From contig NZ_JAAALO010000011.1 in assembly GCF_009908295.1 (NCBI RefSeq), forward strand, positions 1-64,000: a stretch of DNA of 64,000 nucleotides, in the 5' to 3' direction. Shown here piece by piece: positions 1 through 64,000 of this stretch. Position 1 is the stretch's first letter. Each line of letters begins with the position of its first letter. Made by a program: the position numbers and the translations under genes. The notes beneath the pieces are model-generated. The model saw only the letters and a program-made list of their open reading frames with translations, ran no database searches and had not been told where the DNA came from. This DNA is from Micromonospora rubida (lineage in GTDB: Bacteria > Actinomycetota > Actinomycetes > Mycobacteriales > Micromonosporaceae).

Positions 1-552
1 GGCGCGCGACATCTTGCGGCCCGCTCCGTGCGCCACGGAATGGTTGGCATCCGGCCTGTCGGTTCCGCCTGAAAACTGGCTCAGGCACACATTTTGTGAG
101 TTGTGCTCGCGGGTAGTTCGGGTTGGGGACTGCGTGATTTCGGCTCTGGCTCACTTTCGGTGGTGACATTCGGTAGTAGGCAGAGATGCCCCGGGATTGC
201 CCTCATGTGCTGGCGTTTCTCTGAGCTGGTCAGCTTCGGGGAAGAATCTACAACTGCGGCTCGCCGAGTGGCTGGACACGCCCGCAGCCTGCCTGACCTG
301 CAATATCGAACTGTTGCCGTCGGAACTACTTTCTGTGACCACCGAAAGCGAGCCAGAGCCGAAATCATCGACACACTCCCTCTGTATGCACGGGGACTCG
401 GCGTAAGCGCGACATCTACTTGTACATCGACGGGTCAGGATGAGTTCCGCGCGCACGGCGTGGAACTGCGAGAACGCGGATGGATTCGGGGCTTGCGCTC
501 GGACGAGTTTTTGACAAAGTGCCAGTTGTAGAAGTATACGCTCCAGGCTTCG
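1..552. other. end of an integrated element, no intact gene seen
   Basis: I see no convincing gene here. The open frames overlap each other on both strands, lack ribosome sites and resemble no family I know. The stretch ends exactly where a partial tRNA-Arg begins and carries a long inverted repeat. It is best read as the terminal, probably decayed, part of an element integrated to the left of the window. That reading is an inference from the tRNA boundary. Confidence 0.45.
136..366. repeat. 231-bp unit bounded by 32-bp inverted repeats
   Basis: Positions 136-167 and 335-366 are reverse complements over 32 bases with two mismatches; weaker matching continues inward. The 167-bp interior has no clear gene. 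Long terminal inverted repeats around a short non-coding core suggest a MITE-like element or the remnant of an insertion sequence. I could not find a convincing target-site duplication, so a large stem-loop of another origin remains possible. Confidence 0.6.
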
Positions 553-596
553 GACTACGGATCAGAAGGTTAGGGGTTCGAGTCCCTTCGGACGCA
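553..596 (+). other. 3' half of tRNA-Arg(ACG), attachment-site core
   Basis: The 44 bases run from the inner anticodon stem through an ACG anticodon loop, variable loop, T-arm and 3' acceptor strand, ending in discriminator A; CCA is not encoded. The outer anticodon stem, D-arm and 5' acceptor strand are missing: the sequence just left of 553 no longer pairs. Conservation only from the anticodon stem to the 3' end is typical of the crossover core used by tRNA-targeting integrases. Native downstream sequence (a terminator) follows, so the element lies to the left and this is its distal junction. Confidence 0.8.
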
Positions 597-605
597 CAAG
601 ATCAA

Positions 606-643
606 AAGGTGCCTGGCCTGTGGAAACGTGGGTCAGGCGCCTT
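606..643 (+). terminator. intrinsic terminator after tRNA-Arg
   Basis: A 13-bp stem (606-618 with 631-643, two G-U pairs) closes a 12-base loop and is followed within six bases by a T-rich run. It is the normal terminator of the interrupted tRNA-Arg, which supports the view that the right side of the junction is native chromosome. Confidence 0.75.
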
Positions 644-764
644 CATCATTTTTCGTCCCTTGTGGACGTTGGGGTGCTCGGTGGGTGCTCGTCCGACGAG
701 CGTGTCCTACGTCTCGTCCTGTCCGCTGGGGTCCCATCGGGCCTCGTCGTCGTCGGCGGCGTGC

Positions 765-811
765 CGGCTGCCCGGCACGCGGCGATCCTTCGCCGCGACG
801 CCGGGCAGCCG
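765..811 (-). terminator. hairpin after the ABC permease gene
   Basis: A 12-bp perfect stem (765-776 with 800-811) encloses a second 7-bp stem (779-785 with 790-796). It lies 11 bases beyond the stop codon of the minus-strand permease gene. There is no T-run, as is usual for many high-GC actinobacterial terminators. Confidence 0.6.
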
Positions 812-821
812 GGCGTTTGAT

Positions 822-2020
822 TCAGGCGATGCGGAGTGCCTCGGTGGGTTGCATGCGGGCCGCGCGGAGCGCGGGGAGCAGTCCGGCGATGGCGCCGATG
901 GCTATGGCCGCACCGAGCCCTCCTGCCCAGGCGAGCGGCGGAACTACTGTGGCCCAGCCTTTGACACCGGCGTAGATCGCTGTGGCCGTTGTGCCCATCG
1001 CCACTCCAGCGGCGCCGCCGAGCGCGGCGAGCAGGATCGCCTCGGACAGGAACTGGAGGCGGATGTGGCCCTTGGTAGCGCCGAGCGCGCGCCGCAGTCC
1101 GATCTCAGATCGGCGCTCGAGGACGGAGATGACCATGGTGTTGGCGACTCCGATACCGCCGACGAGCAGGGCCACCGCTCCGAGCCCGAGGAACAGGCCG
1201 TTGAGCGCGGACTGGGCCGCGGCGCGGGCCACGAGAGCGGCTGAGGGCCGGCTGACGCTGACCTCACTGGCGTTTTCCGGGTTGGCCGTCGCGGCCAGCA
1301 CGCTGTAGACGTCATTGACATGCTCGGTCTGGGCCCGCACGTAGATGGTGGAGGGATGGCCGTCGAAGTGCAGGTATTTCTGCGCGGCCGGGTAGCCGAC
1401 CAGGACCGATTCGTCGAGTTCGGGGGTTAGTGCCACGGGATTGAGGATCCCCGCGACGTAGAACCACTGCCCGCCGACCCAGATACGTTCGTCTAGGTGG
1501 ATCTGGGCGATGCCCAGTCGGGCGGCGGCGACCGAGCCGAGTACGGCGACCGGTTGCTCGGCGGTGGCGGCGTTGAGGTATCTGCCCTGGGCGATGGTCG
1601 TGCGTACTGCGGCGGGCAGGTCCAGGCTCGCGGCGTTGACCGTGAGTGAGTTGGTGTTGATGCTCGGGATGTACGGGCTGCGGTAGGCGTTGGCCTTGGT
1701 GCTACCGGTGCTCTGGGCCGTTTCGACCGGGCCGATCCGGGCGATCATCGCCGGAGCGTCGAGGGGCAGCGTGGCGTCGCCGCCGCCCAGGCTCTGGCCC
1801 GGGGTGACCTTGAGCAGATTGGTACCCAGTTTGTCGATCTCGGCTAGCAGCCCGGCCTGGGACGAGGCGGACAACCCCATCACCGCGACCATCGCCGCGA
1901 CGCCGATGGCGATGCCCAGCGCTGACAGTACGGCCCGCATCCGCCTGTTGCGCAGCCCCACGCTGGCGGTCCGGGCCAGGTCGGCCGGATGCAGCCGCCC
2001 AGGAGCGGGAGCCGTGGTTG

Positions 2021-2024
<4 letters not shown>
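822..2024 (-). CDS. MacB/FtsX-type ABC transporter permease
   Basis: This 400-residue protein is the membrane subunit of an ABC exporter of the MacB class, which usually moves peptides, antibiotics or lipoproteins and works with a separate ATPase and adaptor. A first membrane segment (about residues 28-50) is followed by an extracytoplasmic MacB_PCD-like domain (about 55-260). Three C-terminal helices carry the family signature [11 protein letters not shown] between the first two of them. The start overlaps the stop of the ATPase gene by four bases (ATGA), so the genes are translationally coupled. It is the last gene of a four-gene operon and is followed by a strong hairpin. The substrate cannot be told from sequence. 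Confidence 0.9.
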
Positions 2025-2799
<775 letters not shown>

Positions 2800-2803
<4 letters not shown>

Positions 2804-3960
2804 GAGGCCGGCACCACGATGTTCTGGCCCGCCGTTAGGCCGTCACCCGTGACCTCGACCTTCCCGACGCTGGTGTCGAACAACCCCGTTGTCACCGGGA
2901 TCAGGCGATGCGCACCAGCGGCCTCAACCACCTCGACCGCGTACCCTCCGCCGGCCATCGCCAGCAGCGCGTTAACCGGCACTGACAGCACGTCCTCCAC
3001 CGTCTCGGAAATGATGGACACCAGTACCGGTGCCTGGTCGAGCTGTCCGGTCTCCTCCGGCTTCGACGGCGTGACATACACGTCAACGGTGGTTTTGCTG
3101 TCCCTCTTCGTCGCCACCTTCCCGACCGACGAGACCACACCGGGCGTGGTCCTGCCGGTGGGCAGTGAGATGGTGACCTTGTCACCGACCTTGACGTCTG
3201 ACTGCTGGCTTGCGTTCAGCAAGACGGCCACCTGCCGCTGGGTCGAGGAGGCCTGCAGGACCGCGGCGCCGGGCGCTGCCGAACCACCGCGTACCGCGGT
3301 CACCTTGGTGATCCTGATCTCCTTGGCCGGCACGAACACCGCCTGCCCGAGCGGCAGTCGTCCGGTCTCGCCGAGGCCCACGTCGTCTTGCAGTTCCTTG
3401 AGGGCGTTGTAGGTCTGCCGGCCGAAGTAGTCCGAACCCGGGGCGATCTCGTCCTTGGTGGCGTATCCGAGGGCGACGAGCGTGGCGTTCAACTGCCGAA
3501 CGTCAGCACCCTCCGTGCCCCAGTCCAAGTCCCGATAGGCCGGCACGCCGCCCTGCAGCAGGATCACCGGCTTCCCGTCGACCAGGTAGAGCGCCTTGCC
3601 CTGACCGACCACGTCGCCAACGTTCGGCAGCCTGGTGACCGTGCCACTGGCCTTGTTGACCACCTGGTAGTCACCCCCGTAGCCCAGCGTCCCGTTCTCC
3701 TGGGTACGGGCGGACAGGGTTCCCTTGGTCACCTGCGCCAACCCGGTCGAGGCGGTGCTTTCGGTCGACGTGTTCTTCGTCCGGCCGCCGAACGGGTCGG
3801 TGACGACGATCACGATCCCCGTAGCGACCGCGACCAGGGCCACCACGACAACCGTCGTCACCCATCCACGCCGCCCACGGCGTCCGGGGCGCGGACGTCG
3901 GCCCTTCCCACCGGCCGGGCTGACGTCCGCGTCTTCCACCGAGATCTGCGTCGTACTCAC
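2800..3960 (-). CDS. efflux adaptor (HlyD-like) with peptidoglycan-binding domain
   Basis: This 386-residue membrane-anchored adaptor belongs to the MacB-like exporter. I chose the GTG at 3960 because it overlaps the preceding stop by four bases (GTGA), like every other junction in this operon; in-frame starts further upstream lie inside the lipoprotein gene. A basic N-terminus leads into one membrane segment (about 33-54). A peptidoglycan_binding_1-like stretch ([11 protein letters not shown] and following, near 150-180) is followed by a beta-barrel and membrane-proximal adaptor region. In Gram-positive bacteria this architecture is thought to reach into the wall. The cargo is unknown. Confidence 0.82.
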
Positions 3961-4586
3961 GACCCGCCGCCCGGCTTCTTGGGGGTCTGGTTCCGCATGC
4001 TCTCCGGCTGGTACTTCGCGCAGGCGGTCTCTGCCGCCTTGAACTGCGGAAAGTTGGGGTCGGTGTCGAGTTTGAAACCGCCGTCCGCAGCGGGGTCCGG
4101 AAAGCTCGGCACACCGTTTTCCCGCATGCACTGGGCGTACTTGAGCTTGTCCGACGAGGACCACTGATTCTGGGTGCCCGCCTGCGGATCACCAACCGGC
4201 ATGAGCTGCTTACAGGCGTTCATCGCCTTCTTGAACGCTTCAGAGTTGACGTCGATCCCGTCTCCCATGCCCTTTCCGGGCTGGGGGTCCGGAAAGCTTG
4301 GAAGGCCGTTCTCACGCATGCACGTGGCAAAGCCCACACTGTCGGGTGCCGAACCGGCCCCGGAAGCCCCGGTCGTCGCCGTGTTGCCCGAATCGCCGCT
4401 GCTGGAGCAGGCCGCGGCGGCCAGCGCGACGATCGTCAGCAGGACGGCCGTCGCATTGGCCCGGTGCAACCGCCGCTTCCGGTCCGGAATCCGGCCGGCG
4501 GTGCCCAACATGTCGTCTTCCATCACGTTGGCGAGTACCGGCTTCGGTGCGTGGGTGGCCGTCGTTGTGGCCTTGGTCGTGGTCAT
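3957..4586 (-). CDS. putative lipoprotein with duplicated CMRENGxPSFPDP motif
   Basis: This is the first gene of the ABC operon and encodes 209 residues. A hydrophobic segment ends in a lipobox-like run of alanines before Cys60, so the product is probably a surface lipoprotein. The mature part contains the motif C-M-R-E-N-G-x-P-S-F-P-D-P twice (near residues 88 and 148), a duplicated small domain known in actinobacterial exported proteins of unknown function. The 40-residue region before the hydrophobic core is unusually long. Its first 25 residues recur in the unrelated peptidase at 6741 because the start of this gene lies in a duplicated inverted segment. A start at Met26 would give a normal signal peptide. 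Confidence 0.72.
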   Translation of the reverse strand: MTTTKATTTATHAPKPVLANVMEDDMLGTAGRIPDRKRRLHRANATAVLLTIVALAAAACSSSGDSGNTATTGASGAGSAPDSVGFATCMRENGLPSFPDPQPGKGMGDGIDVNSEAFKKAMNACKQLMPVGDPQAGTQNQWSSSDKLKYAQCMRENGVPSFPDPAADGGFKLDTDPNFPQFKAAETACAKYQPESMRNQTPKKPGGGS

Positions 4587-4743
4587 GGCGAACAGACTGG
4601 TGGTAGGGGCGTTGCCCGGGCATGAACGGAAGCGTTAACGCCCCTGTTGCGGCCGACCTGCTATGACTTGGACCCATGCGAGTGCTGGTGGCGGAGGACG
4701 AGCGGGATCTGGCCGATCTGGTGGCCGTGGGGCTGCGCCGGCA
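4513..4743 (+). repeat. left arm of 231-bp inverted repeat
   Basis: This segment matches the reverse complement of 6584-6814 with about four mismatches in 231 bases, all near the lipoprotein end. It holds the first 25 codons of the lipoprotein gene (minus strand), the whole intergenic region and the first 23 codons of the response regulator gene (plus strand). Outside both ends the similarity stops abruptly. Confidence 0.95.
4587..4675. promoter_or_regulatory. divergent promoter region with GCGTTAACGC palindrome
   Basis: This 89-base gap lies between the lipoprotein operon and the response regulator gene. The perfect palindrome GCGTTAACGC (4632-4641) sits near the middle and is a candidate operator. 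A TATGAC -10-like box (4662-4667) lies eight bases before the ATG of the regulator gene, which predicts a leaderless or nearly leaderless transcript. The region is duplicated without change in the right arm of the inverted repeat. Binding by the adjacent regulator is plausible but inferred. Confidence 0.5.
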
Positions 4744-5329
4744 CGCCATGGCGGTCGACGTGGCCTATGACGGCGCCGCCGCGGCGGAACGGCTGGCCGT
4801 CAACGACTACGACGTGCTGGTGCTGGACCGGGACCTGCCCGAGGTGCACGGCGATGTGATCTGCCGGGACCTGGTGCGGGCCGGGGCCCGTACCCGCATC
4901 CTGATGCTGACCGCGGCCGCGTCGGTGCCTGAGCGGGTTGCCGGCTTGGGTTTGGGCGCCGACGACTACCTACCCAAACCCTTCGACTACACCGAATTGG
5001 TGGCGCGGGTGCAGGCCTTGGGGCGGCGCAGCGAGGCGTTGCAGCCGCCAATGCTGGAGCGGCACGGCATCGTGCTGGACACCTACCGTCTGCAGGCGTC
5101 CCGCGACGGCCGCTTTCTGCGGCTGTCGCTGAAGGAATACGCCGTACTGGAGGTATTGATGCGGGCGAACGGGGCAGTCGTGAGCACCGAGACGCTGCTG
5201 GAGTCGGCGTGGGACGAACACGTCGACTCGTTCTCCAGTGTGGTGCGCGTCATCGTCAGCCGGCTGCGTGCCAAGCTCGGCGACCCGCCCTGCATTCGGA
5301 CCGTGCCAGGCGCCGGATACCTGCTGTGA
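4676..5329 (+). CDS. OmpR/PhoB-family response regulator
   Basis: This 217-residue DNA-binding response regulator has a receiver domain (1-115) with acidic residues E7 and D8, phospho-acceptor Asp51 in VLVLDRDLP and the conserved Lys near 102 in LPKPF. A winged-helix Trans_reg_C domain (about 125-217) follows. It overlaps the kinase gene by four bases (GTGA), so the pair is co-translated. Divergent placement next to the ABC operon suggests it controls that operon, as in peptide-sensing and detoxification modules. Its first 23 codons are repeated at 6583-6651 on the other strand. Confidence 0.93.
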   Translation: MRVLVAEDERDLADLVAVGLRRHAMAVDVAYDGAAAAERLAVNDYDVLVLDRDLPEVHGDVICRDLVRAGARTRILMLTAAASVPERVAGLGLGADDYLPKPFDYTELVARVQALGRRSEALQPPMLERHGIVLDTYRLQASRDGRFLRLSLKEYAVLEVLMRANGAVVSTETLLESAWDEHVDSFSSVVRVIVSRLRAKLGDPPCIRTVPGAGYLL

Positions 5330-6501
5330 CCGGTCGTACCTGGCAACCTCTGGCGCGGCGGCTCGGCACGATGCGGATGCGCCTCACCGTCCTGTATACC
5401 GGCCTGTTCCTGGTCACCATGACGATCGCGCTCACCGTGGTGAACCTGCTGATCAGCAACATGCTGAAACGTCAGGTCGTCGGCACGAAGTCTCGCGCGC
5501 TTCCCTGGATGCCTCTGGACGCCGCACCTGGTTCGGGAAACTACTACGCGAAGGACGTAAGCCGTCTGCCTGACGCGGTGCTGCATTACCAATGGACTGT
5601 CACGACCATCACGATCGCCGTGCTCACAGTCGTCTCGGTGGCAGCAGGGTGGTGGCTGGCCGGACGACTGCTGCGCCCACTGCGGCACATCACCGCCACC
5701 GCGCACCGGCTCTCCCTGTCCAACCTGCACGAGCGGATCGCCCTGACCGGTCCCCACGACGAGCTCAGAGACCTCGCCGACACCTTCGACGCGATGCTGG
5801 AACGGCTGGAACGATCAGTGGACAGCCAGCGGCGTTTCATCGCCAACGCCGCCCACGAACTGCGCACCCCACTAGCCACCCAGCGGGCAGCGATCCAGAT
5901 CGGGCTGGACGACCGGCTACCGGACCACCTCACCGAGGTACGGCAGAAACTGCTGACCGCCAACCAGCGCACCGAACGGCTGATCGACTCGCTACTGCTC
6001 CTCGCCCAGGCCGAACACGGCCTGGACACCACCCAACCGGTGGCCCTCGACCTGCTGACCCGCCAAGCGGCCGACGAGATGGTCCCGGACGGCATCATCG
6101 TCACCCTGGATACCCAGCCGGCCACTGTCCCAGGCGACCCGGTGCTGCTCCACAGGCTCCTGACCAACCTTTTCCAGAACGCGGTGAAGTACAACCACCC
6201 CGACGGAACCGTCCACGTCAACCTCACCGAGACCGGCACCCTGACCGTCCGCAATACCGGCCCCGACGTACCAGCGGAACGGATCACCGAACTGTTCCTA
6301 CCGTTCCGCAGACTCCATACCCGCACCCGAGCCACTGACGGCGCCGGCCTCGGGCTGTCCATCGTCGCCTCGATCGCCCAAGCCCACCACGCCACCCTCG
6401 ACGCCCGGCCCAATCCCGGCGGCGGACTTGAATTGACCGTACGGTTCCCCGCCCTCGCCGGAACAGGAGCGGCTCAGGCGCGTGTCAGGCCGCATTTGTA
6501 G
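5326..6501 (+). CDS. sensor histidine kinase, HAMP type
   Basis: This is the partner kinase of the regulator above, with 391 residues from the GTG that overlaps its stop. Two membrane helices (about 19-43 and 91-114) flank a short extracytoplasmic loop of about 47 residues. A HAMP domain, the H-box FIANAAHELRTPL with phosphorylated His177, an N-box LLTNLFQNAVKYN and a G-box GAGLGLSIV follow. The last eight codons run into the decayed LuxR-type remnant on the opposite strand, so the original C-terminus may have been replaced when that junction formed. The small sensor loop suggests detection of membrane or wall stress; the signal is unknown. Confidence 0.9.
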   Translation: MTGRTWQPLARRLGTMRMRLTVLYTGLFLVTMTIALTVVNLLISNMLKRQVVGTKSRALPWMPLDAAPGSGNYYAKDVSRLPDAVLHYQWTVTTITIAVLTVVSVAAGWWLAGRLLRPLRHITATAHRLSLSNLHERIALTGPHDELRDLADTFDAMLERLERSVDSQRRFIANAAHELRTPLATQRAAIQIGLDDRLPDHLTEVRQKLLTANQRTERLIDSLLLLAQAEHGLDTTQPVALDLLTRQAADEMVPDGIIVTLDTQPATVPGDPVLLHRLLTNLFQNAVKYNHPDGTVHVNLTETGTLTVRNTGPDVPAERITELFLPFRRLHTRTRATDGAGLGLSIVASIAQAHHATLDARPNPGGGLELTVRFPALAGTGAAQARVRPHL

Positions 6502-6651
6502 GCGTAGACGACGGCCCGTACACGATCGCGCAGGCCCATCTCGGACAGCACTCGGCTGACGTGCGTCGTGAGGGCGCCATCCATGCCGGCGCAGCCCCAC
6601 GGCCACCAGATCGGCCAGATCCCGCTCGTCCTCCGCCACCAGCACTCGCAT
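6474..6651 (-). pseudogene. chimera of OmpR-type regulator start and LuxR-type tail
   Basis: On the minus strand, positions 6651-6583 repeat the first 23 codons of the regulator gene. From about 6582 the sequence becomes the end of a NarL/LuxR-type HTH (VSRVLSEMGLRDRVRAVVYA, then a CGLTRA end) that stops at 6474. The two parts are in different frames, so no functional protein is expected. The tail shows that a NarL-type regulator gene once lay here and was cut by the arrival of the inverted repeat. Confidence 0.75.
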
Positions 6652-6814
6652 GGGTCCAAGTCATAGCAGGTCGGCCGCAACAGGGGCGTTAACGCTTCCG
6701 TTCATGCCCGGGCAACGCCCCTACCACCAGTCTGTTCGCCATGACCACGACCAAGGCCACAACGACGGCCACCCAAACACCGAAGCCGGTACTCGCCAAC
6801 GTGATGGAGGACGA
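6584..6814 (-). repeat. right arm of 231-bp inverted repeat
   Basis: This is the reverse-complement copy of 4513-4743. It places the complete divergent promoter region and the first 25 lipoprotein codons directly in front of, and in frame with, the peptidase gene. The differences from the left arm are a few bases in the leader codons (6775-6810). Confidence 0.95.
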
Positions 6815-8378
6815 AAAGGAAGGCACCGTCGGTCGCCGCGCCGGCCGGAAGGTAGTCGCGGCGGTAGCGGTGGCTGCTGGCGCGCTGGCATGGCTGGTCG
6901 CCGGCTCGCCCGCCGCGGAGGCGGCGCGACATGCCGAGCCTACGGTCGACTGGCAGCCCTGCCCCACCTACTCCGACGAGGTGCTTCGGTCCCGCGACGT
7001 CCCCGACGAACGGATACCGGAGTTCCGCGCCCTGCTGAACCGGATGGACTGTGGCACGGTCGGCGTCCCGTTGGACTACCGCCAGCCGCAAGGCCGGCAG
7101 ATCACCGTCGCGATCACGCGGCTCAGGGCGGCGTACCAGACGCGTCGGTTGGGCAGCATCGCGGTCAACCCGGGCGGGCCGGGCGCCGGCGGATACCTCA
7201 CGCCCCTCGACTTCATGATGACGAACCAGGAAAGCGCGCGACTGGGCGACCGGTACGACCTGATCGGCTTCGATCCGCGCGGGACCGGCTACAGCACCAA
7301 GGTCAGGTGCACGAACGCGGGACCGGGCGGGCCACCGACGTCAGGGCCCCTGACCGAGGCGGCGGCCAGGGCCAACTACGACGCCGAGGTGGCCGGCAAC
7401 GCTGCGTGCGGGCAGTCCGATCCCGACATCCTCGGTCAGCTCACCACGGTGAACGTTGCCCGCGACCTCGAACGCGTCCGGGTCGCTTTGAGGGAGCGGA
7501 AGCTCAACTTCCTCGGCGTGTCCTGGGGCACCTGGCTCGGCGCGGTGTATCGCAGCAACTTCCCCGGCAGCGTGGGGCGCATGTTTCTGGACAGTGTGGC
7601 GTCTCCGGAGTTCAGCGTGGACTCGTTCGACGACGGCCGCGCCGCAGCCGTCGAGCGCCGATTCTCGCGCCTCGCGGCATGGATCGCGTCGCGCCACGAC
7701 ACGTATGGCTTCGGTACCTCCGCCGGGCAGGTACGGGCCGCGATTTTAGAGCTCGTTCGCGCCTACGACACAAACCCGAAGCAGTACACCGACCTGAGCC
7801 GGCCCGCGGACGGTGCAATGGTCGCGCGACTGGCCGGCCAGGACTCACGGGACTGGACGCGGGTCAGCCAGGCGCTTGCCGAGTTGCGGGGCTGGACTGG
7901 CACCACCGCACCGCCCACGGTCAGGGAGATCTTCAGTGCACGCCCGCGCATGATCCCACCGGGCGCACCGGAGGTTTTCAACCCAACGATGCAAAAGGCA
8001 ACCGTCTGCAACGAGGACCCCGCTCGGTTTGACTTCGCCACCGCCTGGGCCGAGTACCAGCAGCGCCTCGAACAGAACCCGGTGACCGGTCGGGCCACCG
8101 TGTTCTCCGCCGGGTGCGCCGGCTGGCCGCTGCCGGGCCGGGAAGTCCAGCTACGACCCGCCGCGGGGTCGCTGGTGCTGGCCGGACACCGCTACGAAGC
8201 CGGATCCCCGTACGAGTGGACGCCGCAGATGCGCGCCGCCGTCGGTGGCACGATGTTCACCGTCGACGACGATGTGCACGGATCGGTCCTGAGAGTGCCG
8301 GACTGCGCTGCCGAAATGGTGTCGTACTTCGCCACGGGCCGAATCGATCAGGGCTGCGACGGTGTCCCGGTGCCGTAG
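6741..8378 (+). CDS. secreted TAP-like alpha/beta-hydrolase peptidase
   Basis: This 545-residue protein resembles the Streptomyces SlpD/SlpE/Tap tripeptidyl aminopeptidases (family S33). An N-terminal leader copied from the lipoprotein gene (about 1-25) is followed by a basic stretch and a hydrophobic signal core (38-56). The oxyanion-region motif NPGGPGAGGY and the nucleophile elbow GVSWGTW with Ser261 are clear. Near the C-terminus His513 (DDDVHGSV) and the TAP-like C-terminal region CAAEMVSYFATG are present. The family Asp in LDPVTP appears as Glu in YEAGSP, a conservative but notable change. Transcription probably comes from the duplicated promoter, so it may share control with the ABC operon. 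Confidence 0.85.
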   Translation: MTTTKATTTATQTPKPVLANVMEDEKEGTVGRRAGRKVVAAVAVAAGALAWLVAGSPAAEAARHAEPTVDWQPCPTYSDEVLRSRDVPDERIPEFRALLNRMDCGTVGVPLDYRQPQGRQITVAITRLRAAYQTRRLGSIAVNPGGPGAGGYLTPLDFMMTNQESARLGDRYDLIGFDPRGTGYSTKVRCTNAGPGGPPTSGPLTEAAARANYDAEVAGNAACGQSDPDILGQLTTVNVARDLERVRVALRERKLNFLGVSWGTWLGAVYRSNFPGSVGRMFLDSVASPEFSVDSFDDGRAAAVERRFSRLAAWIASRHDTYGFGTSAGQVRAAILELVRAYDTNPKQYTDLSRPADGAMVARLAGQDSRDWTRVSQALAELRGWTGTTAPPTVREIFSARPRMIPPGAPEVFNPTMQKATVCNEDPARFDFATAWAEYQQRLEQNPVTGRATVFSAGCAGWPLPGREVQLRPAAGSLVLAGHRYEAGSPYEWTPQMRAAVGGTMFTVDDDVHGSVLRVPDCAAEMVSYFATGRIDQGCDGVPVP

Positions 8379-8539
8379 AACCGGCCGCCACTGCACTCGA
8401 CGGGCTAGCAGACCCGATTCCACGATCCTGGTAAACCCGGTTGGCTGCCGCCTGCTCGCCGGGATGGCACCGCATGTGCCGCCCCGGTGACCGGCGCGCC
8501 TACCGGTACCTGACCGAGGGCGCCGATCATCAGGCGTAG

Positions 8540-8716
8540 CCGGCCGCACCGGAACCGGTCCACAAGCAGCCGGCACCTGGCCCCGGCTCACGGTGCACGA
8601 GCGACGCCTGCCGCTGGGTGTTCTACGGCACCTCACGCTCCGGCGCCGGCAAGTGGTGCTCGATGCGCCTGTGCGGCAACCGCGCCAAGCAGGAGGCCTG
8701 GCGCGGCCGCCGTCGT
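8540..8716 (+). pseudogene. C-terminal fragment of a CGNR zinc-finger regulator
   Basis: The plus-strand frame reads C-T-S-D-A-C-R-W-V-F, then KWCSMRLCGNRAK and an Arg-rich end. This is the CGNR zinc finger (C-x4-C, C-x4-C) found at the C-terminus of a family of actinobacterial transcription regulators. An in-frame stop lies just upstream (8537) and the N-terminal domain is absent, so only the tail survives. It abuts the equally truncated integrase fragment, which points to a deletion joining the two. Confidence 0.72.
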
Positions 8717-8761
8717 ACGACGGATAGCCGCCGCGGGTGCGAAACGCGGATGCTCGTCGCA

Positions 8762-9131
8762 CGACCGCCCTCTTGTAGAGACAACGCAGGGCGGCGATAA
8801 GGTGCTCTGCTGCGCTTCGACCTCCGCGGGCATTCCGCCGCGCCACAACGTGCGTCTTGACGTATTCCGCCAAGTGCTCAATCTCCGACGGTGTGGGCTC
8901 GTCCAGTCTCCGCTGCCCCCAGTGCTCCACGACACGCTTCCAGTAGGAGCCGTAGGCGCGGCGCGTACCTACAGTGACCGCAGCCGCCACTACAGGGACG
9001 TATTCGGCGAAGGCCGGCGACGGAGGACGAGCCACCGCAGCTTCCAGAAGATCAGCAGGCGAGATACCCATCCGGGCAAGGAGCAGCCGAGCTGCGTCCA
9101 GTTCAGCACGATTCGCCGCAGCATCACTCAT
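8762..9131 (-). pseudogene. N-terminal fragment of tyrosine-type site-specific integrase
   Basis: The start at 9131 overlaps the AbrB-like gene by eight bases. The 123 recognisable residues contain the SAM-like core-binding domain (YGSYWKRVVEHWG and AEHLIAALRCLYKRAV). Family members run to about 350 residues with a C-terminal catalytic domain (R..HxxR..Y); here similarity stops at about 8762 and the frame continues into unrelated sequence. The catalytic domain is lost, so it cannot recombine DNA. Confidence 0.75.
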
Positions 9132-9516
9132 GCTCGCCCCCGAACACCGCATCGTGAGCCTGCGCAATCATCTCGTCGAGCTTTGCCGGCGGGTGAACCA
9201 CCAGGCGTCTGCTGGCTGGTTCAGCCACGATGAACACGCGGTCGCCGGCGGCAAGGCCGCACCACTGACGGACCACCGCCGGCAGCCGGACGTGACCTTC
9301 CTTTGTCACCTTGAAGACGCCTTGCTGATCAGCAGACACCACAATCAGCCCACGGCGCTCCCTGATACTCAATCGCAGACCGGGAACCCACTGGAGCACC
9401 TTCATCGCCGACCGATCAGCGATTCGACCGTGCGCATTGAGCGTGACCAGGCCGTAAACAGCCACGCGACTGCGGGTGACGGCAAGGCTCGGAAGCGGTA
9501 GCGGTGGCCGCTTCAT
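9124..9516 (-). CDS. AbrB/MazE/SpoVT-like DNA-binding domain protein
   Basis: This 130-residue protein has a proline-rich N-terminus (PPLPLPSLAV) and two beta-rich repeats that each look like a swapped-hairpin AbrB element: one around GLVTLNAHGRIADRSAM and one around GVFKVTKEGHVRLPAVVRQW. The latter contains the typical L-P-x-x-V-R-x-x-x-G-L-x-x-G-D pattern. Such proteins occur in actinobacteria directly upstream of a tyrosine integrase, as here. The role in that pair is unknown; regulation or accessory DNA binding is likely. An upstream in-frame start would add up to 57 residues; I prefer Met at 9516. Confidence 0.68.
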   Translation of the reverse strand: MKRPPLPLPSLAVTRSRVAVYGLVTLNAHGRIADRSAMKVLQWVPGLRLSIRERRGLIVVSADQQGVFKVTKEGHVRLPAVVRQWCGLAAGDRVFIVAEPASRRLVVHPPAKLDEMIAQAHDAVFGGEHE

Positions 9517-10412
9517 CGCCGCGGCAGGTGAGCGAGGAACACCGCGTGCGCCGCTCGGCTGACCAGGCACAACAACAGCGGGGATGACCGATGAGCTGGC
9601 GCGCGACGTCGCAGCTCTCGCACCCAGCCTGCCACTACGAGCAGTGCTGGGCTCCGTCTTGGAGGGATTTTGGCGGTGGTCAAGCATACTTGACCACCGC
9701 TACGTCATACGTTGCACAGATAAAACATGCTTGTGTCCGAGGATCGACACGAACCGATACCCAACACGGGTTGCGCCTTATCGGCGCTATTCCACTCGCC
9801 TGAAAATCAGGCTACCTGAAGGGTCCCGGGCTGACCGCCCGGGATCCGGTCGGCACGAGAGGCTCCTCAGCGTGACGCGGCGAGAGATTCATCGTTCACC
9901 TTGGCCTGGCGCGGAATGGCTCAGTGAGCTGCGGAGGTCGTCGACTGCGGGCTTCAACCGCGCGCGCTCTTCATCGTCAGCGGCGATGGTCTCGAGTGAA
10001 GCTCATTTCCGCGCAGGCGGCCAGCTTCATGGGTTGATCAAAGGACTGGCGTCGGCGGATCTCGGCGACGGGCAACGCGATCATCTCCGTGTCAGCGTGG
10101 GATTGCTGGGCGGTGGCGGTGAGGATGGTCAGGACGGCGAGGGCGAGCATGGCCAGGGTGACGTGGCAGCAGGATCCGGTCGAAGCCAAGCGGATTGTCC
10201 GGATCCCACGGATCGCCGAGCCGGCGCTCGAGTTCATCGGCGCCGGGCCCGGCCTGGTGACCAGCAAGGATCGCTGACAATCGACTCACCCTTCGCAGAC
10301 GGCGTCGCGGCTTACTCGGCGAAGAGTCCGTGGGCGGGATATCGCGTTCCTATAGGTTCCCGCCGGCTGACGCTATAGGCGAGTTATAGAGAGGCCGCGC
10401 ACCGTCGCGGCC
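9517..10412. other. gene-poor decayed stretch
   Basis: No intact gene is seen over about 900 bases. It contains a perfect 8-bp stem-loop (9824-9831 with 9837-9844) and a transposase remnant at 10049-10192. The stretch is locally richer in A/T than its surroundings around 9690-9810, in keeping with foreign or decayed DNA. Confidence 0.6.
10049..10192 (-). pseudogene. C-terminal remnant of IS701-type transposase
   Basis: The minus-strand frame contains CCHVTLAMLALAVL followed after a short gap by MIALPVAEIRR. These are the conserved pieces near the C-terminus of IS701-family transposases (usually Y-x-H-x-T-L-A-M-L-A and L-x-P-L-x-x-x-E-I-R-R). The DDE catalytic core is missing and flanking frames are broken. 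No terminal inverted repeats were identified. Confidence 0.62.
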
Positions 10413-10958
10413 ATGGAGACCGCAGCCGGGGCTGTTCCACCTATCGCAGCGCGAGCGCCCGAGGTCGACGAGCGGGAATTCCGTCGGACGATGGGCCGGT
10501 TCTGCACCGGCGTAACCGTCGTCACCGCCCTTGACGAGGAGCCCGTCGGTTTCACCTGCCAGTCGTTCACGTCGCTGTCCCTCGACCCGCCACTGGTCAT
10601 GGTGTCCAGCTCGAACCGCGGCCGCAGCCTGCCGCGCATCGTGCGGGCCGGCTCGTTCGGGACCAACATCCTCAGCGCACGGCAGGAAGCGTTGGGGCGT
10701 CGCTTCGCGACCTCCCGGCCGGACAAGTTCGCCGGGGTGAGTTGGCAGGCGTCGCCGGTCACCGGCACACCGCGTATTAACGGCGCCCTCGCGTGGATCG
10801 ACTCGGTCGTCCGGGACGTGATACCGGGCGGCGACCATACGATCCTGATCGGCCAGGTAGTCGCGGTCCACCACACTCCCGACGCGGGCGAGCCGCTGCT
10901 CTTCTTCGACGGCGAGTTCTGCGATCTCGCGGCTGGGCAGCCAGGCCGAGGTCGGTGA
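10413..10958 (+). CDS. flavin reductase family (HpaC-like) protein
   Basis: This 181-residue protein fits the FMN-binding split-barrel flavin reductases that supply reduced flavin to a partner monooxygenase. Typical features are FRRTMGRFCTGVTVVTA near 24-40, GFTCQSFTSLSLDPPLVM near 48-65 and the domain end HTILIGQVVAVHH. No monooxygenase lies beside it, so its partner is elsewhere or lost. The start ATG at 10413 follows a gene-poor stretch. It converges with the NarL regulator gene, with only nine bases between the stops. Confidence 0.86.
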   Translation: METAAGAVPPIAARAPEVDEREFRRTMGRFCTGVTVVTALDEEPVGFTCQSFTSLSLDPPLVMVSSSNRGRSLPRIVRAGSFGTNILSARQEALGRRFATSRPDKFAGVSWQASPVTGTPRINGALAWIDSVVRDVIPGGDHTILIGQVVAVHHTPDAGEPLLFFDGEFCDLAAGQPGRGR

Positions 10959-10967
10959 CCCTGCGGC

Positions 10968-11615
10968 TCAGCTCCGCAGGTAGGCCAGCACCGCGAGCAC
11001 CCGCCGGTGGCCGTCCATCGCGGCCGGCAGGTCAAGTTTGCTGAAGATGTTGCCGATGTGCTTGTTGACCGCCGCGTCCGTGACGTGCAGCCGCTTGCCG
11101 ATGGTGTCGTTGGAGCGGCCCTCCGCCATCAGCGCGAGGACCTCGAGCTCGCGGGCGGTCAGCCGCTGCCTCGGATCCGGCCGCCGACTGATCAGCTGGC
11201 GGACCACCTCGGGATCGACGACCGTCTCCCCGGCCGAGACCTGTTCCACCGCAGCGTTGAACTCCACGACCGCGCCGACCCGGTCCTTCAGGAGGTAGCC
11301 GACGCCCTCGCCGTTGTCGGAATCCAGCAACTGTGCCGCGTACGACTGGTCTACGTACTGGCTGAGGACCAACACGGGCAGGCCGGGGTTGGACCGACGG
11401 AGCTGTACGGCGGCTCGCAGCCCGTCGTTGGCGTTGCCCGGCGGCATCCGGACGTCGGTGATGATGATGTCCGGGCGCCGGGCCTGGACGGCGTCGGCCA
11501 GCGCGTCGGCGTCCGCCACCGCGTCGATAACCTCGTGCCCAAATCGGCCGAGGATGCTCACCAGGCCCTCCCGAAAGAGAGCGGAGTCCTCGGCAAGTGT
11601 CACCCGAAGGGGCAT
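10968..11615 (-). CDS. NarL/LuxR-family response regulator
   Basis: This 215-residue regulator has a receiver domain with acidic E9/D10 and phospho-acceptor Asp54 (IIITDVRMPP), Lys in YLLKDRV and a C-terminal LuxR-type HTH (LTARELEVLALMAEGRSN and following). The start ATG at 11615 overlaps the kinase gene by 16 bases. The pair is divergent from an ATPase/permease operon, an arrangement common for antimicrobial-peptide or antibiotic exporters, which it probably controls. Confidence 0.92.
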   Translation of the reverse strand: MPLRVTLAEDSALFREGLVSILGRFGHEVIDAVADADALADAVQARRPDIIITDVRMPPGNANDGLRAAVQLRRSNPGLPVLVLSQYVDQSYAAQLLDSDNGEGVGYLLKDRVGAVVEFNAAVEQVSAGETVVDPEVVRQLISRRPDPRQRLTARELEVLALMAEGRSNDTIGKRLHVTDAAVNKHIGNIFSKLDLPAAMDGHRRVLAVLAYLRS

Positions 11616-12826
11616 GGAATCTCCATCAGTACGAGAGTCGGACCGCCCGGCGGGCTGGACACCCGCATGCGCCCATCCAGCACGGCCAGGCGGTCCGCGA
11701 GCCCAGTCAGCCCGGTCCCGGCGGAGGCATCCGCGCCGCCCACACCATTGTCCCTGACCTCCAAGACCAGAATGTCGGCGTGGTGCCGCCCGATCAGCTC
11801 GACCCGATCGGCCCGGCTGTGCTTGGCCACATTGGCCAGCGCCTCGGTGACGGCATAGTAAGCAGCGGTTTCGACAGGCTGCGGCAGCCGTCCGGCGAGC
11901 CGCAGGTCGAGCGAGACCGGCACCGAGAACCGGCTGGCCACCTCCTCGAGCGCGGCTACCAGCCCGTTGTCGGCGAGCACCTGCGGGTTCAGCCCGCGGA
12001 CCAAGTGGCGCAGGTCGGCCAACGCCAGGGCGAGCTGCTCCTGCGCCGACCCGATCTCGCGGTGGAGCGAGGAGTTCTCGGGCACGTCCAGGGTCATCAG
12101 GCCCAGCATCACGCTGAGCGAGACGAGCCGCTGCTGAGCGCCGTCGTGCAGGTCGCGCTCGATGCGCGCCCGCTCGGCCTCGAACGCGTCGAGCAGCCGC
12201 GCTCGTGACTCGGTGATCTCTTTCAGGTTCGGGTCGACTTCGTCGTCCCGAGGCGCGAGGACAATCCGGCACAGTGTCGCGCGGGCACCCGCCCAGGCGG
12301 TCAACGAATAGGGTGCGGCGAGCAGCAGCAGTACGCCCAGCACGGCCCAGGGCCAGGCGTACGGATCGTCGATCGGCGCGCCGATGCACAGTGCCGGCAC
12401 CACAAAGGCCAAGCCGAGTACGGCGACGTCGACCCACCAGAGCGCGGTCAGCGAGATCACCATCAGGATCAGTTCGCGCCAGGTCGCCGACTCCTTCAGC
12501 CGGGTACGCAACCATGCGCGCAGCCCCGACTCCTCCGGTGGCCGGTGCGGATCCTGGATTCCGTCCAGGTCCACCAGCCGCAGCCGCTGCCGCTCCAGGC
12601 GCGCGAAGGGCAGTCCCATCAGCGCGGCGGCCAACAACAGCACGACCCCGACGATCACGACGACGGTGAGAATGCCGACGGTGACCACCGCGACGAACAG
12701 GCACATCGTGAGGGCGCCGGCGAGTACGCCCGAGAGCAGGTAGAGCAGGGCTCGCCAGGGCCAGGCCGAGGCAAGGAATCCGACTGGATGCAGGGCCATC
12801 GCCTGCCAGGCGGTCCGGCTTCGCAT
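11600..12826 (-). CDS. NarL-type sensor histidine kinase (HisKA_3)
   Basis: This 408-residue kinase starts at the ATG after a purine-rich ribosome site; a longer frame upstream would cross the divergent promoter. Membrane segments lie near 24-72 and 118-186, and there is no large extracytoplasmic domain. The HisKA_3 motif ERARIERDLHDGAQQRL places the phosphorylated His at 227. An HATPase domain with DNGVGG and GTGLTGLADRL follows. Such intramembrane-sensing kinases often read the state of a neighbouring ABC exporter. Confidence 0.9.
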   Translation of the reverse strand: MRSRTAWQAMALHPVGFLASAWPWRALLYLLSGVLAGALTMCLFVAVVTVGILTVVVIVGVVLLLAAALMGLPFARLERQRLRLVDLDGIQDPHRPPEESGLRAWLRTRLKESATWRELILMVISLTALWWVDVAVLGLAFVVPALCIGAPIDDPYAWPWAVLGVLLLLAAPYSLTAWAGARATLCRIVLAPRDDEVDPNLKEITESRARLLDAFEAERARIERDLHDGAQQRLVSLSVMLGLMTLDVPENSSLHREIGSAQEQLALALADLRHLVRGLNPQVLADNGLVAALEEVASRFSVPVSLDLRLAGRLPQPVETAAYYAVTEALANVAKHSRADRVELIGRHHADILVLEVRDNGVGGADASAGTGLTGLADRLAVLDGRMRVSSPPGGPTLVLMEIPCPFG

Positions 12827-12954
12827 CTCGCCGCCTCTTCGCACCCCGCCATGGTAGGCCAATGACCGATCCTGGCGCGGTAGTGCGGGCTCTACCAAAA
12901 AGACTATTTCCTGGATCAGTGCATGCCACACAGTCCATACGATCGAATCAAGGC

Positions 12955-13719
12955 ATGACTGCGACAAAACATTCGTCTGTGACGACGGCGGTCGAGCTTC
13001 GTGCCGTGCACAAGGTCTATCAGCGAGGCACCCAGGAGGTTCAGGCGCTGGACGGCGTGTCCATCGGCTTCCCGACGGGCACCTTCACCGCGATCATGGG
13101 CCCCTCCGGCTCCGGTAAGTCCACGCTCCTGCAGTGTGCTGCCGGCTTGGACGAGCCCAGCGCGGGGCAGATCTTCGTCGCCGGGGCGGACATCAGCGGG
13201 ATGGACGAGCGTCAGAGAACAGCACTACGGCGGGACCGGATCGGCTTTGTGTTCCAGGCCTTCAACCTGGTGGCGTCTCTGACCGCGGCGCAGAACGTGG
13301 AGCTGCCGCTGCGCTTCGCCGGCCGCCGCCCCGACCGTGCCGAAGTGACACGGGCCCTGTCCGCGGTCGGCCTCGGCGAACGCACCGGGCACCGGCCGAG
13401 CGAGCTCTCCGGCGGTCAGCAGCAGCGGGTCGCACTGGCTCGCGCGCTGATCACCCGGCCCGACGTGCTGGTCGCCGATGAGCCGACCGGCGCGCTCGAC
13501 ACCAAGACCTCGCGCGAGGTGTTGTCGCTGCTGCGACTGCTGGTCGACCAGCAGTCGCAGACCACCCTCATGGTCACCCACGATCCCGTCGCCGCTTCGT
13601 ACGCCGACGTGGTTATCTTCCTCAAGGACGGCCGGATCGCCGACCGCCTGGAGCTCGATCCGACCGACGGGTCGAAGCCCAGCCGGATCGCCGCCCAGAT
13701 GGCTCGGCTGGAGGCATGA
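12955..13719 (+). CDS. ABC transporter ATPase (FtsE/MacB type)
   Basis: This 254-residue nucleotide-binding subunit starts at the ATG that leaves a 128-base gap to the divergent kinase gene. Walker A (GPSGSGKST) is at 49-57, signature LSGGQQQRVALARAL at about 143-157, Walker B ending in DEPTGALD shortly after, and H-loop VTHD. The permease gene starts inside its stop codon (ATGA), so the two are coupled. With the regulator pair on the other strand it forms a classical resistance-type export module. Confidence 0.93.
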   Translation: MTATKHSSVTTAVELRAVHKVYQRGTQEVQALDGVSIGFPTGTFTAIMGPSGSGKSTLLQCAAGLDEPSAGQIFVAGADISGMDERQRTALRRDRIGFVFQAFNLVASLTAAQNVELPLRFAGRRPDRAEVTRALSAVGLGERTGHRPSELSGGQQQRVALARALITRPDVLVADEPTGALDTKTSREVLSLLRLLVDQQSQTTLMVTHDPVAASYADVVIFLKDGRIADRLELDPTDGSKPSRIAAQMARLEA

Positions 13720-16103
13720 TGCTGGCCGCAGCCAACATTCGCGAACACTGGCGGGCTTTCCTCGCCACCTTCCTCGCCGTCGTCGTCGGCGTCGGCCTGA
13801 TCGCCGTCACCTTCATCCTCTACGACTCGGGCCGGCCGCGGCCCCAGCCCCGAGTGGCCGACGCCCCGGTTCTGGTGGTGTCGAACCAGGCGGTGGACCA
13901 GACCGGTGCTGTCCGGGACCGCGTGCCGTGGAGCGAGAGCGAAGCCGCTGACCTGGTCCGGCAGTTCGACGGGATCGACGGCGTCGAGGCGACGATCATC
14001 GACCGCAACTTCTATGCGCAGGCCTTCGCCAACGACGAGCCAGTGGCCGACGAGGCCGCGATGGAGGCCGGACACGGCTGGTCCAGCGCCCGGCTGGCGA
14101 CGTACCGGCTGACCGCTGGCCGAGCGCCGCAGGCAGACAACGAGGTGGTGGTCGGCACTGATCTCGGAGTGCCCGCCGGATCTGCTCTCCCGATCGGCCT
14201 CACGGACGGCATGCACACCTACACGGTGAGCGGGACGACCGATGGCCACGGCTTCTACTTCACCGACGCCGAGGCCGCCCGACGGGACACCGGGGTAACC
14301 ACGATCGGGCTGCTGGTGCCGCGAGGATCCCCCGTCTCAGACATCGCCGACCGGGCCGGCAGCATTGTCGGCGACGCCGGCTCCGCGCTGACCGGTGACG
14401 CCCGAGGTGTCGTGGAGCCCGGCTACATCACGCACAAACGGTTCCTGGGCGCTCAGTTGATCGGCGCGATGGCGGTCATGGCCCTGTTCACCACGATCTT
14501 CGTGGTCGCCGCCACCCTGGCCCTCGCCACGACGCAGCGCCGCCGCGAGATCGGGCTGCTGCGAACGATCGGCGCCGACCCGCGCCAGATCCGCCGCATG
14601 GTGCTAGGTGAGGCGGCCATCGTCGGTCTGCTCGGCTCGGTGGTCGGCTGTCTGGCCGGCATATTCGCCGCGCCCGCCATGCTGGCGTCACTCGATCGGC
14701 TCGACGTCACGCCGCCCGACTCCCGGATCATCATCTCGGCGTGGCCGTTGCTGGCCTCCACCGCGGTCGGCACCGGGGTGGCTGTGCTGGGCGCATGGGT
14801 GGCCAGCCGCTCGGCCGCCCGGGTGGCACCGATCGAGGCACTGCTCGACGCCGCGACGGAGCAGCGTCCGATGAGCAGGGGCCGCTGGATCGCCGGGCTG
14901 GCCATCCTCGGACTTGGTGTGGTGCTGGCCTTCATGACCGCGGTCGGTGATGCGGACGGCCGCCTCAACCTGGCGATTGGTACATCGGTGTGTCTGATCG
15001 CCGCCGCAGCGCTGCTGGCGCCGATCGTCATCAGGCCGGTGGTACGCCTGGCGACGGCGCCGTTCGCCCGCCGGTCGTCCGGCGCGGGCGCGATGCTTGT
15101 CCGGGCCGAGCTGCTCAACGCGACCCGGCGAGCCGCCTCCACGGCCGCCCCGGTCATCGTCGCGGTCGGCTTCGCCGTCCTGATAAGTGGGCTGGTCGAC
15201 ACCATGCGGATGGCCTACCCCGCCGAGACCACCAAGCAACTGGCCGGGCAGGTGCTCATCGACCCCGGCAACGCGCCCGGTCTGAGTGACGCGGCAGTCA
15301 CGCAGAACCCGGTCGGCCGGGCCGCCCTGCCGACCCGCCTGTTCGTAGCCCGGCCGGACGCTGGCGACACCGTGATCGACGGGGTCGGATCGCGAGACCC
15401 TCGCTGGTCGCGGCCGGGCGAGGCGGTCCTGGACACAACCATGGCGAAGTTCCTGAAGGTCCAGGCTGGCGCGACGGTCACCGTACGGTTCGCCGACGGC
15501 CTCATCACCCCGTTGCGGGTCGCTCAGGTGCTGCCGCCCGACCAGGCTCGTGGTTCGTTCGTACTCTCCCGGGACACGGTACGTGAGCATGACCCTACGG
15601 CCCTGACCGACAATATCTTCATGGCCGCCGACCAGGCGCCGGCTCACCTCAGCGCGGGAGCCCGGTTGCAGAACGCCGAGCAGTTCGCGCTGGAGGAGTA
15701 CAACACCGACGCGAAACTGACGGACAACCTGGCCATGATGCTCACGGTGGTCGCGGTCGGCTACAGCGGCCTGGCAGTAGCCAACAGCATGGCTATGGCG
15801 GGATACGGGCGACGCACCGACTTCGCGGTGATGAAGTCAGCCGGCGGCACCCGGCGGCAGCTGCTCGACCTCGCCGTCAGCGAGACCGGGCTGCTGGTGC
15901 TCATCGGCTCGGTGCTGGGTCTGCTCGCCACCCTGCCAGCGCTGGCCGGCGTCGCCTCGGGCCTGAGCGCTGAGACAGGGACCCAGGTAACTGTGCACCT
16001 CAACGGGGGCACCCTTACCTGGGCCGTCCTCGGCAGCCTGGTTATGGCGACGGCCGCGAGCGCCTTCGTGACCTGGAACGTGATGCGCCCGCGCAATAGG
16101 TAA
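13716..16103 (+). CDS. FtsX-family ABC transporter permease, two-domain
   Basis: This 795-residue permease has an N-terminal helix (about 15-35), a large outer domain, then two FtsX core units (helices around 245-380 and 670-795) with inner helices near 395-500. The motif RRREIGLLRTIGADPRQIRR marks the first unit, and YGRRTDFAVMKSAGGTRRQL the second. Duplicated FtsX permeases with one ATPase are typical of BceAB/MacB-like peptide-antibiotic resistance and of some lipid exporters. The substrate is unknown. A stem-loop follows 17 bases after the stop. Confidence 0.9.
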   Translation: MMLAAANIREHWRAFLATFLAVVVGVGLIAVTFILYDSGRPRPQPRVADAPVLVVSNQAVDQTGAVRDRVPWSESEAADLVRQFDGIDGVEATIIDRNFYAQAFANDEPVADEAAMEAGHGWSSARLATYRLTAGRAPQADNEVVVGTDLGVPAGSALPIGLTDGMHTYTVSGTTDGHGFYFTDAEAARRDTGVTTIGLLVPRGSPVSDIADRAGSIVGDAGSALTGDARGVVEPGYITHKRFLGAQLIGAMAVMALFTTIFVVAATLALATTQRRREIGLLRTIGADPRQIRRMVLGEAAIVGLLGSVVGCLAGIFAAPAMLASLDRLDVTPPDSRIIISAWPLLASTAVGTGVAVLGAWVASRSAARVAPIEALLDAATEQRPMSRGRWIAGLAILGLGVVLAFMTAVGDADGRLNLAIGTSVCLIAAAALLAPIVIRPVVRLATAPFARRSSGAGAMLVRAELLNATRRAASTAAPVIVAVGFAVLISGLVDTMRMAYPAETTKQLAGQVLIDPGNAPGLSDAAVTQNPVGRAALPTRLFVARPDAGDTVIDGVGSRDPRWSRPGEAVLDTTMAKFLKVQAGATVTVRFADGLITPLRVAQVLPPDQARGSFVLSRDTVREHDPTALTDNIFMAADQAPAHLSAGARLQNAEQFALEEYNTDAKLTDNLAMMLTVVAVGYSGLAVANSMAMAGYGRRTDFAVMKSAGGTRRQLLDLAVSETGLLVLIGSVLGLLATLPALAGVASGLSAETGTQVTVHLNGGTLTWAVLGSLVMATAASAFVTWNVMRPRNR

Positions 16104-16119
16104 GCGAGGCCCTTCTGCT

Positions 16120-16162
16120 GGAGCCCGAGGGATGCGCACCCCCGTCGCCGCCCTCGGGCTCC
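16120..16162 (+). terminator. terminator after the FtsX permease
   Basis: Twelve perfectly paired bases (16120-16131 with 16151-16162) close a 19-base loop, 17 bases past the permease stop. It separates the export operon from the thioesterase fragment downstream. Confidence 0.75.
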
Positions 16163-16258
16163 TTCGTGCGCAACCGCCTCTCGACCCGGGCAACCTATAG
16201 AAACGATGTAGCAACTACCGGTCTACTCGGCCTCGCCCAGACACGGGAAGGCGAAAAT

Positions 16259-16942
16259 ATGATCACCGGCAGATCGCGATCTTCCGACCGATGGCTGCGG
16301 TCGTCGCCCGGCCCGGCGGTTCCTGCGCGTCGCCTGGTTTGTCTGCCGCATGCAGGCGGGACAGCTCAGGCCTACCGCACCTGGCAGGACGGCGTGCCAG
16401 ACGACACCGGCGTCTACGCGGTGCAGTATCCCGGCCGGCAGGACCGGCTCCGGGAGCCACCGGCGACCTCCATCGAGCAGTTGGCCGGGCCAATCGCCGA
16501 CGCGCTCGACCCGCTCACCGGATCGCCGATGGTCCTGTTCGGACACAGCCTGGGTGCGATCGTCGCGTACGAGGTGACACTGGAACTCGAGCGACGGCAT
16601 GGTCCCGTGATCGACCTGCTGATCGTCTCCGGTTCCCGCGCCCCTCACGAACGGGAGACCGACGACAAGCACCTGCTCTCCGACCGTGAGCTGGCAGCCG
16701 AGATCGAGCGAGTTGACGAATCGTTCGGCGAGTTGGCCCAGGATCCCGAGCTGCTCGGCCTGCTGGTCGTGACACACGAGATCCGTGGCCGGCTCCTTCC
16801 CCCGGACCTGGCCGACCTGGCTCAGGGCATACGCCAGACGGTGGCGCGTGAGCTACTCCCACTTCGGTGGAGAGAGGACTCCACCAAGTTCGGGCGGGGA
16901 TGCCGACACACGGCCGACATCGGCACCACGCCAGGCGAGTAA
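16259..16942 (+). pseudogene. truncated type II thioesterase (GrsT-like)
   Basis: Type II thioesterases clear stalled acyl groups from polyketide and peptide synthetases. The start at 16259 follows GGGAAGGCG. Residues 25-175 match the family: LVCLPHAGGTAQAYRTW, YPGRQDRLREPP and the nucleophile elbow GHSLG with Ser97. After about residue 178 (VVTHEIRG) similarity ends, and the remaining 50 residues are unrelated. The catalytic Asp and His of the missing C-terminal third are absent, so the 227-residue product should be inactive. No synthetase genes are nearby: this is a leftover of a lost or moved biosynthetic cluster. Confidence 0.75.
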
Positions 16943-17060
16943 TAGCTTCGACCCCTCCTCCGCGCCGACGGGTGCGGTGAGTGGCCGAGTCCAACAAACC
17001 ACTACATCGTTGTCCATCCATACCGAGGGCTGACCGTAAGCCTCGGTGTGGGAGGTCCTG

Positions 17061-18539
17061 ATGCAGTACGCGCCGGAACTCGACGGCCCTGACCTGCTCG
17101 GCTGGTGGATGCGGCAGCCGCCCCGGCGGGGCCGCCCCCGGACGCGGTACCAGGCAACATCAAAGCCGCTGGGTATCCCGTTCGCGTTCTACGGCCGGAT
17201 GTCGACGCGGGAGTTCCAGGACCGGTTGTCGTCGGCGCGGTGGCAACGCGACTTCGCCGAGGACGTGATCGACGGCCGGGGCGTAATCGTCGCCGAGTTC
17301 TTCGACGTCGGCGAGTCCCGTCAGGTGCCCTGGACGCGTCGCCCGCAAGCCGCACGACTACTGGCAGCTCTCGCGGACCCTGGCCGGGGGTTCGACGCGG
17401 TGGTCGTGGGAGAGTTCGAGCGAGCGTTCTACGGCAACCAGTTCCGCGACCTCGCGCCGCTGTTCAACCTGTACGGCGTGCAGCTGTGGCTGCCCGAACT
17501 CAACGGACCGGTCGACGCCAGCAACGAGTTCCACCTGTCGCTGCTGGCCCTGCTCGGTGTGCACTCGAAACGAGAGGTCCAGCGCTCGCGGTTTCGGGCC
17601 AAGGCGGCGATGCGCGCCCAGGTGGTCGAGCAAGGCCGTCATCTCGGCGGCCGCCCGCCCTACGGGTACCGGCTGGTCGCGGCAGGACCGCACCCGAACC
17701 GGGCCCACGCCAGGTGGGGACGCATGGCTCACCGGCTGGAACCTGACCCGTCCACCGCACCGCATGTGCAGTGGATGTTCGCCCAGCGCCTCGCCGGCCG
17801 CAGCGTCGCCGGAATCGCCCGCGACCTCAACGATCGGCACGTGCCCTGCCCGTCCCGCGTCGATCCCGGCCGCAACCCGCACCGCAGCGGCACGGGATGG
17901 ACGCTACGCACGGTGGCGGCGATCCTCGCCAACCCTCGCTACACCGGCCGGCAGGTCTGGAACCGGCAGCACACCGACCGCGGCCCACTCGACGCCGCCG
18001 ATGATCTCCTCGGCCAGTCGGAGGCACGCCGCTGGAACCTGATGCAGCAATGGGTGATTTCCCGGGACATCGCGCATCCGCCGCTGGTCAGCGAGCACGA
18101 CTTCGTCGCCGCCCAACAGGCCAACGCCCTGCCCGCACCGGCCGACGGCGCGAGCGGGCGCTACCTGCTCACCGGGCTGATCCGCTGCCAGGAATGCGGA
18201 CGGATCCTCGACGCCCACTGGGTCAACAAGCACGCCGCCTACCGCTGCCGCCACGGCCACCGCACCGCAGCAACAGGTGACGCGCCCCGGCCGCGCAACG
18301 TCTACATCCACGAAGCCAAAGCGATCACACAACTCGCCGAATGGATCGGCATCCCGGCCGCCGACCCCCACACGGTCACCGACGCGCTACTCGAACACGA
18401 GCTCCACGTCACCTGCGCGATCGGCGGGACACTGACCATCACAAAGATCTCCGAGGCGGCCACCGCGCATCGACTACCCGCGATCCCGCACCAGCGCAGG
18501 ACAGCAGAAACCCCCACCGAGACGCTTCATCTACCGTGA
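17061..18539 (+). CDS. large serine recombinase
   Basis: This 492-residue site-specific recombinase starts at ATG 17061, seven bases after a GGGAGG ribosome site. The resolvase catalytic domain begins around FAFYGRMSTREF with nucleophile Ser48. The recombinase domain (about 195-330) includes GGRPPYGYRL and LANPRYTGRQVWNR. A zinc ribbon with CQECG and a CRHGH partner (about 376-400) follows; the coiled-coil end is short. Large serine integrases insert phages and integrative elements. It ends 22 bases before the 3' end of tRNA-Leu, so it may be the integrase of an element recombining at that tRNA. The N-terminal 35 residues ahead of the catalytic domain are unusual. Confidence 0.88.
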   Translation: MQYAPELDGPDLLGWWMRQPPRRGRPRTRYQATSKPLGIPFAFYGRMSTREFQDRLSSARWQRDFAEDVIDGRGVIVAEFFDVGESRQVPWTRRPQAARLLAALADPGRGFDAVVVGEFERAFYGNQFRDLAPLFNLYGVQLWLPELNGPVDASNEFHLSLLALLGVHSKREVQRSRFRAKAAMRAQVVEQGRHLGGRPPYGYRLVAAGPHPNRAHARWGRMAHRLEPDPSTAPHVQWMFAQRLAGRSVAGIARDLNDRHVPCPSRVDPGRNPHRSGTGWTLRTVAAILANPRYTGRQVWNRQHTDRGPLDAADDLLGQSEARRWNLMQQWVISRDIAHPPLVSEHDFVAAQQANALPAPADGASGRYLLTGLIRCQECGRILDAHWVNKHAAYRCRHGHRTAATGDAPRPRNVYIHEAKAITQLAEWIGIPAADPHTVTDALLEHELHVTCAIGGTLTITKISEAATAHRLPAIPHQRRTAETPTETLHLP

Positions 18540-18561
18540 AGACCACCCGTGGGGGTTAACG

Positions 18562-18645
18562 TGTCCGAGGGGGGACTTGAACCCCCACGCCCTTTACGGG
18601 CACTAGCACCTCAAGCTAGCGCGTCTGCCATTCCGCCACCCGGAC
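18562..18645 (-). tRNA. tRNA-Leu (anticodon GAG)
   Basis: The 84-nt minus-strand gene folds as a class II tRNA. The acceptor stem GTCCGGG pairs with CTCGGAC (one G-T), followed by discriminator A. The anticodon stem CTAGC/GCTAG surrounds loop TTGAGGT with anticodon GAG, there is a long variable arm, and a T-arm with TTCAAGT. CCA is not encoded. Its 3' end faces the recombinase gene. Confidence 0.95.
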
Positions 18646-18868
18646 CTACTCGTTCAGCCTACCCTGTCGGCCTGGGCGGCTTCGCCACCCGTTCACCGAC
18701 CCGGAGGGCCGCACGGGGCATTACTGTACACGGCGGCGGTGGATCATGCACATCACCTTCCCACCGGCCCGTTTGCGCAGCTCAGGGGGCTGAAAGAACC
18801 GACTGGGGTAGGCCGACTCGATCATGGCCGGCAGGGCGGGTGGCGTCGAACCCCCCTCTCCGGGCAGC

Positions 18869-21676
18869 ATGACTGACGTGTCACAGCCCTCTCCCTTGGC
18901 CGCCCTCCAGCATCGGACGCTGGCCCAACGCGCCGCCGGCGACATCGCCGGCGCGCGTCGGCTACTGGCCGACGCGCTCGGACCGATCCGGGCCAGCTAC
19001 GGCGAGGACCATCCGGAGGTGCTGCGCTGCGCACACCTCCTGGCCCGCCTGCACCGCGAGGCCGACGACCCTGCCGCCGCGCGGCGCGTACTGGAGGAGT
19101 GCCTCGCGGCCGGCGAGCGCCGATGGCATCCCGCCGACCCGCTGATGCTCGCGCTCTCCCTCGACCTCGCCTCGGTCTCCGAGGAACTGGGCAACCGGCA
19201 CGAGGCCCGCCGCCACTACTCGCGCATCGCCAGCGCCGGGCCCGCCGTGCTCGGCGCGGACCATCCGGCGGTACGCGAGGCGCGGCAATACCTCGGCGCC
19301 GCCGCGCCCGGGGCGGCCCCCGTTCCTCAGCCCAACCCCTCCGCCGCCCCGCACCACCCGACGGCCCCCCAGCCCAGTCAGCCGGCCCCCCAGCACGGCC
19401 CGCCCATCCCCCCGCTTGGCCCCCCGAAGCTCGACGGTCAGACCATTTCCCTCGCACCGGTGCCGGTACTACCGCCGCAGAGGCAGGCGCAGGCCGCGCC
19501 CCGCCCGGGTGCCGCGCCGCCCCCGCCTCCGGTGTCCGCCCCGCCCCGGCAGTCGCCAACTCCACCGGCGGTCCCGGTGACGCAGCATCATTTTCCGCCG
19601 CCGCCCGAGATTCCGGTGCCGCCCCAGCAGTTCCCGCCGCCCATCCCACCTCCGCCTCGTGCTCCGGCCCCACCGCCAGCCCGGGCCCAGGCACCGGCGC
19701 CGGCACCGCGTCGTCCCGAGTCGCCCCCTGTACCTGGGACGCAGGGGCACGCGCCCGGGCCCCGGCTTTCCGCTCCCCCGCCCACCACGCCGGCTGGCAT
19801 GCCGACCCAGCAGGCGGGCTCCTCGTGGGCCCCGTCCCAGGTCGCCGCGCCGCAGGCATCCCGACCCCCGGCTCCCCCACCGCCGGCCCCCAGCGCCCAC
19901 CCCGGGCCGCCGCGTCAGGCCCTCCCCCCACCGCCGGCCGCGCCGTATCCGCACACCGGACCGGTCACACCACCCCAGCCGCCGACTCCGCTCGGATCGG
20001 CCTCCCCGGGGGTGCCGCACCCCCCGTCGAGCGGCACCCAGCCCACGTCCGCCCCGCCGCCACCCGCACCGGCCATGCCGCAGGCAGTGCCCGCGCCGCG
20101 CCCACCCGTCGGCCCGCCACCGCAGCCGGCATCGCCGCCAGTCCCGGCGCCGGGTTGGGACAAGCCGACCATTCAGGTACGGCAGATCGACGCGTTGCTG
20201 CGGGAGGAGGCCGCCCGCGCGGCCGGTACGCGGGCCGGGCCGGTCAGCGGCGGCCCGGCGGCTGCGGCGAGCGGTGCTCCGTCAGTGACCGACGCCCCGG
20301 TCAGCGCACCGGCCGCGAGCGGTCCCCCTGCCATCCCGGTCAACAAACCCCCCACGGCCGCACGACCGGCCAGTGGGCCACCCGTGGGCGGCATACCGGG
20401 CAGCGTGCCGCCCCCGGCCGGGCCACCAGTGGGCGTCGCACCGTTTACAACTCCGCCCGTGAGCGGAGCACCGATCAGCGGTACGCCATACAGCGCACCG
20501 CCCGTGAGCGGTACGCCATACAGCGCACCGCCCGTGAGCGGCACGCCATTCAGCGCGCCGCCGGTCAGCGCGCCGCAGTACAACGCACCGCCGATCAGCG
20601 CCACCCCCTCCAGCGCACCGCCATACAGCGCACCGCCAGTAAGCAGCCCGCCGGTCAGTGCCACGCCCTTCAGCGCGCCCCCGGTCAGCGGTCCGCCGGT
20701 GAGCGGGGCACCGGTGCCGCCCTGGGGAATGACGGCGCCGCCATGGAGCAGCGTCGCCCCGCCGCAGCCGCTGGCTTCGGCCGTCGACCCCGACGCGGCC
20801 CCGCACCCACGAGACGGGTCCGACCGTCCCGCCGAGGAGTTGGGCGCGCCGTACGCCGGCGGGGAGCCGGTGACCGGCACCGCGCCCACACCCCCGCCGC
20901 CGCAGTCACCCGACCCGGAGCCGTCGGTGCCGCGGCCCGACGCGTCCGCCGCCGCGCGGCCCCCGGTCCCACCGCCGCCGCCCCCGATCCCCCCGCCTCC
21001 GCTCCCGGTGCCACCGCCTCCGCCTCGGGACCACCGCTCCGACGCGATTGAGCGGGGACCGGCCGTGCTGGACTGGGCGGAGCAGCAGTCGGCCCAGCAC
21101 AGGCCGGCCGAACACGGCCAGGGCCAGGGCCAGGGGCAGACCTGGCACGAGCGGGACGGGTGGCGGGCCGCCGACGACTACCCCTCGCCGCCGGATGCCT
21201 GGCAGACGACGTACCAGGAGGAGAAGCGGACCGGGCGCGGCCGGACGGTGGTCCTGGTCGCGGTGGCGGTGCTGGTGGTCCTGGCCATCGTGGTCGGCGT
21301 CGCGGTGCTGGTGTTCGGCCGCGACAAGGCGGCTCCCCCGGGCGCGGCACCGGCGTCGGCGTCGGCGTCGGCCGGTCCGAAGGTGAGCGGCCCTCCGCCG
21401 GGTGACCTGAAGCTGCGCGACGATAGCAGCACGATCAGCCTCACCTGGACGGATCCGTCCTCCGGCGCGGTCCCGTTCATGGTGGCCGGCGGGCGGGCCG
21501 GGCAGAAGCTGGGCGTGCTGGCCACCGTGGACCCGGGGCAGACCGGCTACACGGTCAACGGCCTCAACTCGCGGGTGGACTACTGCTTCACCGTGCTGGC
21601 GGTCTACTCGACCGACGCCTTCGCCACGTCCGGGCAGGTCTGCACCGAGCGGAAGCCGGCCCCGACGCCGAGCTGA
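18869..21676 (+). CDS. TPR-like, proline-rich single-pass membrane protein with FN3-like end
   Basis: This 935-residue protein has no close family name. Residues 1-145 look like tetratricopeptide helices (LAQRAAGDIAGARRLLADAL, then repeated D-H-P-E/A-V-R patterns). A very long Pro/Ala region (about 150-730) follows, with a tandem ten-residue repeat of the type PPVSGTPYSA near 530-615. One membrane helix lies near 795-820, and a small C-terminal beta domain (about 840-930, GDLKLRDDSSTISLTWTDPS) resembles fibronectin type III. The layout suggests a cytoplasmic TPR, with the C-terminal domain outside. I chose Met at 18869; an in-frame ATG at 18824 adds 15 residues. It heads the envelope module that runs to 29221. 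Confidence 0.72.
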   Translation: MTDVSQPSPLAALQHRTLAQRAAGDIAGARRLLADALGPIRASYGEDHPEVLRCAHLLARLHREADDPAAARRVLEECLAAGERRWHPADPLMLALSLDLASVSEELGNRHEARRHYSRIASAGPAVLGADHPAVREARQYLGAAAPGAAPVPQPNPSAAPHHPTAPQPSQPAPQHGPPIPPLGPPKLDGQTISLAPVPVLPPQRQAQAAPRPGAAPPPPPVSAPPRQSPTPPAVPVTQHHFPPPPEIPVPPQQFPPPIPPPPRAPAPPPARAQAPAPAPRRPESPPVPGTQGHAPGPRLSAPPPTTPAGMPTQQAGSSWAPSQVAAPQASRPPAPPPPAPSAHPGPPRQALPPPPAAPYPHTGPVTPPQPPTPLGSASPGVPHPPSSGTQPTSAPPPPAPAMPQAVPAPRPPVGPPPQPASPPVPAPGWDKPTIQVRQIDALLREEAARAAGTRAGPVSGGPAAAASGAPSVTDAPVSAPAASGPPAIPVNKPPTAARPASGPPVGGIPGSVPPPAGPPVGVAPFTTPPVSGAPISGTPYSAPPVSGTPYSAPPVSGTPFSAPPVSAPQYNAPPISATPSSAPPYSAPPVSSPPVSATPFSAPPVSGPPVSGAPVPPWGMTAPPWSSVAPPQPLASAVDPDAAPHPRDGSDRPAEELGAPYAGGEPVTGTAPTPPPPQSPDPEPSVPRPDASAAARPPVPPPPPPIPPPPLPVPPPPPRDHRSDAIERGPAVLDWAEQQSAQHRPAEHGQGQGQGQTWHERDGWRAADDYPSPPDAWQTTYQEEKRTGRGRTVVLVAVAVLVVLAIVVGVAVLVFGRDKAAPPGAAPASASASAGPKVSGPPPGDLKLRDDSSTISLTWTDPSSGAVPFMVAGGRAGQKLGVLATVDPGQTGYTVNGLNSRVDYCFTVLAVYSTDAFATSGQVCTERKPAPTPS
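20450..20712 (+). repeat. 30-bp in-frame tandem repeats
   Basis: Within the proline-rich gene, a 30-base unit (encoding P-P-V-S-G-T-P-Y-S-A) repeats about eight times, the second and third units nearly identical and later ones diverged. Neighbouring sequence is more uniformly G/C rich. Such arrays vary in copy number by slippage, which would change the length of the linker. Confidence 0.8.
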
Positions 21677-21829
21677 CCGGTCGTCCACACCGCACACGCT
21701 GGGTGTCCACAGCCGGACCGTGCGGGTTCCCCCTGTCTCAGGGTGGCCATATGATGGCACCCGGCTCAGGGGAGGGTCGCCGGTCTCCGGCGCGCCGCCC
21801 GGCATGACGACATGGGGAGGCAGCCGCTT

Positions 21830-24469
21830 GTGGCCACCATCGACGACGCTGTGAGCACCGGGCGGGAGGTCCCCGCTCGTCGTTCCCGCTGGCGTGGTGG
21901 CCTGGTCACCGTCGGCACGGTGGGTGCGCTGCTGGCCGCGATGGGGCTCACCGTCCTCGGGCTGGGCGCCGCCGACAACGCGGTGGCCAACTACGACGCC
22001 AGCAGCTGGCTGTGGAGCGCGGCGCGCAGCGAGATGGCCCGGGTCAACGGCATCACCGCTCGGGTAGACACCCGGGTGGAGATCCCCGATGCCCGTCGGC
22101 ACCCGATGCAGGTCATCCAGACCGACCGGCTGCTGGTCCTGCGTGACCTGAACACGGGACAGGTCAGCTCGCTGGACCTGGCCACCCTCCAGATCACCGC
22201 CACCACCCGGACCACCCCCGGCCTGGGCGTCAACGTCGCGCTGCACAAGGACGCCGCGTTCGTGGTGGACGCCGTGCAGGGCATCGTCCGACAGCTCGAC
22301 CCGCGCTCGCTGGCACCGGTCGGCGAGCCGGTGCGCTATCCACCGGGCATCACCGGCGGGGCGTTCGACGGGGAGGGTCGGCTCTGGATCGCCGTCCCGG
22401 CGGAGGGCACCGTCTCCGCGGTCACGGCGGCGGAGCTGCCGTCCGAGCCGGGCTCGGCCGCGCCGGCCGGTGCCGGCGTCAGCCCGAAGAAGGTCGAGAC
22501 GTACGAGGTCGCCGAGCCCAGCCACGAGCTGGTCGTCTCCACGCTGGACGACGGGGTGGCGGTGCTCGACCGCACGTCGGGCGAGCTGGTGCGGGTGCAG
22601 GGCGGCAAGGTCAGCCGGACGCCGCCGCTGACGATCGCCGGGCCGGGTGCCCTGCCGGCGCGGACCAGCGGGCCGAAGGTGCCGGTGACGGTGTCCGGTG
22701 ACCGGACGGTGCACGTGGTCGGCGCAGGCGGCGAGGAGCGCGCGTTCACCGTGCCGGGCCGGGGCGCCGAACTCAGCCCGGCGGTGGCCTGGGCGGGCCG
22801 CTACTACTGCGCCGACGAGACCACCGGCACCGTGTACTCCTTCGACGCCAACGGGCAGCTCGTCGACACGATCGGCGGCAAGGGCTCGACGGGCCCACTG
22901 GAGCTGGAGGTGCGGGAGAACCGCCTGTTCATCAACGCGCCGGACTCGTCGACGGCCCGGGTGGTCGACGACAAGCACCAGGTCCGCGAGGTCAACAAGT
23001 ACGCCAACGACGTGCTCGGCGGCGACCCGCCGCCGGTGCCCCCGCCGCCGCCCCCGCCGAAGAAGCCGAAGGTGGGCAAGCCGAGCGCGCCGCGCAGCGT
23101 CACCGCGTCGGCCGGCAACGCGCAGGCCCGGGTGAGCTGGCAGCCGGCCGCCGCGAACGGCGCGGAGATCATCCGGTACGTGGTGGAGGGCGACGGCCAG
23201 CGCCGGGAGGTGGGGGCCAACCAGCGGTCGGTGGAGATCACCGGTCTGACCAACGGCGAGACGTACCGGTTCTCGGTGCACGCGGTGAACGCCAAGGGCG
23301 ACGGCCCGGCCCGGGCCAGCAACCCGGTCACCCCGACTGCGGCCGTGCCGGACCCGCCGGCCAGCGTCACGGCCGAGGCCCGGCCGGACGGCACGGTGCT
23401 GGTCAAGTGGCCGGCCGCCAACGGTCAGGGCAACACCATCGCGAAGTACGCGGTGACGGCGGCCTCGGCCGGCGCGAACGCCCCGGTGGGCGAGTCGGCG
23501 AAGACGGAGCTGGTGGTGCCGGCCGGCGAGCTGGAGTACGGCACGCAGTACGCGTTCACCGTCGTCGCGGTCAACGACCGGGGCGCCGGGTCGACGGCGT
23601 CCCCGGTGAGCAACAGCGTGGTGCCGTTCGCGGCGCCCGGCCAGCCGGTTGACCTGCGGGCGTCGACGGTGGCGGACCAGCCGGGCACCGTCGCGGTGCA
23701 GTGGTCCCCGGCGCCGGCCAACGGCCGGCCGGTGACGAGGTACCTGGTGGACGTGGGCGGCCGGGCCAGCGAGGTGACCGACACCCGGGCCACCGTGAAC
23801 GGCCTGGGCGACGGGCAGAACGTCACCGTGAAGGTGAAGGCCGTCAACGAGGCCGGCCCGGGCCCGGAGGCCACCGCCACCGCCCGTACGGTCGCCCAGC
23901 CCCGGATCACCGTCACCGGCTCGTCGGCGACGGCCACGGCGGTCACGGTCACCTTCACCGTGGACGCCGGGGGCGGGAAGGCGAACTGCACGGTCAGCGT
24001 CCCGGGCGAGGCGCCGGTGCAGGCGGGGAACTGCGCCAGCGCGACCGTGTCCGGCCTGACGCCGGGGACGGCGTACACGGCGACGGTGACGGCGAGCAAC
24101 GCCGCCGGCAAGGACACCGTGACGCGGGCCCAGGGCACCGACGCGCTGTACGGGATCGCGACCTGCAACAACGGTCCCGACGGCGATCAGCGGACGTACT
24201 GCGACAAGGAGGTCGACGGCCGCAACGGCAACGAGGTCTTCCGGGTGACCCGGCAGGACAACGACCAGCAGGCCGGCTGGGCCAAGCCGGGCCGGCGGCT
24301 GAAGGCGTACTGCCGCAAGCAGGGCGAGAACGTCGACTCCTGGATCTACAACAATCAGAAGCAGAGCACCTGGTGGGTGCAGGTCGAGTTCGGCGGGAAG
24401 AACTACATCCCGTGGGCCTGGCTCAACCTCGAGGGCGGGGACAACATCAACGTCCTGCCCACCTGCTGA
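21830..24469 (+). CDS. secreted or membrane-anchored propeller-like and fibronectin-III protein
   Basis: The 879-residue product starts at GTG 21830, which follows GGGGAGG with good spacing; an ATG at 21812 has no ribosome site. A signal/anchor helix (about 25-50) precedes an N-terminal region (60-400) with repeated short strands such as LLVLRDLNTGQVSSLDLATL, resembling a beta-propeller. A polyproline hinge and about three FN3 domains (410-690) with LTNGETYRFSVHAVNAKG follow. The C-terminal 110 residues contain four Cys and a compact W-rich region ending NVLPTC, probably a disulfide-bonded domain. FN3-propeller proteins of this kind commonly precede MoxR/DUF58/transglutaminase genes in actinobacteria. 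A binding or scaffold role outside the membrane is inferred. Confidence 0.75.
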   Translation: MATIDDAVSTGREVPARRSRWRGGLVTVGTVGALLAAMGLTVLGLGAADNAVANYDASSWLWSAARSEMARVNGITARVDTRVEIPDARRHPMQVIQTDRLLVLRDLNTGQVSSLDLATLQITATTRTTPGLGVNVALHKDAAFVVDAVQGIVRQLDPRSLAPVGEPVRYPPGITGGAFDGEGRLWIAVPAEGTVSAVTAAELPSEPGSAAPAGAGVSPKKVETYEVAEPSHELVVSTLDDGVAVLDRTSGELVRVQGGKVSRTPPLTIAGPGALPARTSGPKVPVTVSGDRTVHVVGAGGEERAFTVPGRGAELSPAVAWAGRYYCADETTGTVYSFDANGQLVDTIGGKGSTGPLELEVRENRLFINAPDSSTARVVDDKHQVREVNKYANDVLGGDPPPVPPPPPPPKKPKVGKPSAPRSVTASAGNAQARVSWQPAAANGAEIIRYVVEGDGQRREVGANQRSVEITGLTNGETYRFSVHAVNAKGDGPARASNPVTPTAAVPDPPASVTAEARPDGTVLVKWPAANGQGNTIAKYAVTAASAGANAPVGESAKTELVVPAGELEYGTQYAFTVVAVNDRGAGSTASPVSNSVVPFAAPGQPVDLRASTVADQPGTVAVQWSPAPANGRPVTRYLVDVGGRASEVTDTRATVNGLGDGQNVTVKVKAVNEAGPGPEATATARTVAQPRITVTGSSATATAVTVTFTVDAGGGKANCTVSVPGEAPVQAGNCASATVSGLTPGTAYTATVTASNAAGKDTVTRAQGTDALYGIATCNNGPDGDQRTYCDKEVDGRNGNEVFRVTRQDNDQQAGWAKPGRRLKAYCRKQGENVDSWIYNNQKQSTWWVQVEFGGKNYIPWAWLNLEGGDNINVLPTC

Positions 24470-24496
24470 CCGCGCCACCAGGCAAGGAGCACCACC

Positions 24497-25498
24497 GTGA
24501 CCACCAACGAACCGCTCACCCAGCCGGAGGTGCAGGGCTTCGCCGCCCTCGCCGCCCGGCTGGCGGAGAACGTCAACTCGGTGGTGCTGGGCAAGCCGCA
24601 GGTGGTCCGGCTCGCGCTGACGGCGCTGTTCGCGCAGGGGCACGTGCTGCTGGAGGACGTGCCGGGGGTCGGCAAGACCACCCTGGCCCGGGCGATCGCC
24701 GCCACCGTCAAGGGGCGGTGGCGGCGCATCCAGTTCACCCCGGACCTGCTGCCCTCGGACGTGTCCGGGGTGACCATCTTCAACCAGGCCACCCGGGGCT
24801 TCGAGTTCCACCCGGGGCCGGTGTTCGCCAACATCGTCATCGCCGACGAGATCAACCGGGCGTCGCCGAAGACCCAGTCGGCGCTGCTGGAGGTCATGGA
24901 GGAGCGCACGGTCACCGTGGACGGGGTCCGGCACCCGGTGCCGCAGCCGTTCCTGGTGGTGGCGACGCAGAACCCGGTGGAGATGGACGGCACGTACCGG
25001 CTGCCGGAGGCGCAGCTCGACCGGTTCCTGGTGAAGCTCTCCGTCGGCTATCCCGACGAGGCGGTCGAGGTGGAGGTGCTGCGCGGGGCGACGGTCCGCT
25101 CCCCCGAGGCGCTGTCGGCGATCGCCGACACCGACACCGTCGGGGAGATGGTGCAGATGGCCCGGCGGGTGCACATCGCCGAGCCGCTGTACGCGTACGC
25201 GGTCCGGCTGGCCGCCGCGACCCGCAGCCACCCGCAGGTGCGGGTGGGGGTGAGCCCCCGGGGGGTGATCGCGCTGACCCGGGCGGCGTGCTCGTACGCG
25301 CTGATCGACGGGCGGGGCTGGATCATGCCGGAGGACCTCAAGGCGTTGGTCGAGCCGGTGTTCGCGCACCGGCTGCTGCTCACCTCGGACGCGCAGGTGC
25401 GCGGGGTGACCCCCGCCGAGGTGCTGCGTCAGGCGGTCGCCTCGGTGCCGGTGCCGCTGCCGTCGGGGCAGGTCGCCCCGGCCCGGGTTCAGGGCTGA
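24497..25498 (+). CDS. MoxR-family AAA+ ATPase
   Basis: This 333-residue ATPase is of the MoxR group, chaperone-like enzymes that act on neighbouring vWA or DUF58 proteins. Walker A (EDVPGVGKTT) lies at 54-62, Walker B (IVIADEINRAS) near 115, sensor 1 (VVATQNPVEM) near 155 and a C-terminal lid domain after 230. The GTG start follows AAGGAG. It lies 27 bases after the FN3 gene and 16 bases before the DUF58 gene, so an operon is likely. Remodelling of the membrane complex encoded by its neighbours is the expected role. Confidence 0.93.
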   Translation: MTTNEPLTQPEVQGFAALAARLAENVNSVVLGKPQVVRLALTALFAQGHVLLEDVPGVGKTTLARAIAATVKGRWRRIQFTPDLLPSDVSGVTIFNQATRGFEFHPGPVFANIVIADEINRASPKTQSALLEVMEERTVTVDGVRHPVPQPFLVVATQNPVEMDGTYRLPEAQLDRFLVKLSVGYPDEAVEVEVLRGATVRSPEALSAIADTDTVGEMVQMARRVHIAEPLYAYAVRLAAATRSHPQVRVGVSPRGVIALTRAACSYALIDGRGWIMPEDLKALVEPVFAHRLLLTSDAQVRGVTPAEVLRQAVASVPVPLPSGQVAPARVQG

Positions 25499-25514
25499 GG
25501 CGGGCCGTACGGAC

Positions 25515-26765
25515 GTGGGGATCACCGCCCGGGGCGCCGGGCTGCTCGTGGCCGCCGTGGCGCTGCTCGTCGCCGGGTTCCGGTTCGCGTACCCGGAGTT
25601 GACGCTGCTCGGCGCGGCGGGGGCCGTCGCGGTGGGGTACGCCCTGCTGGTGGCGCTGTGGCGGCCCCGGCTGGAGGTGACCCGGCACGCCGACCCGGAC
25701 CGGGTGGCCCGGGGCGAGCCGGCGCGGATGGTGCTGACGGTGCGCAACGCCGGGCGGCTGCGGGCGGCGAACCTGCTGGCCGAGGACCGCTGCGGCGAGC
25801 GGACGGTGCCGGTGCCGGTGCTGCGGTTGCGCCCCGGTCGGGACACCACGATCAGCTATGACGTGCCGACCGACCGGCGGGGCGTGGTGCCGGTCGGGCC
25901 GCTGCGGGTGACCCGGCGCGACCCGCTGGGGCTGGTGGCGCTGGCCCGCCCGTACTCGGGCACGGTGCCGGTGTGGGTGCACCCGCGCATCCATCCGCTG
26001 ACGGCGGTGCCGAGGGGGGCGGGGCGCAGCCTGGACGGCCGGGTGGACGGGGTGCCGCACGGGTCGATCACGTTCGACTCGTTGCGGGAGTACGTGGTCG
26101 GCGACGAGTTGCGCCGGGTGCACTGGCGCACCAGCGCCCGGGTGGGTGAGCTGATGGTGCGGGAGAACGTGGACACCAGCCTGCCCCGGATCGTGGTGCT
26201 GCTGGACGACCGGGCCGCCGCCCACCCCGACCCGGAGTCGTTCGAGTCGGCCTGCGAGGCGGCGGCGTCGGTGGTCGCGGCGGCGCTGCGCGCCGACCTG
26301 CCGGTGACGCTGCTGCTGGTGGCCCCGGAGCAGCCCACCGACGACGGGCAGCCGGCGTCGGCCGGGGACCGGTGGTCCTCCCGGCTGGTGGGCCGGCTGC
26401 GGGCCCGTACCGCCGCGCCGCCGGCCGCCACGGTGCCGAGCCGGGCGGCCGAGGCCGCGCCCCCACCGCTGGACCGGCTCGCCGCGGTCCGGCTGGACCC
26501 GGGGGACGCCGGTGCGGCGCTGCGCGCGGCGACGGCCCGGCTGCGTCAGCAGCGCCTCGGCGACACGCTGGTCTTCCTCACCGGGCCGGGCGGCCGGGGC
26601 GACCTGGGGCACCTCGGCGTGCTGCGCGGGGCGTACCCGTCGGTGGTGGTGGGGGTGTTCGGGGCGGCGGAGCCGACGCCGGCCGGCGCGACCGGGATGG
26701 TGGTCGTCGACGCGGTCGACGGGGCCGCGTTCGCGGCCGAGTGGGACGGGGTCCGCCGGTGGTGA
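25515..26765 (+). CDS. DUF58 domain protein
   Basis: This 416-residue protein has two hydrophobic segments at the N-terminus (about 8-48). A cytoplasmic region with the DUF58 signature (DSLREYVVGDELRRVHWRTS, about 187-206) and a vWA-like C-terminal half (IVVLLDDRAA and following) comes next. DUF58 proteins pair with MoxR ATPases and often with transglutaminase-like membrane proteins. A low-complexity insert near 290-315 is Pro/Ala rich. Its stop overlaps the next start by four bases (GTGA). Confidence 0.9.
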   Translation: MGITARGAGLLVAAVALLVAGFRFAYPELTLLGAAGAVAVGYALLVALWRPRLEVTRHADPDRVARGEPARMVLTVRNAGRLRAANLLAEDRCGERTVPVPVLRLRPGRDTTISYDVPTDRRGVVPVGPLRVTRRDPLGLVALARPYSGTVPVWVHPRIHPLTAVPRGAGRSLDGRVDGVPHGSITFDSLREYVVGDELRRVHWRTSARVGELMVRENVDTSLPRIVVLLDDRAAAHPDPESFESACEAAASVVAAALRADLPVTLLLVAPEQPTDDGQPASAGDRWSSRLVGRLRARTAAPPAATVPSRAAEAAPPPLDRLAAVRLDPGDAGAALRAATARLRQQRLGDTLVFLTGPGGRGDLGHLGVLRGAYPSVVVGVFGAAEPTPAGATGMVVVDAVDGAAFAAEWDGVRRW

Positions 26766-29221
26766 GGGTGTTGCGGGTGCTGCGGGCGGTGCCGCTTCCG
26801 CTCGCGCTGATCGCGATGGTCGCGCTTGGCGGGGTGGCGCTGGACCGGGTGTACGCCGGGGGCCTGCTGCCCCGGTTGGTGATCGGCGCGGCGGCGGGTT
26901 CGGTGCTGGTCAGCGTGGCCGCCCGGCGGCTGCCGTCCTGGTTGGTCGCCCCACTGTCGGTGGCCGGCCTGGCGGGGTTCACGGCATGGTCGCTGAGGCT
27001 GTCCGCCGACGCGGCCGGGCTGTCGGGCTCGCTGGCCGAGGTGACGGTGGACGCGGCGCGCAACGGCATTCCCCGGCTGCTGACCGCGATGATCCCGGTC
27101 GAGCCGGCCCCGGACACGGTGCTGGTGCCGCTGGTCGCGGCGTGGCTGGCCGGGCTGGCGGCGGCGGAGGTGGTGCTGCGGGCCGGCCGGGTGCTGCTGG
27201 GCTTTCTCCCACCGGCGCTGCTCTACGCCGGCGCGCTGTACGTGGTCGGGCCGAACGCGGACCCGGCGATCTGGCCGACGGTGGCGTTCGCTGCGGTCGC
27301 CGCGGTCGGGCTGGCCGTGCCGTCCCGAGGGCCGGGCCCGTCGGGGCCGGACCCGACCGCCGGGCTGGCTCCCGGGGTGCGGGCGGCGGTGCGGGTACGC
27401 CTCGCCGCCACCACCGCCGCCGGGCTGGTCGTGGTGGTGGGCCTGGCCGCCCTGCTCGGCCCGATGGTGGCGGGCCGGATCGACGACCGGCCGGTGGACC
27501 CGCGCCGGTACGTGGAGCCGCCGCAGGTGGAGTCCCTGGACGAGAACCCGCTGATCCGCATCTCCGGCTGGGCGTTGAACCCGCGGCAGAAGCTGCTGGA
27601 CGTGACGACACGCCGCCCCGGCGCCCCGGCCGACGACCCGGGCCCGGTGCCGACCCCCGCCGGGTCGCCCGGCCCGGCGAGCGGCACCCGGCCGGGCGGG
27701 GGTGCCTCGCCGAGCGGGGACGCCGCACCGGGCGGCGGTGACAGGCCGGGCGACGGGACCGGGCCGGGCAGCGGCGCCGAGGGCCGGTCGGTGCGGATCC
27801 GGCTCGCGGTGCTCAGCGACTACGACGGGGTGACCTGGCGGGTCGGGGCGACGTACCGCAACGCCGGGCGGATCCTGCCGGCGGCCGAGCCCGCCCCGGG
27901 GGCCACGGTGGAGACGGTTCGGCAGGAGATCACCGTGGCGGACCTGAGCGGGCGACTGTTGCCCGCGGTGGCCACCCCGCGCGAGGTCAGCGGCGCCCGG
28001 GTGGCGTACGACCCGCAGACCGGGACGCTGATCCGGCCGGAGGGGCTGACGCCGGGGCTGCGGTACACGGTCACCTCGGCGGCGGAGCGGCCGGACGACA
28101 ACCTGCTCGGCACGGCGGACGTGCCGGCCGGGGACGAGGTGGCCCGGGTGCTGCGGGTGGCCGACGGGGTGCCGGACCCGGTGCGCAGGCTCGCGACCCA
28201 GCTCGCCGAGGACAACGGCGCACCGTACGCGCGGGCGGCGGCGATCGAGCAGTTCCTCGCCGAGCACTACCGGATGGTGGCGGACGCGCCGAGCGGGCAC
28301 GCGTACCCGAACCTGAACTTCTTCCTCTTCGGGCCACGCAACGCGGGCGGCCAGCGGGGCACCTCCGAGCAGTTCGCGGCGGCGTTCGCCCTGCTGGGCC
28401 GGTTGACCGGGCTGCCGACCCGGGTGGTGGTGGGCTTCCGTGCCACCGGCGACGGGCCGGTCCGGGCCGGCGACGCGTACGCCTGGCCGGAGGTGCTCTT
28501 CTCCGGCCTCGGCTGGGTGCCGTTCGACCCGCTGCCCCGCCCGGACGACGAGCCGCGCCCGGTGGAGGAGGACTTCCGCCCGACGCCGGAGGATCCGCCC
28601 CCGTCGGAGGTGCCGGAGCCGACGGTCGAGCCGACCGCGGCGCCGGAGCCGGTGGCCGGGCCGGGCGGGCCGACCGACTCCGGTGGGCCGTCAACGGCGC
28701 TGCTGGTGGGCTTCGGGGCGGGCGGCACGCTGCTACTGGTCGTGGCCGGGCTGCTCACGCTCCTGCTGATGCGCCGGGCGCGGACCCGGGCGCGGCTGGA
28801 GCGGGGCGACCCCGGCCAGCGGATCGCCGGCGCCTGGCGGGAGGTCACCGACGCGCTGCGGCTGGCCGGCCGGCCGGTCGGCGGCGACCTCTCCGCCTCC
28901 GAGGTCGCCGCCCATGCCGGCCGGGCCGTCGCCGACGCCGGTCCCCCGTTCATCCCGGCCACCGGCGCCGCCCCCGCCTTCGTCCCGGCCGCCGGGCCAT
29001 CGAAAACCGGGACAGCCGCCGGGGATCTCGGCGCGCGGCTGGAGGAGCTGGCCGGTCTGCTCAACCGGACGGCCTTCGCCCCGGGCACGGCCACCGCCGA
29101 GCAGGCCACCCGGGCCGTCGCGACCGCCAACGACTACGTGGCCGCGCTGCGCGCCGGCCGTCCCTGGTGGGGCCGCCTCCTCTGGTCGGTCCGACCCGGT
29201 CCCCTGCGTTGGCCCCGCTGA
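26762..29221 (+). CDS. TgpA-like membrane transglutaminase-fold protein, catalytic residues replaced
   Basis: This 819-residue protein starts at GTG 26762, overlapping the DUF58 stop. Five to six membrane helices occupy residues 5-235. An outer region with a Gly/Pro-rich linker (about 290-340) leads to the transglutaminase-like domain (about 480-600), and a last helix lies near 645-670 before a cytoplasmic tail. In the catalytic motifs, the usual Cys of G-x-C-x-x-F-A is Ser535 (GTSEQFAAAF) and the usual His of H-A-W is Tyr573 (DAYAWPEV), while the Asp of WVPFDPLP is kept. Hydrolysis or transamidation by the normal Cys mechanism is therefore unlikely. It may bind wall peptides or act structurally in the MoxR/DUF58 system. 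Confidence 0.85.
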   Translation: MRVLRVLRAVPLPLALIAMVALGGVALDRVYAGGLLPRLVIGAAAGSVLVSVAARRLPSWLVAPLSVAGLAGFTAWSLRLSADAAGLSGSLAEVTVDAARNGIPRLLTAMIPVEPAPDTVLVPLVAAWLAGLAAAEVVLRAGRVLLGFLPPALLYAGALYVVGPNADPAIWPTVAFAAVAAVGLAVPSRGPGPSGPDPTAGLAPGVRAAVRVRLAATTAAGLVVVVGLAALLGPMVAGRIDDRPVDPRRYVEPPQVESLDENPLIRISGWALNPRQKLLDVTTRRPGAPADDPGPVPTPAGSPGPASGTRPGGGASPSGDAAPGGGDRPGDGTGPGSGAEGRSVRIRLAVLSDYDGVTWRVGATYRNAGRILPAAEPAPGATVETVRQEITVADLSGRLLPAVATPREVSGARVAYDPQTGTLIRPEGLTPGLRYTVTSAAERPDDNLLGTADVPAGDEVARVLRVADGVPDPVRRLATQLAEDNGAPYARAAAIEQFLAEHYRMVADAPSGHAYPNLNFFLFGPRNAGGQRGTSEQFAAAFALLGRLTGLPTRVVVGFRATGDGPVRAGDAYAWPEVLFSGLGWVPFDPLPRPDDEPRPVEEDFRPTPEDPPPSEVPEPTVEPTAAPEPVAGPGGPTDSGGPSTALLVGFGAGGTLLLVVAGLLTLLLMRRARTRARLERGDPGQRIAGAWREVTDALRLAGRPVGGDLSASEVAAHAGRAVADAGPPFIPATGAAPAFVPAAGPSKTGTAAGDLGARLEELAGLLNRTAFAPGTATAEQATRAVATANDYVAALRAGRPWWGRLLWSVRPGPLRWPR

Positions 29222-29814
29222 GCGCTCGATGCCCAGCGCTGGGATCGGGCCGGTGCAGAAATCCGGCCAAACCCACTCCCCCTTCCCGGACGGGGTCGGA
29301 ACCCAGGGCCTCGGCAAGGTCGTGAGGGTCTCCGGCTTGGCAGGTCCCAGGGGATACGTGCGCTACCGGCATCGTCGGCCCCTGCCGGGTCGGTCTTCGC
29401 CGGGTCGGCCTCGTCGGCGAGCCGGTCGAGGATGGTGTGCGCGGCCGGGGTGCGCGCCGTCGGGTCGGTCCACCCTCCGTCGCCCCTTTGGAGCTGCCCC
29501 GTTTGTGCTACCGATGGAGCGGGCGCGTAAACGGGGCAGCTCCAAAGGGAGCCGACAGACAGGTCCCCGACCGGATGCGGCGGGGGGCAATCGTCCGGCC
29601 GCCACCCGGACTGCCCGATGCGCGGGGCGGCAGGGGGCGCCGTGACGGCGACCTTCCGGAGCAATCCCGGAGGGTGGATGAACTTCGGGCGGGATCGGAC
29701 GCCCCGCGACTTTGCCGGGCCCTTGGTCGGAACCTGCTTGGTGCTCGGCGCTGTGGCGCTCGCGGTCAGCAGTTGCTCGTACGCGGGGAGTGTGAACGCC
29801 CCGTCAGGGATTAG
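29222..29814. other. non-coding gap holding a dispersed repeat element
   Basis: No supported gene lies between the transglutaminase-like gene and the minus-strand hypothetical gene. Most of the gap (29312-29640) is copy A of the repeated hairpin element described separately. Short frames through it are not kept between the two copies. Confidence 0.6.
29312..29640. repeat. dispersed hairpin element, copy A
   Basis: This segment shares three blocks with 49655-49925: an outer block (29312-29395), the central hairpin and a downstream block (29557-29640). An extra 70-odd bases lie between the first two blocks here. The hairpin has a perfect 21-bp stem (29484-29504 with 29529-29549) and a 24-base loop identical to copy B over its whole core. 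Both copies lie just downstream of a gene end. No transposase is associated, so a non-autonomous mobile element or a repeated structured RNA is likely. Confidence 0.75.
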
Positions 29815-30183
29815 TCACCACAGCGGCGTGCCGGTGATGTTCCACGTAGCGGCACCCTTGCCATCGTTGTTGATGTCGTAGGTAACCTTCGCGTCGGCTG
29901 ACCAGTAGCCCTGCCAGCTGTAGCCAATCCACGGCATCCAGCAGACCTCACTGGGCAGGTTGGCTGGCCGCGGGCCGTTGACGTAAGCCTTCAGGTCACA
30001 GGTCCACCGAGAAATCACGTGGTCCGCGCTGGTTTTGGTGTCCCGCCGTTCGATGGTCACTTCGATGGTGTAGGCATCGAACCGGACACCGGGCACGGGA
30101 GGGACGATGTCCTCGAAGTCCCAATAGGTCAATGACCTAGCGTCGGCCTTGCCGTCATCGAACGACCGGAAGCAAAGCATCAC
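29815..30183 (-). CDS. hypothetical protein, possibly 5'-truncated exported domain
   Basis: This 122-residue frame is unlike its GC-extreme neighbours in composition and reads as genuine protein. It is rich in aromatic residues and has a C-terminal part with WTCDLKAYVNGPRP, a second Cys in EVCWMPW and the ending ATWNITGTPLW. The two Cys suggest a disulfide and an extracellular beta-rich domain, but there is no signal peptide and no ribosome site before the GTG/ATG at the 5' end. An in-frame stop lies 12 bases upstream. It may be the remaining part of a longer exported protein. I do not recognise the family. Confidence 0.45.
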   Translation of the reverse strand: MMLCFRSFDDGKADARSLTYWDFEDIVPPVPGVRFDAYTIEVTIERRDTKTSADHVISRWTCDLKAYVNGPRPANLPSEVCWMPWIGYSWQGYWSADAKVTYDINNDGKGAATWNITGTPLW

Positions 30184-30473
30184 GTGGTGGCGTCAGTCTC
30201 TTGCGCACATCAGCTCCTCGTGTTCGCGTTGGGGTCGATCGGCACAGGCCGGGGCATCGGCAGGACCAGCCCCGGCCTGATCACGGTGGCGGCGGGCCAG
30301 TGGGTTCCCGCCGGAACCGGTCGGGCCTGGACGGTCCTGGACACCGGCGCAGGGCGGGGTGGCCCGGTACGAAGACACTAATTCCCGTATCGACGGGCCG
30401 CGTCATCTCGGTGACTGACCCTCTTCCGCAACCACAGCGGCAACCGCCCAGGGTGCCTACCACCCTGGTTGCA

Positions 30474-30641
30474 GGCGTCTGCTCCACCGGCCGGCCGGGA
30501 CAGCTGACCATCCGGATCACCGACGACGGGCCGGGCGCCGCCGCCGGGCAGGTGGGCGGCCACGGTCTCGTCGGGATGGACGAGCGGGCCCGGCTCTACG
30601 GCGGAAGCGTGCACGCCGGCACCGCCCCGCAATCGGGCTAA
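30474..30641 (+). pseudogene. C-terminal remnant of NarL-type histidine kinase
   Basis: The plus-strand frame reads LTIRITDDGPG and, a few residues on, GLVGMDERARLYGGSVHAG before a stop. These are the G1 and G2 boxes of the HATPase domain of HisKA_3 kinases. Everything before the domain is missing. It points tail-to-tail at a LuxR-type HTH fragment on the other strand, not head-to-tail as in an intact operon. Confidence 0.75.
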
Positions 30642-30644
30642 CCG

Positions 30645-30917
30645 GCCTGGTCGGACCAGCCCTGACTCGTACGCGAAGACCACCGCCTGCGCCCGGCTGG
30701 CCAGGTCGAGCTTGGCCATGGTCCGGTTCAGGTGGGTCTTGACGGTCGCCTCGGCGATAACCAGCCGCTCGGCGATCTCCGCGTTGGTCAGGCCCGCGGC
30801 GACCAGTCGCAGCACCTCCCGCTCCCGTTCGGTGAGGATGTCGAGCGCCGGCAGCGCGTGGGGCGGTGACGCGGCGGAGCCGGCGAAGGCCTCGACCGGC
30901 CCAGTGCTGCGGGACAT
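30645..30917 (-). pseudogene. LuxR-type HTH domain without receiver
   Basis: From the ATG at 30917 (preceded by AGGAGG only three bases away) the frame encodes 27 unrelated residues. A complete LuxR HTH follows (LTEREREVLRLVAAGLTNAEIAERL then EATVKTHLNRTMAKLDL), ending in ESGLVRPG. Normal NarL regulators stop here, but this frame has lost its stop and runs on to 30378 as the antisense of the kinase remnant. The receiver domain is absent. It is most likely a rearranged regulator; expression as a short DNA-binding protein cannot be excluded. Confidence 0.68.
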
Positions 30918-31040
30918 GAGCCTCCTGCCCTTCCGGTTTGACGCCGAAGATCGGCAGGCCTGAGCGTACGGTTACCGGCCTCGCCGGGGTCGAGCCGGCT
31001 GACCCGCCCACCATGGCCTGCCGCCGGAGCGGCGGCGGGG

Positions 31041-31832
31041 CTAGGAACGGAGGCGGCGGACGAGCTTGCGCAGGCCGGACTGCCAGCCGTCCGGGTCCTC
31101 CACCCGGCGCCGGGCGTAGGCGGCGACCTCGGGGTGCGGAAGGATGAGAAAGCGCTCCTCGGCGAGGCCGGCGACCACCGAGTCGGCGACCTGGTCCGCG
31201 GTGAGCACGGCGCCGGACGCGGCGATGACCCGCGCGCCCAGGTGGCCGGCGGCCAGCCCGTCGGCGAGCATCGGGGTGTCCACCCCCTGCGGGCACAGCG
31301 CGCTGATCCGGACGCCCTGGTCCCGGTAGGTGATGGAGAGCCACTCGGCGAAGCCGACGGCGGCGTGCTTGGTCGTGGCGTACGGGGCGTCGCCGACGGA
31401 GGTCAGCACGCCCGCCGCCGAGCAGGTGTGCAGCAGGTAGCCGCCGCCCCGGGCCAGCATCGCCGGCAGCACCGCGCGGGCGGCGTAGACGTGGGAGAGC
31501 ACGTTCACCCGCCAGGCCCGGTCCCAGCCGGCGTCGTCGACCTCCATCCCGCCGCCGGAGGTGACGCCCGCGTTCGCGCAGAACAGGTCGATCCGCCCGT
31601 ACCGCCGCTCGGTGTCGGCGACCAGCGCGCGGACCTGCTCCTCGTCGGTGACGTCGAGCTGCACGGCGTGGGCGACCGGGCCGACGCCCTCGGCGGCGGC
31701 GCGGGCCCCGGCGGCGTCGAGGTCGGCCACCACCACGGCGGCCGCGCCCTCGGCGGCGAACCGGCGGGCCAGGGCGGAGCCGATGCCGCCGGCCCCGCCG
31801 GTGATCACCACGATCCGGTCGGTCAGGTTCAC
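31041..31832 (-). CDS. SDR-family oxidoreductase
   Basis: This 263-residue short-chain dehydrogenase has the NAD(P)-binding motif TGGAGGIGSA near 11-20, NAG in CANAGVTSGG near 87, a catalytic Ser in the LLHTCSAAG region and the YATTK active-site motif. The start overlaps the stop of the LLM oxidoreductase gene by four bases (ATGA). Linkage with an F420-type enzyme suggests a shared redox pathway, but the substrate is not evident. Confidence 0.92.
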   Translation of the reverse strand: MNLTDRIVVITGGAGGIGSALARRFAAEGAAAVVVADLDAAGARAAAEGVGPVAHAVQLDVTDEEQVRALVADTERRYGRIDLFCANAGVTSGGGMEVDDAGWDRAWRVNVLSHVYAARAVLPAMLARGGGYLLHTCSAAGVLTSVGDAPYATTKHAAVGFAEWLSITYRDQGVRISALCPQGVDTPMLADGLAAGHLGARVIAASGAVLTADQVADSVVAGLAEERFLILPHPEVAAYARRRVEDPDGWQSGLRKLVRRLRS

Positions 31833-32821
31833 CGCGGCTCACCCCCGCCCAGGCGCGCGATCAGGTCACCCAGCGCCGCCGCCCCGCCACCGGCCAGCTC
31901 GGGGGTGGGCAGCAGAGCCAGCACCGGTACGTCCACCCCGGCGTCGGCGTAGCGGCGCACCTGGTCGCGGCAGTGCTCGGGCGAGCCGTGCAGCACCAGC
32001 GCGTCGACCACCTCGTCGGGCACGGCGGCGCCCGCGCCGCGCCGGTCGCCGGCCGCCCAGGCCCGCCACATCGGGCCGAGCGTCTCCTCCCGGCCCAGCC
32101 AGCGGTGGAACTCCGCGTACGCGGGCACGGTGAGGTAGCTGGTGATCAGCCGGCGGCCGAGGGCGCGGGCGTGCGTGGCGTCCTCGGTGGGGCAGACGAA
32201 GATCCGGGCCACCACCTCGAACCCGTCCCGCCGCTCCCCCAGCGCGCCGAGGGCGGTCGGCACGTCGTCGGCGGCGAGCCAGTTGAGGATCACCCCGTCG
32301 GCCTCGGCGCCGGCCAGCCGCAGCATTCCCGGGCGCAGGGCGGCCAGCAGTAGCGGCGGCGGCACGGCCGGCGGCCGTTCCAAAGTGAACCGGCGCACCG
32401 CGAAGGTGTCGTACGCGCCGTCGACGGTCTGCCCGCCCAGGGCTGCCCGCAGGAAGCGCAGCACGTCCCGGGTGCGCTTGAACGGCTCGTCGAAGGGCAC
32501 GGCGTTCCAGTCCCGCACCAGCACCGGCGAGGACGCGCCGAGGCCCAGGGCGAACCGGCCGGGGGCCGCCTCGGCGAGCGCGGCGGCGTGCATCGCGAGC
32601 AGGCCCGGCCCTCGGGTGAAGACCGGGGCGATGGCGGTGCCGAGCCGCAGCTCGGGCTGCCACGCGGCGGCGAGCGCCAGCGGGGTGAAGGCGTCGGACC
32701 CGGCCACCTCGGACGACCAGAGGTCGGTGAACCCCGCCCGGTGCAGGGCCGCGTAGACGGCGGCGTGGTCGGCCAGCGCAATGCCGCCCAGCGGCACGGT
32801 CATGCCCCATCGGTTCGTCAT
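31829..32821 (-). CDS. LLM-class (F420-type) oxidoreductase
   Basis: This 330-residue luciferase-like protein is of the group that uses coenzyme F420 in actinobacteria. The start ATG at 32821 begins TNRWGMTVPLGGIALAD. Barrel motifs include LRLGTAIAPVFTRGP, GRFALGLGASSPVLV and the C-terminal GSPEHCRDQVRRYADAGVD, typical for the family. It overlaps the SDR gene, so the two are probably made together. The reaction is unknown. Confidence 0.9.
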   Translation of the reverse strand: MTNRWGMTVPLGGIALADHAAVYAALHRAGFTDLWSSEVAGSDAFTPLALAAAWQPELRLGTAIAPVFTRGPGLLAMHAAALAEAAPGRFALGLGASSPVLVRDWNAVPFDEPFKRTRDVLRFLRAALGGQTVDGAYDTFAVRRFTLERPPAVPPPLLLAALRPGMLRLAGAEADGVILNWLAADDVPTALGALGERRDGFEVVARIFVCPTEDATHARALGRRLITSYLTVPAYAEFHRWLGREETLGPMWRAWAAGDRRGAGAAVPDEVVDALVLHGSPEHCRDQVRRYADAGVDVPVLALLPTPELAGGGAAALGDLIARLGGGEPR

Positions 32822-32910
32822 CGGTCGATCCTGCCCGCTGCCCGGGCGTCCCGGCAAGACGACGCCGGGCCCGAGGTTACGGGCGACGCGCGGTCCGGCC
32901 CGGCGGCGGC

Positions 32911-33591
32911 TCAGCGCGCGAAGGCGAGCCGGCGCATCCCGGCGCCGTCGAGCACGGCCCGTTCCCGGTCGGTGAGCGGCACCCGGCCGGTGGCCCTGCC
33001 GACCAGCGCCAGCCGGTCCCAGCCCAGCTCCGCCGGTACGTCCCGACCGCCGGTCAGTAGTGCCGTGGTGACCTCGGCCGCCGCCGGGGTCAGCCACGGC
33101 TCGCGGCCCAGGGCGGCGGCCAGGTCGAGGCCGTGCACGCCGACCTCCACCACCCGGGTGACCAGGAACTCGGCCAGGGCCATGGCGTCGCCGTGCCGGG
33201 TGCGGACCACCCAGCCGGGCGGCTGGCGACCCACCGCGTCGTCGGCGGACTGCCAGGCTCGGTCGAACTCGGCCGCGACCGCTGCGGGGTCGGGCAGTTC
33301 GCGGGCCTCCCGGCGGGCGCTGTCGATCCGCGCCCGGTCCACCTCGGGGGCGAACTTGGTCGCGCCGAAGTAGCCGGCGGCGTCCACCTCGGCGGCACCG
33401 GGGGCCGGCGCGGCGAGCATGCCGGTGAGGCGCCCGGCTCCGGTGCTGACGTGGGCGATCAGCTCCCGTACGGCCCAGGGCGGGCATCCGGTGGGCCGGT
33501 CCAGGTCGGCGGGGCTCAGGCCGCGCAGGACGGCGCCCAGCGTCGCGCACTCGGCGCGGAACGCCGCCCGTACCGTCGGAATGGTCACCAC
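32911..33591 (-). CDS. maleylpyruvate isomerase-family (MDMPI/DinB-fold) protein
   Basis: This 226-residue protein has the mycothiol-dependent maleylpyruvate isomerase N-terminal helical bundle: CATLGAVLRGLSPADLDRPT near 15-34, WAVRELIAHVSTGAGRL near 39-55 with its metal-ligand His, and FLVTRVVEVGVHGLDLA near 142-158 with another His. Family members are thiol-dependent enzymes, often of unknown substrate. The gene is 89 bases upstream of the LLM gene on the same strand and may share its transcript. Confidence 0.83.
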   Translation of the reverse strand: MVTIPTVRAAFRAECATLGAVLRGLSPADLDRPTGCPPWAVRELIAHVSTGAGRLTGMLAAPAPGAAEVDAAGYFGATKFAPEVDRARIDSARREARELPDPAAVAAEFDRAWQSADDAVGRQPPGWVVRTRHGDAMALAEFLVTRVVEVGVHGLDLAAALGREPWLTPAAAEVTTALLTGGRDVPAELGWDRLALVGRATGRVPLTDRERAVLDGAGMRRLAFAR

Positions 33592-33670
33592 CCCGTCACC
33601 CTCTCATTGGCCGTTTCGCGCCGTGCCCGGCGGGTACGCGCGGCCCGGACGAGGAGAGGGGCGCCAAGAG

Positions 33671-34123
33671 ATGGCCGGCATCATGCTGCGCAGCACCGCG
33701 TTCACCGATCATGACCAGTTGCCGGGACGCTTCGCCCGCGACGGCGGGAACGTCTCGCCGCCGTTGCAGTGGGCCGACGTCCCGGGCTCGGCGCGGGAGC
33801 TGGTGCTGCTCGTCGAGGACCCGGACGCGGGGCGGGAGCCGTTCGTGCACTGGCTGGTCACCGGCATCACGCCGGACTCCGGCGGGGTGGCCGAGGGCGC
33901 GGTGCCCGACGGCGGGCGGGAGTGGCCGAACGGGTTCGGCGCGTCCGGCTGGGGTGGCCCGCACCCGCCGCAGGGTGAGGACGCGCACCGCTACTTCTTC
34001 CGGCTGTACGCGCTCGACCAACCGCTGGAGCTGCCCGCCGCGCCCGCCGTGGAGGAGTTGCGCCGGGCGCTGGACGGCCGGGAGATCGCCAGCGGCACCA
34101 TGGTCGGCACCTACCGCCGCTGA
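33671..34123 (+). CDS. YbhB/YbcL-type PEBP family protein
   Basis: This 150-residue protein is of the phosphatidylethanolamine-binding/Raf kinase inhibitor-like family. The signature D-G-x-N-V-S-P-P-L (GGNVSPPLQW), the ligand motif VEDPDAGREPFVHWLV and the ending RYFFRLYALD are in the usual order and spacing. The start ATG at 33671 follows CAAGAG. Bacterial members are small cytoplasmic or exported proteins with unclear ligands; no signal peptide is seen here. Confidence 0.92.
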   Translation: MAGIMLRSTAFTDHDQLPGRFARDGGNVSPPLQWADVPGSARELVLLVEDPDAGREPFVHWLVTGITPDSGGVAEGAVPDGGREWPNGFGASGWGGPHPPQGEDAHRYFFRLYALDQPLELPAAPAVEELRRALDGREIASGTMVGTYRR

Positions 34124-34133
34124 TCCGCGCGGG

Positions 34134-35021
34134 TCAGCCCTTGATCCGGGGGACGAGCCGGTGCACCACGGCGAGCAACAGCGCCGCGACGATCGCCATC
34201 GTGCCGGCGATGCCGGCGGCGCTGCCCGCGTAGCCGACGAAGAGCGACCGGCGGCCCATCTGGTCGGGATCCACCCGGGGCAGGTCGACCAGCCAGGACA
34301 GGGCCAGCGCGGAGCTGACCACGGCCAGGGCGCCGGTCACGCCGAGCACGACGGCGGCGACGCGGTGGGCGTCGGCCGGCTCCACCTGGGCCTGTTCCCG
34401 CTGGGTGACCAGCAGCATCAGCCCGGCCAGCGCCGCCCAGGCCCCGACCACCAGGAACGCCGCGATGGCATCGCTCGGGCGGTGCCAGCCCGCGGAGAGG
34501 GTGGCCACCCCGGCGACGGCCGCGTACCCGGCGCCGACGAACGCGCCGAGCACCCGCACGGTACGCGGGAGCACCAGGATCAGCGCCAGGGCCACCGACG
34601 CGGCCACGGCGGTGTGCCCGCTGGGCAGGCTGTTGCCGGCGACGGCCCGATCGGGGTCGATGCCGTACTCGGGACGGGCCAGGAAGTGCTTGAGCAGTTG
34701 GGTGGTCACGTTCGCCCCGGCGATCAGCAGGGTGGCCGTGATGGCCAGCGCGACCCGACGCCGGATCAGCGCGATGAAGCCGATCACCGCGGTCGCCACC
34801 AGCAGCGACAGGGCCGACATGGTGTTGAGGATGCGGTCCACCGGGGTGGCGATGGTATCCTGGCCGATCCGGTTGCCGGTCAGCGCCACCGTGTCGACCC
34901 ACTGGCCGAGCTCGGTGTGCAGAGCACCGCGCCACACCACGACGAATGCGGCTGTCTGGGCCAGGGCCAGTACGACCAACCAGACCGCCGTCCAACCTCT
35001 CGCCGTCGCACGCACCCGCAC
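34134..35021 (-). CDS. PAP2-family membrane phosphatase
   Basis: This 295-residue protein has six or more membrane helices and the three-part PAP2 active site: KHFLARPE (near 117), NSLPSGHTA (near 135) and GWHRPSDAI (near 190). It probably acts on lipid pyrophosphates or phosphatidic acid at the membrane. After the active site come two further helices and a short C-terminal tail. I chose GTG 35021; a second in-frame GTG lies two codons on, and neither has a clear ribosome site. Confidence 0.88.
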   Translation of the reverse strand: MRVRATARGWTAVWLVVLALAQTAAFVVVWRGALHTELGQWVDTVALTGNRIGQDTIATPVDRILNTMSALSLLVATAVIGFIALIRRRVALAITATLLIAGANVTTQLLKHFLARPEYGIDPDRAVAGNSLPSGHTAVAASVALALILVLPRTVRVLGAFVGAGYAAVAGVATLSAGWHRPSDAIAAFLVVGAWAALAGLMLLVTQREQAQVEPADAHRVAAVVLGVTGALAVVSSALALSWLVDLPRVDPDQMGRRSLFVGYAGSAAGIAGTMAIVAALLLAVVHRLVPRIKG

Positions 35022-35206
35022 ACCGTAGCGGCACGCCCGGGAGCTCCTCCCGGTGGCCCGCCGACTTTGGGGCGGACCGACAGGAGGTTGCCGGTGACCG
35101 CCACGTCCGGGCCCGGAGGGCCGTCCACCCGCGATCCGCGACCCGCCGACCGGCCGGAGGCGCTCGCGGACCTGCTCGGCGGCCAAGGTCGGGGCCGGAC
35201 GTAAAG

Positions 35207-35238
35207 GGAGAGGCCGCCACGGGGGGAGCGGCCTCTCC
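35207..35238. terminator. 11-bp stem-loop
   Basis: Perfect 11-bp stem (35207-35217 with 35228-35238) and 10-base loop, in the gap between two minus-strand genes. Terminator function is inferred. Confidence 0.5.
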
Positions 35239-35444
35239 GGTGACGTACGTTACTCCGTCGACGACCGTCACGTGATCCCTCGACGGCCCCTTTTTCCGGC
35301 GCCTTTTCGCGGCAAGTTCGGTTTCGGGCGGTGGGGCGGGCCGGCCCGTTCGCTGCGTCGACCGTACGGCCGGCCCGTCCCGGCCTGACCGTGGGAGTCA
35401 GGCCGCCCGCCGACCGGCCTCGTGGTTCCCCCTGGCCGGCCGGG

Positions 35445-35478
35445 CTCCGGGTGGGCGGGCCGCGCCGCCCACCCGGAG
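35445..35478 (-). terminator. terminator after the GH48 gene
   Basis: Perfect 14-bp stem (35445-35458 with 35465-35478) and six-base loop, starting eight bases past the stop of the cellulase gene. Confidence 0.75.
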
Positions 35479-35486
35479 GATCTGGA

Positions 35487-38393
35487 TCACCCGTTCGGGA
35501 ACAGGTTCCCGTAGTCGGCGTACGCCATGGCGACGTCGGCCTGGGCCCAGAACCGGTGGTAGTTGAACGTCGGCTCCGCGCCGCCGTTCAGGTACGCCTG
35601 CACCTTTGGCCAGTCGGGGTCGTTCTTGTAGAACGACCGGATGTCCAGGAAGCTCTTACCGGCGGCGATGGCGTCGCCGTTGGGCATCTTCCCGGTCCAG
35701 CCCGGCGGGACGTAGAGACCCTGGCCGTCGGCGGCGTTGTAGACGTCGTCGAAGCGCTTGTAGTCGCCGCGCTTCTCCGGCATCGAGACGCCCTTGGCGT
35801 CGCTGGCCGCGTACAGCGCGTCGAGCAGGCCCTTGGCGGTGGTCTTGGCCGCCGCGTTGCCGGACTTCGCGGCGTACGCGATCAGGGTCCGGGCGTACGC
35901 CGCGGCGACGCCGACGTCCTGGCCCTTGACGGTGACCTCGACGTGCAGGTTGGTGTTGGGCTGCGGGCTGGCCGGGTTCCAGTTGGTCGGCTGGCCGGTC
36001 CACTTCATGTCCGACGGGATCGACCAGTTGGCGCCCACCGTGGTGTTGGCGATCGCCCACGGCACCCACTTGTCCAGCAGGGCCTTGGCCTTGGTGTTGC
36101 CGGTCTGCAGGTACAGCTCGGCGATCCGCTGCATCGACCACGCCTGCATGCCGAACCACTGGTTCGACGGCGGGTCGTTGTAGACCGGGTCGACGTCGTA
36201 GAACATGCCGTAGAAGGTGGCGGTGCCGGCCGGCGGGGTGCCGTAGTTGCCGTCCCAGCTGTTGGTGGCGCCGCCGGCGATGCCACCCTCGGCGGACTGG
36301 AGCCAGGTGTAGAACTCCAGCTGCCGGTCGAGGCTCTTCTGCCAGTCCGCGACGGCGGTCGGGGACTGCGGCTTGAGTTCGGCGACGTTGGTCAGCGCCC
36401 AGGCCGCGAACGGGTTCTGGTAGCCGAAGTGGTTGTGGCTGGAGCCGATCCGCCACGACCAGTTCTGGTTTGCCTCGTACGCGCCGCCCCAGGCGTAGTA
36501 CCAGGACATCAGGTAGTGCGCCGAGTCCTTGCCGGTGCCGGCCGGGCAGGCGCTGGCGCCGACGCAGTTGCCGATCTTCTTGAAGTACTTGTCGAACATC
36601 GCGTACCGCAGGTAGTCACCCATCTTCGCGGCCTTCGCCACGGTGGCGGCGACGTCGGCCTGCTTGCCCTGCGCCTTGGCCCAGGTCAGGGCCCAGTACG
36701 CGGCCTGCACGGCGCGGGCGTCCGCGTCGGGGGCGTTGGTGTACTTCCACTGCTTGGCGGGGGCGTTGGCCTCCTTGACGAACAGGTCGAGGTAGCCGTA
36801 CTGGCCACCGTGCTTGAACGTGTCGCAGGACGGCTGCGGCACGGTCTCCCACACCGACTCCTGGGTGCCCCGCTGGAAGGTGTTGATGTACGCCGGCCTG
36901 GTGGTGCCGTCGCCGCAGCGGCCGTAGCCGTAGGTGTTGTCGACGTCCAGCAGCCAGTGCATGCCGTAGATGTCGCCGGTGCCGTAGGTGCTCTGCAGCT
37001 CCGAGCGCAGCGGGTCCGCACCGACCGGGATGTTCGGCTGGAGCTGCGACGGGTACTGGTTGGGCAGCGGCCACTCCGCGGCGTACTGCGGGGTGCCCGC
37101 GGCGCCGGCGGTCGCCTGGTCGGCGTGCGACGGGATGATGTACTTCTCCATCACCGTCCAGGAGTTGTTGAACGGGGCCCAGTTCTGGGTGACCCGGCCG
37201 TACTGGGCCTCCAGCCACAGCCAGAAGCTGAACGCCTCGGACGTGGTCTCGTGGCCGTGGTCGGGCGCCTCGACGATCAGCGTCTCGATCGAGTGGTAGG
37301 GCACGCCCTCGGCGCTGAAGTAGCCCGAGTTCTTGATCTTGCCGTACTGGTCGAGGAAGCGCTTGATGTAGGTGTTGTCCCCGCCGGGGGTGTCGTCGTC
37401 GATCTCCGTGGCGGTGACGGCCAGGGGCGCGACGCCGGTGCCGGAGGCGGTGATGGTGGCGGTGCCCCCGACGGTGTCGGCGTCCTGCGCCGCGGCCACG
37501 GTGACGGTGACGCCGGTGTTCCAGTTGGCGGGCGTCAGGGTGACCGAGGCCGGCGTGACGGTGATGTCGGCGTCGCCGGTGCGGGCGAGCGTCACCGGCA
37601 CGTTGGCCGTCGGCGCCGCGCTGAGCTTGAGGTTGAACGTGGCGGTGCCGCCCTCGTTCACGCTGACCGCGGACGGGGTGGCCACCAGCTTCGGGCCGGA
37701 GGCAGCGGTGACGGTGAACGCCTTCTCGTCGACGGCGACGCCGTTGGCGTTGTCGTAGGCCTTGGCCTGGACGGTGTAGCTGCCGGCCGGCAGGTCCTCC
37801 AGGGTGTAGCCGTACGGGGCGGTGGTGTCGGTGTTGACCAGCAGGCCGTTGCGGTAGAACTCGACCTTGCTGATCGTCCCGTCCGGGTCGCTGGCGGTGG
37901 CGGTCAGCGGCACGTCCGCCGGGGCCTCGAACGGGCCGGCCGGCACGCCGAGGGACACCGTCGGCGGCTGGTTGGCGGGGGTGCCGTTGCAGGTGACACC
38001 GTTGAGGGTGAACGCGGTGGGCTTCGGGTTGCTGCCGGAGTAGCTGCCGTTGAAGCCGATGGTGGTCGACGCCCCGGTGCCGAGGCTGCCGTTGTACGAC
38101 TCGTTGGTCGCGGTCACCTCGCTGCCGGTCTGGCTGTACTTCGCCGACCAGCCCTGGGTCACCCGCTGGCTGCTGTTGGGGAACGTCCACTTGAGCGCCC
38201 AGCCGTTGATGGCGTCGCCCAGGTTCTTGATGGTGACGTTGGCGGTGAAGCCGCTGCCCCAGTCGTTGGTGGCGTAGACCACGTCGCAGGCCGGGGCGGC
38301 CTGCGCGGCGCCGGCCGGCAGGGCGACCCCGCCGACGGCCAACGTGGCGGCGGCGAGCATCGCCGTCCGGCGACGTCTTGCCATGAGTCTCAT
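35487..38393 (-). CDS. secreted GH48 cellulase with CBM2 and Ig-like linkers
   Basis: This 968-residue processive cellulase releases cellobiose from chain ends and is a marker of true cellulose degraders. A signal peptide (1-32, MRLMARRRR then a hydrophobic core ending GAAQAA) is followed by a CBM2 cellulose-binding domain (about 34-135, with its two Cys and exposed Trp). An Ig-like domain (about 142-230), a Calx-beta-like domain (about 235-325) and the GH48 catalytic domain (about 335-968) complete it. The GH48 proton donor is the Glu in GHETTSEAF. A Calx-beta unit beside GH48 is less common than FN3. The start at 38393 follows GAGGAGAC. CelR-type operators upstream suggest cellobiose induction. 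Confidence 0.95.
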   Translation of the reverse strand: MRLMARRRRTAMLAAATLAVGGVALPAGAAQAAPACDVVYATNDWGSGFTANVTIKNLGDAINGWALKWTFPNSSQRVTQGWSAKYSQTGSEVTATNESYNGSLGTGASTTIGFNGSYSGSNPKPTAFTLNGVTCNGTPANQPPTVSLGVPAGPFEAPADVPLTATASDPDGTISKVEFYRNGLLVNTDTTAPYGYTLEDLPAGSYTVQAKAYDNANGVAVDEKAFTVTAASGPKLVATPSAVSVNEGGTATFNLKLSAAPTANVPVTLARTGDADITVTPASVTLTPANWNTGVTVTVAAAQDADTVGGTATITASGTGVAPLAVTATEIDDDTPGGDNTYIKRFLDQYGKIKNSGYFSAEGVPYHSIETLIVEAPDHGHETTSEAFSFWLWLEAQYGRVTQNWAPFNNSWTVMEKYIIPSHADQATAGAAGTPQYAAEWPLPNQYPSQLQPNIPVGADPLRSELQSTYGTGDIYGMHWLLDVDNTYGYGRCGDGTTRPAYINTFQRGTQESVWETVPQPSCDTFKHGGQYGYLDLFVKEANAPAKQWKYTNAPDADARAVQAAYWALTWAKAQGKQADVAATVAKAAKMGDYLRYAMFDKYFKKIGNCVGASACPAGTGKDSAHYLMSWYYAWGGAYEANQNWSWRIGSSHNHFGYQNPFAAWALTNVAELKPQSPTAVADWQKSLDRQLEFYTWLQSAEGGIAGGATNSWDGNYGTPPAGTATFYGMFYDVDPVYNDPPSNQWFGMQAWSMQRIAELYLQTGNTKAKALLDKWVPWAIANTTVGANWSIPSDMKWTGQPTNWNPASPQPNTNLHVEVTVKGQDVGVAAAYARTLIAYAAKSGNAAAKTTAKGLLDALYAASDAKGVSMPEKRGDYKRFDDVYNAADGQGLYVPPGWTGKMPNGDAIAAGKSFLDIRSFYKNDPDWPKVQAYLNGGAEPTFNYHRFWAQADVAMAYADYGNLFPNG

Positions 38394-38646
38394 GTGCGCG
38401 GTGTCTCCTCGGACCAGGCCGGGGCGCGGGGCCCCGGCGGGAGCGCCTCCACATGCGCGTGGCACGGGGGGACGGAGGTGCTCGGGATGGTGGTCGATCC
38501 GGCCCGGCCGGGTTCGGGACGGGAGCGTCGGCGCTGGCAGACAGCGGCCGTCCGTCCCTCTCGGGTGCCGTCCGGAAACCGGATGCCCTCGGCGACCCGC
38601 GCTCACGCGAGCTGGCTCCTCGTCGCGGTAGGCCGACAGTCTGGCA

Positions 38647-38660
38647 TGGAAGCGCTCCCA
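38647..38660. promoter_or_regulatory. CelR-type operator 1
   Basis: TGGAAGCGCTCCCA differs by one base from the CelR palindrome TGGGAGCGCTCCCA known from Thermobifida fusca cellulase genes. It lies about 250 bases upstream of the GH48 start. Confidence 0.82.
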
Positions 38661-38758
38661 CGACAAGGAGCCGCCCAAAAGAAGCAGGTAGATGTTTCGA
38701 TCTCATTTTGGGTCTTTCACAAACCCGTGACGGGCGTTACAGTCGCTGCATCATCCGA

Positions 38759-38772
38759 TGGGAGCGCTTCCA
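38759..38772. promoter_or_regulatory. CelR-type operator 2
   Basis: TGGGAGCGCTTCCA is the mirror of operator 1 (one change from the full palindrome), 99 bases further from the GH48 gene. Two sites allow looping or cooperative LacI-family binding. Confidence 0.82.
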
Positions 38773-38990
38773 TCGATGGAGATCCATAGAAGATGTCGAC
38801 CGGGATCGTCGCTCCCGCGACGCTCCCGGGACACTGCCCGAAGGCTGACGGCGGGCCAGCCCGGACGCCGCCGCCAGCCACCACCCACCGGCAATGGAGG
38901 GAGGTGGAACCAGAGCCACTCGCGTGGCCCGGCTCCCGCGCGACACGCACGGCAGGACGCCAATTCCACTCGTGCGTGTTTGCATCGAAG

Positions 38991-39023
38991 GTGGGGACGG
39001 GGGTTGCCCTCCCCCGTCCCCAC
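38991..39023. terminator. 13-bp perfect hairpin between divergent cellulase genes
   Basis: The stem (38991-39003 with 39011-39023) is perfect and the loop has seven bases. There is no T-run. Its position between divergent genes suggests insulation of the two promoters or the end of a lost gene. Confidence 0.5.
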
Positions 39024-39249
39024 ACTAAACCTCCTGCCACGATGGGAAAAGAGGCCGACGGGCCAGGCGTGCCACGCCGCCCCGCCGGCCTCGTTCGCTA
39101 TCGGCACGCCGGCTGCGCCCGCGTGCCCTCGACCGCCGCCCGGCAGCGCCTCACCTGCGCGTCCGCGCAACCGGCCGCGCGCCGAACCATTCCGCACAGC
39201 AGAGCCGACCCGGCATGATCGCGGTCGGCCGCCCCCGCCTGCCCTATGC

Positions 39250-39263
39250 TGGGAGCGCTCCCG
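39250..39263 (+). promoter_or_regulatory. CelR-type operator 3, upstream of GH1
   Basis: TGGGAGCGCTCCCG matches the CelR palindrome except for its last base. It ends 39 bases before the GH1 start codon, a position suited to repression. Confidence 0.85.
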
Positions 39264-39302
39264 GCCGGTTGCGGCGGGCACCCACCCCAAGGAGAAGGCT
39301 CC

Positions 39303-40790
39303 ATGTCGATGCTCACCCGGCGGCGGCTGCTCAGCCGCGCCGCACTTTCCGCCACCGCCGGAACCACCGATGCCGGCCCGCGCGCCGGCGCCCTCGCGGC
39401 CACCGGCGGTCTGGCCACCAGCTGCGGAACCGGGGCGGACCCCGACACCGACCCGACCGACCGGCCCCGGGGCGCGCTGCGCTTCCCGACCGGCTTCGGC
39501 TGGGGCGCGGCCACCTCGGCGTACCAGGTCGAGGGCGCCGCCAAGGAGGACGGCCGGGGCGAGTCCGTCTGGGACACCTTCAGCCGCACCCCCGGCCGCA
39601 CCCGCAACGGCGACACCGGCGACGTGGCCGCCGACCACTACCACCGCTACGCCGACGACCTCGACCTGATGCGCGACCTGGGGCTGCGCAGCTACCGGTT
39701 CTCCATCTCCTGGCCGCGCATCCAGGCCGACGGCGCCGGCGCGGTCAACCAGCGCGGCCTCGACTTCTACCGCCGGCTGGTCGACGGGCTGCACGAGCGG
39801 GGCATCTCGCCGATGGCCACCCTGTTCCACTGGGACCTCCCGCAGGCGTTGCAGGACGCCGGCGGCTGGGAGAACCGGGACACCGCGTACCGGTTCGCCG
39901 AGTACGCCGAGGCGGTCTTCCGGGGCCTCGGCGACCAGGTGCCGGTCTGGCTGACCATCAACGAGCCGAAGACCGTGGTGCAGAACGGCTACCTGACCGG
40001 CCACCACGCTCCCGGCTTCCAGGACCCGCAGGCGGCGTACCTGGTCGCCCACCACCTCCAGCTCGCCCACGGGCTGGCCGTGCGGGCGCTGCGCGCCACC
40101 GGCAGCGCCGGCCGGATCGGCCCCGCGCTCAACCTGCACCCCTGCTACCCCGCCGACGACAGCCCCGAGGCCGCCCGCGCCGCGCGCCTCTACGACGGGT
40201 ACGAGAACCGCCTCTACCTCGACTCGATCCTCAAGGGCAGCTACCCGGCCGACGTGCTCGACGACCTCGGCGCCGACAGCCGGCTGGCCCGGGGCGTCGC
40301 CGACGGCGACCTGGAGATCATCTCCTCGCCGATCGACCTGCTCGCGGTGCAGTACTACACGCCGTACTACGTCACGGGCGACGGCGCGACGGTCACGCGC
40401 TGGCCCACCTCGCAGGCGGACTGGCAGCAGATCTACCCGGACGGCATGTACGACATCCTGACCCGGGTCACCCGCGACTACGGCCCGGTCCCGCTGACCG
40501 TCACCGAGAACGGCCTGCCGCAGGCGGACACGCTCTCCCCCGACGGCACGGTCGACGACGCCGGGCGGATCAGCTTCCTGCGCGACCACATCGCCGCCGC
40601 GCACCGGGCCGTCTCCGACGGGGTGCCGCTGGAGAGCTACCACGTCTGGTCGCTGCTCGACAACTTCGAGTGGGCCGAGGGGTACGACCAGCGCTGGGGC
40701 CTGATCTACGTGGACTACCCCACCCAGCGCCGGGTGCCCAAGCGCAGCGCGCACTGGTACCGCGAGGTGATCCGAGCCAACGGCCTGTAG
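39303..40790 (+). CDS. exported GH1 beta-glucosidase
   Basis: This 495-residue family 1 glycosidase hydrolyses cellobiose and short cello-oligosaccharides. Acid/base Glu221 is in LTINEP and nucleophile Glu402 in VTENGLP; GWGAATSAYQVEGAA and the ending WSLLDNFEWAEGY are typical. The start at 39303 follows AAGGAG. Unlike most GH1 enzymes it has an N-terminal export signal: a twin-arginine-like LTRRRLLSR, a hydrophobic region, then LATSC at about residues 37-41, which could be a lipobox. It may therefore act on the cell surface next to the GH48 enzyme. A CelR-type site precedes it, so both genes likely respond to cellobiose. Confidence 0.92.
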   Translation: MSMLTRRRLLSRAALSATAGTTDAGPRAGALAATGGLATSCGTGADPDTDPTDRPRGALRFPTGFGWGAATSAYQVEGAAKEDGRGESVWDTFSRTPGRTRNGDTGDVAADHYHRYADDLDLMRDLGLRSYRFSISWPRIQADGAGAVNQRGLDFYRRLVDGLHERGISPMATLFHWDLPQALQDAGGWENRDTAYRFAEYAEAVFRGLGDQVPVWLTINEPKTVVQNGYLTGHHAPGFQDPQAAYLVAHHLQLAHGLAVRALRATGSAGRIGPALNLHPCYPADDSPEAARAARLYDGYENRLYLDSILKGSYPADVLDDLGADSRLARGVADGDLEIISSPIDLLAVQYYTPYYVTGDGATVTRWPTSQADWQQIYPDGMYDILTRVTRDYGPVPLTVTENGLPQADTLSPDGTVDDAGRISFLRDHIAAAHRAVSDGVPLESYHVWSLLDNFEWAEGYDQRWGLIYVDYPTQRRVPKRSAHWYREVIRANGL

Positions 40791-40802
40791 TCCGACGGCG
40801 AG

Positions 40803-40843
40803 CCCCCCGGGCGGGCGCGGCACGGCCGCGCCCGCCCGGGGGG
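40803..40843. terminator. bidirectional terminator between GH1 and roadblock genes
   Basis: A perfect 19-bp G/C stem (40803-40821 with 40825-40843) with a three-base loop lies between two convergent genes. Confidence 0.85.
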
Positions 40844-40896
40844 CGTCCGGTGGTCGGGTCGTCCCGGCCCCGTCGGGCGGGGCCGGGACGACAGGG

Positions 40897-41316
40897 TCAG
40901 CGGGGCAGCGCCTGCTGGAGTTCGGCCCGCAGCGCCGGGGTGAGCATCTCGCCGGTCTGCTTGGCCAGCCGGGCCATTTCGTAGCCGACCACGCCGATGT
41001 CTGCGTCCCCGGCCGCCAGGGTGGCCAGGATCGAGCCGTCGCGGACCTGCATCACCAGGAAGTACCCGCGGCCCATCTCCACCACCGTCTGCTTGACGAT
41101 GTCGTCGTCGAACATCTGCGCCGCCCCGGCGGCGATGCTCATCAGGCCCGAGGTGACTGCGGCGAGCTTGTCGGCGTTGTCGCGGGGCAGGTGGTCGGAG
41201 ATCGCCACCAGCAGCCCGTCGGACGAGACCACGATCGCGTGCGCCACACCCGGCACCCGCTGCGCGAACCCGCTCACCAGCCAGCTCAGGTCCCGGGCCT
41301 CCTGGCTCAACGTCAT
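40897..41316 (-). CDS. roadblock/LC7 domain protein (CvnB-like)
   Basis: This 139-residue protein is of the MglB-like roadblock/LC7 family, which acts on small Ras-like GTPases. The pattern [27 protein letters not shown] is split over residues 8-34, and [11 protein letters not shown] and [15 protein letters not shown] follow. In Streptomyces conservons it is the second gene (cvnB) between the sensor and DUF742/GTPase genes. Here it shares one base (TGATG) with the sensor stop but has no DUF742 or GTPase gene after it. Confidence 0.92.
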
Positions 41317-43958
41317 CACTGTTGTCCCCCTTCGGTGCTCCCGCCAGCCGGCGGCAAGATGATCTCGGTGGTCTCCTCAGCCTCCGCCCGCCGCACCCCG
41401 CTGTAAAGCCGGGACAGCATGCCGCCGACGGCTTCCGGGTCCGGGTCGTGCCGTGGAGCTGGCTCCTGTGGCCGGGCGGACCGCGTCACGGCGGACAGCT
41501 GCGCCATCGGCACCCGCACCGGCAGGCCCCGCTCGTTGGTGCCCCCGGTGACCGGGACCGCCGGGGGCGCCGGGGCCGCCGGGGCGACGCCCGGGGTCGG
41601 GCCCTCCCGCGACCACCAGCCGCCCCCGCCGTCCGTGGGCACCCCGGCGGCCGGGGCAAGCACGTCATCCGCCCGCACCGGCACCGGCCGGGACTGCCGC
41701 GGCGCGGTGCGGCGCGGCCGGCGGCCGGCCACCGGTAGCTCGCCCGGGGCCGCCGGGCCGCCGTCGCCGGCCCGGCCCGCGACGGTGCCGCCCGGCCCTG
41801 CGGACCCGGCGAGCCCCGACGGGCCGGCAACGGCGAAGCTGGCCCGCACGGACCCCGGGGCGCCGTTCCGCGCGGCAACGGCCCCGCCCGGGCGGTCCGT
41901 CGAGGCCAGCGGGGTGGTCAGCATCCGCCGCGACGGCGGCGGTTCGAGCTGGACCGGCGGGGCGGCGGTGAGCAGGGCCGCCGGGATCCGGACCAGGGCC
42001 ACCAGGCCGTCCTCGCGGGGGTGCAGGCGCACCTGCACCGCGTGCCGGGCGGCCAGGTGACTCACCACGAACAGGCCCATCCGCTCGGACGCCGCGACGT
42101 CGGCGGCCGGCGGGGACGCCAGCACCTCGTTCGCCTCGGCCAGCGCGGCCGGGCTCATCCCCAGCCCCCGGTCGGTCAGCTCCACCAGGGCGCCGAGGCC
42201 CTCTGGGCGGGCGGCGACCAGCACGACGGTGTCCGGCCGGGAGAACGCGGTGGCGTTCTCCAGCAGCTCGGCGAACAGGTGCACCAGGTCGCCGATGACG
42301 TGCCCGACGACGTGCAGGTCTGCCACATGCGCGCGGTGTACCCGCTGGTAGTGCTCGATCTCGGCGCTCGCGGCCAGCAGCACGGCGGCGAGGCTCACCG
42401 GACGGTTCCACCGCCGGGTCGACTCGCTGCCGGCGAGCACCAACAGGCTCTCGTCGTTGCGCCGCAACCGGGCGGCGAGGTGGTCGAGCCGGAACAGGTT
42501 CTCCAACTGGTCCGGGTCGCTCTCGTCGCGTTCCAGGCCGTCGAGGAGTTCGAGCTGCCGCTCCACCAGCACCTGGCTGCGCCGGGCCAGGTTGACGAAC
42601 ATCAGGTTGACGTTGCGACGCATGGTCGCCTGCTCCACCGCGACGCTGACCGCGCTGCGGTGCACCGCGACGAACGCCTCGGCCAGCTCGCCGATCTCGT
42701 CCAGCGAGCGAACCACCGCCGGCGGCACCTCGATGTCGGACACCCCGCTGTTGACCTGCCGCAGCTGGTCCAGGGCTTCGGGCAGGTCGATCTGGGCGAT
42801 CCGCAGCGCCTGGCCGCGAAGCAACCGCATCGAGCGGGCGACGGACCGCCCGACCAGCACCGAGATCAGCAGGGCGACCAGCAGCACCGTGCCGATCCCG
42901 CCGACCACCAGCAGGGTGGTCCGCAACTGCCCGGATCTGGCGTCATCGGCCCGGATCACCGCGTCGCCGAGGACGCCGACCTCCAGCTGTCGCAGCCGAT
43001 CCTGGCGCAGCCCGCTGGCCGCCCACCACTGCGACGCGTCCAGCACCAGGGGCGTGGCGCCGCCGCTGGGCAGGCTCTGCTCCTCCAGCTTCGTGGCGGC
43101 GGCGAGGTCCGGCTCCGCCGACGCCGCGTCGTACCGGCGGATCTGGTCGGCGGTGGCGGCCACCCGGAACGCGCCGAGGGCGGTGAGCTGCTGGGCCCGC
43201 AGGTCGGTCAGCTCGACCTGATCCGCCACTCCGTACCGGCCGGCGCGGGCGGCGGCGTAGAGCTCGGCGCGGACCCGGGAGGACAGCTCCTTGACCCGGG
43301 CGAGCTGGACGTAGCGCAGCACGCTGTCGTTGAGCACCCGCTGGCCGTCCCCCGGCGACGGCTGGGCGAGCAGGGTCAGCAGCGCGTCGATCGCCCGGTG
43401 GTAGTTGCCGAGGATGGTGTCGCTGGCCAGCACCGCCGGGGGCACGGTCGCCCGGATGTAGACCACCTGGTCGTACGCCTCCAGCGCCTGCGAGTAGGCG
43501 ACCTGCCAGGCGGCGTCGGCGTCGGCCAGCGGGCCGGCCGCCCGCCGCAGCTCCCGCACGGCGGCGTCGCTGGCGGCGTGCAACGGCCGCAGGGCGGCGA
43601 TCGCGGCGTCCCGGTCGGCCCGGCCGCCGACCCGGCGCAGTTCGGCCAGCTCACCGGCGGTGCGGTCGCGTTCCTGCTGGAGCTGGTGCACCGCGGCGGT
43701 GATCTCCCGGCCGATGTCGACCTGCCGGGCGAAGTCGCTCAGCACGGTGGTCTGCCCGACCAGCCCCCGGGTCTGCACCCCGGCCAGCACCAGGAACGCC
43801 ACCGAGGGGATGACGAGCACCGTGACGAGCTTGGTCCCCATCCGCCAGTCCCGCAGTCGGAACGGCGAGCGGCGGCGGTGCGGCACCACGCGGACGTCGA
43901 ACCGGCGCCGACTGTGGTTGGACACCCCACTGTCGGCCGGATCGGGACCTACGCCCAC
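41316..43958 (-). CDS. nitrate-sensing-domain histidine kinase-like protein (CvnA-like)
   Basis: This 880-residue membrane sensor is of the conservon type. A basic N-terminus precedes membrane helix 1 (about 44-66). A large extracytoplasmic NIT-like helical domain (about 70-330) contains [20 protein letters not shown]. Helix 2 (about 345-370), a HAMP-like region and an HATPase domain (about 500-665) with [12 protein letters not shown] and [10 protein letters not shown] follow. The 210-residue C-terminal tail is disordered and Pro/Ala rich. A true phosphorylatable His box is not obvious, as usual for CvnA. It probably signals through roadblock and GTPase partners. Confidence 0.9.
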
Positions 43959-44054
43959 ACATGCCTCCTAGGCCCTCGCGTCCGCCGCATCGGGGAGCGG
44001 GGTCCATCCAACCAGGCAGGCCCGCGCTGTCAACGGGCTCACCTGAACAGAAGA

Positions 44055-45467
44055 TCAGGAAGGATACCGAGGGCCGCGCGGACCTGACGGGGTCGGCGAG
44101 GGTGCCTCATCCGTCCGGCCGATGTCGCGAAGCGCCACCGGCTCGTCCAGCCGGCCCAGCGCCACCCGGGCCGCGCCGGTCGCGCCGATCTCCGGGTCGG
44201 GCCGGTAGCGCACCCGGCGGGGCGCCAGGACGGCCGCGAACGACTCCCGCCACCACCCGGACGCGGCCAGCGCGCCGCCGCCCAGCACCACCTCGACCGG
44301 CCCGTCCACGGTGGACTCCAGCTCGGTCAGGTCGGCGGCGACCAGCCGGCAGATCCCGGACATCAGTCCGGCGAGGATGTCGACCGCGCCGGTGTCGAGG
44401 CTCAGCCCGCGCAGCTCGCCGGCGCCGGCCGGGGCGTGCCCGGGCGGCCGGTCGCCGCCGAAGCGCGGGTTGGCCGACACCCCGCCGCCCGGGGCGATCC
44501 GGGCCAGCGCGGCGTCCAGCTCGGCGCCCTCGGGCAGCCGCAGCTCCCGCCCGGCCCAGGCGAACAGGTTGCCCCCGCTGGAGTAGGCCGCCCCGGTGAC
44601 CACGTGGTCGTAGTCGACCCGGTACCGCCACAGCCCGGCGGGCAGCGGCGGCGGCTCCGTGCCGGCCGGCACGGCCTGGACCAGCCGGACGGCCGCGGAC
44701 GTGCCGACGGTCACCGCCGCCCGGCCGGGGCCCACCGCGCCGGAGCCGACGTTCGAGGCTGCCCCGTCCCCCACCGGCGCGGCCCAGGCCGCGTCGGCGA
44801 GCTGCGGCCAGCGGCGGGCGTGCTCCCGCCGCAGCCGGCCCCGCCAGCCGTCGGGGGCCAGCTCGGGCAGCTCCCCCGGGCCCGCGCCGGCCAGCTCGCA
44901 CGCCTCGGCGTCCCAGGTCAGCGTGCCCAGGTCGAGCAGCCCGGTGCCGGAGGCCTCGGACACCGACATCGGGGCCGCGTCGAGCAGTGCGCCGAGCACG
45001 AACTCGGCCAGGCCGACGAAGCGGGCCGGCGGGGTCGAGGTGCGCTCCCGCAGCCAGGGCAGCCGGACCGACCAGTAGCAGCGGTGCCACCAGGTGCCGG
45101 TGCGCCGGTGGTAGGCGGCCTCGTCTGCCGGGCCGGTCGCGCCGGCCGGGGGCTCCGGGCGGGTGTCCAGCCAGGTGAGCACCGGGCCGAGCGGCTCGCC
45201 GGCCCGGTCCACCGGCAACACCGAGTGCCACTGGGCGGAGACGGCGACCAGCCCGACGTCGGGCAGGTGACCGCCGGCGGCCAGCTCGTCCAGGCACTCG
45301 GCGAGGCAGGCCAGGTAGGTGGGGCCGTCCAGGGTGCCGGCGCCGTCGTCGTCGACGGTAAGGCGCACCTTGCGGCGGGCGAGGGCGCCGGGCCGCGGGG
45401 TCGCGCCGGTGTCCAGCACGAGGCCCCGCACCGAGGAGGTGCCCAGGTCGAGGGCGAGGATGTCCAT
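44055..45467 (-). CDS. FGGY-family carbohydrate kinase
   Basis: This 470-residue sugar kinase of the gluconokinase/xylulokinase group has the N-terminal ATP-fold motif LALDLGTSSVRGLVLD (4-19), the substrate-side VSAQWHSVLPVD near 85-96 and TWLDTRPEP. The C-terminal phosphate motifs include VTVGTSAAVRL and GGGALAASGWW. The residues after LDTR match gluconate/xylulose kinases more than glycerol kinase, but I cannot assign the sugar. It is divergent from the anthranilate synthase leader with 127 bases between. Confidence 0.88.
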   Translation of the reverse strand: MDILALDLGTSSVRGLVLDTGATPRPGALARRKVRLTVDDDGAGTLDGPTYLACLAECLDELAAGGHLPDVGLVAVSAQWHSVLPVDRAGEPLGPVLTWLDTRPEPPAGATGPADEAAYHRRTGTWWHRCYWSVRLPWLRERTSTPPARFVGLAEFVLGALLDAAPMSVSEASGTGLLDLGTLTWDAEACELAGAGPGELPELAPDGWRGRLRREHARRWPQLADAAWAAPVGDGAASNVGSGAVGPGRAAVTVGTSAAVRLVQAVPAGTEPPPLPAGLWRYRVDYDHVVTGAAYSSGGNLFAWAGRELRLPEGAELDAALARIAPGGGVSANPRFGGDRPPGHAPAGAGELRGLSLDTGAVDILAGLMSGICRLVAADLTELESTVDGPVEVVLGGGALAASGWWRESFAAVLAPRRVRYRPDPEIGATGAARVALGRLDEPVALRDIGRTDEAPSPTPSGPRGPRYPS

Positions 45468-45594
45468 CGTCGATCACCGTACCCGCCGGCCGGCGTGGCG
45501 GCCCGCCGGTCCGCGTCACCGCAGGTGACCGCCGGCTGGTCCCGTACCCCGGGATCGGGTTCCGGGCGGGCGGCGGCGCGCGTAGGGTGATCGC

Positions 45595-45654
45595 ATGCCC
45601 GCGCACCCGACCTGCTGGTGGCCCGCCGACCCGGCGGCCCACCCCCGCGCGTAG
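45595..45654 (+). CDS. trpL: Trp-rich leader peptide of an attenuator
   Basis: This 19-codon frame, MPAHPTCWWPADPAAHPRA, has tandem Trp codons (45616-45621). It starts 13 bases after an AGGG ribosome-like site and ends 95 bases before the anthranilate synthase gene. Trp codons make up about one percent of residues in general, so two adjacent ones in a short leader before a tryptophan-pathway type gene strongly indicate a trp attenuator. An attenuator of this kind is known before the fused trpEG gene of Streptomyces venezuelae. Confidence 0.78.
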   Translation: MPAHPTCWWPADPAAHPRA

Positions 45655-45749
45655 CTTCCCACGCGGCCGCCCGACAAGGCGGTCGCCGGTTCTCTCCCCC
45701 GGCCCAGGGCCGCCCCGACGGCGACGCCCGGCCACCAGGAGAAACCCCG
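45655..45749 (+). promoter_or_regulatory. probable trp attenuator stem-loops
   Basis: After the leader stop, GGCCGCC (about 45671-45677) can pair with GGCGGTC (45684-45690), and CGGCC with GGCCG (about 45702-45714) further on. The G/C-rich segments offer alternative pairings as expected for ribosome-mediated attenuation. I did not resolve the exact antiterminator. A ribosome site (AGGAGA) lies at 45737-45742. Confidence 0.5.
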
Positions 45750-47681
45750 ATGACCAGCCCGCACGACCTGCTCGCCGCCGTCGCCCGCGGCGTCGACCCC
45801 GGCCCCTTCGCGCTCGTGCGCCGCGAGGGCGCCGACCATCTTGAGCTTTTCACCGGCACGGTACGCCCCGTCGACCGGCTCGCCGACGTCCCGCTGCCCG
45901 ACGGGCCGCCCGGCCCCCGCACCCTGGCGCTGGTGCCCTACCGGCAGGTCACCGAGCGCGGGTTCGACTGCGTGGACGACGGCACCCCGCTGGAGTGCCT
46001 GGAGATCGCCGGGCACGCCCGGTTGCCCCTGGCCGACGCGCTCGCCGCCCTGCCCGACGCCCCGGTGGCCACCGCCGACGCCGGGTTCGACATCGCCGAT
46101 GCCGAGTACGCCGACATCGTCGCCCGGGTGCTCGCCGAGGAGATCGGCCGGGGCGAGGGGGCGAACTTCGTCATCCACCGCACCCTGCGGGCCGCCGTGC
46201 AGGGCTCCCCGCTGGTCGCCGCCCTGGCCGCGCTGCGCCGGTTGCTGCTGCGCGAGCGCGGCGCGTACTGGACGTTCGTGGTGCACACCGGGACGCGGAT
46301 CCTGGTCGGGGCCAGCCCGGAGCGGCACGTCAGCGTCGACGACGGGCTGGTCATGATGAACCCGATCAGCGGCACCTTCCGGCACGGCGGGACGGCGGAC
46401 CGGGCGGCGCTGCTGCGCTTCCTCACCGACCCGAAGGAGGTCGACGAGCTGTACATGGTGCTCGACGAGGAGCTGAAGATGATGGCCCGCGTCGCCGAGC
46501 GCGGCGGGCAGGTCGTCGGCCCGTACCTCAAGGAGATGTCCCACCTGGCGCACACCGAGTACCTGCTAGCCGGGCGGGGCCGCCTGGACGTGCGGGACGT
46601 GCTGCGGGAGACGATGTTCGCCCCCACCGTCACCGGCAGCCCGATGGAGAACGCCTGCCGGGTGATCGCCCGGCACGAGACGACCGGGCGGCGCTACTAC
46701 GCCGGGGTGCTGGCCCTGCTGGGCCGCGACGACGCCGGCCGGCAGACCCTGGACGCGCCGATCCTGATCCGGACCGCCGAGATCTCCCCCGCCGGCGAGC
46801 TGCGGGTGCCGGTCGGGGCGACCCTGGTGCGTCACTCCACGCCCTCCGGCGAGGTGGCCGAGACCCACGCCAAGGCCGCCGGGGTGCTGGCCGCCCTCGG
46901 CCTGCGCCCCGACGCCCCCGACCCGGGTCCCGGCCCGGTCGAGCGGCTCGCCGACGACCCGGAGGTACGGGCGGCGCTGGCCGCCCGCAACGCCCCGCTG
47001 GCCCGGTTCTGGCTGGATCAGCGGCCCACGGGGGCAGTGGCGCTGCCCGGGCTGACCGGCCGCCGGGCGCTGATCGTGGACGGCGAGGACACCTTCACCG
47101 GCATGCTCGCCCACCAGCTACGCGCCCTCGGGCTGGCCGTCGAGCTGACCCCGTGGCACGCCGCCGGCCCCACCGCCGGGTACGACCTGGTGGTGGCCGG
47201 GCCCGGCCCGGGCGACCCCCGGGCGGTGGAGCAGCCGAAGATGGCCGCCCTGCGCGGACTGCTCGCCGGGCGGCTCGCCGCCGCCGCCCCCACCCTGGCG
47301 GTGTGCCTGAGCCACCAACTCCTGGCCGGGCTGCTCGGCCTGCCGCTGCACCGGCGGGACGCGCCCTACCAGGGGTTGCAGCGGGACGTGATGGTCTTCG
47401 GAGCCAGCCGGCGGGTCGGGTTCTACTCCACCTTCACCGCCCTCGCCGACGCCGACCGGGTGGCCACCCCGTACGGGGCGGTGGAGCTGTCCCGCGACCC
47501 GGACGACCGCGCGGTGCACGCGCTGCGCGGGCCCGGCTTCGCCGGGGTGCAGTTCCACCCCGAGTCGGTGCTCAGCCGCGACGGGCTCGCGGTCCTGGCC
47601 GACGTGCTCGCCCACCTGCTATCGGTGCCGTCGGGCCGCTCGCCGGCCGGGCTGGGGCATGGGCCGACGCAACGGGGGTAG
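45750..47681 (+). CDS. fused anthranilate synthase (or ADIC synthase), TrpEG/PhzE type
   Basis: This 643-residue protein joins a chorismate-binding TrpE-like domain (about 1-420) and a class I glutamine amidotransferase (about 430-630). The first domain includes NFVIHRTLRAAVQG, GASPERHVSV, NPISGTFRHGG and ETMFAPTVTGSPMEN. The second has GPGPGDP, nucleophile Cys519 in AVCLSHQLL and His603/Glu605 in VQFHPES. It makes anthranilate for tryptophan or a secondary metabolite, or 2-amino-2-deoxyisochorismate as in PhzE; residues alone do not decide. Length fits both types. The Trp-codon leader supports tryptophan-dependent control and favours anthranilate. No other trp or phenazine genes adjoin it. 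Confidence 0.9.
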   Translation: MTSPHDLLAAVARGVDPGPFALVRREGADHLELFTGTVRPVDRLADVPLPDGPPGPRTLALVPYRQVTERGFDCVDDGTPLECLEIAGHARLPLADALAALPDAPVATADAGFDIADAEYADIVARVLAEEIGRGEGANFVIHRTLRAAVQGSPLVAALAALRRLLLRERGAYWTFVVHTGTRILVGASPERHVSVDDGLVMMNPISGTFRHGGTADRAALLRFLTDPKEVDELYMVLDEELKMMARVAERGGQVVGPYLKEMSHLAHTEYLLAGRGRLDVRDVLRETMFAPTVTGSPMENACRVIARHETTGRRYYAGVLALLGRDDAGRQTLDAPILIRTAEISPAGELRVPVGATLVRHSTPSGEVAETHAKAAGVLAALGLRPDAPDPGPGPVERLADDPEVRAALAARNAPLARFWLDQRPTGAVALPGLTGRRALIVDGEDTFTGMLAHQLRALGLAVELTPWHAAGPTAGYDLVVAGPGPGDPRAVEQPKMAALRGLLAGRLAAAAPTLAVCLSHQLLAGLLGLPLHRRDAPYQGLQRDVMVFGASRRVGFYSTFTALADADRVATPYGAVELSRDPDDRAVHALRGPGFAGVQFHPESVLSRDGLAVLADVLAHLLSVPSGRSPAGLGHGPTQRG

Positions 47682-47758
47682 TGACCCGACGACCGGCGGC
47701 GTGGGCGGGCCGAGAGCCCCGTCCGCTTCGCGGTGGTCGGTGGGATCCCGCCGGCCGG

Positions 47759-48151
47759 TCAGTCGTTCAGCTTGTCGCGCAGGTCGTTGACCCGCTTTTC
47801 CACCCGGTCGACGGCCTTCTCGTTGTTGACGAACGTGCTGATCCCGGCCGCCAGGGCGAGCCCGAGCAGCACCGCGAGGGCGCTGAGCACCAGCCCGCCG
47901 ATCGCCACGCCGCGTCCGGTCACCCCGGGCCGGGCCGCCATCTTCAACCCGACGATGCCGAGGATCACCCCGATCACGCCGAGCAGCAGACCGACCGAGG
48001 CCAGGATGGCGGTCAGCACGCTGAGCAGCCCGGCGACCCCGAACACCAGGGCGAAGGTCGCCGCGGCGCTGGTCTTGGCCCGGCCGCCGGCCGGCGACGG
48101 CTGGCGGCCGGTGGATCCGGCACCCCGGGCCGGCTCGTTTGACGCGGTCAT
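47759..48151 (-). CDS. small two-helix membrane protein (DUF4190-like)
   Basis: This 130-residue protein has a polar N-terminus (1-28), two membrane helices (about 30-70 and 82-105) separated by the G-x-x-G-L-K-M-A-A-R loop, and a charged C-terminal helix (DRVEKRVNDLRDKLND). The helix-loop pattern ALVFGVAGLLS then GVIGVILGIVGLKMA is that of DUF4190-type proteins of unknown function. The start follows GAGGTGTGGG. Confidence 0.8.
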   Translation of the reverse strand: MTASNEPARGAGSTGRQPSPAGGRAKTSAAATFALVFGVAGLLSVLTAILASVGLLLGVIGVILGIVGLKMAARPGVTGRGVAIGGLVLSALAVLLGLALAAGISTFVNNEKAVDRVEKRVNDLRDKLND

Positions 48152-48406
48152 CCCACACCTCGCATTCGTCGCGTCGATCCGTCCCGCCGCATCCCCGCTG
48201 TGTCGCCGCCCATGCCTCGCGAACGGCCCGCTTCCGCCCACGTACCATGCCCGGCCGCGCGCACCCGACGCCGGCCGGTCGGCGCACGAAGTTCGCCGAC
48301 CGGGGGTAGGGACGCCGGCGACCGGTGGCCGGAAGCGGGTACGAGAGCCCCGTCCGGCCACCGGTCGCCGAACGGGAGGCGTCAGCCGGCGGCGCCGAAC
48401 GAGGGG

Positions 48407-49027
48407 TCAGCCGGCGGCCAGGCCCTTCTTCAGCGCCGCGCCGATCCGCACCGCCCGCTTCGCGGTCAGCGCCGTCGCGCCGAGCGCCACGGCGTCCGGG
48501 GCCACCTCGCCGTTGTTGCTGGTGTGCGAGGCACCGTACGGGTTGCCGGCGATGAACTGGCTCGGGTCGGTGTAGCCGGGGGTGACCACGACACCGCCCC
48601 AGTGGTAGAAGGTCGTGAACAGCGACAGCAGCGTGGACTCCTGCCCGCCGTGCGTGGTCGCCGTCGAGGTGAACGCGGCGTACGCCTTGTCCGCCAGCGC
48701 CCCGTTCGCCCACAGCGGCCCGGTGGTGTCGATGAACTGCTTGAGCTGCGCGGCGATCATGCCGTACCGGGTCGGCGAGCCGAAGATCACCACGTCGGCC
48801 CAGGACAGGTCGTCGGGCTCGGCCTCCATGACCTCCTGGGTCTCCAGGCGGTGCGCCTGCCACCCCGAGTTGGAGCGGATCGCCTCGTCCGGCGCCAGCT
48901 CACGCACCTTGCGCAGGCGGACCTCCGCACCGGCCTCCCCGGCGGCCTCGGCAGCCGCGACCGCCATCTGGTATGTGATGCCGGTCGCGCTGTAGTAGAT
49001 CACCGCGACCTTGATCTGGCCGTCCAT
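48407..49027 (-). CDS. wrbA: WrbA-type NAD(P)H:quinone oxidoreductase
   Basis: This 206-residue flavodoxin-like quinone reductase has the FMN phosphate-binding loop YYSATGITYQM near 11-21, the WrbA signature GSPTRYGMIAAQLKQFID near 84-101 and GGQESTLLSLFTTFYHWG near 127-144. It reduces quinones by two electrons, protecting against oxidative stress. The start at 49027 follows GAGGAGAGGAA. Confidence 0.93.
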   Translation of the reverse strand: MDGQIKVAVIYYSATGITYQMAVAAAEAAGEAGAEVRLRKVRELAPDEAIRSNSGWQAHRLETQEVMEAEPDDLSWADVVIFGSPTRYGMIAAQLKQFIDTTGPLWANGALADKAYAAFTSTATTHGGQESTLLSLFTTFYHWGGVVVTPGYTDPSQFIAGNPYGASHTSNNGEVAPDAVALGATALTAKRAVRIGAALKKGLAAG

Positions 49028-49136
49028 CAGATGTTCCTCTCCTCGGTTCAGGTCAGCTCCGGCGCCTACCCGTTCCCCGCGACCGCAAACCCCGGGTCGG
49101 TGCCGCCGCCGGGCCGCGCGCTGGCATGCTCGACGC

Positions 49137-49631
49137 ATGCTGATCAGGGAGGCCACCGCCGCCGACTGGCCCGGGATCTGGCCGTTCCTGCGCCGGATCG
49201 TGGCCGCCGGTGAGACGTACACCTGGCCCCGGGACGTCGACGAGGCGACCGCCCGGCGGCTGTGGCTGCCCGGCCCGCCGGCCCGCGCGGTCGTCGCCGT
49301 CGACGACGCCGCCGACGGGACGGTGCTGGGGACGGCGAAGCTGGCCCCCAACCAGCTCGGCCCCGGCGACCACGTGGCCAACGCGAGCTTCATGGTCTCC
49401 CCGGCCGCCGCCGGGCGCGGGGTGGGCCGGGCGCTGGGCGCGCACGTGCTGGACCTGGCCCGGGCCGAGGGCTACCGGGCGATGCAGTTCAACGCGGTGG
49501 TGGCCAGCAACGAGCGGGCGGTGGCGCTGTGGCGGTCCCTCGGCTTCGCGGTGGTCGGCCGGATCCCCGAGGGCTTCCGGCATCCGAGCCGGGGGTACGT
49601 CGACCTGCTCGTCATGCACCGCCAGCTCTGA
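49137..49631 (+). CDS. GNAT N-acetyltransferase
   Basis: This 164-residue protein has the acetyl-CoA-binding signature of the GNAT fold (GRGVGRALGAHVLDLARAEG, about 98-117), preceded by ANASFMVSPAAAG. The phosphinothricin/aminoacyl-type end NERAVALWRSLGFAVVGRIP lies near 128-147. The substrate is unknown. A copy of the dispersed hairpin element follows its stop. Confidence 0.9.
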   Translation: MLIREATAADWPGIWPFLRRIVAAGETYTWPRDVDEATARRLWLPGPPARAVVAVDDAADGTVLGTAKLAPNQLGPGDHVANASFMVSPAAAGRGVGRALGAHVLDLARAEGYRAMQFNAVVASNERAVALWRSLGFAVVGRIPEGFRHPSRGYVDLLVMHRQL

Positions 49632-49654
49632 CCGTCGCCGGCCGGCCCTACCCC

Positions 49655-49925
49655 GGCCCCGGCGAAGTCGTGAAAGTCGGGCTCGGCAGGCCCCGGGGAT
49701 GCGCGCGCTGCCGACATCATCGGACCCGTGCCGGGGCGGCCTACCCTCGTTCGGCCCCTGTGGAGCTGCCCCGTTTGTGCTACCGATGGAGCGGGCGCAT
49801 GGACGGGGCAGCTCCATAGGGGCCGAAGGACAGGTCCCCGACCGGATCCGGGCCGCAATCGTCGGGCCGCCACCCGACTGCCCGGTGTGCGGGGCGGCCT
49901 GGGGCGGCGTAGCAGCGACCCGGGG
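49655..49925. repeat. dispersed hairpin element, copy B
   Basis: It shares the outer, hairpin and downstream blocks with 29312-29640. Its 22-bp stem (49753-49774 with 49803-49824, one G-T pair) changes sequence relative to copy A at the same stem position yet keeps pairing. The loop core from TTTGTGCTACC to GGGCGC is unchanged. It begins about 24 bases after the GNAT stop. Confidence 0.75.
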
Positions 49926-50239
49926 CATCCACGCGAGAGGGGACATAGCTTAGGACGGGCAGACCGAGGCCCCGGCCAGGCTCTCGGAGACCACCGCCAT
50001 CCGTGCGGCGAACAGGTCGCGTTGCACCTGCGCCAGCTCACCCCGGCGTCGACATCATCGAGCCCGGCAGCGGCATGGGCCGCAGCCACGCCGAAAGGTG
50101 ACCGACAGTGATCGTCCGCTCAAGATTTGCGCAAGTTCCACGGTCGGCGGGCCCGGGCGGACCCGGCGAGCGCCATCCTGAGCGGACCGGCGCCGGCGGC
50201 CAGGGGGCCGTCGCCCCGCGCCGGGCGACCTGAACGGGG

Positions 50240-50278
50240 GATCGCGCTCCGCCGGCGACAGACCGGCGTAGCGCGATC
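50240..50278 (-). terminator. two-part stem-loop downstream of DUF3037/HipA-like genes
   Basis: A 9-bp stem (50240-50248 with 50270-50278) continues after a small bulge into a 5-bp stem (50251-50255 with 50263-50267). It lies about 100 bases beyond the stop of the DUF3037 gene and is the nearest terminator-like structure. Confidence 0.55.
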
Positions 50279-50380
50279 AGGGGGGACCGCCGCCCACTCC
50301 GACCGGGTCGGGGTCAAGCCCGCGCTGGACGGGGGCCGTCGCCGCGGAACCACCTCCGGCCGGGTCCGCGCGGGGCGCGG

Positions 50381-50749
50381 TCAGCGGACCAGGGCGTCCA
50401 GCAGCCGGTCCAGTTCCGCCGCCGGGTCGGCGGTCAGCCCGGTGTGCACCGGGCTGGTCTGGATCATCGTGCTGCGCGGCGCGGCGAGCCAGCGGAACCG
50501 CTCCCCGTGCTTCATCCGCCCCGACGGCCCGTCCCCGGCACACGTCCGGTCCCAGGAGCTTAGCGCCGTCGCGACCTCGGCCAGGTCCACGTCCGGCGCG
50601 AGGGCCCGGACCCGGTCGGCGTCCAGGTGGGTACGCGCGGCGAGGAAGTCCCGCCCCTGGCAGTACAGGATCACCCCGACGTTGATCTGCTCGCCGCGCT
50701 CGACCCGGGGCACCAGCCGGATCATCGCGTACTCGAAGGGCTCTCTCAC
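50381..50749 (-). CDS. DUF3037 domain protein
   Basis: This 122-residue protein starts at the GTG overlapping the HipA-like stop by four bases. The pattern FEYAMIRLVPRVERGEQINVG (split over residues 5-25), followed by GVILYC, and the conserved end WLAAPRSTMIQTSPVHTG, are typical for DUF3037. Members occur beside HipA-like kinases in many bacteria; the function is unknown, but the coupling suggests a two-protein unit. Confidence 0.88.
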   Translation of the reverse strand: MREPFEYAMIRLVPRVERGEQINVGVILYCQGRDFLAARTHLDADRVRALAPDVDLAEVATALSSWDRTCAGDGPSGRMKHGERFRWLAAPRSTMIQTSPVHTGLTADPAAELDRLLDALVR

Positions 50750-51504
50750 GCGGCGCTCCCCTGGGGCAGCCAATCGGCGGTGCGCGCGACCCGGCGGGTG
50801 AGGTGGTCGACGTACGCGGCGCGGGCCGCGTCGGCGGAGTCGAAGTCCAGCCCGGCCAGCCAGGCGTCGGGGACCAGGGCCAGCACCTCGGCCAGCAGCC
50901 CGGGGGTGACCCGGGGCGCCAGGTCCGCGTCGGCCTCGGCCAGCCGGCTCGCGTACGGGGCCAGCACGTGGTCGTCGGCCCGGTACGCCCGGTGCACCGC
51001 CTTTTCGGCGCGCGGCCAGTTGTGGTGGAAGTACAGGCAGGCCCCGTGGTCGATCAGCCACAGCTCGCGGTGCCAGATCAGCAGGTTGGGGTTGCGCCAG
51101 CTCCGGTCGACGTTCTCGGTGAACGCGTCGAACCACAGCACCCGGGACGCCAGCGTCGGGTCGACCAGGTGCGCCACCGGGTCGTAGCCGAGCGCGCCGG
51201 GCAGGAAGTCCATCCCGAGGTTCGGCCCCCCGCTGCCGCGCAGCAGCTCCTGCACCTCCTGGTCGGGCTCGGCCCGGCCGATCACCGGGTCGATGTCGAG
51301 AACGACCAGCCGGGGCACCGCCAGCCCGAGCCGGCGGGCCAGCTCGGCGCAGATCACCTCGGCGACCAGCGCCTTCGGCCCCTGCCCCGCGCCCCGGAAC
51401 TTCGCCACGTACGTGCCGAGGTCGTCGGCCTCGACCACACCGGGCAGCGAGCCGCCCTCGCGCAGTGGGGTGACATACCGGATTCCGGTGACCTGACGGA
51501 GCAC
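50746..51504 (-). CDS. HipA-like kinase-fold protein
   Basis: This 252-residue protein resembles the HipA/PI3-4-kinase-like fold. An ATP-side Lys is in YVAKFRGAGQGPKALVAE (near 32-49), a catalytic-loop-like FTENVDRSWRNPN (near 127-139) and a metal-binding LIDHGACLYF (near 149-158). It lacks the full HipA C-terminal region and is not followed by a HipB-like repressor, so it is not a standard toxin. Linkage to DUF3037 defines a small conserved pair with unknown target. Confidence 0.82.
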   Translation of the reverse strand: MLRQVTGIRYVTPLREGGSLPGVVEADDLGTYVAKFRGAGQGPKALVAEVICAELARRLGLAVPRLVVLDIDPVIGRAEPDQEVQELLRGSGGPNLGMDFLPGALGYDPVAHLVDPTLASRVLWFDAFTENVDRSWRNPNLLIWHRELWLIDHGACLYFHHNWPRAEKAVHRAYRADDHVLAPYASRLAEADADLAPRVTPGLLAEVLALVPDAWLAGLDFDSADAARAAYVDHLTRRVARTADWLPQGSAA

Positions 51505-51693
51505 GAACCCACCCTAACCGGGCCGACACGGGAGCGGCCATCCGGGCACGCCCCCGGCTCACCGCGTACCACCCGCTCCAGCGGCCGGGCTGGTCACCAC
51601 CGCCGACGGCCGGCTGGCCGGGCGCGGGGCCCGGCGGGTGTCGGTGCCCGGTCCTATGCTGTCCGTCGACCCGGACGGAAGGCGGCTGACCAC

Positions 51694-52851
51694 GTGGCAA
51701 CGAGCGGCGCGAGGACACGGACGGCGGCACCGGCCGGAAAGGCGGAGCTGACCGGCGCGGAGGCGCTCGCGCTGCGGACGGCCAGCCTGCTGCTGCGCCC
51801 CCATCCCACCGCCCGCCCCACCGACGTGGCCGGCGTGGTCGAGTGGTTCGGCGCGATGCAGGCGCAGGACGTGGCGAGCGGCATGTGGTCGCTCGGGCTG
51901 CGGCTGCCCGGCTGGACACAGGCCGACGTACAGGCGGCGCTGGAGCGTCGGGAGGCGCTGCGCACCTGGCCGATGCGCGGCACCGTGCACCTGGTGCCGT
52001 CCCGGGACGCCCGCTGGATGCTGGAGGTGACCGGGGCGCGCATCCTGGCCGCCGCCGGCCCCCGGCGGGCGTTGCTCGGTCTCAGCCTGGAAGACGTAGA
52101 CCGGGCCGCCGACGTGCTCGGCGAGGCGCTGGCCGGCGGCGTCCGGATGACCCGCTCGGAATGCCTGGGCACGCTCAACGCGGCCGGCGTCGAGGCCACC
52201 GGGCAGCGCGGCTACCACCTGCTCTGGTACGCGGCCCAGCGCGGCGTCACCTGCATCGCCCCGCACGTCGGCACCGAGCAGACCTTCGCCCTGCTCGACG
52301 AGTGGGTGCCCGACCCGCACCGCCCCGACCGCGACGAGGCGCTGGGCATCCTGGCGCTGCGCTACTTCCGCAGCCACGGCCCCACCACCCGGCAGGACTT
52401 CGCCGGCTGGACGGGCCTGACCGCCGCCGACGCCAAGCGGGGCATCGCCGCCGCCGGGCCGGCACTGACCACCGTGACGGTCGACGGGGTCGAGGCGGTG
52501 GTCGACCCGGCCCTGCTCGACGCGCCCCGGGAGCCGGTCGACGACGTGCACACCCTGCCCGGCTTCGACGAATACCTGCTGGGCTACAAGGACCGGGCGC
52601 TGATGCTCGACGCGGCGCACAAGCAGGCGATCATCCCCGGCGCCAACGGGGTCTTCCAGTCCACGGTGGTGCGCGGCGGCCGGGTGGCCGGCACCTGGAA
52701 GCGGACGCTGACCAAGACGAAGGTGAAGGTCGCGGTGCGCCCGCTGGTCGACCTCGACGCCGCCACCCGGGCCCGGGTCGACGCGGCGCTGGAGGCGTAC
52801 GCGGCGTTCGTCGGGCTGCCCCTGGCCGTCGACTGGGCCGCCGAAGCCTGA
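51694..52851 (+). CDS. winged-helix DNA-binding domain protein (HTH_42 type)
   Basis: This 385-residue protein is of the HTH_42/AlkZ-YcaQ-related superfamily. Typical motifs are WFGAMQAQDVASGMWSLGLR (near 50-69), LRTWPMRGTVHLVPSRDARW (near 89-108), QRGYHLLWYA and LLGYKDRALMLD near the end. AlkZ-like members are DNA glycosylases opening crosslinks; the Q-x-Q motif (here QAQD) sits in the catalytic region. Whether this member has glycosylase activity is not evident. The GTG start at 51694 follows GGAAGG with loose spacing. Confidence 0.82.
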   Translation: MATSGARTRTAAPAGKAELTGAEALALRTASLLLRPHPTARPTDVAGVVEWFGAMQAQDVASGMWSLGLRLPGWTQADVQAALERREALRTWPMRGTVHLVPSRDARWMLEVTGARILAAAGPRRALLGLSLEDVDRAADVLGEALAGGVRMTRSECLGTLNAAGVEATGQRGYHLLWYAAQRGVTCIAPHVGTEQTFALLDEWVPDPHRPDRDEALGILALRYFRSHGPTTRQDFAGWTGLTAADAKRGIAAAGPALTTVTVDGVEAVVDPALLDAPREPVDDVHTLPGFDEYLLGYKDRALMLDAAHKQAIIPGANGVFQSTVVRGGRVAGTWKRTLTKTKVKVAVRPLVDLDAATRARVDAALEAYAAFVGLPLAVDWAAEA

Positions 52852-52864
52852 CCCTCCGGTGTGG

Positions 52865-53518
52865 TTATCGCCGGGTCAGGCCGATGGTGGCGGCGAGGCG
52901 GGCCACGTCGGCGGCGATGGGGCCGGCGCGGAGCACGGCGGTGAGTGCGGTGTGGGCGGCGGGGCGGGTGCGGGTTTCGGCGGGGGCGATGGTGTCGGCG
53001 GTGATGAGGGCGCGGCCGGCGGCGTGGGGGTCGCCGAGGTCGAGGTGGGCGTGGGTGATGTCGATGAGGTGGGCGGCGCGGTGTTCGGCGGGGAGCCGGT
53101 GCCAGGTGTCGCCGCTGGTGGCCCGTTGGTGGGTGGTGACGGCCCGGTGGTGGTCGCCGAGGCGCATGGCGGTCAGGGCGCGGGCGAGTTCGACGGCGGT
53201 GGACCCGAAGCCGGTGCCGTCGTTGTCGTGATGGCGGTGCTCGCCGTGGGCGGTGGCGAGGTGGGCCGCGCGTTCGGTGAGTTCGCCGGCGGTGGTGTCG
53301 TCTCCGCAGGTGGCGGCGGCGAGGGCGGCGGCGACGGTTTCGATCACCGAGAGCCGGTCGAGGGTGCGGACGCCTCGCTCGACCTTGTCGACCCAGCTCT
53401 TCGACTTGCCGATCCGGTCGGCGAAGACCTGCTGACTCATTCCCCGGCGGTCCCGCAACTCCGCCATCCGCAGCCCGATCGGCAGTTCGTTGCCGGTGCG
53501 CCGGCCCGGCCCGGTCAT
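52865..53518 (-). CDS. XRE-family transcriptional regulator with TPR-like tail
   Basis: This 217-residue regulator has an N-terminal helix-turn-helix (LRMAELRDRRGMSQQVFADRIG near 16-37, then SKSWVDKVERGVR) and a helical C-terminal part, a shortened TPR-like sensor as in the many actinobacterial XRE regulators. A tiny membrane protein gene ends inside its start codon (ATGA). The C-terminal half is rich in Thr/His, a composition unlike its neighbours. Confidence 0.86.
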   Translation of the reverse strand: MTGPGRRTGNELPIGLRMAELRDRRGMSQQVFADRIGKSKSWVDKVERGVRTLDRLSVIETVAAALAAATCGDDTTAGELTERAAHLATAHGEHRHHDNDGTGFGSTAVELARALTAMRLGDHHRAVTTHQRATSGDTWHRLPAEHRAAHLIDITHAHLDLGDPHAAGRALITADTIAPAETRTRPAAHTALTAVLRAGPIAADVARLAATIGLTRR

Positions 53519-53661
53519 CGCTCCCCCTCAGCCGGCGGCATGGCGTCGGTGGACTCCCCGCAGCACGGACACCACCGGGACTTGACCCGAAACGCGAGGA
53601 GCCCGAGCAGGAACCCCGGCACCAGCCCACCAAACACGATCGACACGACTTCGGAGATCAC
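53515..53661 (-). CDS. tiny membrane protein with CPCCG motif
   Basis: This 48-codon gene is too small for most gene finders. It starts at GTG 53661 after GCGAGGG and overlaps the XRE start by four bases. One membrane helix (about 3-27, ISEVVSIVFGGLVPGFLLGL) is followed by FRVKSRWCPCCGES and a short polar end. The paired Cys could bind zinc or a thiol ligand. Tight coupling suggests a membrane partner of the XRE regulator, an inference from position only. Confidence 0.6.
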   Translation of the reverse strand: MISEVVSIVFGGLVPGFLLGLLAFRVKSRWCPCCGESTDAMPPAEGER

Positions 53662-54249
53662 GAGGACCCTCGCTTTCTGACGAGGCAGAGGAGCGGTTCA
53701 TGGGCGGCGTGCCGGTTCGCGATGTCATGACCAGCATGGGCCTCGGTGCGGCAAGCACCCATCCGCTTGGGAGGAGCGGGCCGGAACAAGACCAAGGCCC
53801 AAGCCCAACTCGACTACTTGGCCGCGCCGCCGCCGACATCACCCCACCGAAGCCTGTCCTGCCACACTGTCCCCCACCCCCACCCCCGCCCCCGCCCCCG
53901 CCCCCGCCCCCGCCCCCGCCCAACCTGCCCGCAGCCGTCCACGCAACGGTACTTGCGTTCCACTGCTTGGGATCGCTGAAGATCTTGGAGGGAAATGGCC
54001 CCTGGGGGGGCCAGATTCTTCCAAGATCTTGCATGGGGTCAGCCGTGGCCCGGGTGGGCGTCGGAAATGACGCTCGTAGGCGTGACGCGCGGTGTGAGGG
54101 GCCGGGGTCTCGGTTCGAGAACGATCTTCTGAAACGGCTCTGCCTGCGCTACTCCTGCCAGCAAGGGCGCGTCTCCGTTAGCCACCCCAGGCCGGGTGAG
54201 CCGCCCGGCTCTGCCCCGGGCCCTGGCATAGAGGCTGAGATCCGCGAGT
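53662..54249. other. non-coding gap with hexamer repeat and small inverted repeat
   Basis: No supported gene: frames here are low-complexity proline or glycine runs. It contains the hexamer tract at 53871-53921 and an imperfect inverted repeat around AAGATCTTGGA (53979-53989 with 54020-54030), which may mark the end of a lost mobile element. Confidence 0.55.
53871..53921. repeat. CCCCCA/CCCCCG hexamer microsatellite
   Basis: Two CCCCCA units are followed by six CCCCCG units without interruption. The minus strand is a G5-spaced run able to form G-quadruplexes, and copy number should vary by slippage. It lies upstream of the XRE/membrane-protein pair. Confidence 0.9.
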
Positions 54250-55326
54250 TCATGGGGTGAGAGTTCCGGGCCGCGCCTCGGGTTCAGCCGTTGGACCGCT
54301 CTTCGAGCACTCGCTCAGGTCCACCGTGGAGGGCCTGACGAACACGAGGGCCGAGGCGGTGAGGGCGACAGTCCGATCATCGTCTTGGGCCAGTTGCCGC
54401 AGGATCCCCTGGGCGATGGTCGCCGGCATCTCGGCGAGTGCCTGGGTCAGGCGTATCCGCACCGCAGAGTCCGCAGGGTGTGCGGCGAGCTCGTCGACCA
54501 GCGCACTCATGATCCGGTCCGCCCACCCGGGGTCCAGGGACAATGCGCCCAGGATCTCGGCCGCCTCGACGTCGTTCGTGCCCTCGACCACCATGCCAAC
54601 GAGTGTCGGCACGGCTGAGGTCGCGCCACGCGTACCCAGTGCCAGAGCGGCATGCCTGCGCACCGTCGTATCCGAGTCCCCGAGTGCGTCCGCGAGCACC
54701 GCGGTCGCCTCGTCGCCGGGCATCTCGGCGATCGCCAGGACCGCGCGCCGCCGGACCTCGACGTTCTCCGAGTACACGCCGGATGCCACGCTGGTCACAG
54801 CGTCCCCGCCCGCCCGCGCGAGGGCCCACCGCAGGGCGCCGGCGACGGTCGGGTCGGATTCGGCGAGGACCGCCCCAGCCAGCAGCTCGGTGGGAACCGG
54901 CACGTCCTCGGCCGGGGCCAGGACGGTCTGCTGTCGGCGCGCGGCACTGGGCGAGTCGAGCCCGTGCAGGAGCTCGACGATGCGCAGGACGCCCTGCCAG
55001 CCGGAGGGCGCCGAGGCATCGACCGTACGGAGTCGTTCGAGTAGCTCCCGCTCGCGCTTCAGTCGGTCTTCGGTCCGTCGGATGAGGTCGCCGACCAGTG
55101 CGGACGGCGCGAAGGCGGGATCCTCCAGGGCGCGTCCGATCTGTCGCAGCGAGAGTCCCAGGGACCGCAGACTCTCCACGTGGAAGATCCGGCGGATGTC
55201 CTCGGCGGAGTACTCGCGGTAGCCACCCACGGTACGGCCCGTTGGTCGCACCAGCCCGAGGGAGTCGTAGTGCCTGAGCATCCGGGTGCTCACCCCCGAG
55301 CGGCGGGCCACCTCGCCGATCAGCAC
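54250..55326 (-). CDS. MerR-family regulator fused to HEAT repeats
   Basis: This 358-residue protein starts at the GTG that overlaps the HEAT gene stop by seven bases. The MerR winged helix (1-70) has LIGEVARRSGVSTRMLRHYDSLGL and GGYREYSAEDIRRI in order. A coiled-coil dimer helix (about 75-105) follows. From about 130 to 335 there are HEAT-like repeats (VRRRAVLAIAEMPGDEATAVLADALGD and similar, split here by position) instead of a small-molecule domain. This suggests regulation by protein binding. Its gene partner also consists of HEAT repeats. Confidence 0.85.
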   Translation of the reverse strand: MLIGEVARRSGVSTRMLRHYDSLGLVRPTGRTVGGYREYSAEDIRRIFHVESLRSLGLSLRQIGRALEDPAFAPSALVGDLIRRTEDRLKRERELLERLRTVDASAPSGWQGVLRIVELLHGLDSPSAARRQQTVLAPAEDVPVPTELLAGAVLAESDPTVAGALRWALARAGGDAVTSVASGVYSENVEVRRRAVLAIAEMPGDEATAVLADALGDSDTTVRRHAALALGTRGATSAVPTLVGMVVEGTNDVEAAEILGALSLDPGWADRIMSALVDELAAHPADSAVRIRLTQALAEMPATIAQGILRQLAQDDDRTVALTASALVFVRPSTVDLSECSKSGPTAEPEARPGTLTP

Positions 55327-56015
55327 GCCGTTCCCTCGCCCCGCTCCGGGCCGAGGGCGACGATCCGTTTCGCCTCGTCGACGGCGGGGTCGGAACCGGC
55401 ATCCGGGTCGCGTAGGAGCCGCTGCGTGGCGCGGGCATGCGCACACACCGTCGGGTCGCCACTCGCCATTGCCGTCCCCAGGGCCGGCTCGATCACGTCT
55501 CCGAGTGCGACGAGTGCTCGGCTGAGACTCCGTTGCACATGCCGGTCGCCGCGACCGAGTTGAGCGGCCAGCTCCGCCGCCAGCCCTTCCCGTTCCCCGG
55601 CGGGCACGAGGACGACGGCAGCACGCCACGCGCTTCGCGCGACCTCGTCATCGGCGTCCCGCAGCAACGACCGCGTGATCGCGGGCCACGCGCTCCCGTC
55701 CCCGATCTTGGACAGCGTATGCAACGCCTGGCTTCGGGCCTGAGCACACTCGGAACGCAGCTCCGCGCGGAGTCTGGGCACCGTGATCTCCGACGGGAGA
55801 CGGGTCAACGCCCAGGTGAGCATGTCGCGCACGAAGAAATCCGGCTCGACCACGCACCGCTCCACGAGCACATCGACGAGGCCGGGATCGGCGTGCGTGC
55901 CAACCGCCAGAGCCGCCCGGAGCCGCACCGACGGGTTTCCGGCACCCAACGCGTCGAGCAGGCGCGCGTCCTGTGAATTCCGGTGTGTCGAGTCGACGGG
56001 GACCACCTCCTGCAC
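55320..56015 (-). CDS. HEAT-repeat protein
   Basis: This 231-residue all-helical protein has about six HEAT repeats: NPSVRLRAALAVGTHADPGL, EPDFFVRDMLTWALTRLPSE, CAQARSQALHTLSKIGDG, DEVARSAWRAAVVL and others. It has no DNA-binding motif or signal peptide. It overlaps the MerR-HEAT gene and probably forms a complex with that regulator. The start GTG at 56015 has no strong ribosome site, in keeping with a short or leaderless mRNA. Confidence 0.82.
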   Translation of the reverse strand: MQEVVPVDSTHRNSQDARLLDALGAGNPSVRLRAALAVGTHADPGLVDVLVERCVVEPDFFVRDMLTWALTRLPSEITVPRLRAELRSECAQARSQALHTLSKIGDGSAWPAITRSLLRDADDEVARSAWRAAVVLVPAGEREGLAAELAAQLGRGDRHVQRSLSRALVALGDVIEPALGTAMASGDPTVCAHARATQRLLRDPDAGSDPAVDEAKRIVALGPERGEGTAC

Positions 56016-56048
56016 CCAGTGAAGACCCTGTCACGGTGTCAACGTCAA
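56016..56048 (-). promoter_or_regulatory. possible MerR-type promoter of the HEAT operon
   Basis: On the minus strand a TTGACG box (56043-56048) is followed after 19 bases by TTCACT (56018-56023), the long spacing used by MerR-regulated promoters. A second TTGACA lies at 56037-56042. The -10 match is weak, so the assignment is tentative. Confidence 0.35.
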
Positions 56049-56168
56049 GTACGGGAGGCCCGGGGCGAGCAGAGACTCGGCCCGGAACGCCCAGCAGGAC
56101 ATCCGTTCCCCCAGGCGTTGGTGGCGGCTCCGCCGAATGAGGGGTGGGCAACTGCCGTAGCGGTAGTC

Positions 56169-56206
56169 AGGAAGGGCCCCCTGCCAGATAGCAGGGGACC
56201 CTTCCT
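56169..56206. terminator. terminator-like 16-bp stem
   Basis: The stem (56169-56184 with 56191-56206) has one mismatch and a six-base loop. It lies between the amidase gene (ending at 56259 on the minus strand) and the start of the HEAT operon, so it serves the amidase transcript. Confidence 0.7.
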
Positions 56207-56258
56207 TGCGCAAATCGTTGCCGCGCTGGTGCCCTGTCCGGGCTACCGCGCTGCCGCG

Positions 56259-57806
56259 CTAGACGCGGGTGATGCGGATGGCGTCGGCGATCACGAGACC
56301 GGTGCTACCGGACCACCGGCTGATGCCCACCTTGTTGGCGTCCCCGGCGGCCAGGGTGAAGTTGCCCAGCGAGCGCCATCCACCACCGTTGGCCGACTGG
56401 TTCACGTTGACCGTCTGGTTGCCGCTGCTGGTCACCACGACGTAGGGCGTGGTGGCGTTGTAACCGGCGACGGCCGGGTACCAAACCTCCACCCGGTAGG
56501 TGGCGGTGGCCGGGATGTTGACCTTGTACCAGGCGGCGTCGCTCGCCGCGACCGGGTCGGCGAACCGGTAGTCGGCACCGTAGCGCTGCGACGAGTACGA
56601 CGAGGTGCCCCAGTTGGCGCTCGCGGTGAACCGGCCGGCGGTGGTGTTGTCCACGATCGTCGACCAGGTCGGCGGGGGCGTGGTGGTGCCGGTGACGAGC
56701 TGCATGTAGTAGGTCCAGTTCCAGTTCGGACCCGGGTCGGTGTGGGTGGCGCCCGGCACCTGGTTGTGACCGATGATGTTGCTGCGGGTCTTCGGGATGC
56801 CGTACTTGTCGCACAGGTACCGCGTCAGCGCGGCCGACGACCGGTACATCGCGTCGGTGTACCACGAGGCGTTGTCGACGTAGCCCTCGTGCTCGATACC
56901 GATCGACTGGGTGTTGTAGGTCCAGTTGCCCGCGTGCCAGGCGACGTCCTTGTCGCGCACCATCTGGGTCACCGCGCCGTCGGAGGAGCGGAGCAGGTAG
57001 TGCGCGCTGGTGCCGGCGGCTGCGTTCTGGAACCAGTTTATCGAGCCGGCGTAGCTGCCCTGCATGGTGTGGATGACGACGTAGTTGATCGGGTACGACG
57101 ACTCGCGGCTGGAGGCCGTGTAGTTGGACGAGTTCGCCGCCACCCAGGCCGCCGGGCCGTAGTCGGTGCTCAGGGTGCCCATGTCGGCGGCGCCCACCGG
57201 CGCCACGTCGGCGTAGTCACCCCGCTGGGGCGCGACCGGACGGCCGTCCACGGCAACCTCGCCGGTGGCCGTGGACGCCCTGAAGCCGCTGCCGAGCAGG
57301 TCGTACACGGCGTCGGCGTACAGCCGGGCGGTGGCCTTGTCCGACGAGCCGCCGTAGCGGGCGATCAGGCCGTACCACTGGTTGACGTCGTCGCGCTGCA
57401 CCGCGGTGAGCCCGGCCTGATCGGCGTACGAGCGGAGCACCGCCGCCGCGCCCGCGACGTTCGCCGCGTCACGGGTACGCAGCTCGGTGCGGTCCAGTCG
57501 GGCACGGCGCGCGGCCTCGTCGAGGGTCCGCACCTTCGGGTTGCTGGTCAGGTGCATCACGCCGTACCCGCCGGAGGCGCTGGGCTCGCCGTTGTGGCCG
57601 TCCAGCCGGGTCTCCGCGTACCCGAGCGCGGCGAGCAGGTCGCGCGGCACGTCGGAGCGGGCCGCAGCCCGGTCGAAGGCGCCAGCGAGCGTCTCCGCGC
57701 CTTGCTGCGGCGCGGCCAGGGCTGGCTGGCCGGTCAGGCCGATCATCAGGATCATCGCGCCGCCGAGCAGTTGGCTCACCCGACGTGGGGGTCTCCGAAC
57801 AGTCAC
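56259..57806 (-). CDS. secreted N-acetylmuramoyl-L-alanine amidase with lysozyme-like N-domain
   Basis: This 515-residue wall hydrolase starts at GTG 57806, six bases after GAGGAG. The signal peptide spans about 1-32 (core MILMIGLTG, end ALAA). Residues 45-165 resemble a lysozyme-like domain (LLAALGYAETRLDGH with a Glu, then SGGYGVMHLT). The Amidase_2 zinc domain (about 225-375) has INYVVIHTM, AWHAGNW and VPGATHTDPGPNW with the His ligands. A C-terminal golvesin-like beta domain (about 385-515) with ATYRVEVWYPAVAGYN probably binds the envelope. It may cleave stem peptides during growth or attack other cells. Confidence 0.9.
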   Translation of the reverse strand: MTVRRPPRRVSQLLGGAMILMIGLTGQPALAAPQQGAETLAGAFDRAAARSDVPRDLLAALGYAETRLDGHNGEPSASGGYGVMHLTSNPKVRTLDEAARRARLDRTELRTRDAANVAGAAAVLRSYADQAGLTAVQRDDVNQWYGLIARYGGSSDKATARLYADAVYDLLGSGFRASTATGEVAVDGRPVAPQRGDYADVAPVGAADMGTLSTDYGPAAWVAANSSNYTASSRESSYPINYVVIHTMQGSYAGSINWFQNAAAGTSAHYLLRSSDGAVTQMVRDKDVAWHAGNWTYNTQSIGIEHEGYVDNASWYTDAMYRSSAALTRYLCDKYGIPKTRSNIIGHNQVPGATHTDPGPNWNWTYYMQLVTGTTTPPPTWSTIVDNTTAGRFTASANWGTSSYSSQRYGADYRFADPVAASDAAWYKVNIPATATYRVEVWYPAVAGYNATTPYVVVTSSGNQTVNVNQSANGGGWRSLGNFTLAAGDANKVGISRWSGSTGLVIADAIRITRV

Positions 57807-58104
57807 CGTCACTCCTCGTCGCCTACAAAGGGCGACTGTGATCATGCCGCCCGGGTTGCCGCACCATACAGCGCGACGTCCGTCTATGTCGAGACCTTGC
57901 ATCGGACTCGCCGGTCATGAAGAATTCCTTCACCCGGCGGACATCGGGACACCATCGGTGTGCCGCCCGGACCTGCCGGTGAGTCAGACCAGCCCGGCCA
58001 CCCACCCCACCGTCCCCACCGTCCGCCCGGCCTTCCACGGGATCAAACGGGGCCGCCGCTGACCGGTGCGGGCGGGCCGTCGGCCCGGCCGGCATGATGG
58101 CCGG

Positions 58105-58806
58105 ATGATCGCGCGCTTCAAGGACCTCTGCATGGACGCCAACGACCCCCTCCGGTTGGCCGGCTTCTGGGCCGGTGTGCTCGACGGCGAGGTGGTCGAC
58201 ACCGGCGACGGGGACGCCCGGATCGACCCCCGGAGCGGCCCCGGCGCCGAGTCGATCTGGGTCAACCGGGTGCCCGAGCCGCGCGCCGCCAAGACCCGGG
58301 TGCACCTCTACCTGCGGCTGGCCGGGCCGGAGCCGACGGAGCTGTTGGCGGCCGGTGCCCGGCTGGTCCGCGAGCCGGACGTGGAGGTGAGCTGGTGGGT
58401 GCTGGCCGACCCGGAGGGCAACCAGTTCTGTGCCTTCGCCCCCGGGGAGGGCTCCCGGCCGGGGACGTTCGAGCTGGTGGTGGACAGCGCCGACCCGGTC
58501 GCCCAGGCAACCTGGTGGGCGGGGATCGTCGGCGGCCGGGCGGAGACCACCGAGGAGGGCGCAGCCGCCGTCCTTGGCGCGGCGGGCTTCCCCTGGGACC
58601 GCTGGGTCTTCGACCCGGTGCCGGAGCGTAAGCGGGTGAAGAACCGGGTGCACTGGGACGTCGACCTGACCGGCCCCGACGCCACCCGGCTGATCGCCGC
58701 CGGCGCGACGCTGTTGCGCGAGCCCGACGCCGACACCGGCTGGTGGGTGCTGGCCGACCCGGAGGGCAACGAGTTCTGCGCCTTCGCGCCGCGCCCCAAC
58801 CCCTGA
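58105..58806 (+). CDS. VOC-family protein with two glyoxalase-like domains
   Basis: This 233-residue protein has two tandem VOC units, each beginning near a D/P-x-x-x-A-x-F/W-W pattern (PLRLAGFWAGVLDGEVV and DPVAQATWWAGIVGGRAE). Each ends with the same phrase WWVLADPEGNxFCAFAP, which shows an internal duplication. Glyoxalase_6-type members bind metals or small toxic compounds; the substrate is unknown. Confidence 0.9.
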   Translation: MIARFKDLCMDANDPLRLAGFWAGVLDGEVVDTGDGDARIDPRSGPGAESIWVNRVPEPRAAKTRVHLYLRLAGPEPTELLAAGARLVREPDVEVSWWVLADPEGNQFCAFAPGEGSRPGTFELVVDSADPVAQATWWAGIVGGRAETTEEGAAAVLGAAGFPWDRWVFDPVPERKRVKNRVHWDVDLTGPDATRLIAAGATLLREPDADTGWWVLADPEGNEFCAFAPRPNP

Positions 58807-58901
58807 GCTGCTCAGCGCCCGCCCGGCGGCAGGAGCGATCCGACCCGGGGCGCCGGCCCGGAGCCGTGCAACCAGCAGCGCCACGTCATAGGCGATGAAC
58901 G

Positions 58902-59858
58902 CTACGGTTGGCGTGCCGATGTCGCGGTGGGCAACTCGTAGGTCACGCCGGTAAGGCGTTCGGAGAGCTGCCACAGGCGACCGGCTGTGCCGGTGTCGCG
59001 GATGGCGCGCTCACGAGTACGACGTGTGGGCTCACCACGCAGCTGCAGCAGCCCGTCGGGAACGATGTAGCTGCCCCCGGGCAGGTCCGACACGGTCGCC
59101 GCGTACAGGGAGGTCTTCGCCCCTTCCGGGGTGGGTCGGAAGGCCACGCGCACGAGCAGGCGCGCGACGGTCGCGTAGAGCCGTCCTCTGTCGCTGTTGG
59201 CGCCGCCGGTGAGCACGTTGGTACGAGTGAGTCCCGGCGCGACGGCCATGCTGCGCAGCTTCAGCCCGGCGGCGTCCGCCCGGCGCTGGAGTTCTATTGC
59301 GAAGTAGAGGCCGGCCCGTTTGGACTGCACGTAGGCGAACGCCGTCCAGTAGCTGCGCTCGGCGTTGAGGTTGCCCAAATCGAAGCGGGCAAAGCGCTGC
59401 CCCTCGCTGCTGACGGTGACCACCCGTGGATCGGGCGCGGCAAGCAAATGAGGCAGAAGCAGGCCGGTCAAGGCGAAGGTGCCCAGGTGGTTGATGCCGA
59501 ACTGCGACTCGAACCCGTCCGCGGTCAGCGCGAAGGGCACCATCGCCACCCCGGCGTTGTTAATCAACAGATCGAGCCGATCGCGGTCCCACCCGGCGGC
59601 GAACTCTCGGATGGAGGTCAGGCTGCCCAGGTCCACCCGGCGAAGTTCCAGGCGAGCGCCGGGCACCTCGCCCTGCATACGGGTGAGCGCGGCCTGGCCA
59701 CGTTCGGGGTCACGGCAGGCCAGCACGACGTGCGCGCCACGGCGGGCCAGTTCACGGGCCGTAACGTAGCCGATGCCGCTGTTGGCTCCGGTCACCACCG
59801 CGACTCGCCCGGACTGGTCGGGGATGGTGCGGAGGGTCCAAGAGGGAGAGTTTTGCAT
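58902..59858 (-). CDS. SDR-family oxidoreductase (retinol dehydrogenase-like)
   Basis: This 318-residue short-chain dehydrogenase has the NADP-binding motif VTGANSGIGYVTA near 23-35 and NNAG near 96. The catalytic Ser is in VVTVSSEGQRF, Tyr/Lys in YVQSK, and the SDR tail APGLTRTNVL. The length and the long C-terminal region match WWOX/retinol dehydrogenase-like members. It is divergent from a TetR gene with two near-identical operators in between, so the TetR protein probably represses it until a ligand appears. Confidence 0.9.
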   Translation of the reverse strand: MQNSPSWTLRTIPDQSGRVAVVTGANSGIGYVTARELARRGAHVVLACRDPERGQAALTRMQGEVPGARLELRRVDLGSLTSIREFAAGWDRDRLDLLINNAGVAMVPFALTADGFESQFGINHLGTFALTGLLLPHLLAAPDPRVVTVSSEGQRFARFDLGNLNAERSYWTAFAYVQSKRAGLYFAIELQRRADAAGLKLRSMAVAPGLTRTNVLTGGANSDRGRLYATVARLLVRVAFRPTPEGAKTSLYAATVSDLPGGSYIVPDGLLQLRGEPTRRTRERAIRDTGTAGRLWQLSERLTGVTYELPTATSARQP

Positions 59859-59882
59859 GATCTTCCGCCTCACGGGAGCAGG

Positions 59883-59919
59883 ATGACGGTATCGCAACTT
59901 GGAGTTGCGATACCGTCAT
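59883..59919. promoter_or_regulatory. TetR-type operator 1 (37-bp perfect palindrome)
   Basis: Two 17-base arms (59883-59899 and 59903-59919) around a TGG centre are exact reverse complements. The site lies 25 bases upstream of the SDR start codon, where a bound repressor would block initiation. Confidence 0.85.
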
Positions 59920-59938
59920 CGTGTCAGCCCTCTCGCGA

Positions 59939-59960
59939 TATCGCAACTTGGAGTTGCAAT
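59939..59960. promoter_or_regulatory. TetR-type operator 2, overlapping the tetR start
   Basis: The core ATCGCAACTTGGAGTTGC of operator 1 recurs here and runs into the ATG of the TetR gene at 59959. This suggests autorepression. The right arm is less complete than in operator 1. Confidence 0.82.
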
Positions 59961-60588
59961 GAAGTCTGATCATTCCACCGCCCGGCCGGTCGGACGTGGC
60001 GCAAAAGTACGCACCGCAGTCCACGCCGCCACGCTCGCCGAGCTCTTGGACAAGGGCTACGCCGCGTTGAGCGTGGAGAACATCGCCCAGCGCGCCGGCG
60101 TCCACAAGACGACGGTGTACCGGCGTTGGAAGGATCGCGAGAGCCTGCTCACGGACGCCCTGGCCGAACACGTGGCGATGGACATCCCCGTTCCCGACAC
60201 CGGAGCGATCGAGACCGACCTGAGGGCGCTGGCGCGCTCGCTCGTCCAGAAGTTCACCAGTCCGACCGGGCAGGCCATCCTCGCTGCCATGTTCACCGGG
60301 GCAGCCCATCTTCCGGAGATCGCCGCAGCCAGGCGTCACGTGTTCGACGACCGGCTCGCGAGAGCCGAGTCGGTCGTGACGCGCGCCATCGAGCGAGGCG
60401 AACTCGCCACGGATACTGATCCCGCCGAGCTGTTCAAGACCCTTGCCGCGCCGATCTACCTGCGCCTGCTCATCACCGCCGATCCGGTGGACGAGGCGAC
60501 CGCCGACCAGGCCGTGCGAGTCACGCTTGCCGCCGCGCGCGCCGGCGCTCTGCGGCCGGCGCATGACGGCGAGTCGGCTACGGGCTGA
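59959..60588 (+). CDS. TetR/AcrR-family repressor
   Basis: This 209-residue regulator has an N-terminal TetR HTH (LLDKGYAALSVENIAQRAGV then HKTTVYRRWKDRESLL, about 29-64) and a C-terminal ligand domain with TetR_C-type features (FTSPTGQAILAAMF, AAPIYLRLLI). The start at 59959 fits the operator arrangement; a longer TTG-start frame would begin inside operator 1. It most likely controls itself and the divergent SDR gene. Confidence 0.92.
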   Translation: MKSDHSTARPVGRGAKVRTAVHAATLAELLDKGYAALSVENIAQRAGVHKTTVYRRWKDRESLLTDALAEHVAMDIPVPDTGAIETDLRALARSLVQKFTSPTGQAILAAMFTGAAHLPEIAAARRHVFDDRLARAESVVTRAIERGELATDTDPAELFKTLAAPIYLRLLITADPVDEATADQAVRVTLAAARAGALRPAHDGESATG

Positions 60589-60867
60589 GGACGCTGATGC
60601 CGAGCCTGCGTGTGCCGGTCCCGGTGCGGGGGCGGTGCGCGCCCGGTGGCAGGAGCGATCCGACACGGGCCCGGCGATGCTACCCAGCGTCCGCCGGTTC
60701 GACTAGCGTTTCCCCAGCGTTCTCCCAACCCGGCCGCCAGGCGTCGCCGTCGAAGTCGACATGCCTCCGGCCCGGGCCCTGCCTGCCCGATCGGTGGGTA
60801 ATCGAGCGATCCCCTCGCTGCCGGTCCACCGGTTGGGCAGGATCGTTGACGACGAGGAGGTGCCGTC

Positions 60868-61299
60868 GTGCAGGACACCCGCGCTCTCGCCCTGACGTTC
60901 GAGGTGAGCGGCCTGCCACCGGTGAAGACCGAAGCCCTGTCCATCTTCGCCGCCGGGCACCGGCAGGCGACGAGGGTCCGGGCCCTGCTCCTGGCGGCCT
61001 GCTCGGCGGCCCAGCGCACCGGCTGGACCCCGCTGGACGGGGCGGTGGAGGTGGAGGTGACCCTGCGCTGCCCGCCGGGGCACCGCACCTCCGACGCCAG
61101 CACCCTGCTCGGCGGGGTCTGCGCGGTGCTGCAGGACAAGAAGCGGGTCGCCACGATCGGCCTGACCCACCTCGGGGTCCTCGCCGACGTCGCGCTCTAC
61201 ACCGACGACCGACAGATCCGCCGGCTGTCGTACCTGGAGGAGCCGGCGGAAAAATTCTCCTACCAGGTACGGGTGGCCGCCGTGCCGGCCATGGTTTGA
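60868..61299 (+). CDS. RusA-like fold protein
   Basis: This 143-residue protein starts at GTG after GAGGAGG. The sequence begins with LALTFEVSGLPPVKTEALS and continues with basic residues in a helix (RQATRVRALLLAAC) and a strand VEVEVTLRCP. It then has SDAST, LLGGVCAVLQDKK and YTDDRQIRRLSYL. The order matches the RusA Holliday-junction resolvase fold, in which Asp residues (normally D-x-D-N and D-D) bind metal. The first Asp motif is only partly kept here, so resolvase activity is uncertain. It is followed closely by a small gene of unknown role. Confidence 0.58.
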   Translation: MQDTRALALTFEVSGLPPVKTEALSIFAAGHRQATRVRALLLAACSAAQRTGWTPLDGAVEVEVTLRCPPGHRTSDASTLLGGVCAVLQDKKRVATIGLTHLGVLADVALYTDDRQIRRLSYLEEPAEKFSYQVRVAAVPAMV

Positions 61300-61345
61300 C
61301 CGACGCCCGCGGTGGGGTACCGCGACGCCGACGAAGGGAGCGCCG

Positions 61346-61621
61346 ATGTCGGAGCCACATGTCACGCTCGACCCGAGCGGGCTCGACCCCGTGCAGCAGA
61401 AGTTGCGGGGCCCGCTGGAGGATCAGCTGACCTCAGCCCTTCAGGCGGCCACCGAGCGGATCCGGGTCAGCTACGCGGGCGAGCCGGTCGAGCAGGTCTG
61501 TCAGCGGCTGCTGGACGAGACCCGGTCCGGGCTGCACCCGGACATCGCCGCCGGCTTCCAGCCGGACATGGACGAGTTCTGCCGGGTGGCGGTGGCGATC
61601 GTCCGGGGCGAGATCTCCTGA
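61346..61621 (+). CDS. small helical protein of unknown function
   Basis: This 91-residue protein has a ribosome site (GAAGGGAG) six bases before ATG 61346. It appears mostly alpha-helical (QKLRGPLEDQLTSALQAATE, then VEQVCQRLLDETRSGLHPD), acidic and cytoplasmic, with no recognised motif. It lies 46 bases after the RusA-like gene on the same strand, and the two may form an operon ending at the hairpin at 61652. Confidence 0.65.
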   Translation: MSEPHVTLDPSGLDPVQQKLRGPLEDQLTSALQAATERIRVSYAGEPVEQVCQRLLDETRSGLHPDIAAGFQPDMDEFCRVAVAIVRGEIS

Positions 61622-61651
61622 CCCACGGTCGCCGGCCCACGCCGACCCACA

Positions 61652-61675
61652 ACCCGGCGGCTCGACCCGCCGGGT
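61652..61675. terminator. 9-bp stem-loop
   Basis: Perfect 9-bp stem (61652-61660 with 61667-61675) with a six-base loop, 31 bases past the stop of the small helical gene, between converging transcripts. Confidence 0.6.
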
Positions 61676-61817
61676 CGGCTCGGGTCAGGACCGGGTCCGC
61701 AACTCCCCGGCCCTGACCACCAGCCGTCGTCCGGGATGGCAGCGGAATTCGCGGTGCCGGCGCTGCACCCCCGGGGAGCGGGTCCGTCCCGGGGGTTCAC
61801 GAAGGCCGGACGAGGGC

Positions 61818-62531
61818 TCAGAAGTGCCGGAGCAGCTCCGGGAAGGCGGCTAGCCGGAGCACCCCGGCGTCCGTCGGGTCGAGGTCGTCGTGCTCCAGCA
61901 CCCAGGTGTTGTCGTTCGGGATGAACACCGCCCGCATCCCGGCCGCCCGCGCCGGCAGGATGTCGGACCTCGGCGAGTTGCCGATCATCCAGGCCCCGGC
62001 CGGGTCGAAGCCGTGCTCCCCGACCAGCCACCGGTAGGTCTCGGCATTCTTCTCCCGGACGATGTGCGCGGCGTGGAAGTGGTGCAGCAGCCCGGACGCG
62101 TCCAGCTTGCGCTGCTGCTCATCGCGGTCGCCCTTGGTGAGCAGCAGTAGCCGGTGCCGCCCGGCCAGCGCGTCGAGCGTCTCGGCGACCCCGGGCATCA
62201 GCTCGACCCGGTGCGCGACGAGCGCCTCGGCCAGCAGGTCGATCTCCCGGCGCTCGGCGTCGGTGGCGGGGCGCTCGCGCAGCCGCTCCAGGCACTCACC
62301 CAGGCTGCGCAGGAAGACCTTGCTGCCGTACCCGTGGGCGACGGCGTTGGCCCGCTCCACGTCGTCGAGCACCTTCCGGATCTCGACCCGGTCGAGCGTG
62401 GGGTGGTCCAGCCAGTCGAGGAAGTCGTCGATCACCCGCTCGAACAGCACGTTGTTCTCCCACAACGTGTCGTCGGCGTCGAAGACCATCACCTGCGCGT
62501 CCCGGCGCTGCCCCATCGCGTGTCCCATCGT
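61818..62531 (-). CDS. HAD-family hydrolase
   Basis: This 237-residue phosphatase of the haloacid dehalogenase superfamily has motif I VFDADDTLWEN (nucleophile Asp near residue 14), motif II LLLTKGD, motif III Lys near REKN and motif IV GNSPRSDILPARAAGM. The start at 62531 follows GAGGGACG; an upstream in-frame ATG adds 18 residues. The helical cap (about 25-105) suggests a small phosphorylated substrate. Confidence 0.9.
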   Translation of the reverse strand, partial: TMGHAMGQRRDAQVMVFDADDTLWENNVLFERVIDDFLDWLDHPTLDRVEIRKVLDDVERANAVAHGYGSKVFLRSLGECLERLRERPATDAERREIDLLAEALVAHRVELMPGVAETLDALAGRHRLLLLTKGDRDEQQRKLDASGLLHHFHAAHIVREKNAETYRWLVGEHGFDPAGAWMIGNSPRSDILPARAAGMRAVFIPNDNTWVLEHDDLDPTDAGVLRLAAFPELLRHF

Positions 62532-62651
62532 TCGTCCCTCCCACTCGGCCCGGGACACCGTAGTGCCGGCGCGGGAACGGGGCATGCGGATTTACGCCGG
62601 GCAGAACGGGTACCGCCAGGGGACGGGCCCGCGACGAGAGGAGCAGCCGCG

Positions 62652-62810
62652 ATGACGGCGACGACGAGCGTCATGCTCAAGGCGTACCCGGCCGAGATCA
62701 ACCTGGACCGCGACCGGCTGGCACTGACGATCGACGCCCTGACCTCGTGGGCCCAGGCGTGCACCGCCTGCGAGCAGGCGTGCCGGGGCCTGCTCGCCAC
62801 GATCGGCTGA
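62652..62810 (+). CDS. short Cys-containing protein, possible four-helix copper-binding fragment
   Basis: This 52-residue protein has a good ribosome site (GAGGAG). It includes LTIDALTSWAQACTACEQACRGLL, given here as the split pattern A-C-T-A-C-E-Q-A-C. This matches the first helix of the small ferritin-like four-helix bundle copper-binding proteins, which have spaced Cys. Full members are about twice as long, so this may be a natural short form or truncated by an early stop. Confidence 0.55.
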   Translation: MTATTSVMLKAYPAEINLDRDRLALTIDALTSWAQACTACEQACRGLLATIG

Positions 62811-62871
62811 CCGACGCCGCCTGCCACAGATCGGCTGGACCGGTCGGGGCAGACCGGCGGCCGCGGCTCAT

Positions 62872-63957
62872 TCAGCCGGGAAACCCGATCTCGATGTCAA
62901 GACCGCCGGTGGCCCGGGCCCGGGCGTCGATGGTCGCCCCGTGCGACTCGGCGATCGCGCGGACAATGGCCAGACCGAGCCCGTGCCCGTGTCCGTCGGG
63001 GTGCCTGATCCGGCGGTTGCCGACCTGCCGGAACGGCTGGAACAGCGCGTCGACCTCGCCGGGCGGCACCACCGGGCCGGAGTTGCTGACCCGGATGGCG
63101 CCCCCGGTCGCGGTGGTCTTCGTGCTGATCTCAACCCACCCGCCCGGCGCGTTGTGCCGCACGGCGTTGTCGACCAGGTTGACAACCAGGCGCTCGATCA
63201 GGTCGGGGTCGCCGGTCGCCGGTGCCCGACCGAGGGCGGTGTGCATCCGGATGCCCCGCCGGCCGGCGTCCTGATGGCGGGCGGCGACCACCTCGGCGGC
63301 GGTGTCGGCGACGTCGAGCTGGGTGTGCGGTTGGAGGCCCTGTTCGCCGTGCGCCAGGGTGAGCAGCGCCTCGATGAGCCGTTCCTGTTGGTCGTTGAGC
63401 GCGAGGACCTCGTGGCACGCCGACCGCAGCGTCTCGGCGGGAGCGTCCGGGTCGGCGAGTGCCACCTGGAGCACCGTCCGCTCGGCGGTGAGCGGGGTAC
63501 GCAGTTCGTGCGAGGCGTTGGCGACGAAGTGCCGCTGCGACTCGAACGCGGCCTGCAACCGCTGGAACAGGTCATCGAGCGTCTCGGCCAGGTCGGTGAA
63601 CTCGTCGTGCAGACCGGTCCGGCCGAGCCGGCGGTGCAGGTCGCTGGCGGAGATCTCCCGGGCGGTGGCGGTGATGGTGCGCAGCGGGCGCAGGAACCGG
63701 CCGGCGACGAACCAGCCGAGCAGCAGGGAGACCACCACCATGCCGGCGATGGCCCACGCCGAGGTGGTGAATTGCCGGTCCAGGTGACCGCCGTCGCCGG
63801 GGACGCCGACGGGATCCGCGACCGGCCCCACCGGGGAAGCCTGCTTGTTGCCCAGCAGCGGGATCGCGAGCAGCACGACGCCGGAGATCAGGAAGGGCAC
63901 GGCGTAGAGCAGCGTGAGCTGGACATGCAGGCTCCGCCGGGGAAGCCGGACGTGCAT
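62872..63957 (-). CDS. sensor histidine kinase, HAMP type
   Basis: This 361-residue kinase starts at ATG 63957, sharing one base with the regulator stop (TGATG). It has two membrane helices (about 13-34 and 68-88), HAMP (about 90-145) and the H-box HFVANASHELRTPLT with phosphorylated His near 154. An N-box LVVNLVDNAVRHN and G-box GHGLGLAIV follow. Its domain order and length resemble the kinase at 5326, but the sequences differ. It is the partner of the regulator cut by the right edge. Confidence 0.92.
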   Translation of the reverse strand: MHVRLPRRSLHVQLTLLYAVPFLISGVVLLAIPLLGNKQASPVGPVADPVGVPGDGGHLDRQFTTSAWAIAGMVVVSLLLGWFVAGRFLRPLRTITATAREISASDLHRRLGRTGLHDEFTDLAETLDDLFQRLQAAFESQRHFVANASHELRTPLTAERTVLQVALADPDAPAETLRSACHEVLALNDQQERLIEALLTLAHGEQGLQPHTQLDVADTAAEVVAARHQDAGRRGIRMHTALGRAPATGDPDLIERLVVNLVDNAVRHNAPGGWVEISTKTTATGGAIRVSNSGPVVPPGEVDALFQPFRQVGNRRIRHPDGHGHGLGLAIVRAIAESHGATIDARARATGGLDIEIGFPG

Positions 63958-64000
63958 CACGGTTCGCCGACCCGGTAGCCGCCCTCGCGAACGGTGTGGA
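63957..64000 (-). CDS. response regulator, C-terminal end only (cut by window)
   Basis: The last 13 codons, HTVREGGYRVGEP, match the end of the winged helix of OmpR/PhoB regulators (V-R-G-x-G-Y-R). The rest lies beyond the right edge. It is the upstream partner of the kinase gene, which overlaps its stop. Confidence 0.82.
   Translation of the reverse strand, partial: HTVREGGYRVGEP

Follow-up and report, generated by a model that had tools for sequence, protein, structure and literature searches.

A tryptophan-codon leader of attenuator type, lacking a U-tract, precedes a fused TrpEG-type gene in Micromonospora rubida

A short leader with adjacent tryptophan codons precedes a fused chorismate-binding/glutamine amidotransferase gene in a 64,000-nucleotide stretch of Micromonospora rubida DNA (here called the window), and the two very probably form a Trp-responsive switch, a ribosome-mediated attenuator acting on an anthranilate synthase. 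The element acts in the manner of a trp attenuator, a type already known, and is a homologue of the attenuator of Streptomyces. It is a variant within a wide actinomycete element rather than a plain classical attenuator, because the U-tract that marks the classical intrinsic-terminator attenuator was looked for in the window element and is absent from it.

The first-pass annotation of this DNA had proposed a 19-codon frame with adjacent Trp codons ahead of the gene, and direct reading bears this out. The trpL-like leader peptide gene (45595 to 45654, plus strand; MPAHPTCWWPADPAAHPRA) starts with ATG at 45595, carries tandem Trp codons as codons 8 and 9 (45616 to 45621), and closes with TAG at 45652 to 45654 after 19 codons. 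A -10 hexamer, TAGGGT (45583 to 45588, plus strand), ends 6 nt before the leader ATG. A weak, possible -35, TTCCGG (45560 to 45565, plus strand), lies 17 nt 5' of the -10, with TTCC partly conserved in the genus alignment; a consensus sigma-70 scan of the region returned no site, this candidate included. The Shine-Dalgarno sequence of the fused gene, AGGAG, is read directly at 45737 to 45741 on the plus strand. The 5' neighbor of the leader region is a divergent FGGY carbohydrate kinase gene, and a Pfam search of five neighboring products identifies the fused enzyme as the sole member of the Trp pathway among them. The leader region has no match in Rfam 15 at E values up to 5; the only Rfam match in the window at gathering scores is a tRNA gene (18562 to 18645, minus strand).

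The leader is conserved well beyond this locus. An orthologue at least about 78% identical is present in 36 of the 37 genus genomes searched (the M. rubida genome included), and every one of these 36 orthologues keeps the 19-codon leader with adjacent Trp codons (W-W), so the conservation that the first-pass annotation called for in relatives is there. The best homologue in the remaining genome (G017) is just 44% identical; a further genus genome (G200) has neither an orthologue match at E 1e-60 nor the RNA element. Homologue searches matched 111 of 150 family genomes and 109 of 296 class genomes, and a subset of these matches was examined for a leader with a detector that requires a W-W open reading frame of 5 to 40 amino acids together with a TAnnnT hexamer 5 to 9 nt before its start. 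A W-W leader with such a close -10 occurs within 350 nt of the match at 172 of 223 homologous loci (L034 and L055 being the same gene). The -10 is nearly invariant among W-W leaders, with TAnnnT 5 to 9 nt before the start in 172 of 173. Its distance from the start takes only the values 6, 7, or 8 nt (50, 115, and 7 leaders, respectively), and a 4-base Shine-Dalgarno-like motif stands ahead of the leader start in 1 of these 172. Because of this narrow spacing and the near absence of a Shine-Dalgarno-like motif, the leaders are predicted to be leaderless; in the window, the spacing would place the 5' end of the mRNA at or next to the ATG at 45595.

In a tree of 222 loci, made by a quick method and containing several long branches, 171 leader-bearing sequences fall within one clade of 180 (support, 98), to which the fused gene of the window belongs. 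Outside that clade, W-W plus -10 occurs in none of 42 sequences and W-W alone in one (L147). Five members of the clade (L043, L200, L203, L204, and L207) have no clear W-W leader. A sixth without a detected leader, L124, carries the element further upstream, as seen via L282 from the same organism; leader loss in L124/L282, a reading we had entertained, is wrong, the element sitting beyond the 350-nt scan. In L167 and L178 the leader is reduced to a single Trp codon, and L260 has W-R in place of W-W; in all three, the RNA segments are still recognizable by eye or by model. L206 is a trpEG homologue without a leader in a genome whose trpS (L359) carries the element. In the family to which L206/L359, L358, and L360 belong, control seems to have moved between trpEG and trpS genes.

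Could the leader be a chance open reading frame in GC-rich DNA? W-W open reading frames alone do arise in 14 of 3,000 sequences made by dinucleotide shuffling of the upstream region in the window and 59 times in 6,690 shuffles over the 223 homologues, and the fold of the window is modest, just 1.9 standard deviations below shuffles (z, -1.92; equaled or bettered by 7 of 200 shuffles). We dropped this single-window folding score as an argument, as too weak. Against chance, the full detector fires in 0 of 3,000 and 0 of 6,690 shuffles, the leader is conserved at 172 loci with W-W kept by all 36 genus orthologues, and related leaders stand ahead of other Trp genes (see below). The possibility of a chance frame is therefore negligible, and the case for the leader is one of conservation across sequences more than of single-window folding.

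Alternative G/C stems had likewise been suggested at first pass, and competing GC-rich segments are indeed found. Segment 1 (45616 to 45627, plus strand) comprises the Trp codons and CCCGCC and pairs with segment 2, a helix present in the window fold. Segment 2 (45633 to 45639, plus strand), the putative antiterminator half GGCGGCC, begins just past the edge of a ribosome halted on the second of the two Trp codons. Segment 3, GCGGCCGCC (45663 to 45671, plus strand), is common to the candidate antiterminator (2:3) and terminator (3:4) hairpins, and segment 4, GGCGGTCGC (45678 to 45686, plus strand), forms the 3' half of a terminator-like hairpin of 9 bp and -17.8 kcal/mol. The tail 3' of this hairpin, CGGTTCTCTCCC (45687 to 45698, plus strand), is not a U-tract and can partly pair with the Shine-Dalgarno region.

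We examined covariation in 82 leaders chosen for diversity, aligned with MAFFT without structure and compared with 500 shuffles. Helix 3:4 has 97.0% of cells paired versus 91.3% in shuffles, and its 33 double-changed cells, the compensatory changes, are reached by 0 of 500 shuffles; these changes are confined to 3 pairs, a number matched by 62 of 500 shuffles. For helix 2:3, 96.1% of cells are paired versus 95.1% in shuffles, with 5 double-changed cells, all in one pair. Helix 1:2 is paired in 94.6% versus 93.8%, and its covariation score is reached by 457 of 500 shuffles. As judged from the alignment, helix 3:4 is well supported, helix 2:3 moderately so, and helix 1:2 by complementarity alone.

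The position of the segments relative to the ribosome is more uniform than the leaders themselves. The segments are recognized by pattern in 165 of the 172 leaders; of the 7 failures, four belong to a single family whose hairpin is different. For these 165 leaders, we placed the A site of a stalled ribosome on the last Trp codon and assumed that its 3' edge lies 16 nt away from the first base in the P site. The start of segment 2 then falls at -1 to +2 nt (median, +1) relative to this edge, even as leader length ranges from 10 to 28 residues. When the transcript is cut off ahead of segment 4, helix 2:3 dominates in 165 of 165 leaders with the ribosome stalled and in 15 of 165 with none. At the stop codon, the ribosome reaches between 7 and 41 nt beyond the first base of segment 2 and covers its core in all 165, which rules out helix 2:3 by construction; in the 51 leaders that have at most 14 residues, the rule is the same with a smaller margin (7 to 20 nt). 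By computation, then, helices 1:2, 2:3, and 3:4 are mutually exclusive, with ribosome position as the selector.

These features suggest the following mechanism. Transcription would begin at the leader ATG or next to it, and the leaderless 5' end would be loaded directly with a ribosome. Under scarcity of Trp-tRNA, this ribosome would halt on the W-W codons and mask segment 1 while leaving segment 2 clear by about 1 nt; segment 2 would pair with nascent segment 3, block helix 3:4, and let transcription enter the gene. With ample Trp-tRNA, the ribosome would run on to the stop codon and mask segment 2, helix 3:4 would form, and the gene would be off, with early transcription termination as the most likely means of shutting it off.

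The last step is where the window element departs from the classical scheme. A U-tract follows hairpin 3:4 in none of the 44 nearest sequences (77% identity or more; 43 from the genus, with one gene present twice, plus L057 from a neighboring genus), and a terminator scan of the window returned no site either. Since the genus lacks the U-tract, we can only infer how the gene is switched off. We somewhat favor intrinsic transcription termination at 3:4 over a Rho-linked or a translational block. The missing U-tract would also suit termination that depends on Rho, or on another factor acting at a hairpin without a U-tract, while the leader ribosome covers or uncovers the RNA; the available part of PMC1262725 suggests Rho for cys leaders of actinobacteria that have no terminator. 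This route, which concerns the last step only, is unlikely given that 3:4 is the best-supported helix, with its 97.0% of cells paired, and that 34 of 121 more distant sequences do have hairpin 3:4 with a U-tract.

Translational control, again of the last step only, is still less probable. In this reading, the Shine-Dalgarno region would be sequestered by the tail, in a pairing that the leader ribosome would open or close. Besides the absent U-tract, the window fold does pair the tail (45687 to 45698) with the Shine-Dalgarno region (45737 to 45746). Among the 44 nearest sequences, the duplex reaches -11.25 kcal/mol versus -7.99 kcal/mol with shuffled tails, 17 of the 44 fall in the best 5%, and a sequence's own tail and Shine-Dalgarno region pair better than swapped partners in 30 of 44. 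However, 23 of 113 other sequences are also in the best 5%, so the complementarity is not particular to U-less leaders; L013 and L026 do not have it, and related sequences are not independent. Moreover, equilibrium folding of the 44 sequences leaves the Shine-Dalgarno sequence equally buried in the ON and OFF states (median, 0.204 unpaired in both), freer when ON in 1 of 44 and freer when OFF in 3 of 44. With the modeled states alike, we rejected Shine-Dalgarno sequestration as the switch and keep it as a rival for the final step. If the attenuator reading is right, Micromonospora, having lost the U-tract, provides a test case made by nature for whether U-less hairpins terminate in high-GC bacteria.

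The gene under this leader (45750 to 47681, plus strand) encodes a 643-residue protein with PF00425 and PF00117 in one chain, in agreement with the fused anthranilate/ADIC-type synthase named at first pass, and is probably TrpEG-type. Its closest named homologue is from M. haikouensis (91% identity, in a listing that may omit the protein's own or very near records). Because proteins of this architecture include phenazine-type ADIC synthases, whose leader would be unrelated to anthranilate supply, we compared gene neighborhoods. Among 80 named homologues, 61 have a leader and 19 have none detected. No PhzD neighbor occurs at any of the 61 leader-bearing loci (in flanks extending at most 3 kb to either side, less at some loci), and a DAHP synthase related to PhzC lies near 8 of them; 17 of the 19 loci without a detected leader have a PhzD neighbor. 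In the remaining two, L260 (69% identical) and L282 (65%), the RNA element is present. The leader-bearing and PhzD-neighbored sets do not overlap among named homologues. The window itself has no homologue of PhzB, PhzC, PhzD, PhzF, or PhzG (tblastn, E 1e-10), so the gene has no phzD next to it, as a PhzE/ADIC synthase gene would in a phenazine cluster or one related to it. The best PhzD match of the genome is 34% identical (E 9.4e-9). A PHZA_PHZB search of the M. rubida genome gave no match, but its control likewise matched nowhere, so this negative carries no weight.

For a phenazine-type enzyme speak the nearest solved structure by sequence, which is PhzE (3r74; E 2e-173), and the scores against NCBIfam anthranilate synthase models, far below the cut-offs as with Pseudomonas aeruginosa PhzE. 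Weighed against the neighborhood data and against papers citing Ashenafi et al. 2015, which in their available parts call the fused S. venezuelae enzyme an anthranilate synthase, we regard an ADIC synthase as highly improbable. The separation by PhzD neighbor favors an anthranilate synthase, from which we infer the reaction. The argument made at first pass for an anthranilate rather than a phenazine role is thus supported by PhzD counts of 0 of 61 versus 17 of 19, by the lack of Phz homologues in the window, and by leaders before trpS, trpD, and anthranilate synthase genes.

Two residues of the fused enzyme track the same division, in a set where some species occur twice: Pro at position 337 (P337; codon at 46758 to 46760) in 227 of 233 leader-bearing versus 0 of 21 PhzD-neighbored sequences, and Leu at position 273 (L273; 46566 to 46568) in 233 of 233 versus 1 of 21. 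The canonical TrpE of the same genome has Ala at the position of P337, and H265, a further candidate, is common to P. aeruginosa PhzE, so that these residues may be mere marks of lineage rather than determinants of ADIC versus anthranilate formation. According to the part of PMC5958127 available, TrpEG and PhzE protein sequences give no hint as to why one reaches anthranilate and the other stops at ADIC. If our assignment is true, the leader provides an independent functional label within the TrpEG/PhzE family, pointing to residues to swap.

The genome encodes a second, canonical TrpE of 517 amino acids (L230:8323-9876, contig C34), which scores 826.3 bits against NF010086 (cut-off, 693) and lies near trpC, trpB, and trpA, genes identified by eye. 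No W-W leader was found before this trpE, and with such a leader-free canonical gene also present, the fused gene need not be the main anthranilate synthase. The canonical enzyme contains FLLESAE, with the LLES motif that we take to be the Trp feedback motif; HLELFTG stands at apparently the same place in the fused enzyme. The two may therefore be under complementary control, the canonical TrpE inhibited by Trp and the fused enzyme attenuated by it.

The element also occurs away from trpEG. We built a covariance model, R1, from 47 trpEG leaders only, the window's own among them, and its score of 73.3 bits for the window element is thus a match by construction. This is the only strong match in the M. 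rubida genome: the next best (L366; 26.9 bits) lacks leader architecture and is a chance match, and three more score 18.7 to 19.5 bits. Among class genomes the model has a match at E 1e-3 in 44 of 148, and among family genomes in 136 of 150; both tallies are upper bounds because three matches near E 1e-4 (L364, L365, and L369; E 1.0e-4 to 2.1e-4), tried as Trp leaders, proved to be chance. We examined 39 matches away from trpEG, 19 of 25 from the class list and 20 hand-picked for spread among the family matches listed. Thirty-six of the 39 lie directly ahead of a Trp gene: trpS in 23, trpD in 8, and a TIGR01815-type anthranilate synthase in 5. Gene identity rests on eight representatives above the NCBIfam cut-off, the others being assigned by similarity to them. 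The class list contributes 16 of its 19, and the 20 examined among the family matches listed all do so (trpS in 12, with L385 truncated; trpD in 7; anthranilate synthase in 1). One family-list leader, L393, has a single Trp codon. In L382 a W-W leader is followed by trpD as the first gene and, about 1.1 kb downstream, by a 44% trpEG homologue, the two genes apparently forming one operon.

Because a model trained on trpEG alone also finds Trp-codon leaders before trpS, trpD, and anthranilate synthase genes, a response to Trp is strongly suggested. Leaders before trpS of Streptomyces have been published (PMC1262725 and PMC8079986, in the parts available). We found no published leader ahead of trpD or of the TIGR01815-type (clade-3) anthranilate synthase in a literature that leaves aside Korolev et al. 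2015, on Trp attenuators of Actinobacteria; those leaders might be new, for which this is weak evidence. If the reading is true, a searchable RNA element, whose window copy has no Rfam 15 match, marks Trp-controlled genes across actinomycetes.

Taken together, and as a tentative, rather doubtful proposal, a single movable, actinomycete-wide, leaderless W-W element with a footprint-set three-segment switch could regulate trpEG as well as trpS, trpD, and a fused but unrelated anthranilate synthase. Its Micromonospora form would have lost the U-tract and adopted another OFF route (U-less or Rho-linked termination, or Shine-Dalgarno pairing), while governing the one anthranilate synthase of the cell that has no Trp feedback motif.

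A trp attenuator of Streptomyces venezuelae was reportedly described by Lin, Paradkar, and Vining in 1998. Predicted trp attenuators of Streptomyces and Corynebacterium were given by Seliverstov et al. in 2005 (PMC1262725), and, as far as the available part of the source goes, these and the S. venezuelae one resemble the window in having tandem Trp codons, competing hairpins, and a trp gene downstream. The same part describes conserved complementary triples, gGCC-rGCy-GGCC, and a poly-U after every terminator, in contrast to the 44 nearest relatives of the window, none of which has one. In Streptomyces lividans, according to the available part of PMC8079986, TrpL1 (MFAHSTRNWWWTAHPAAH) precedes trpE and TrpL2 (MMTRTCTQLWRAA) precedes trpS. 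TrpL1 is near-identical to our leaders L193 and L233 (MFAHSTQNWWWTAHPAAH), and TrpL2 resembles MTTRTCTQLWWAA ahead of trpS in L351 and L354. Three Trp codons and a stretch enriched in uridine distinguish TrpL1 from the window leader, which has two such codons and a tail that is not U-rich. Both S. lividans leaders are leaderless by RNA-seq in that source, where several leader peptides of this organism are so reported, whereas the leaderless start in the window is predicted from promoter spacing alone. Finally, PhzE, the ADIC synthase of PDB entries 3r74 to 3r76, shares the fused architecture of the window enzyme and is its nearest solved structure, but the window enzyme differs from it in having a Trp leader, no PhzD neighbor, and a different residue pattern at P337 and L273.
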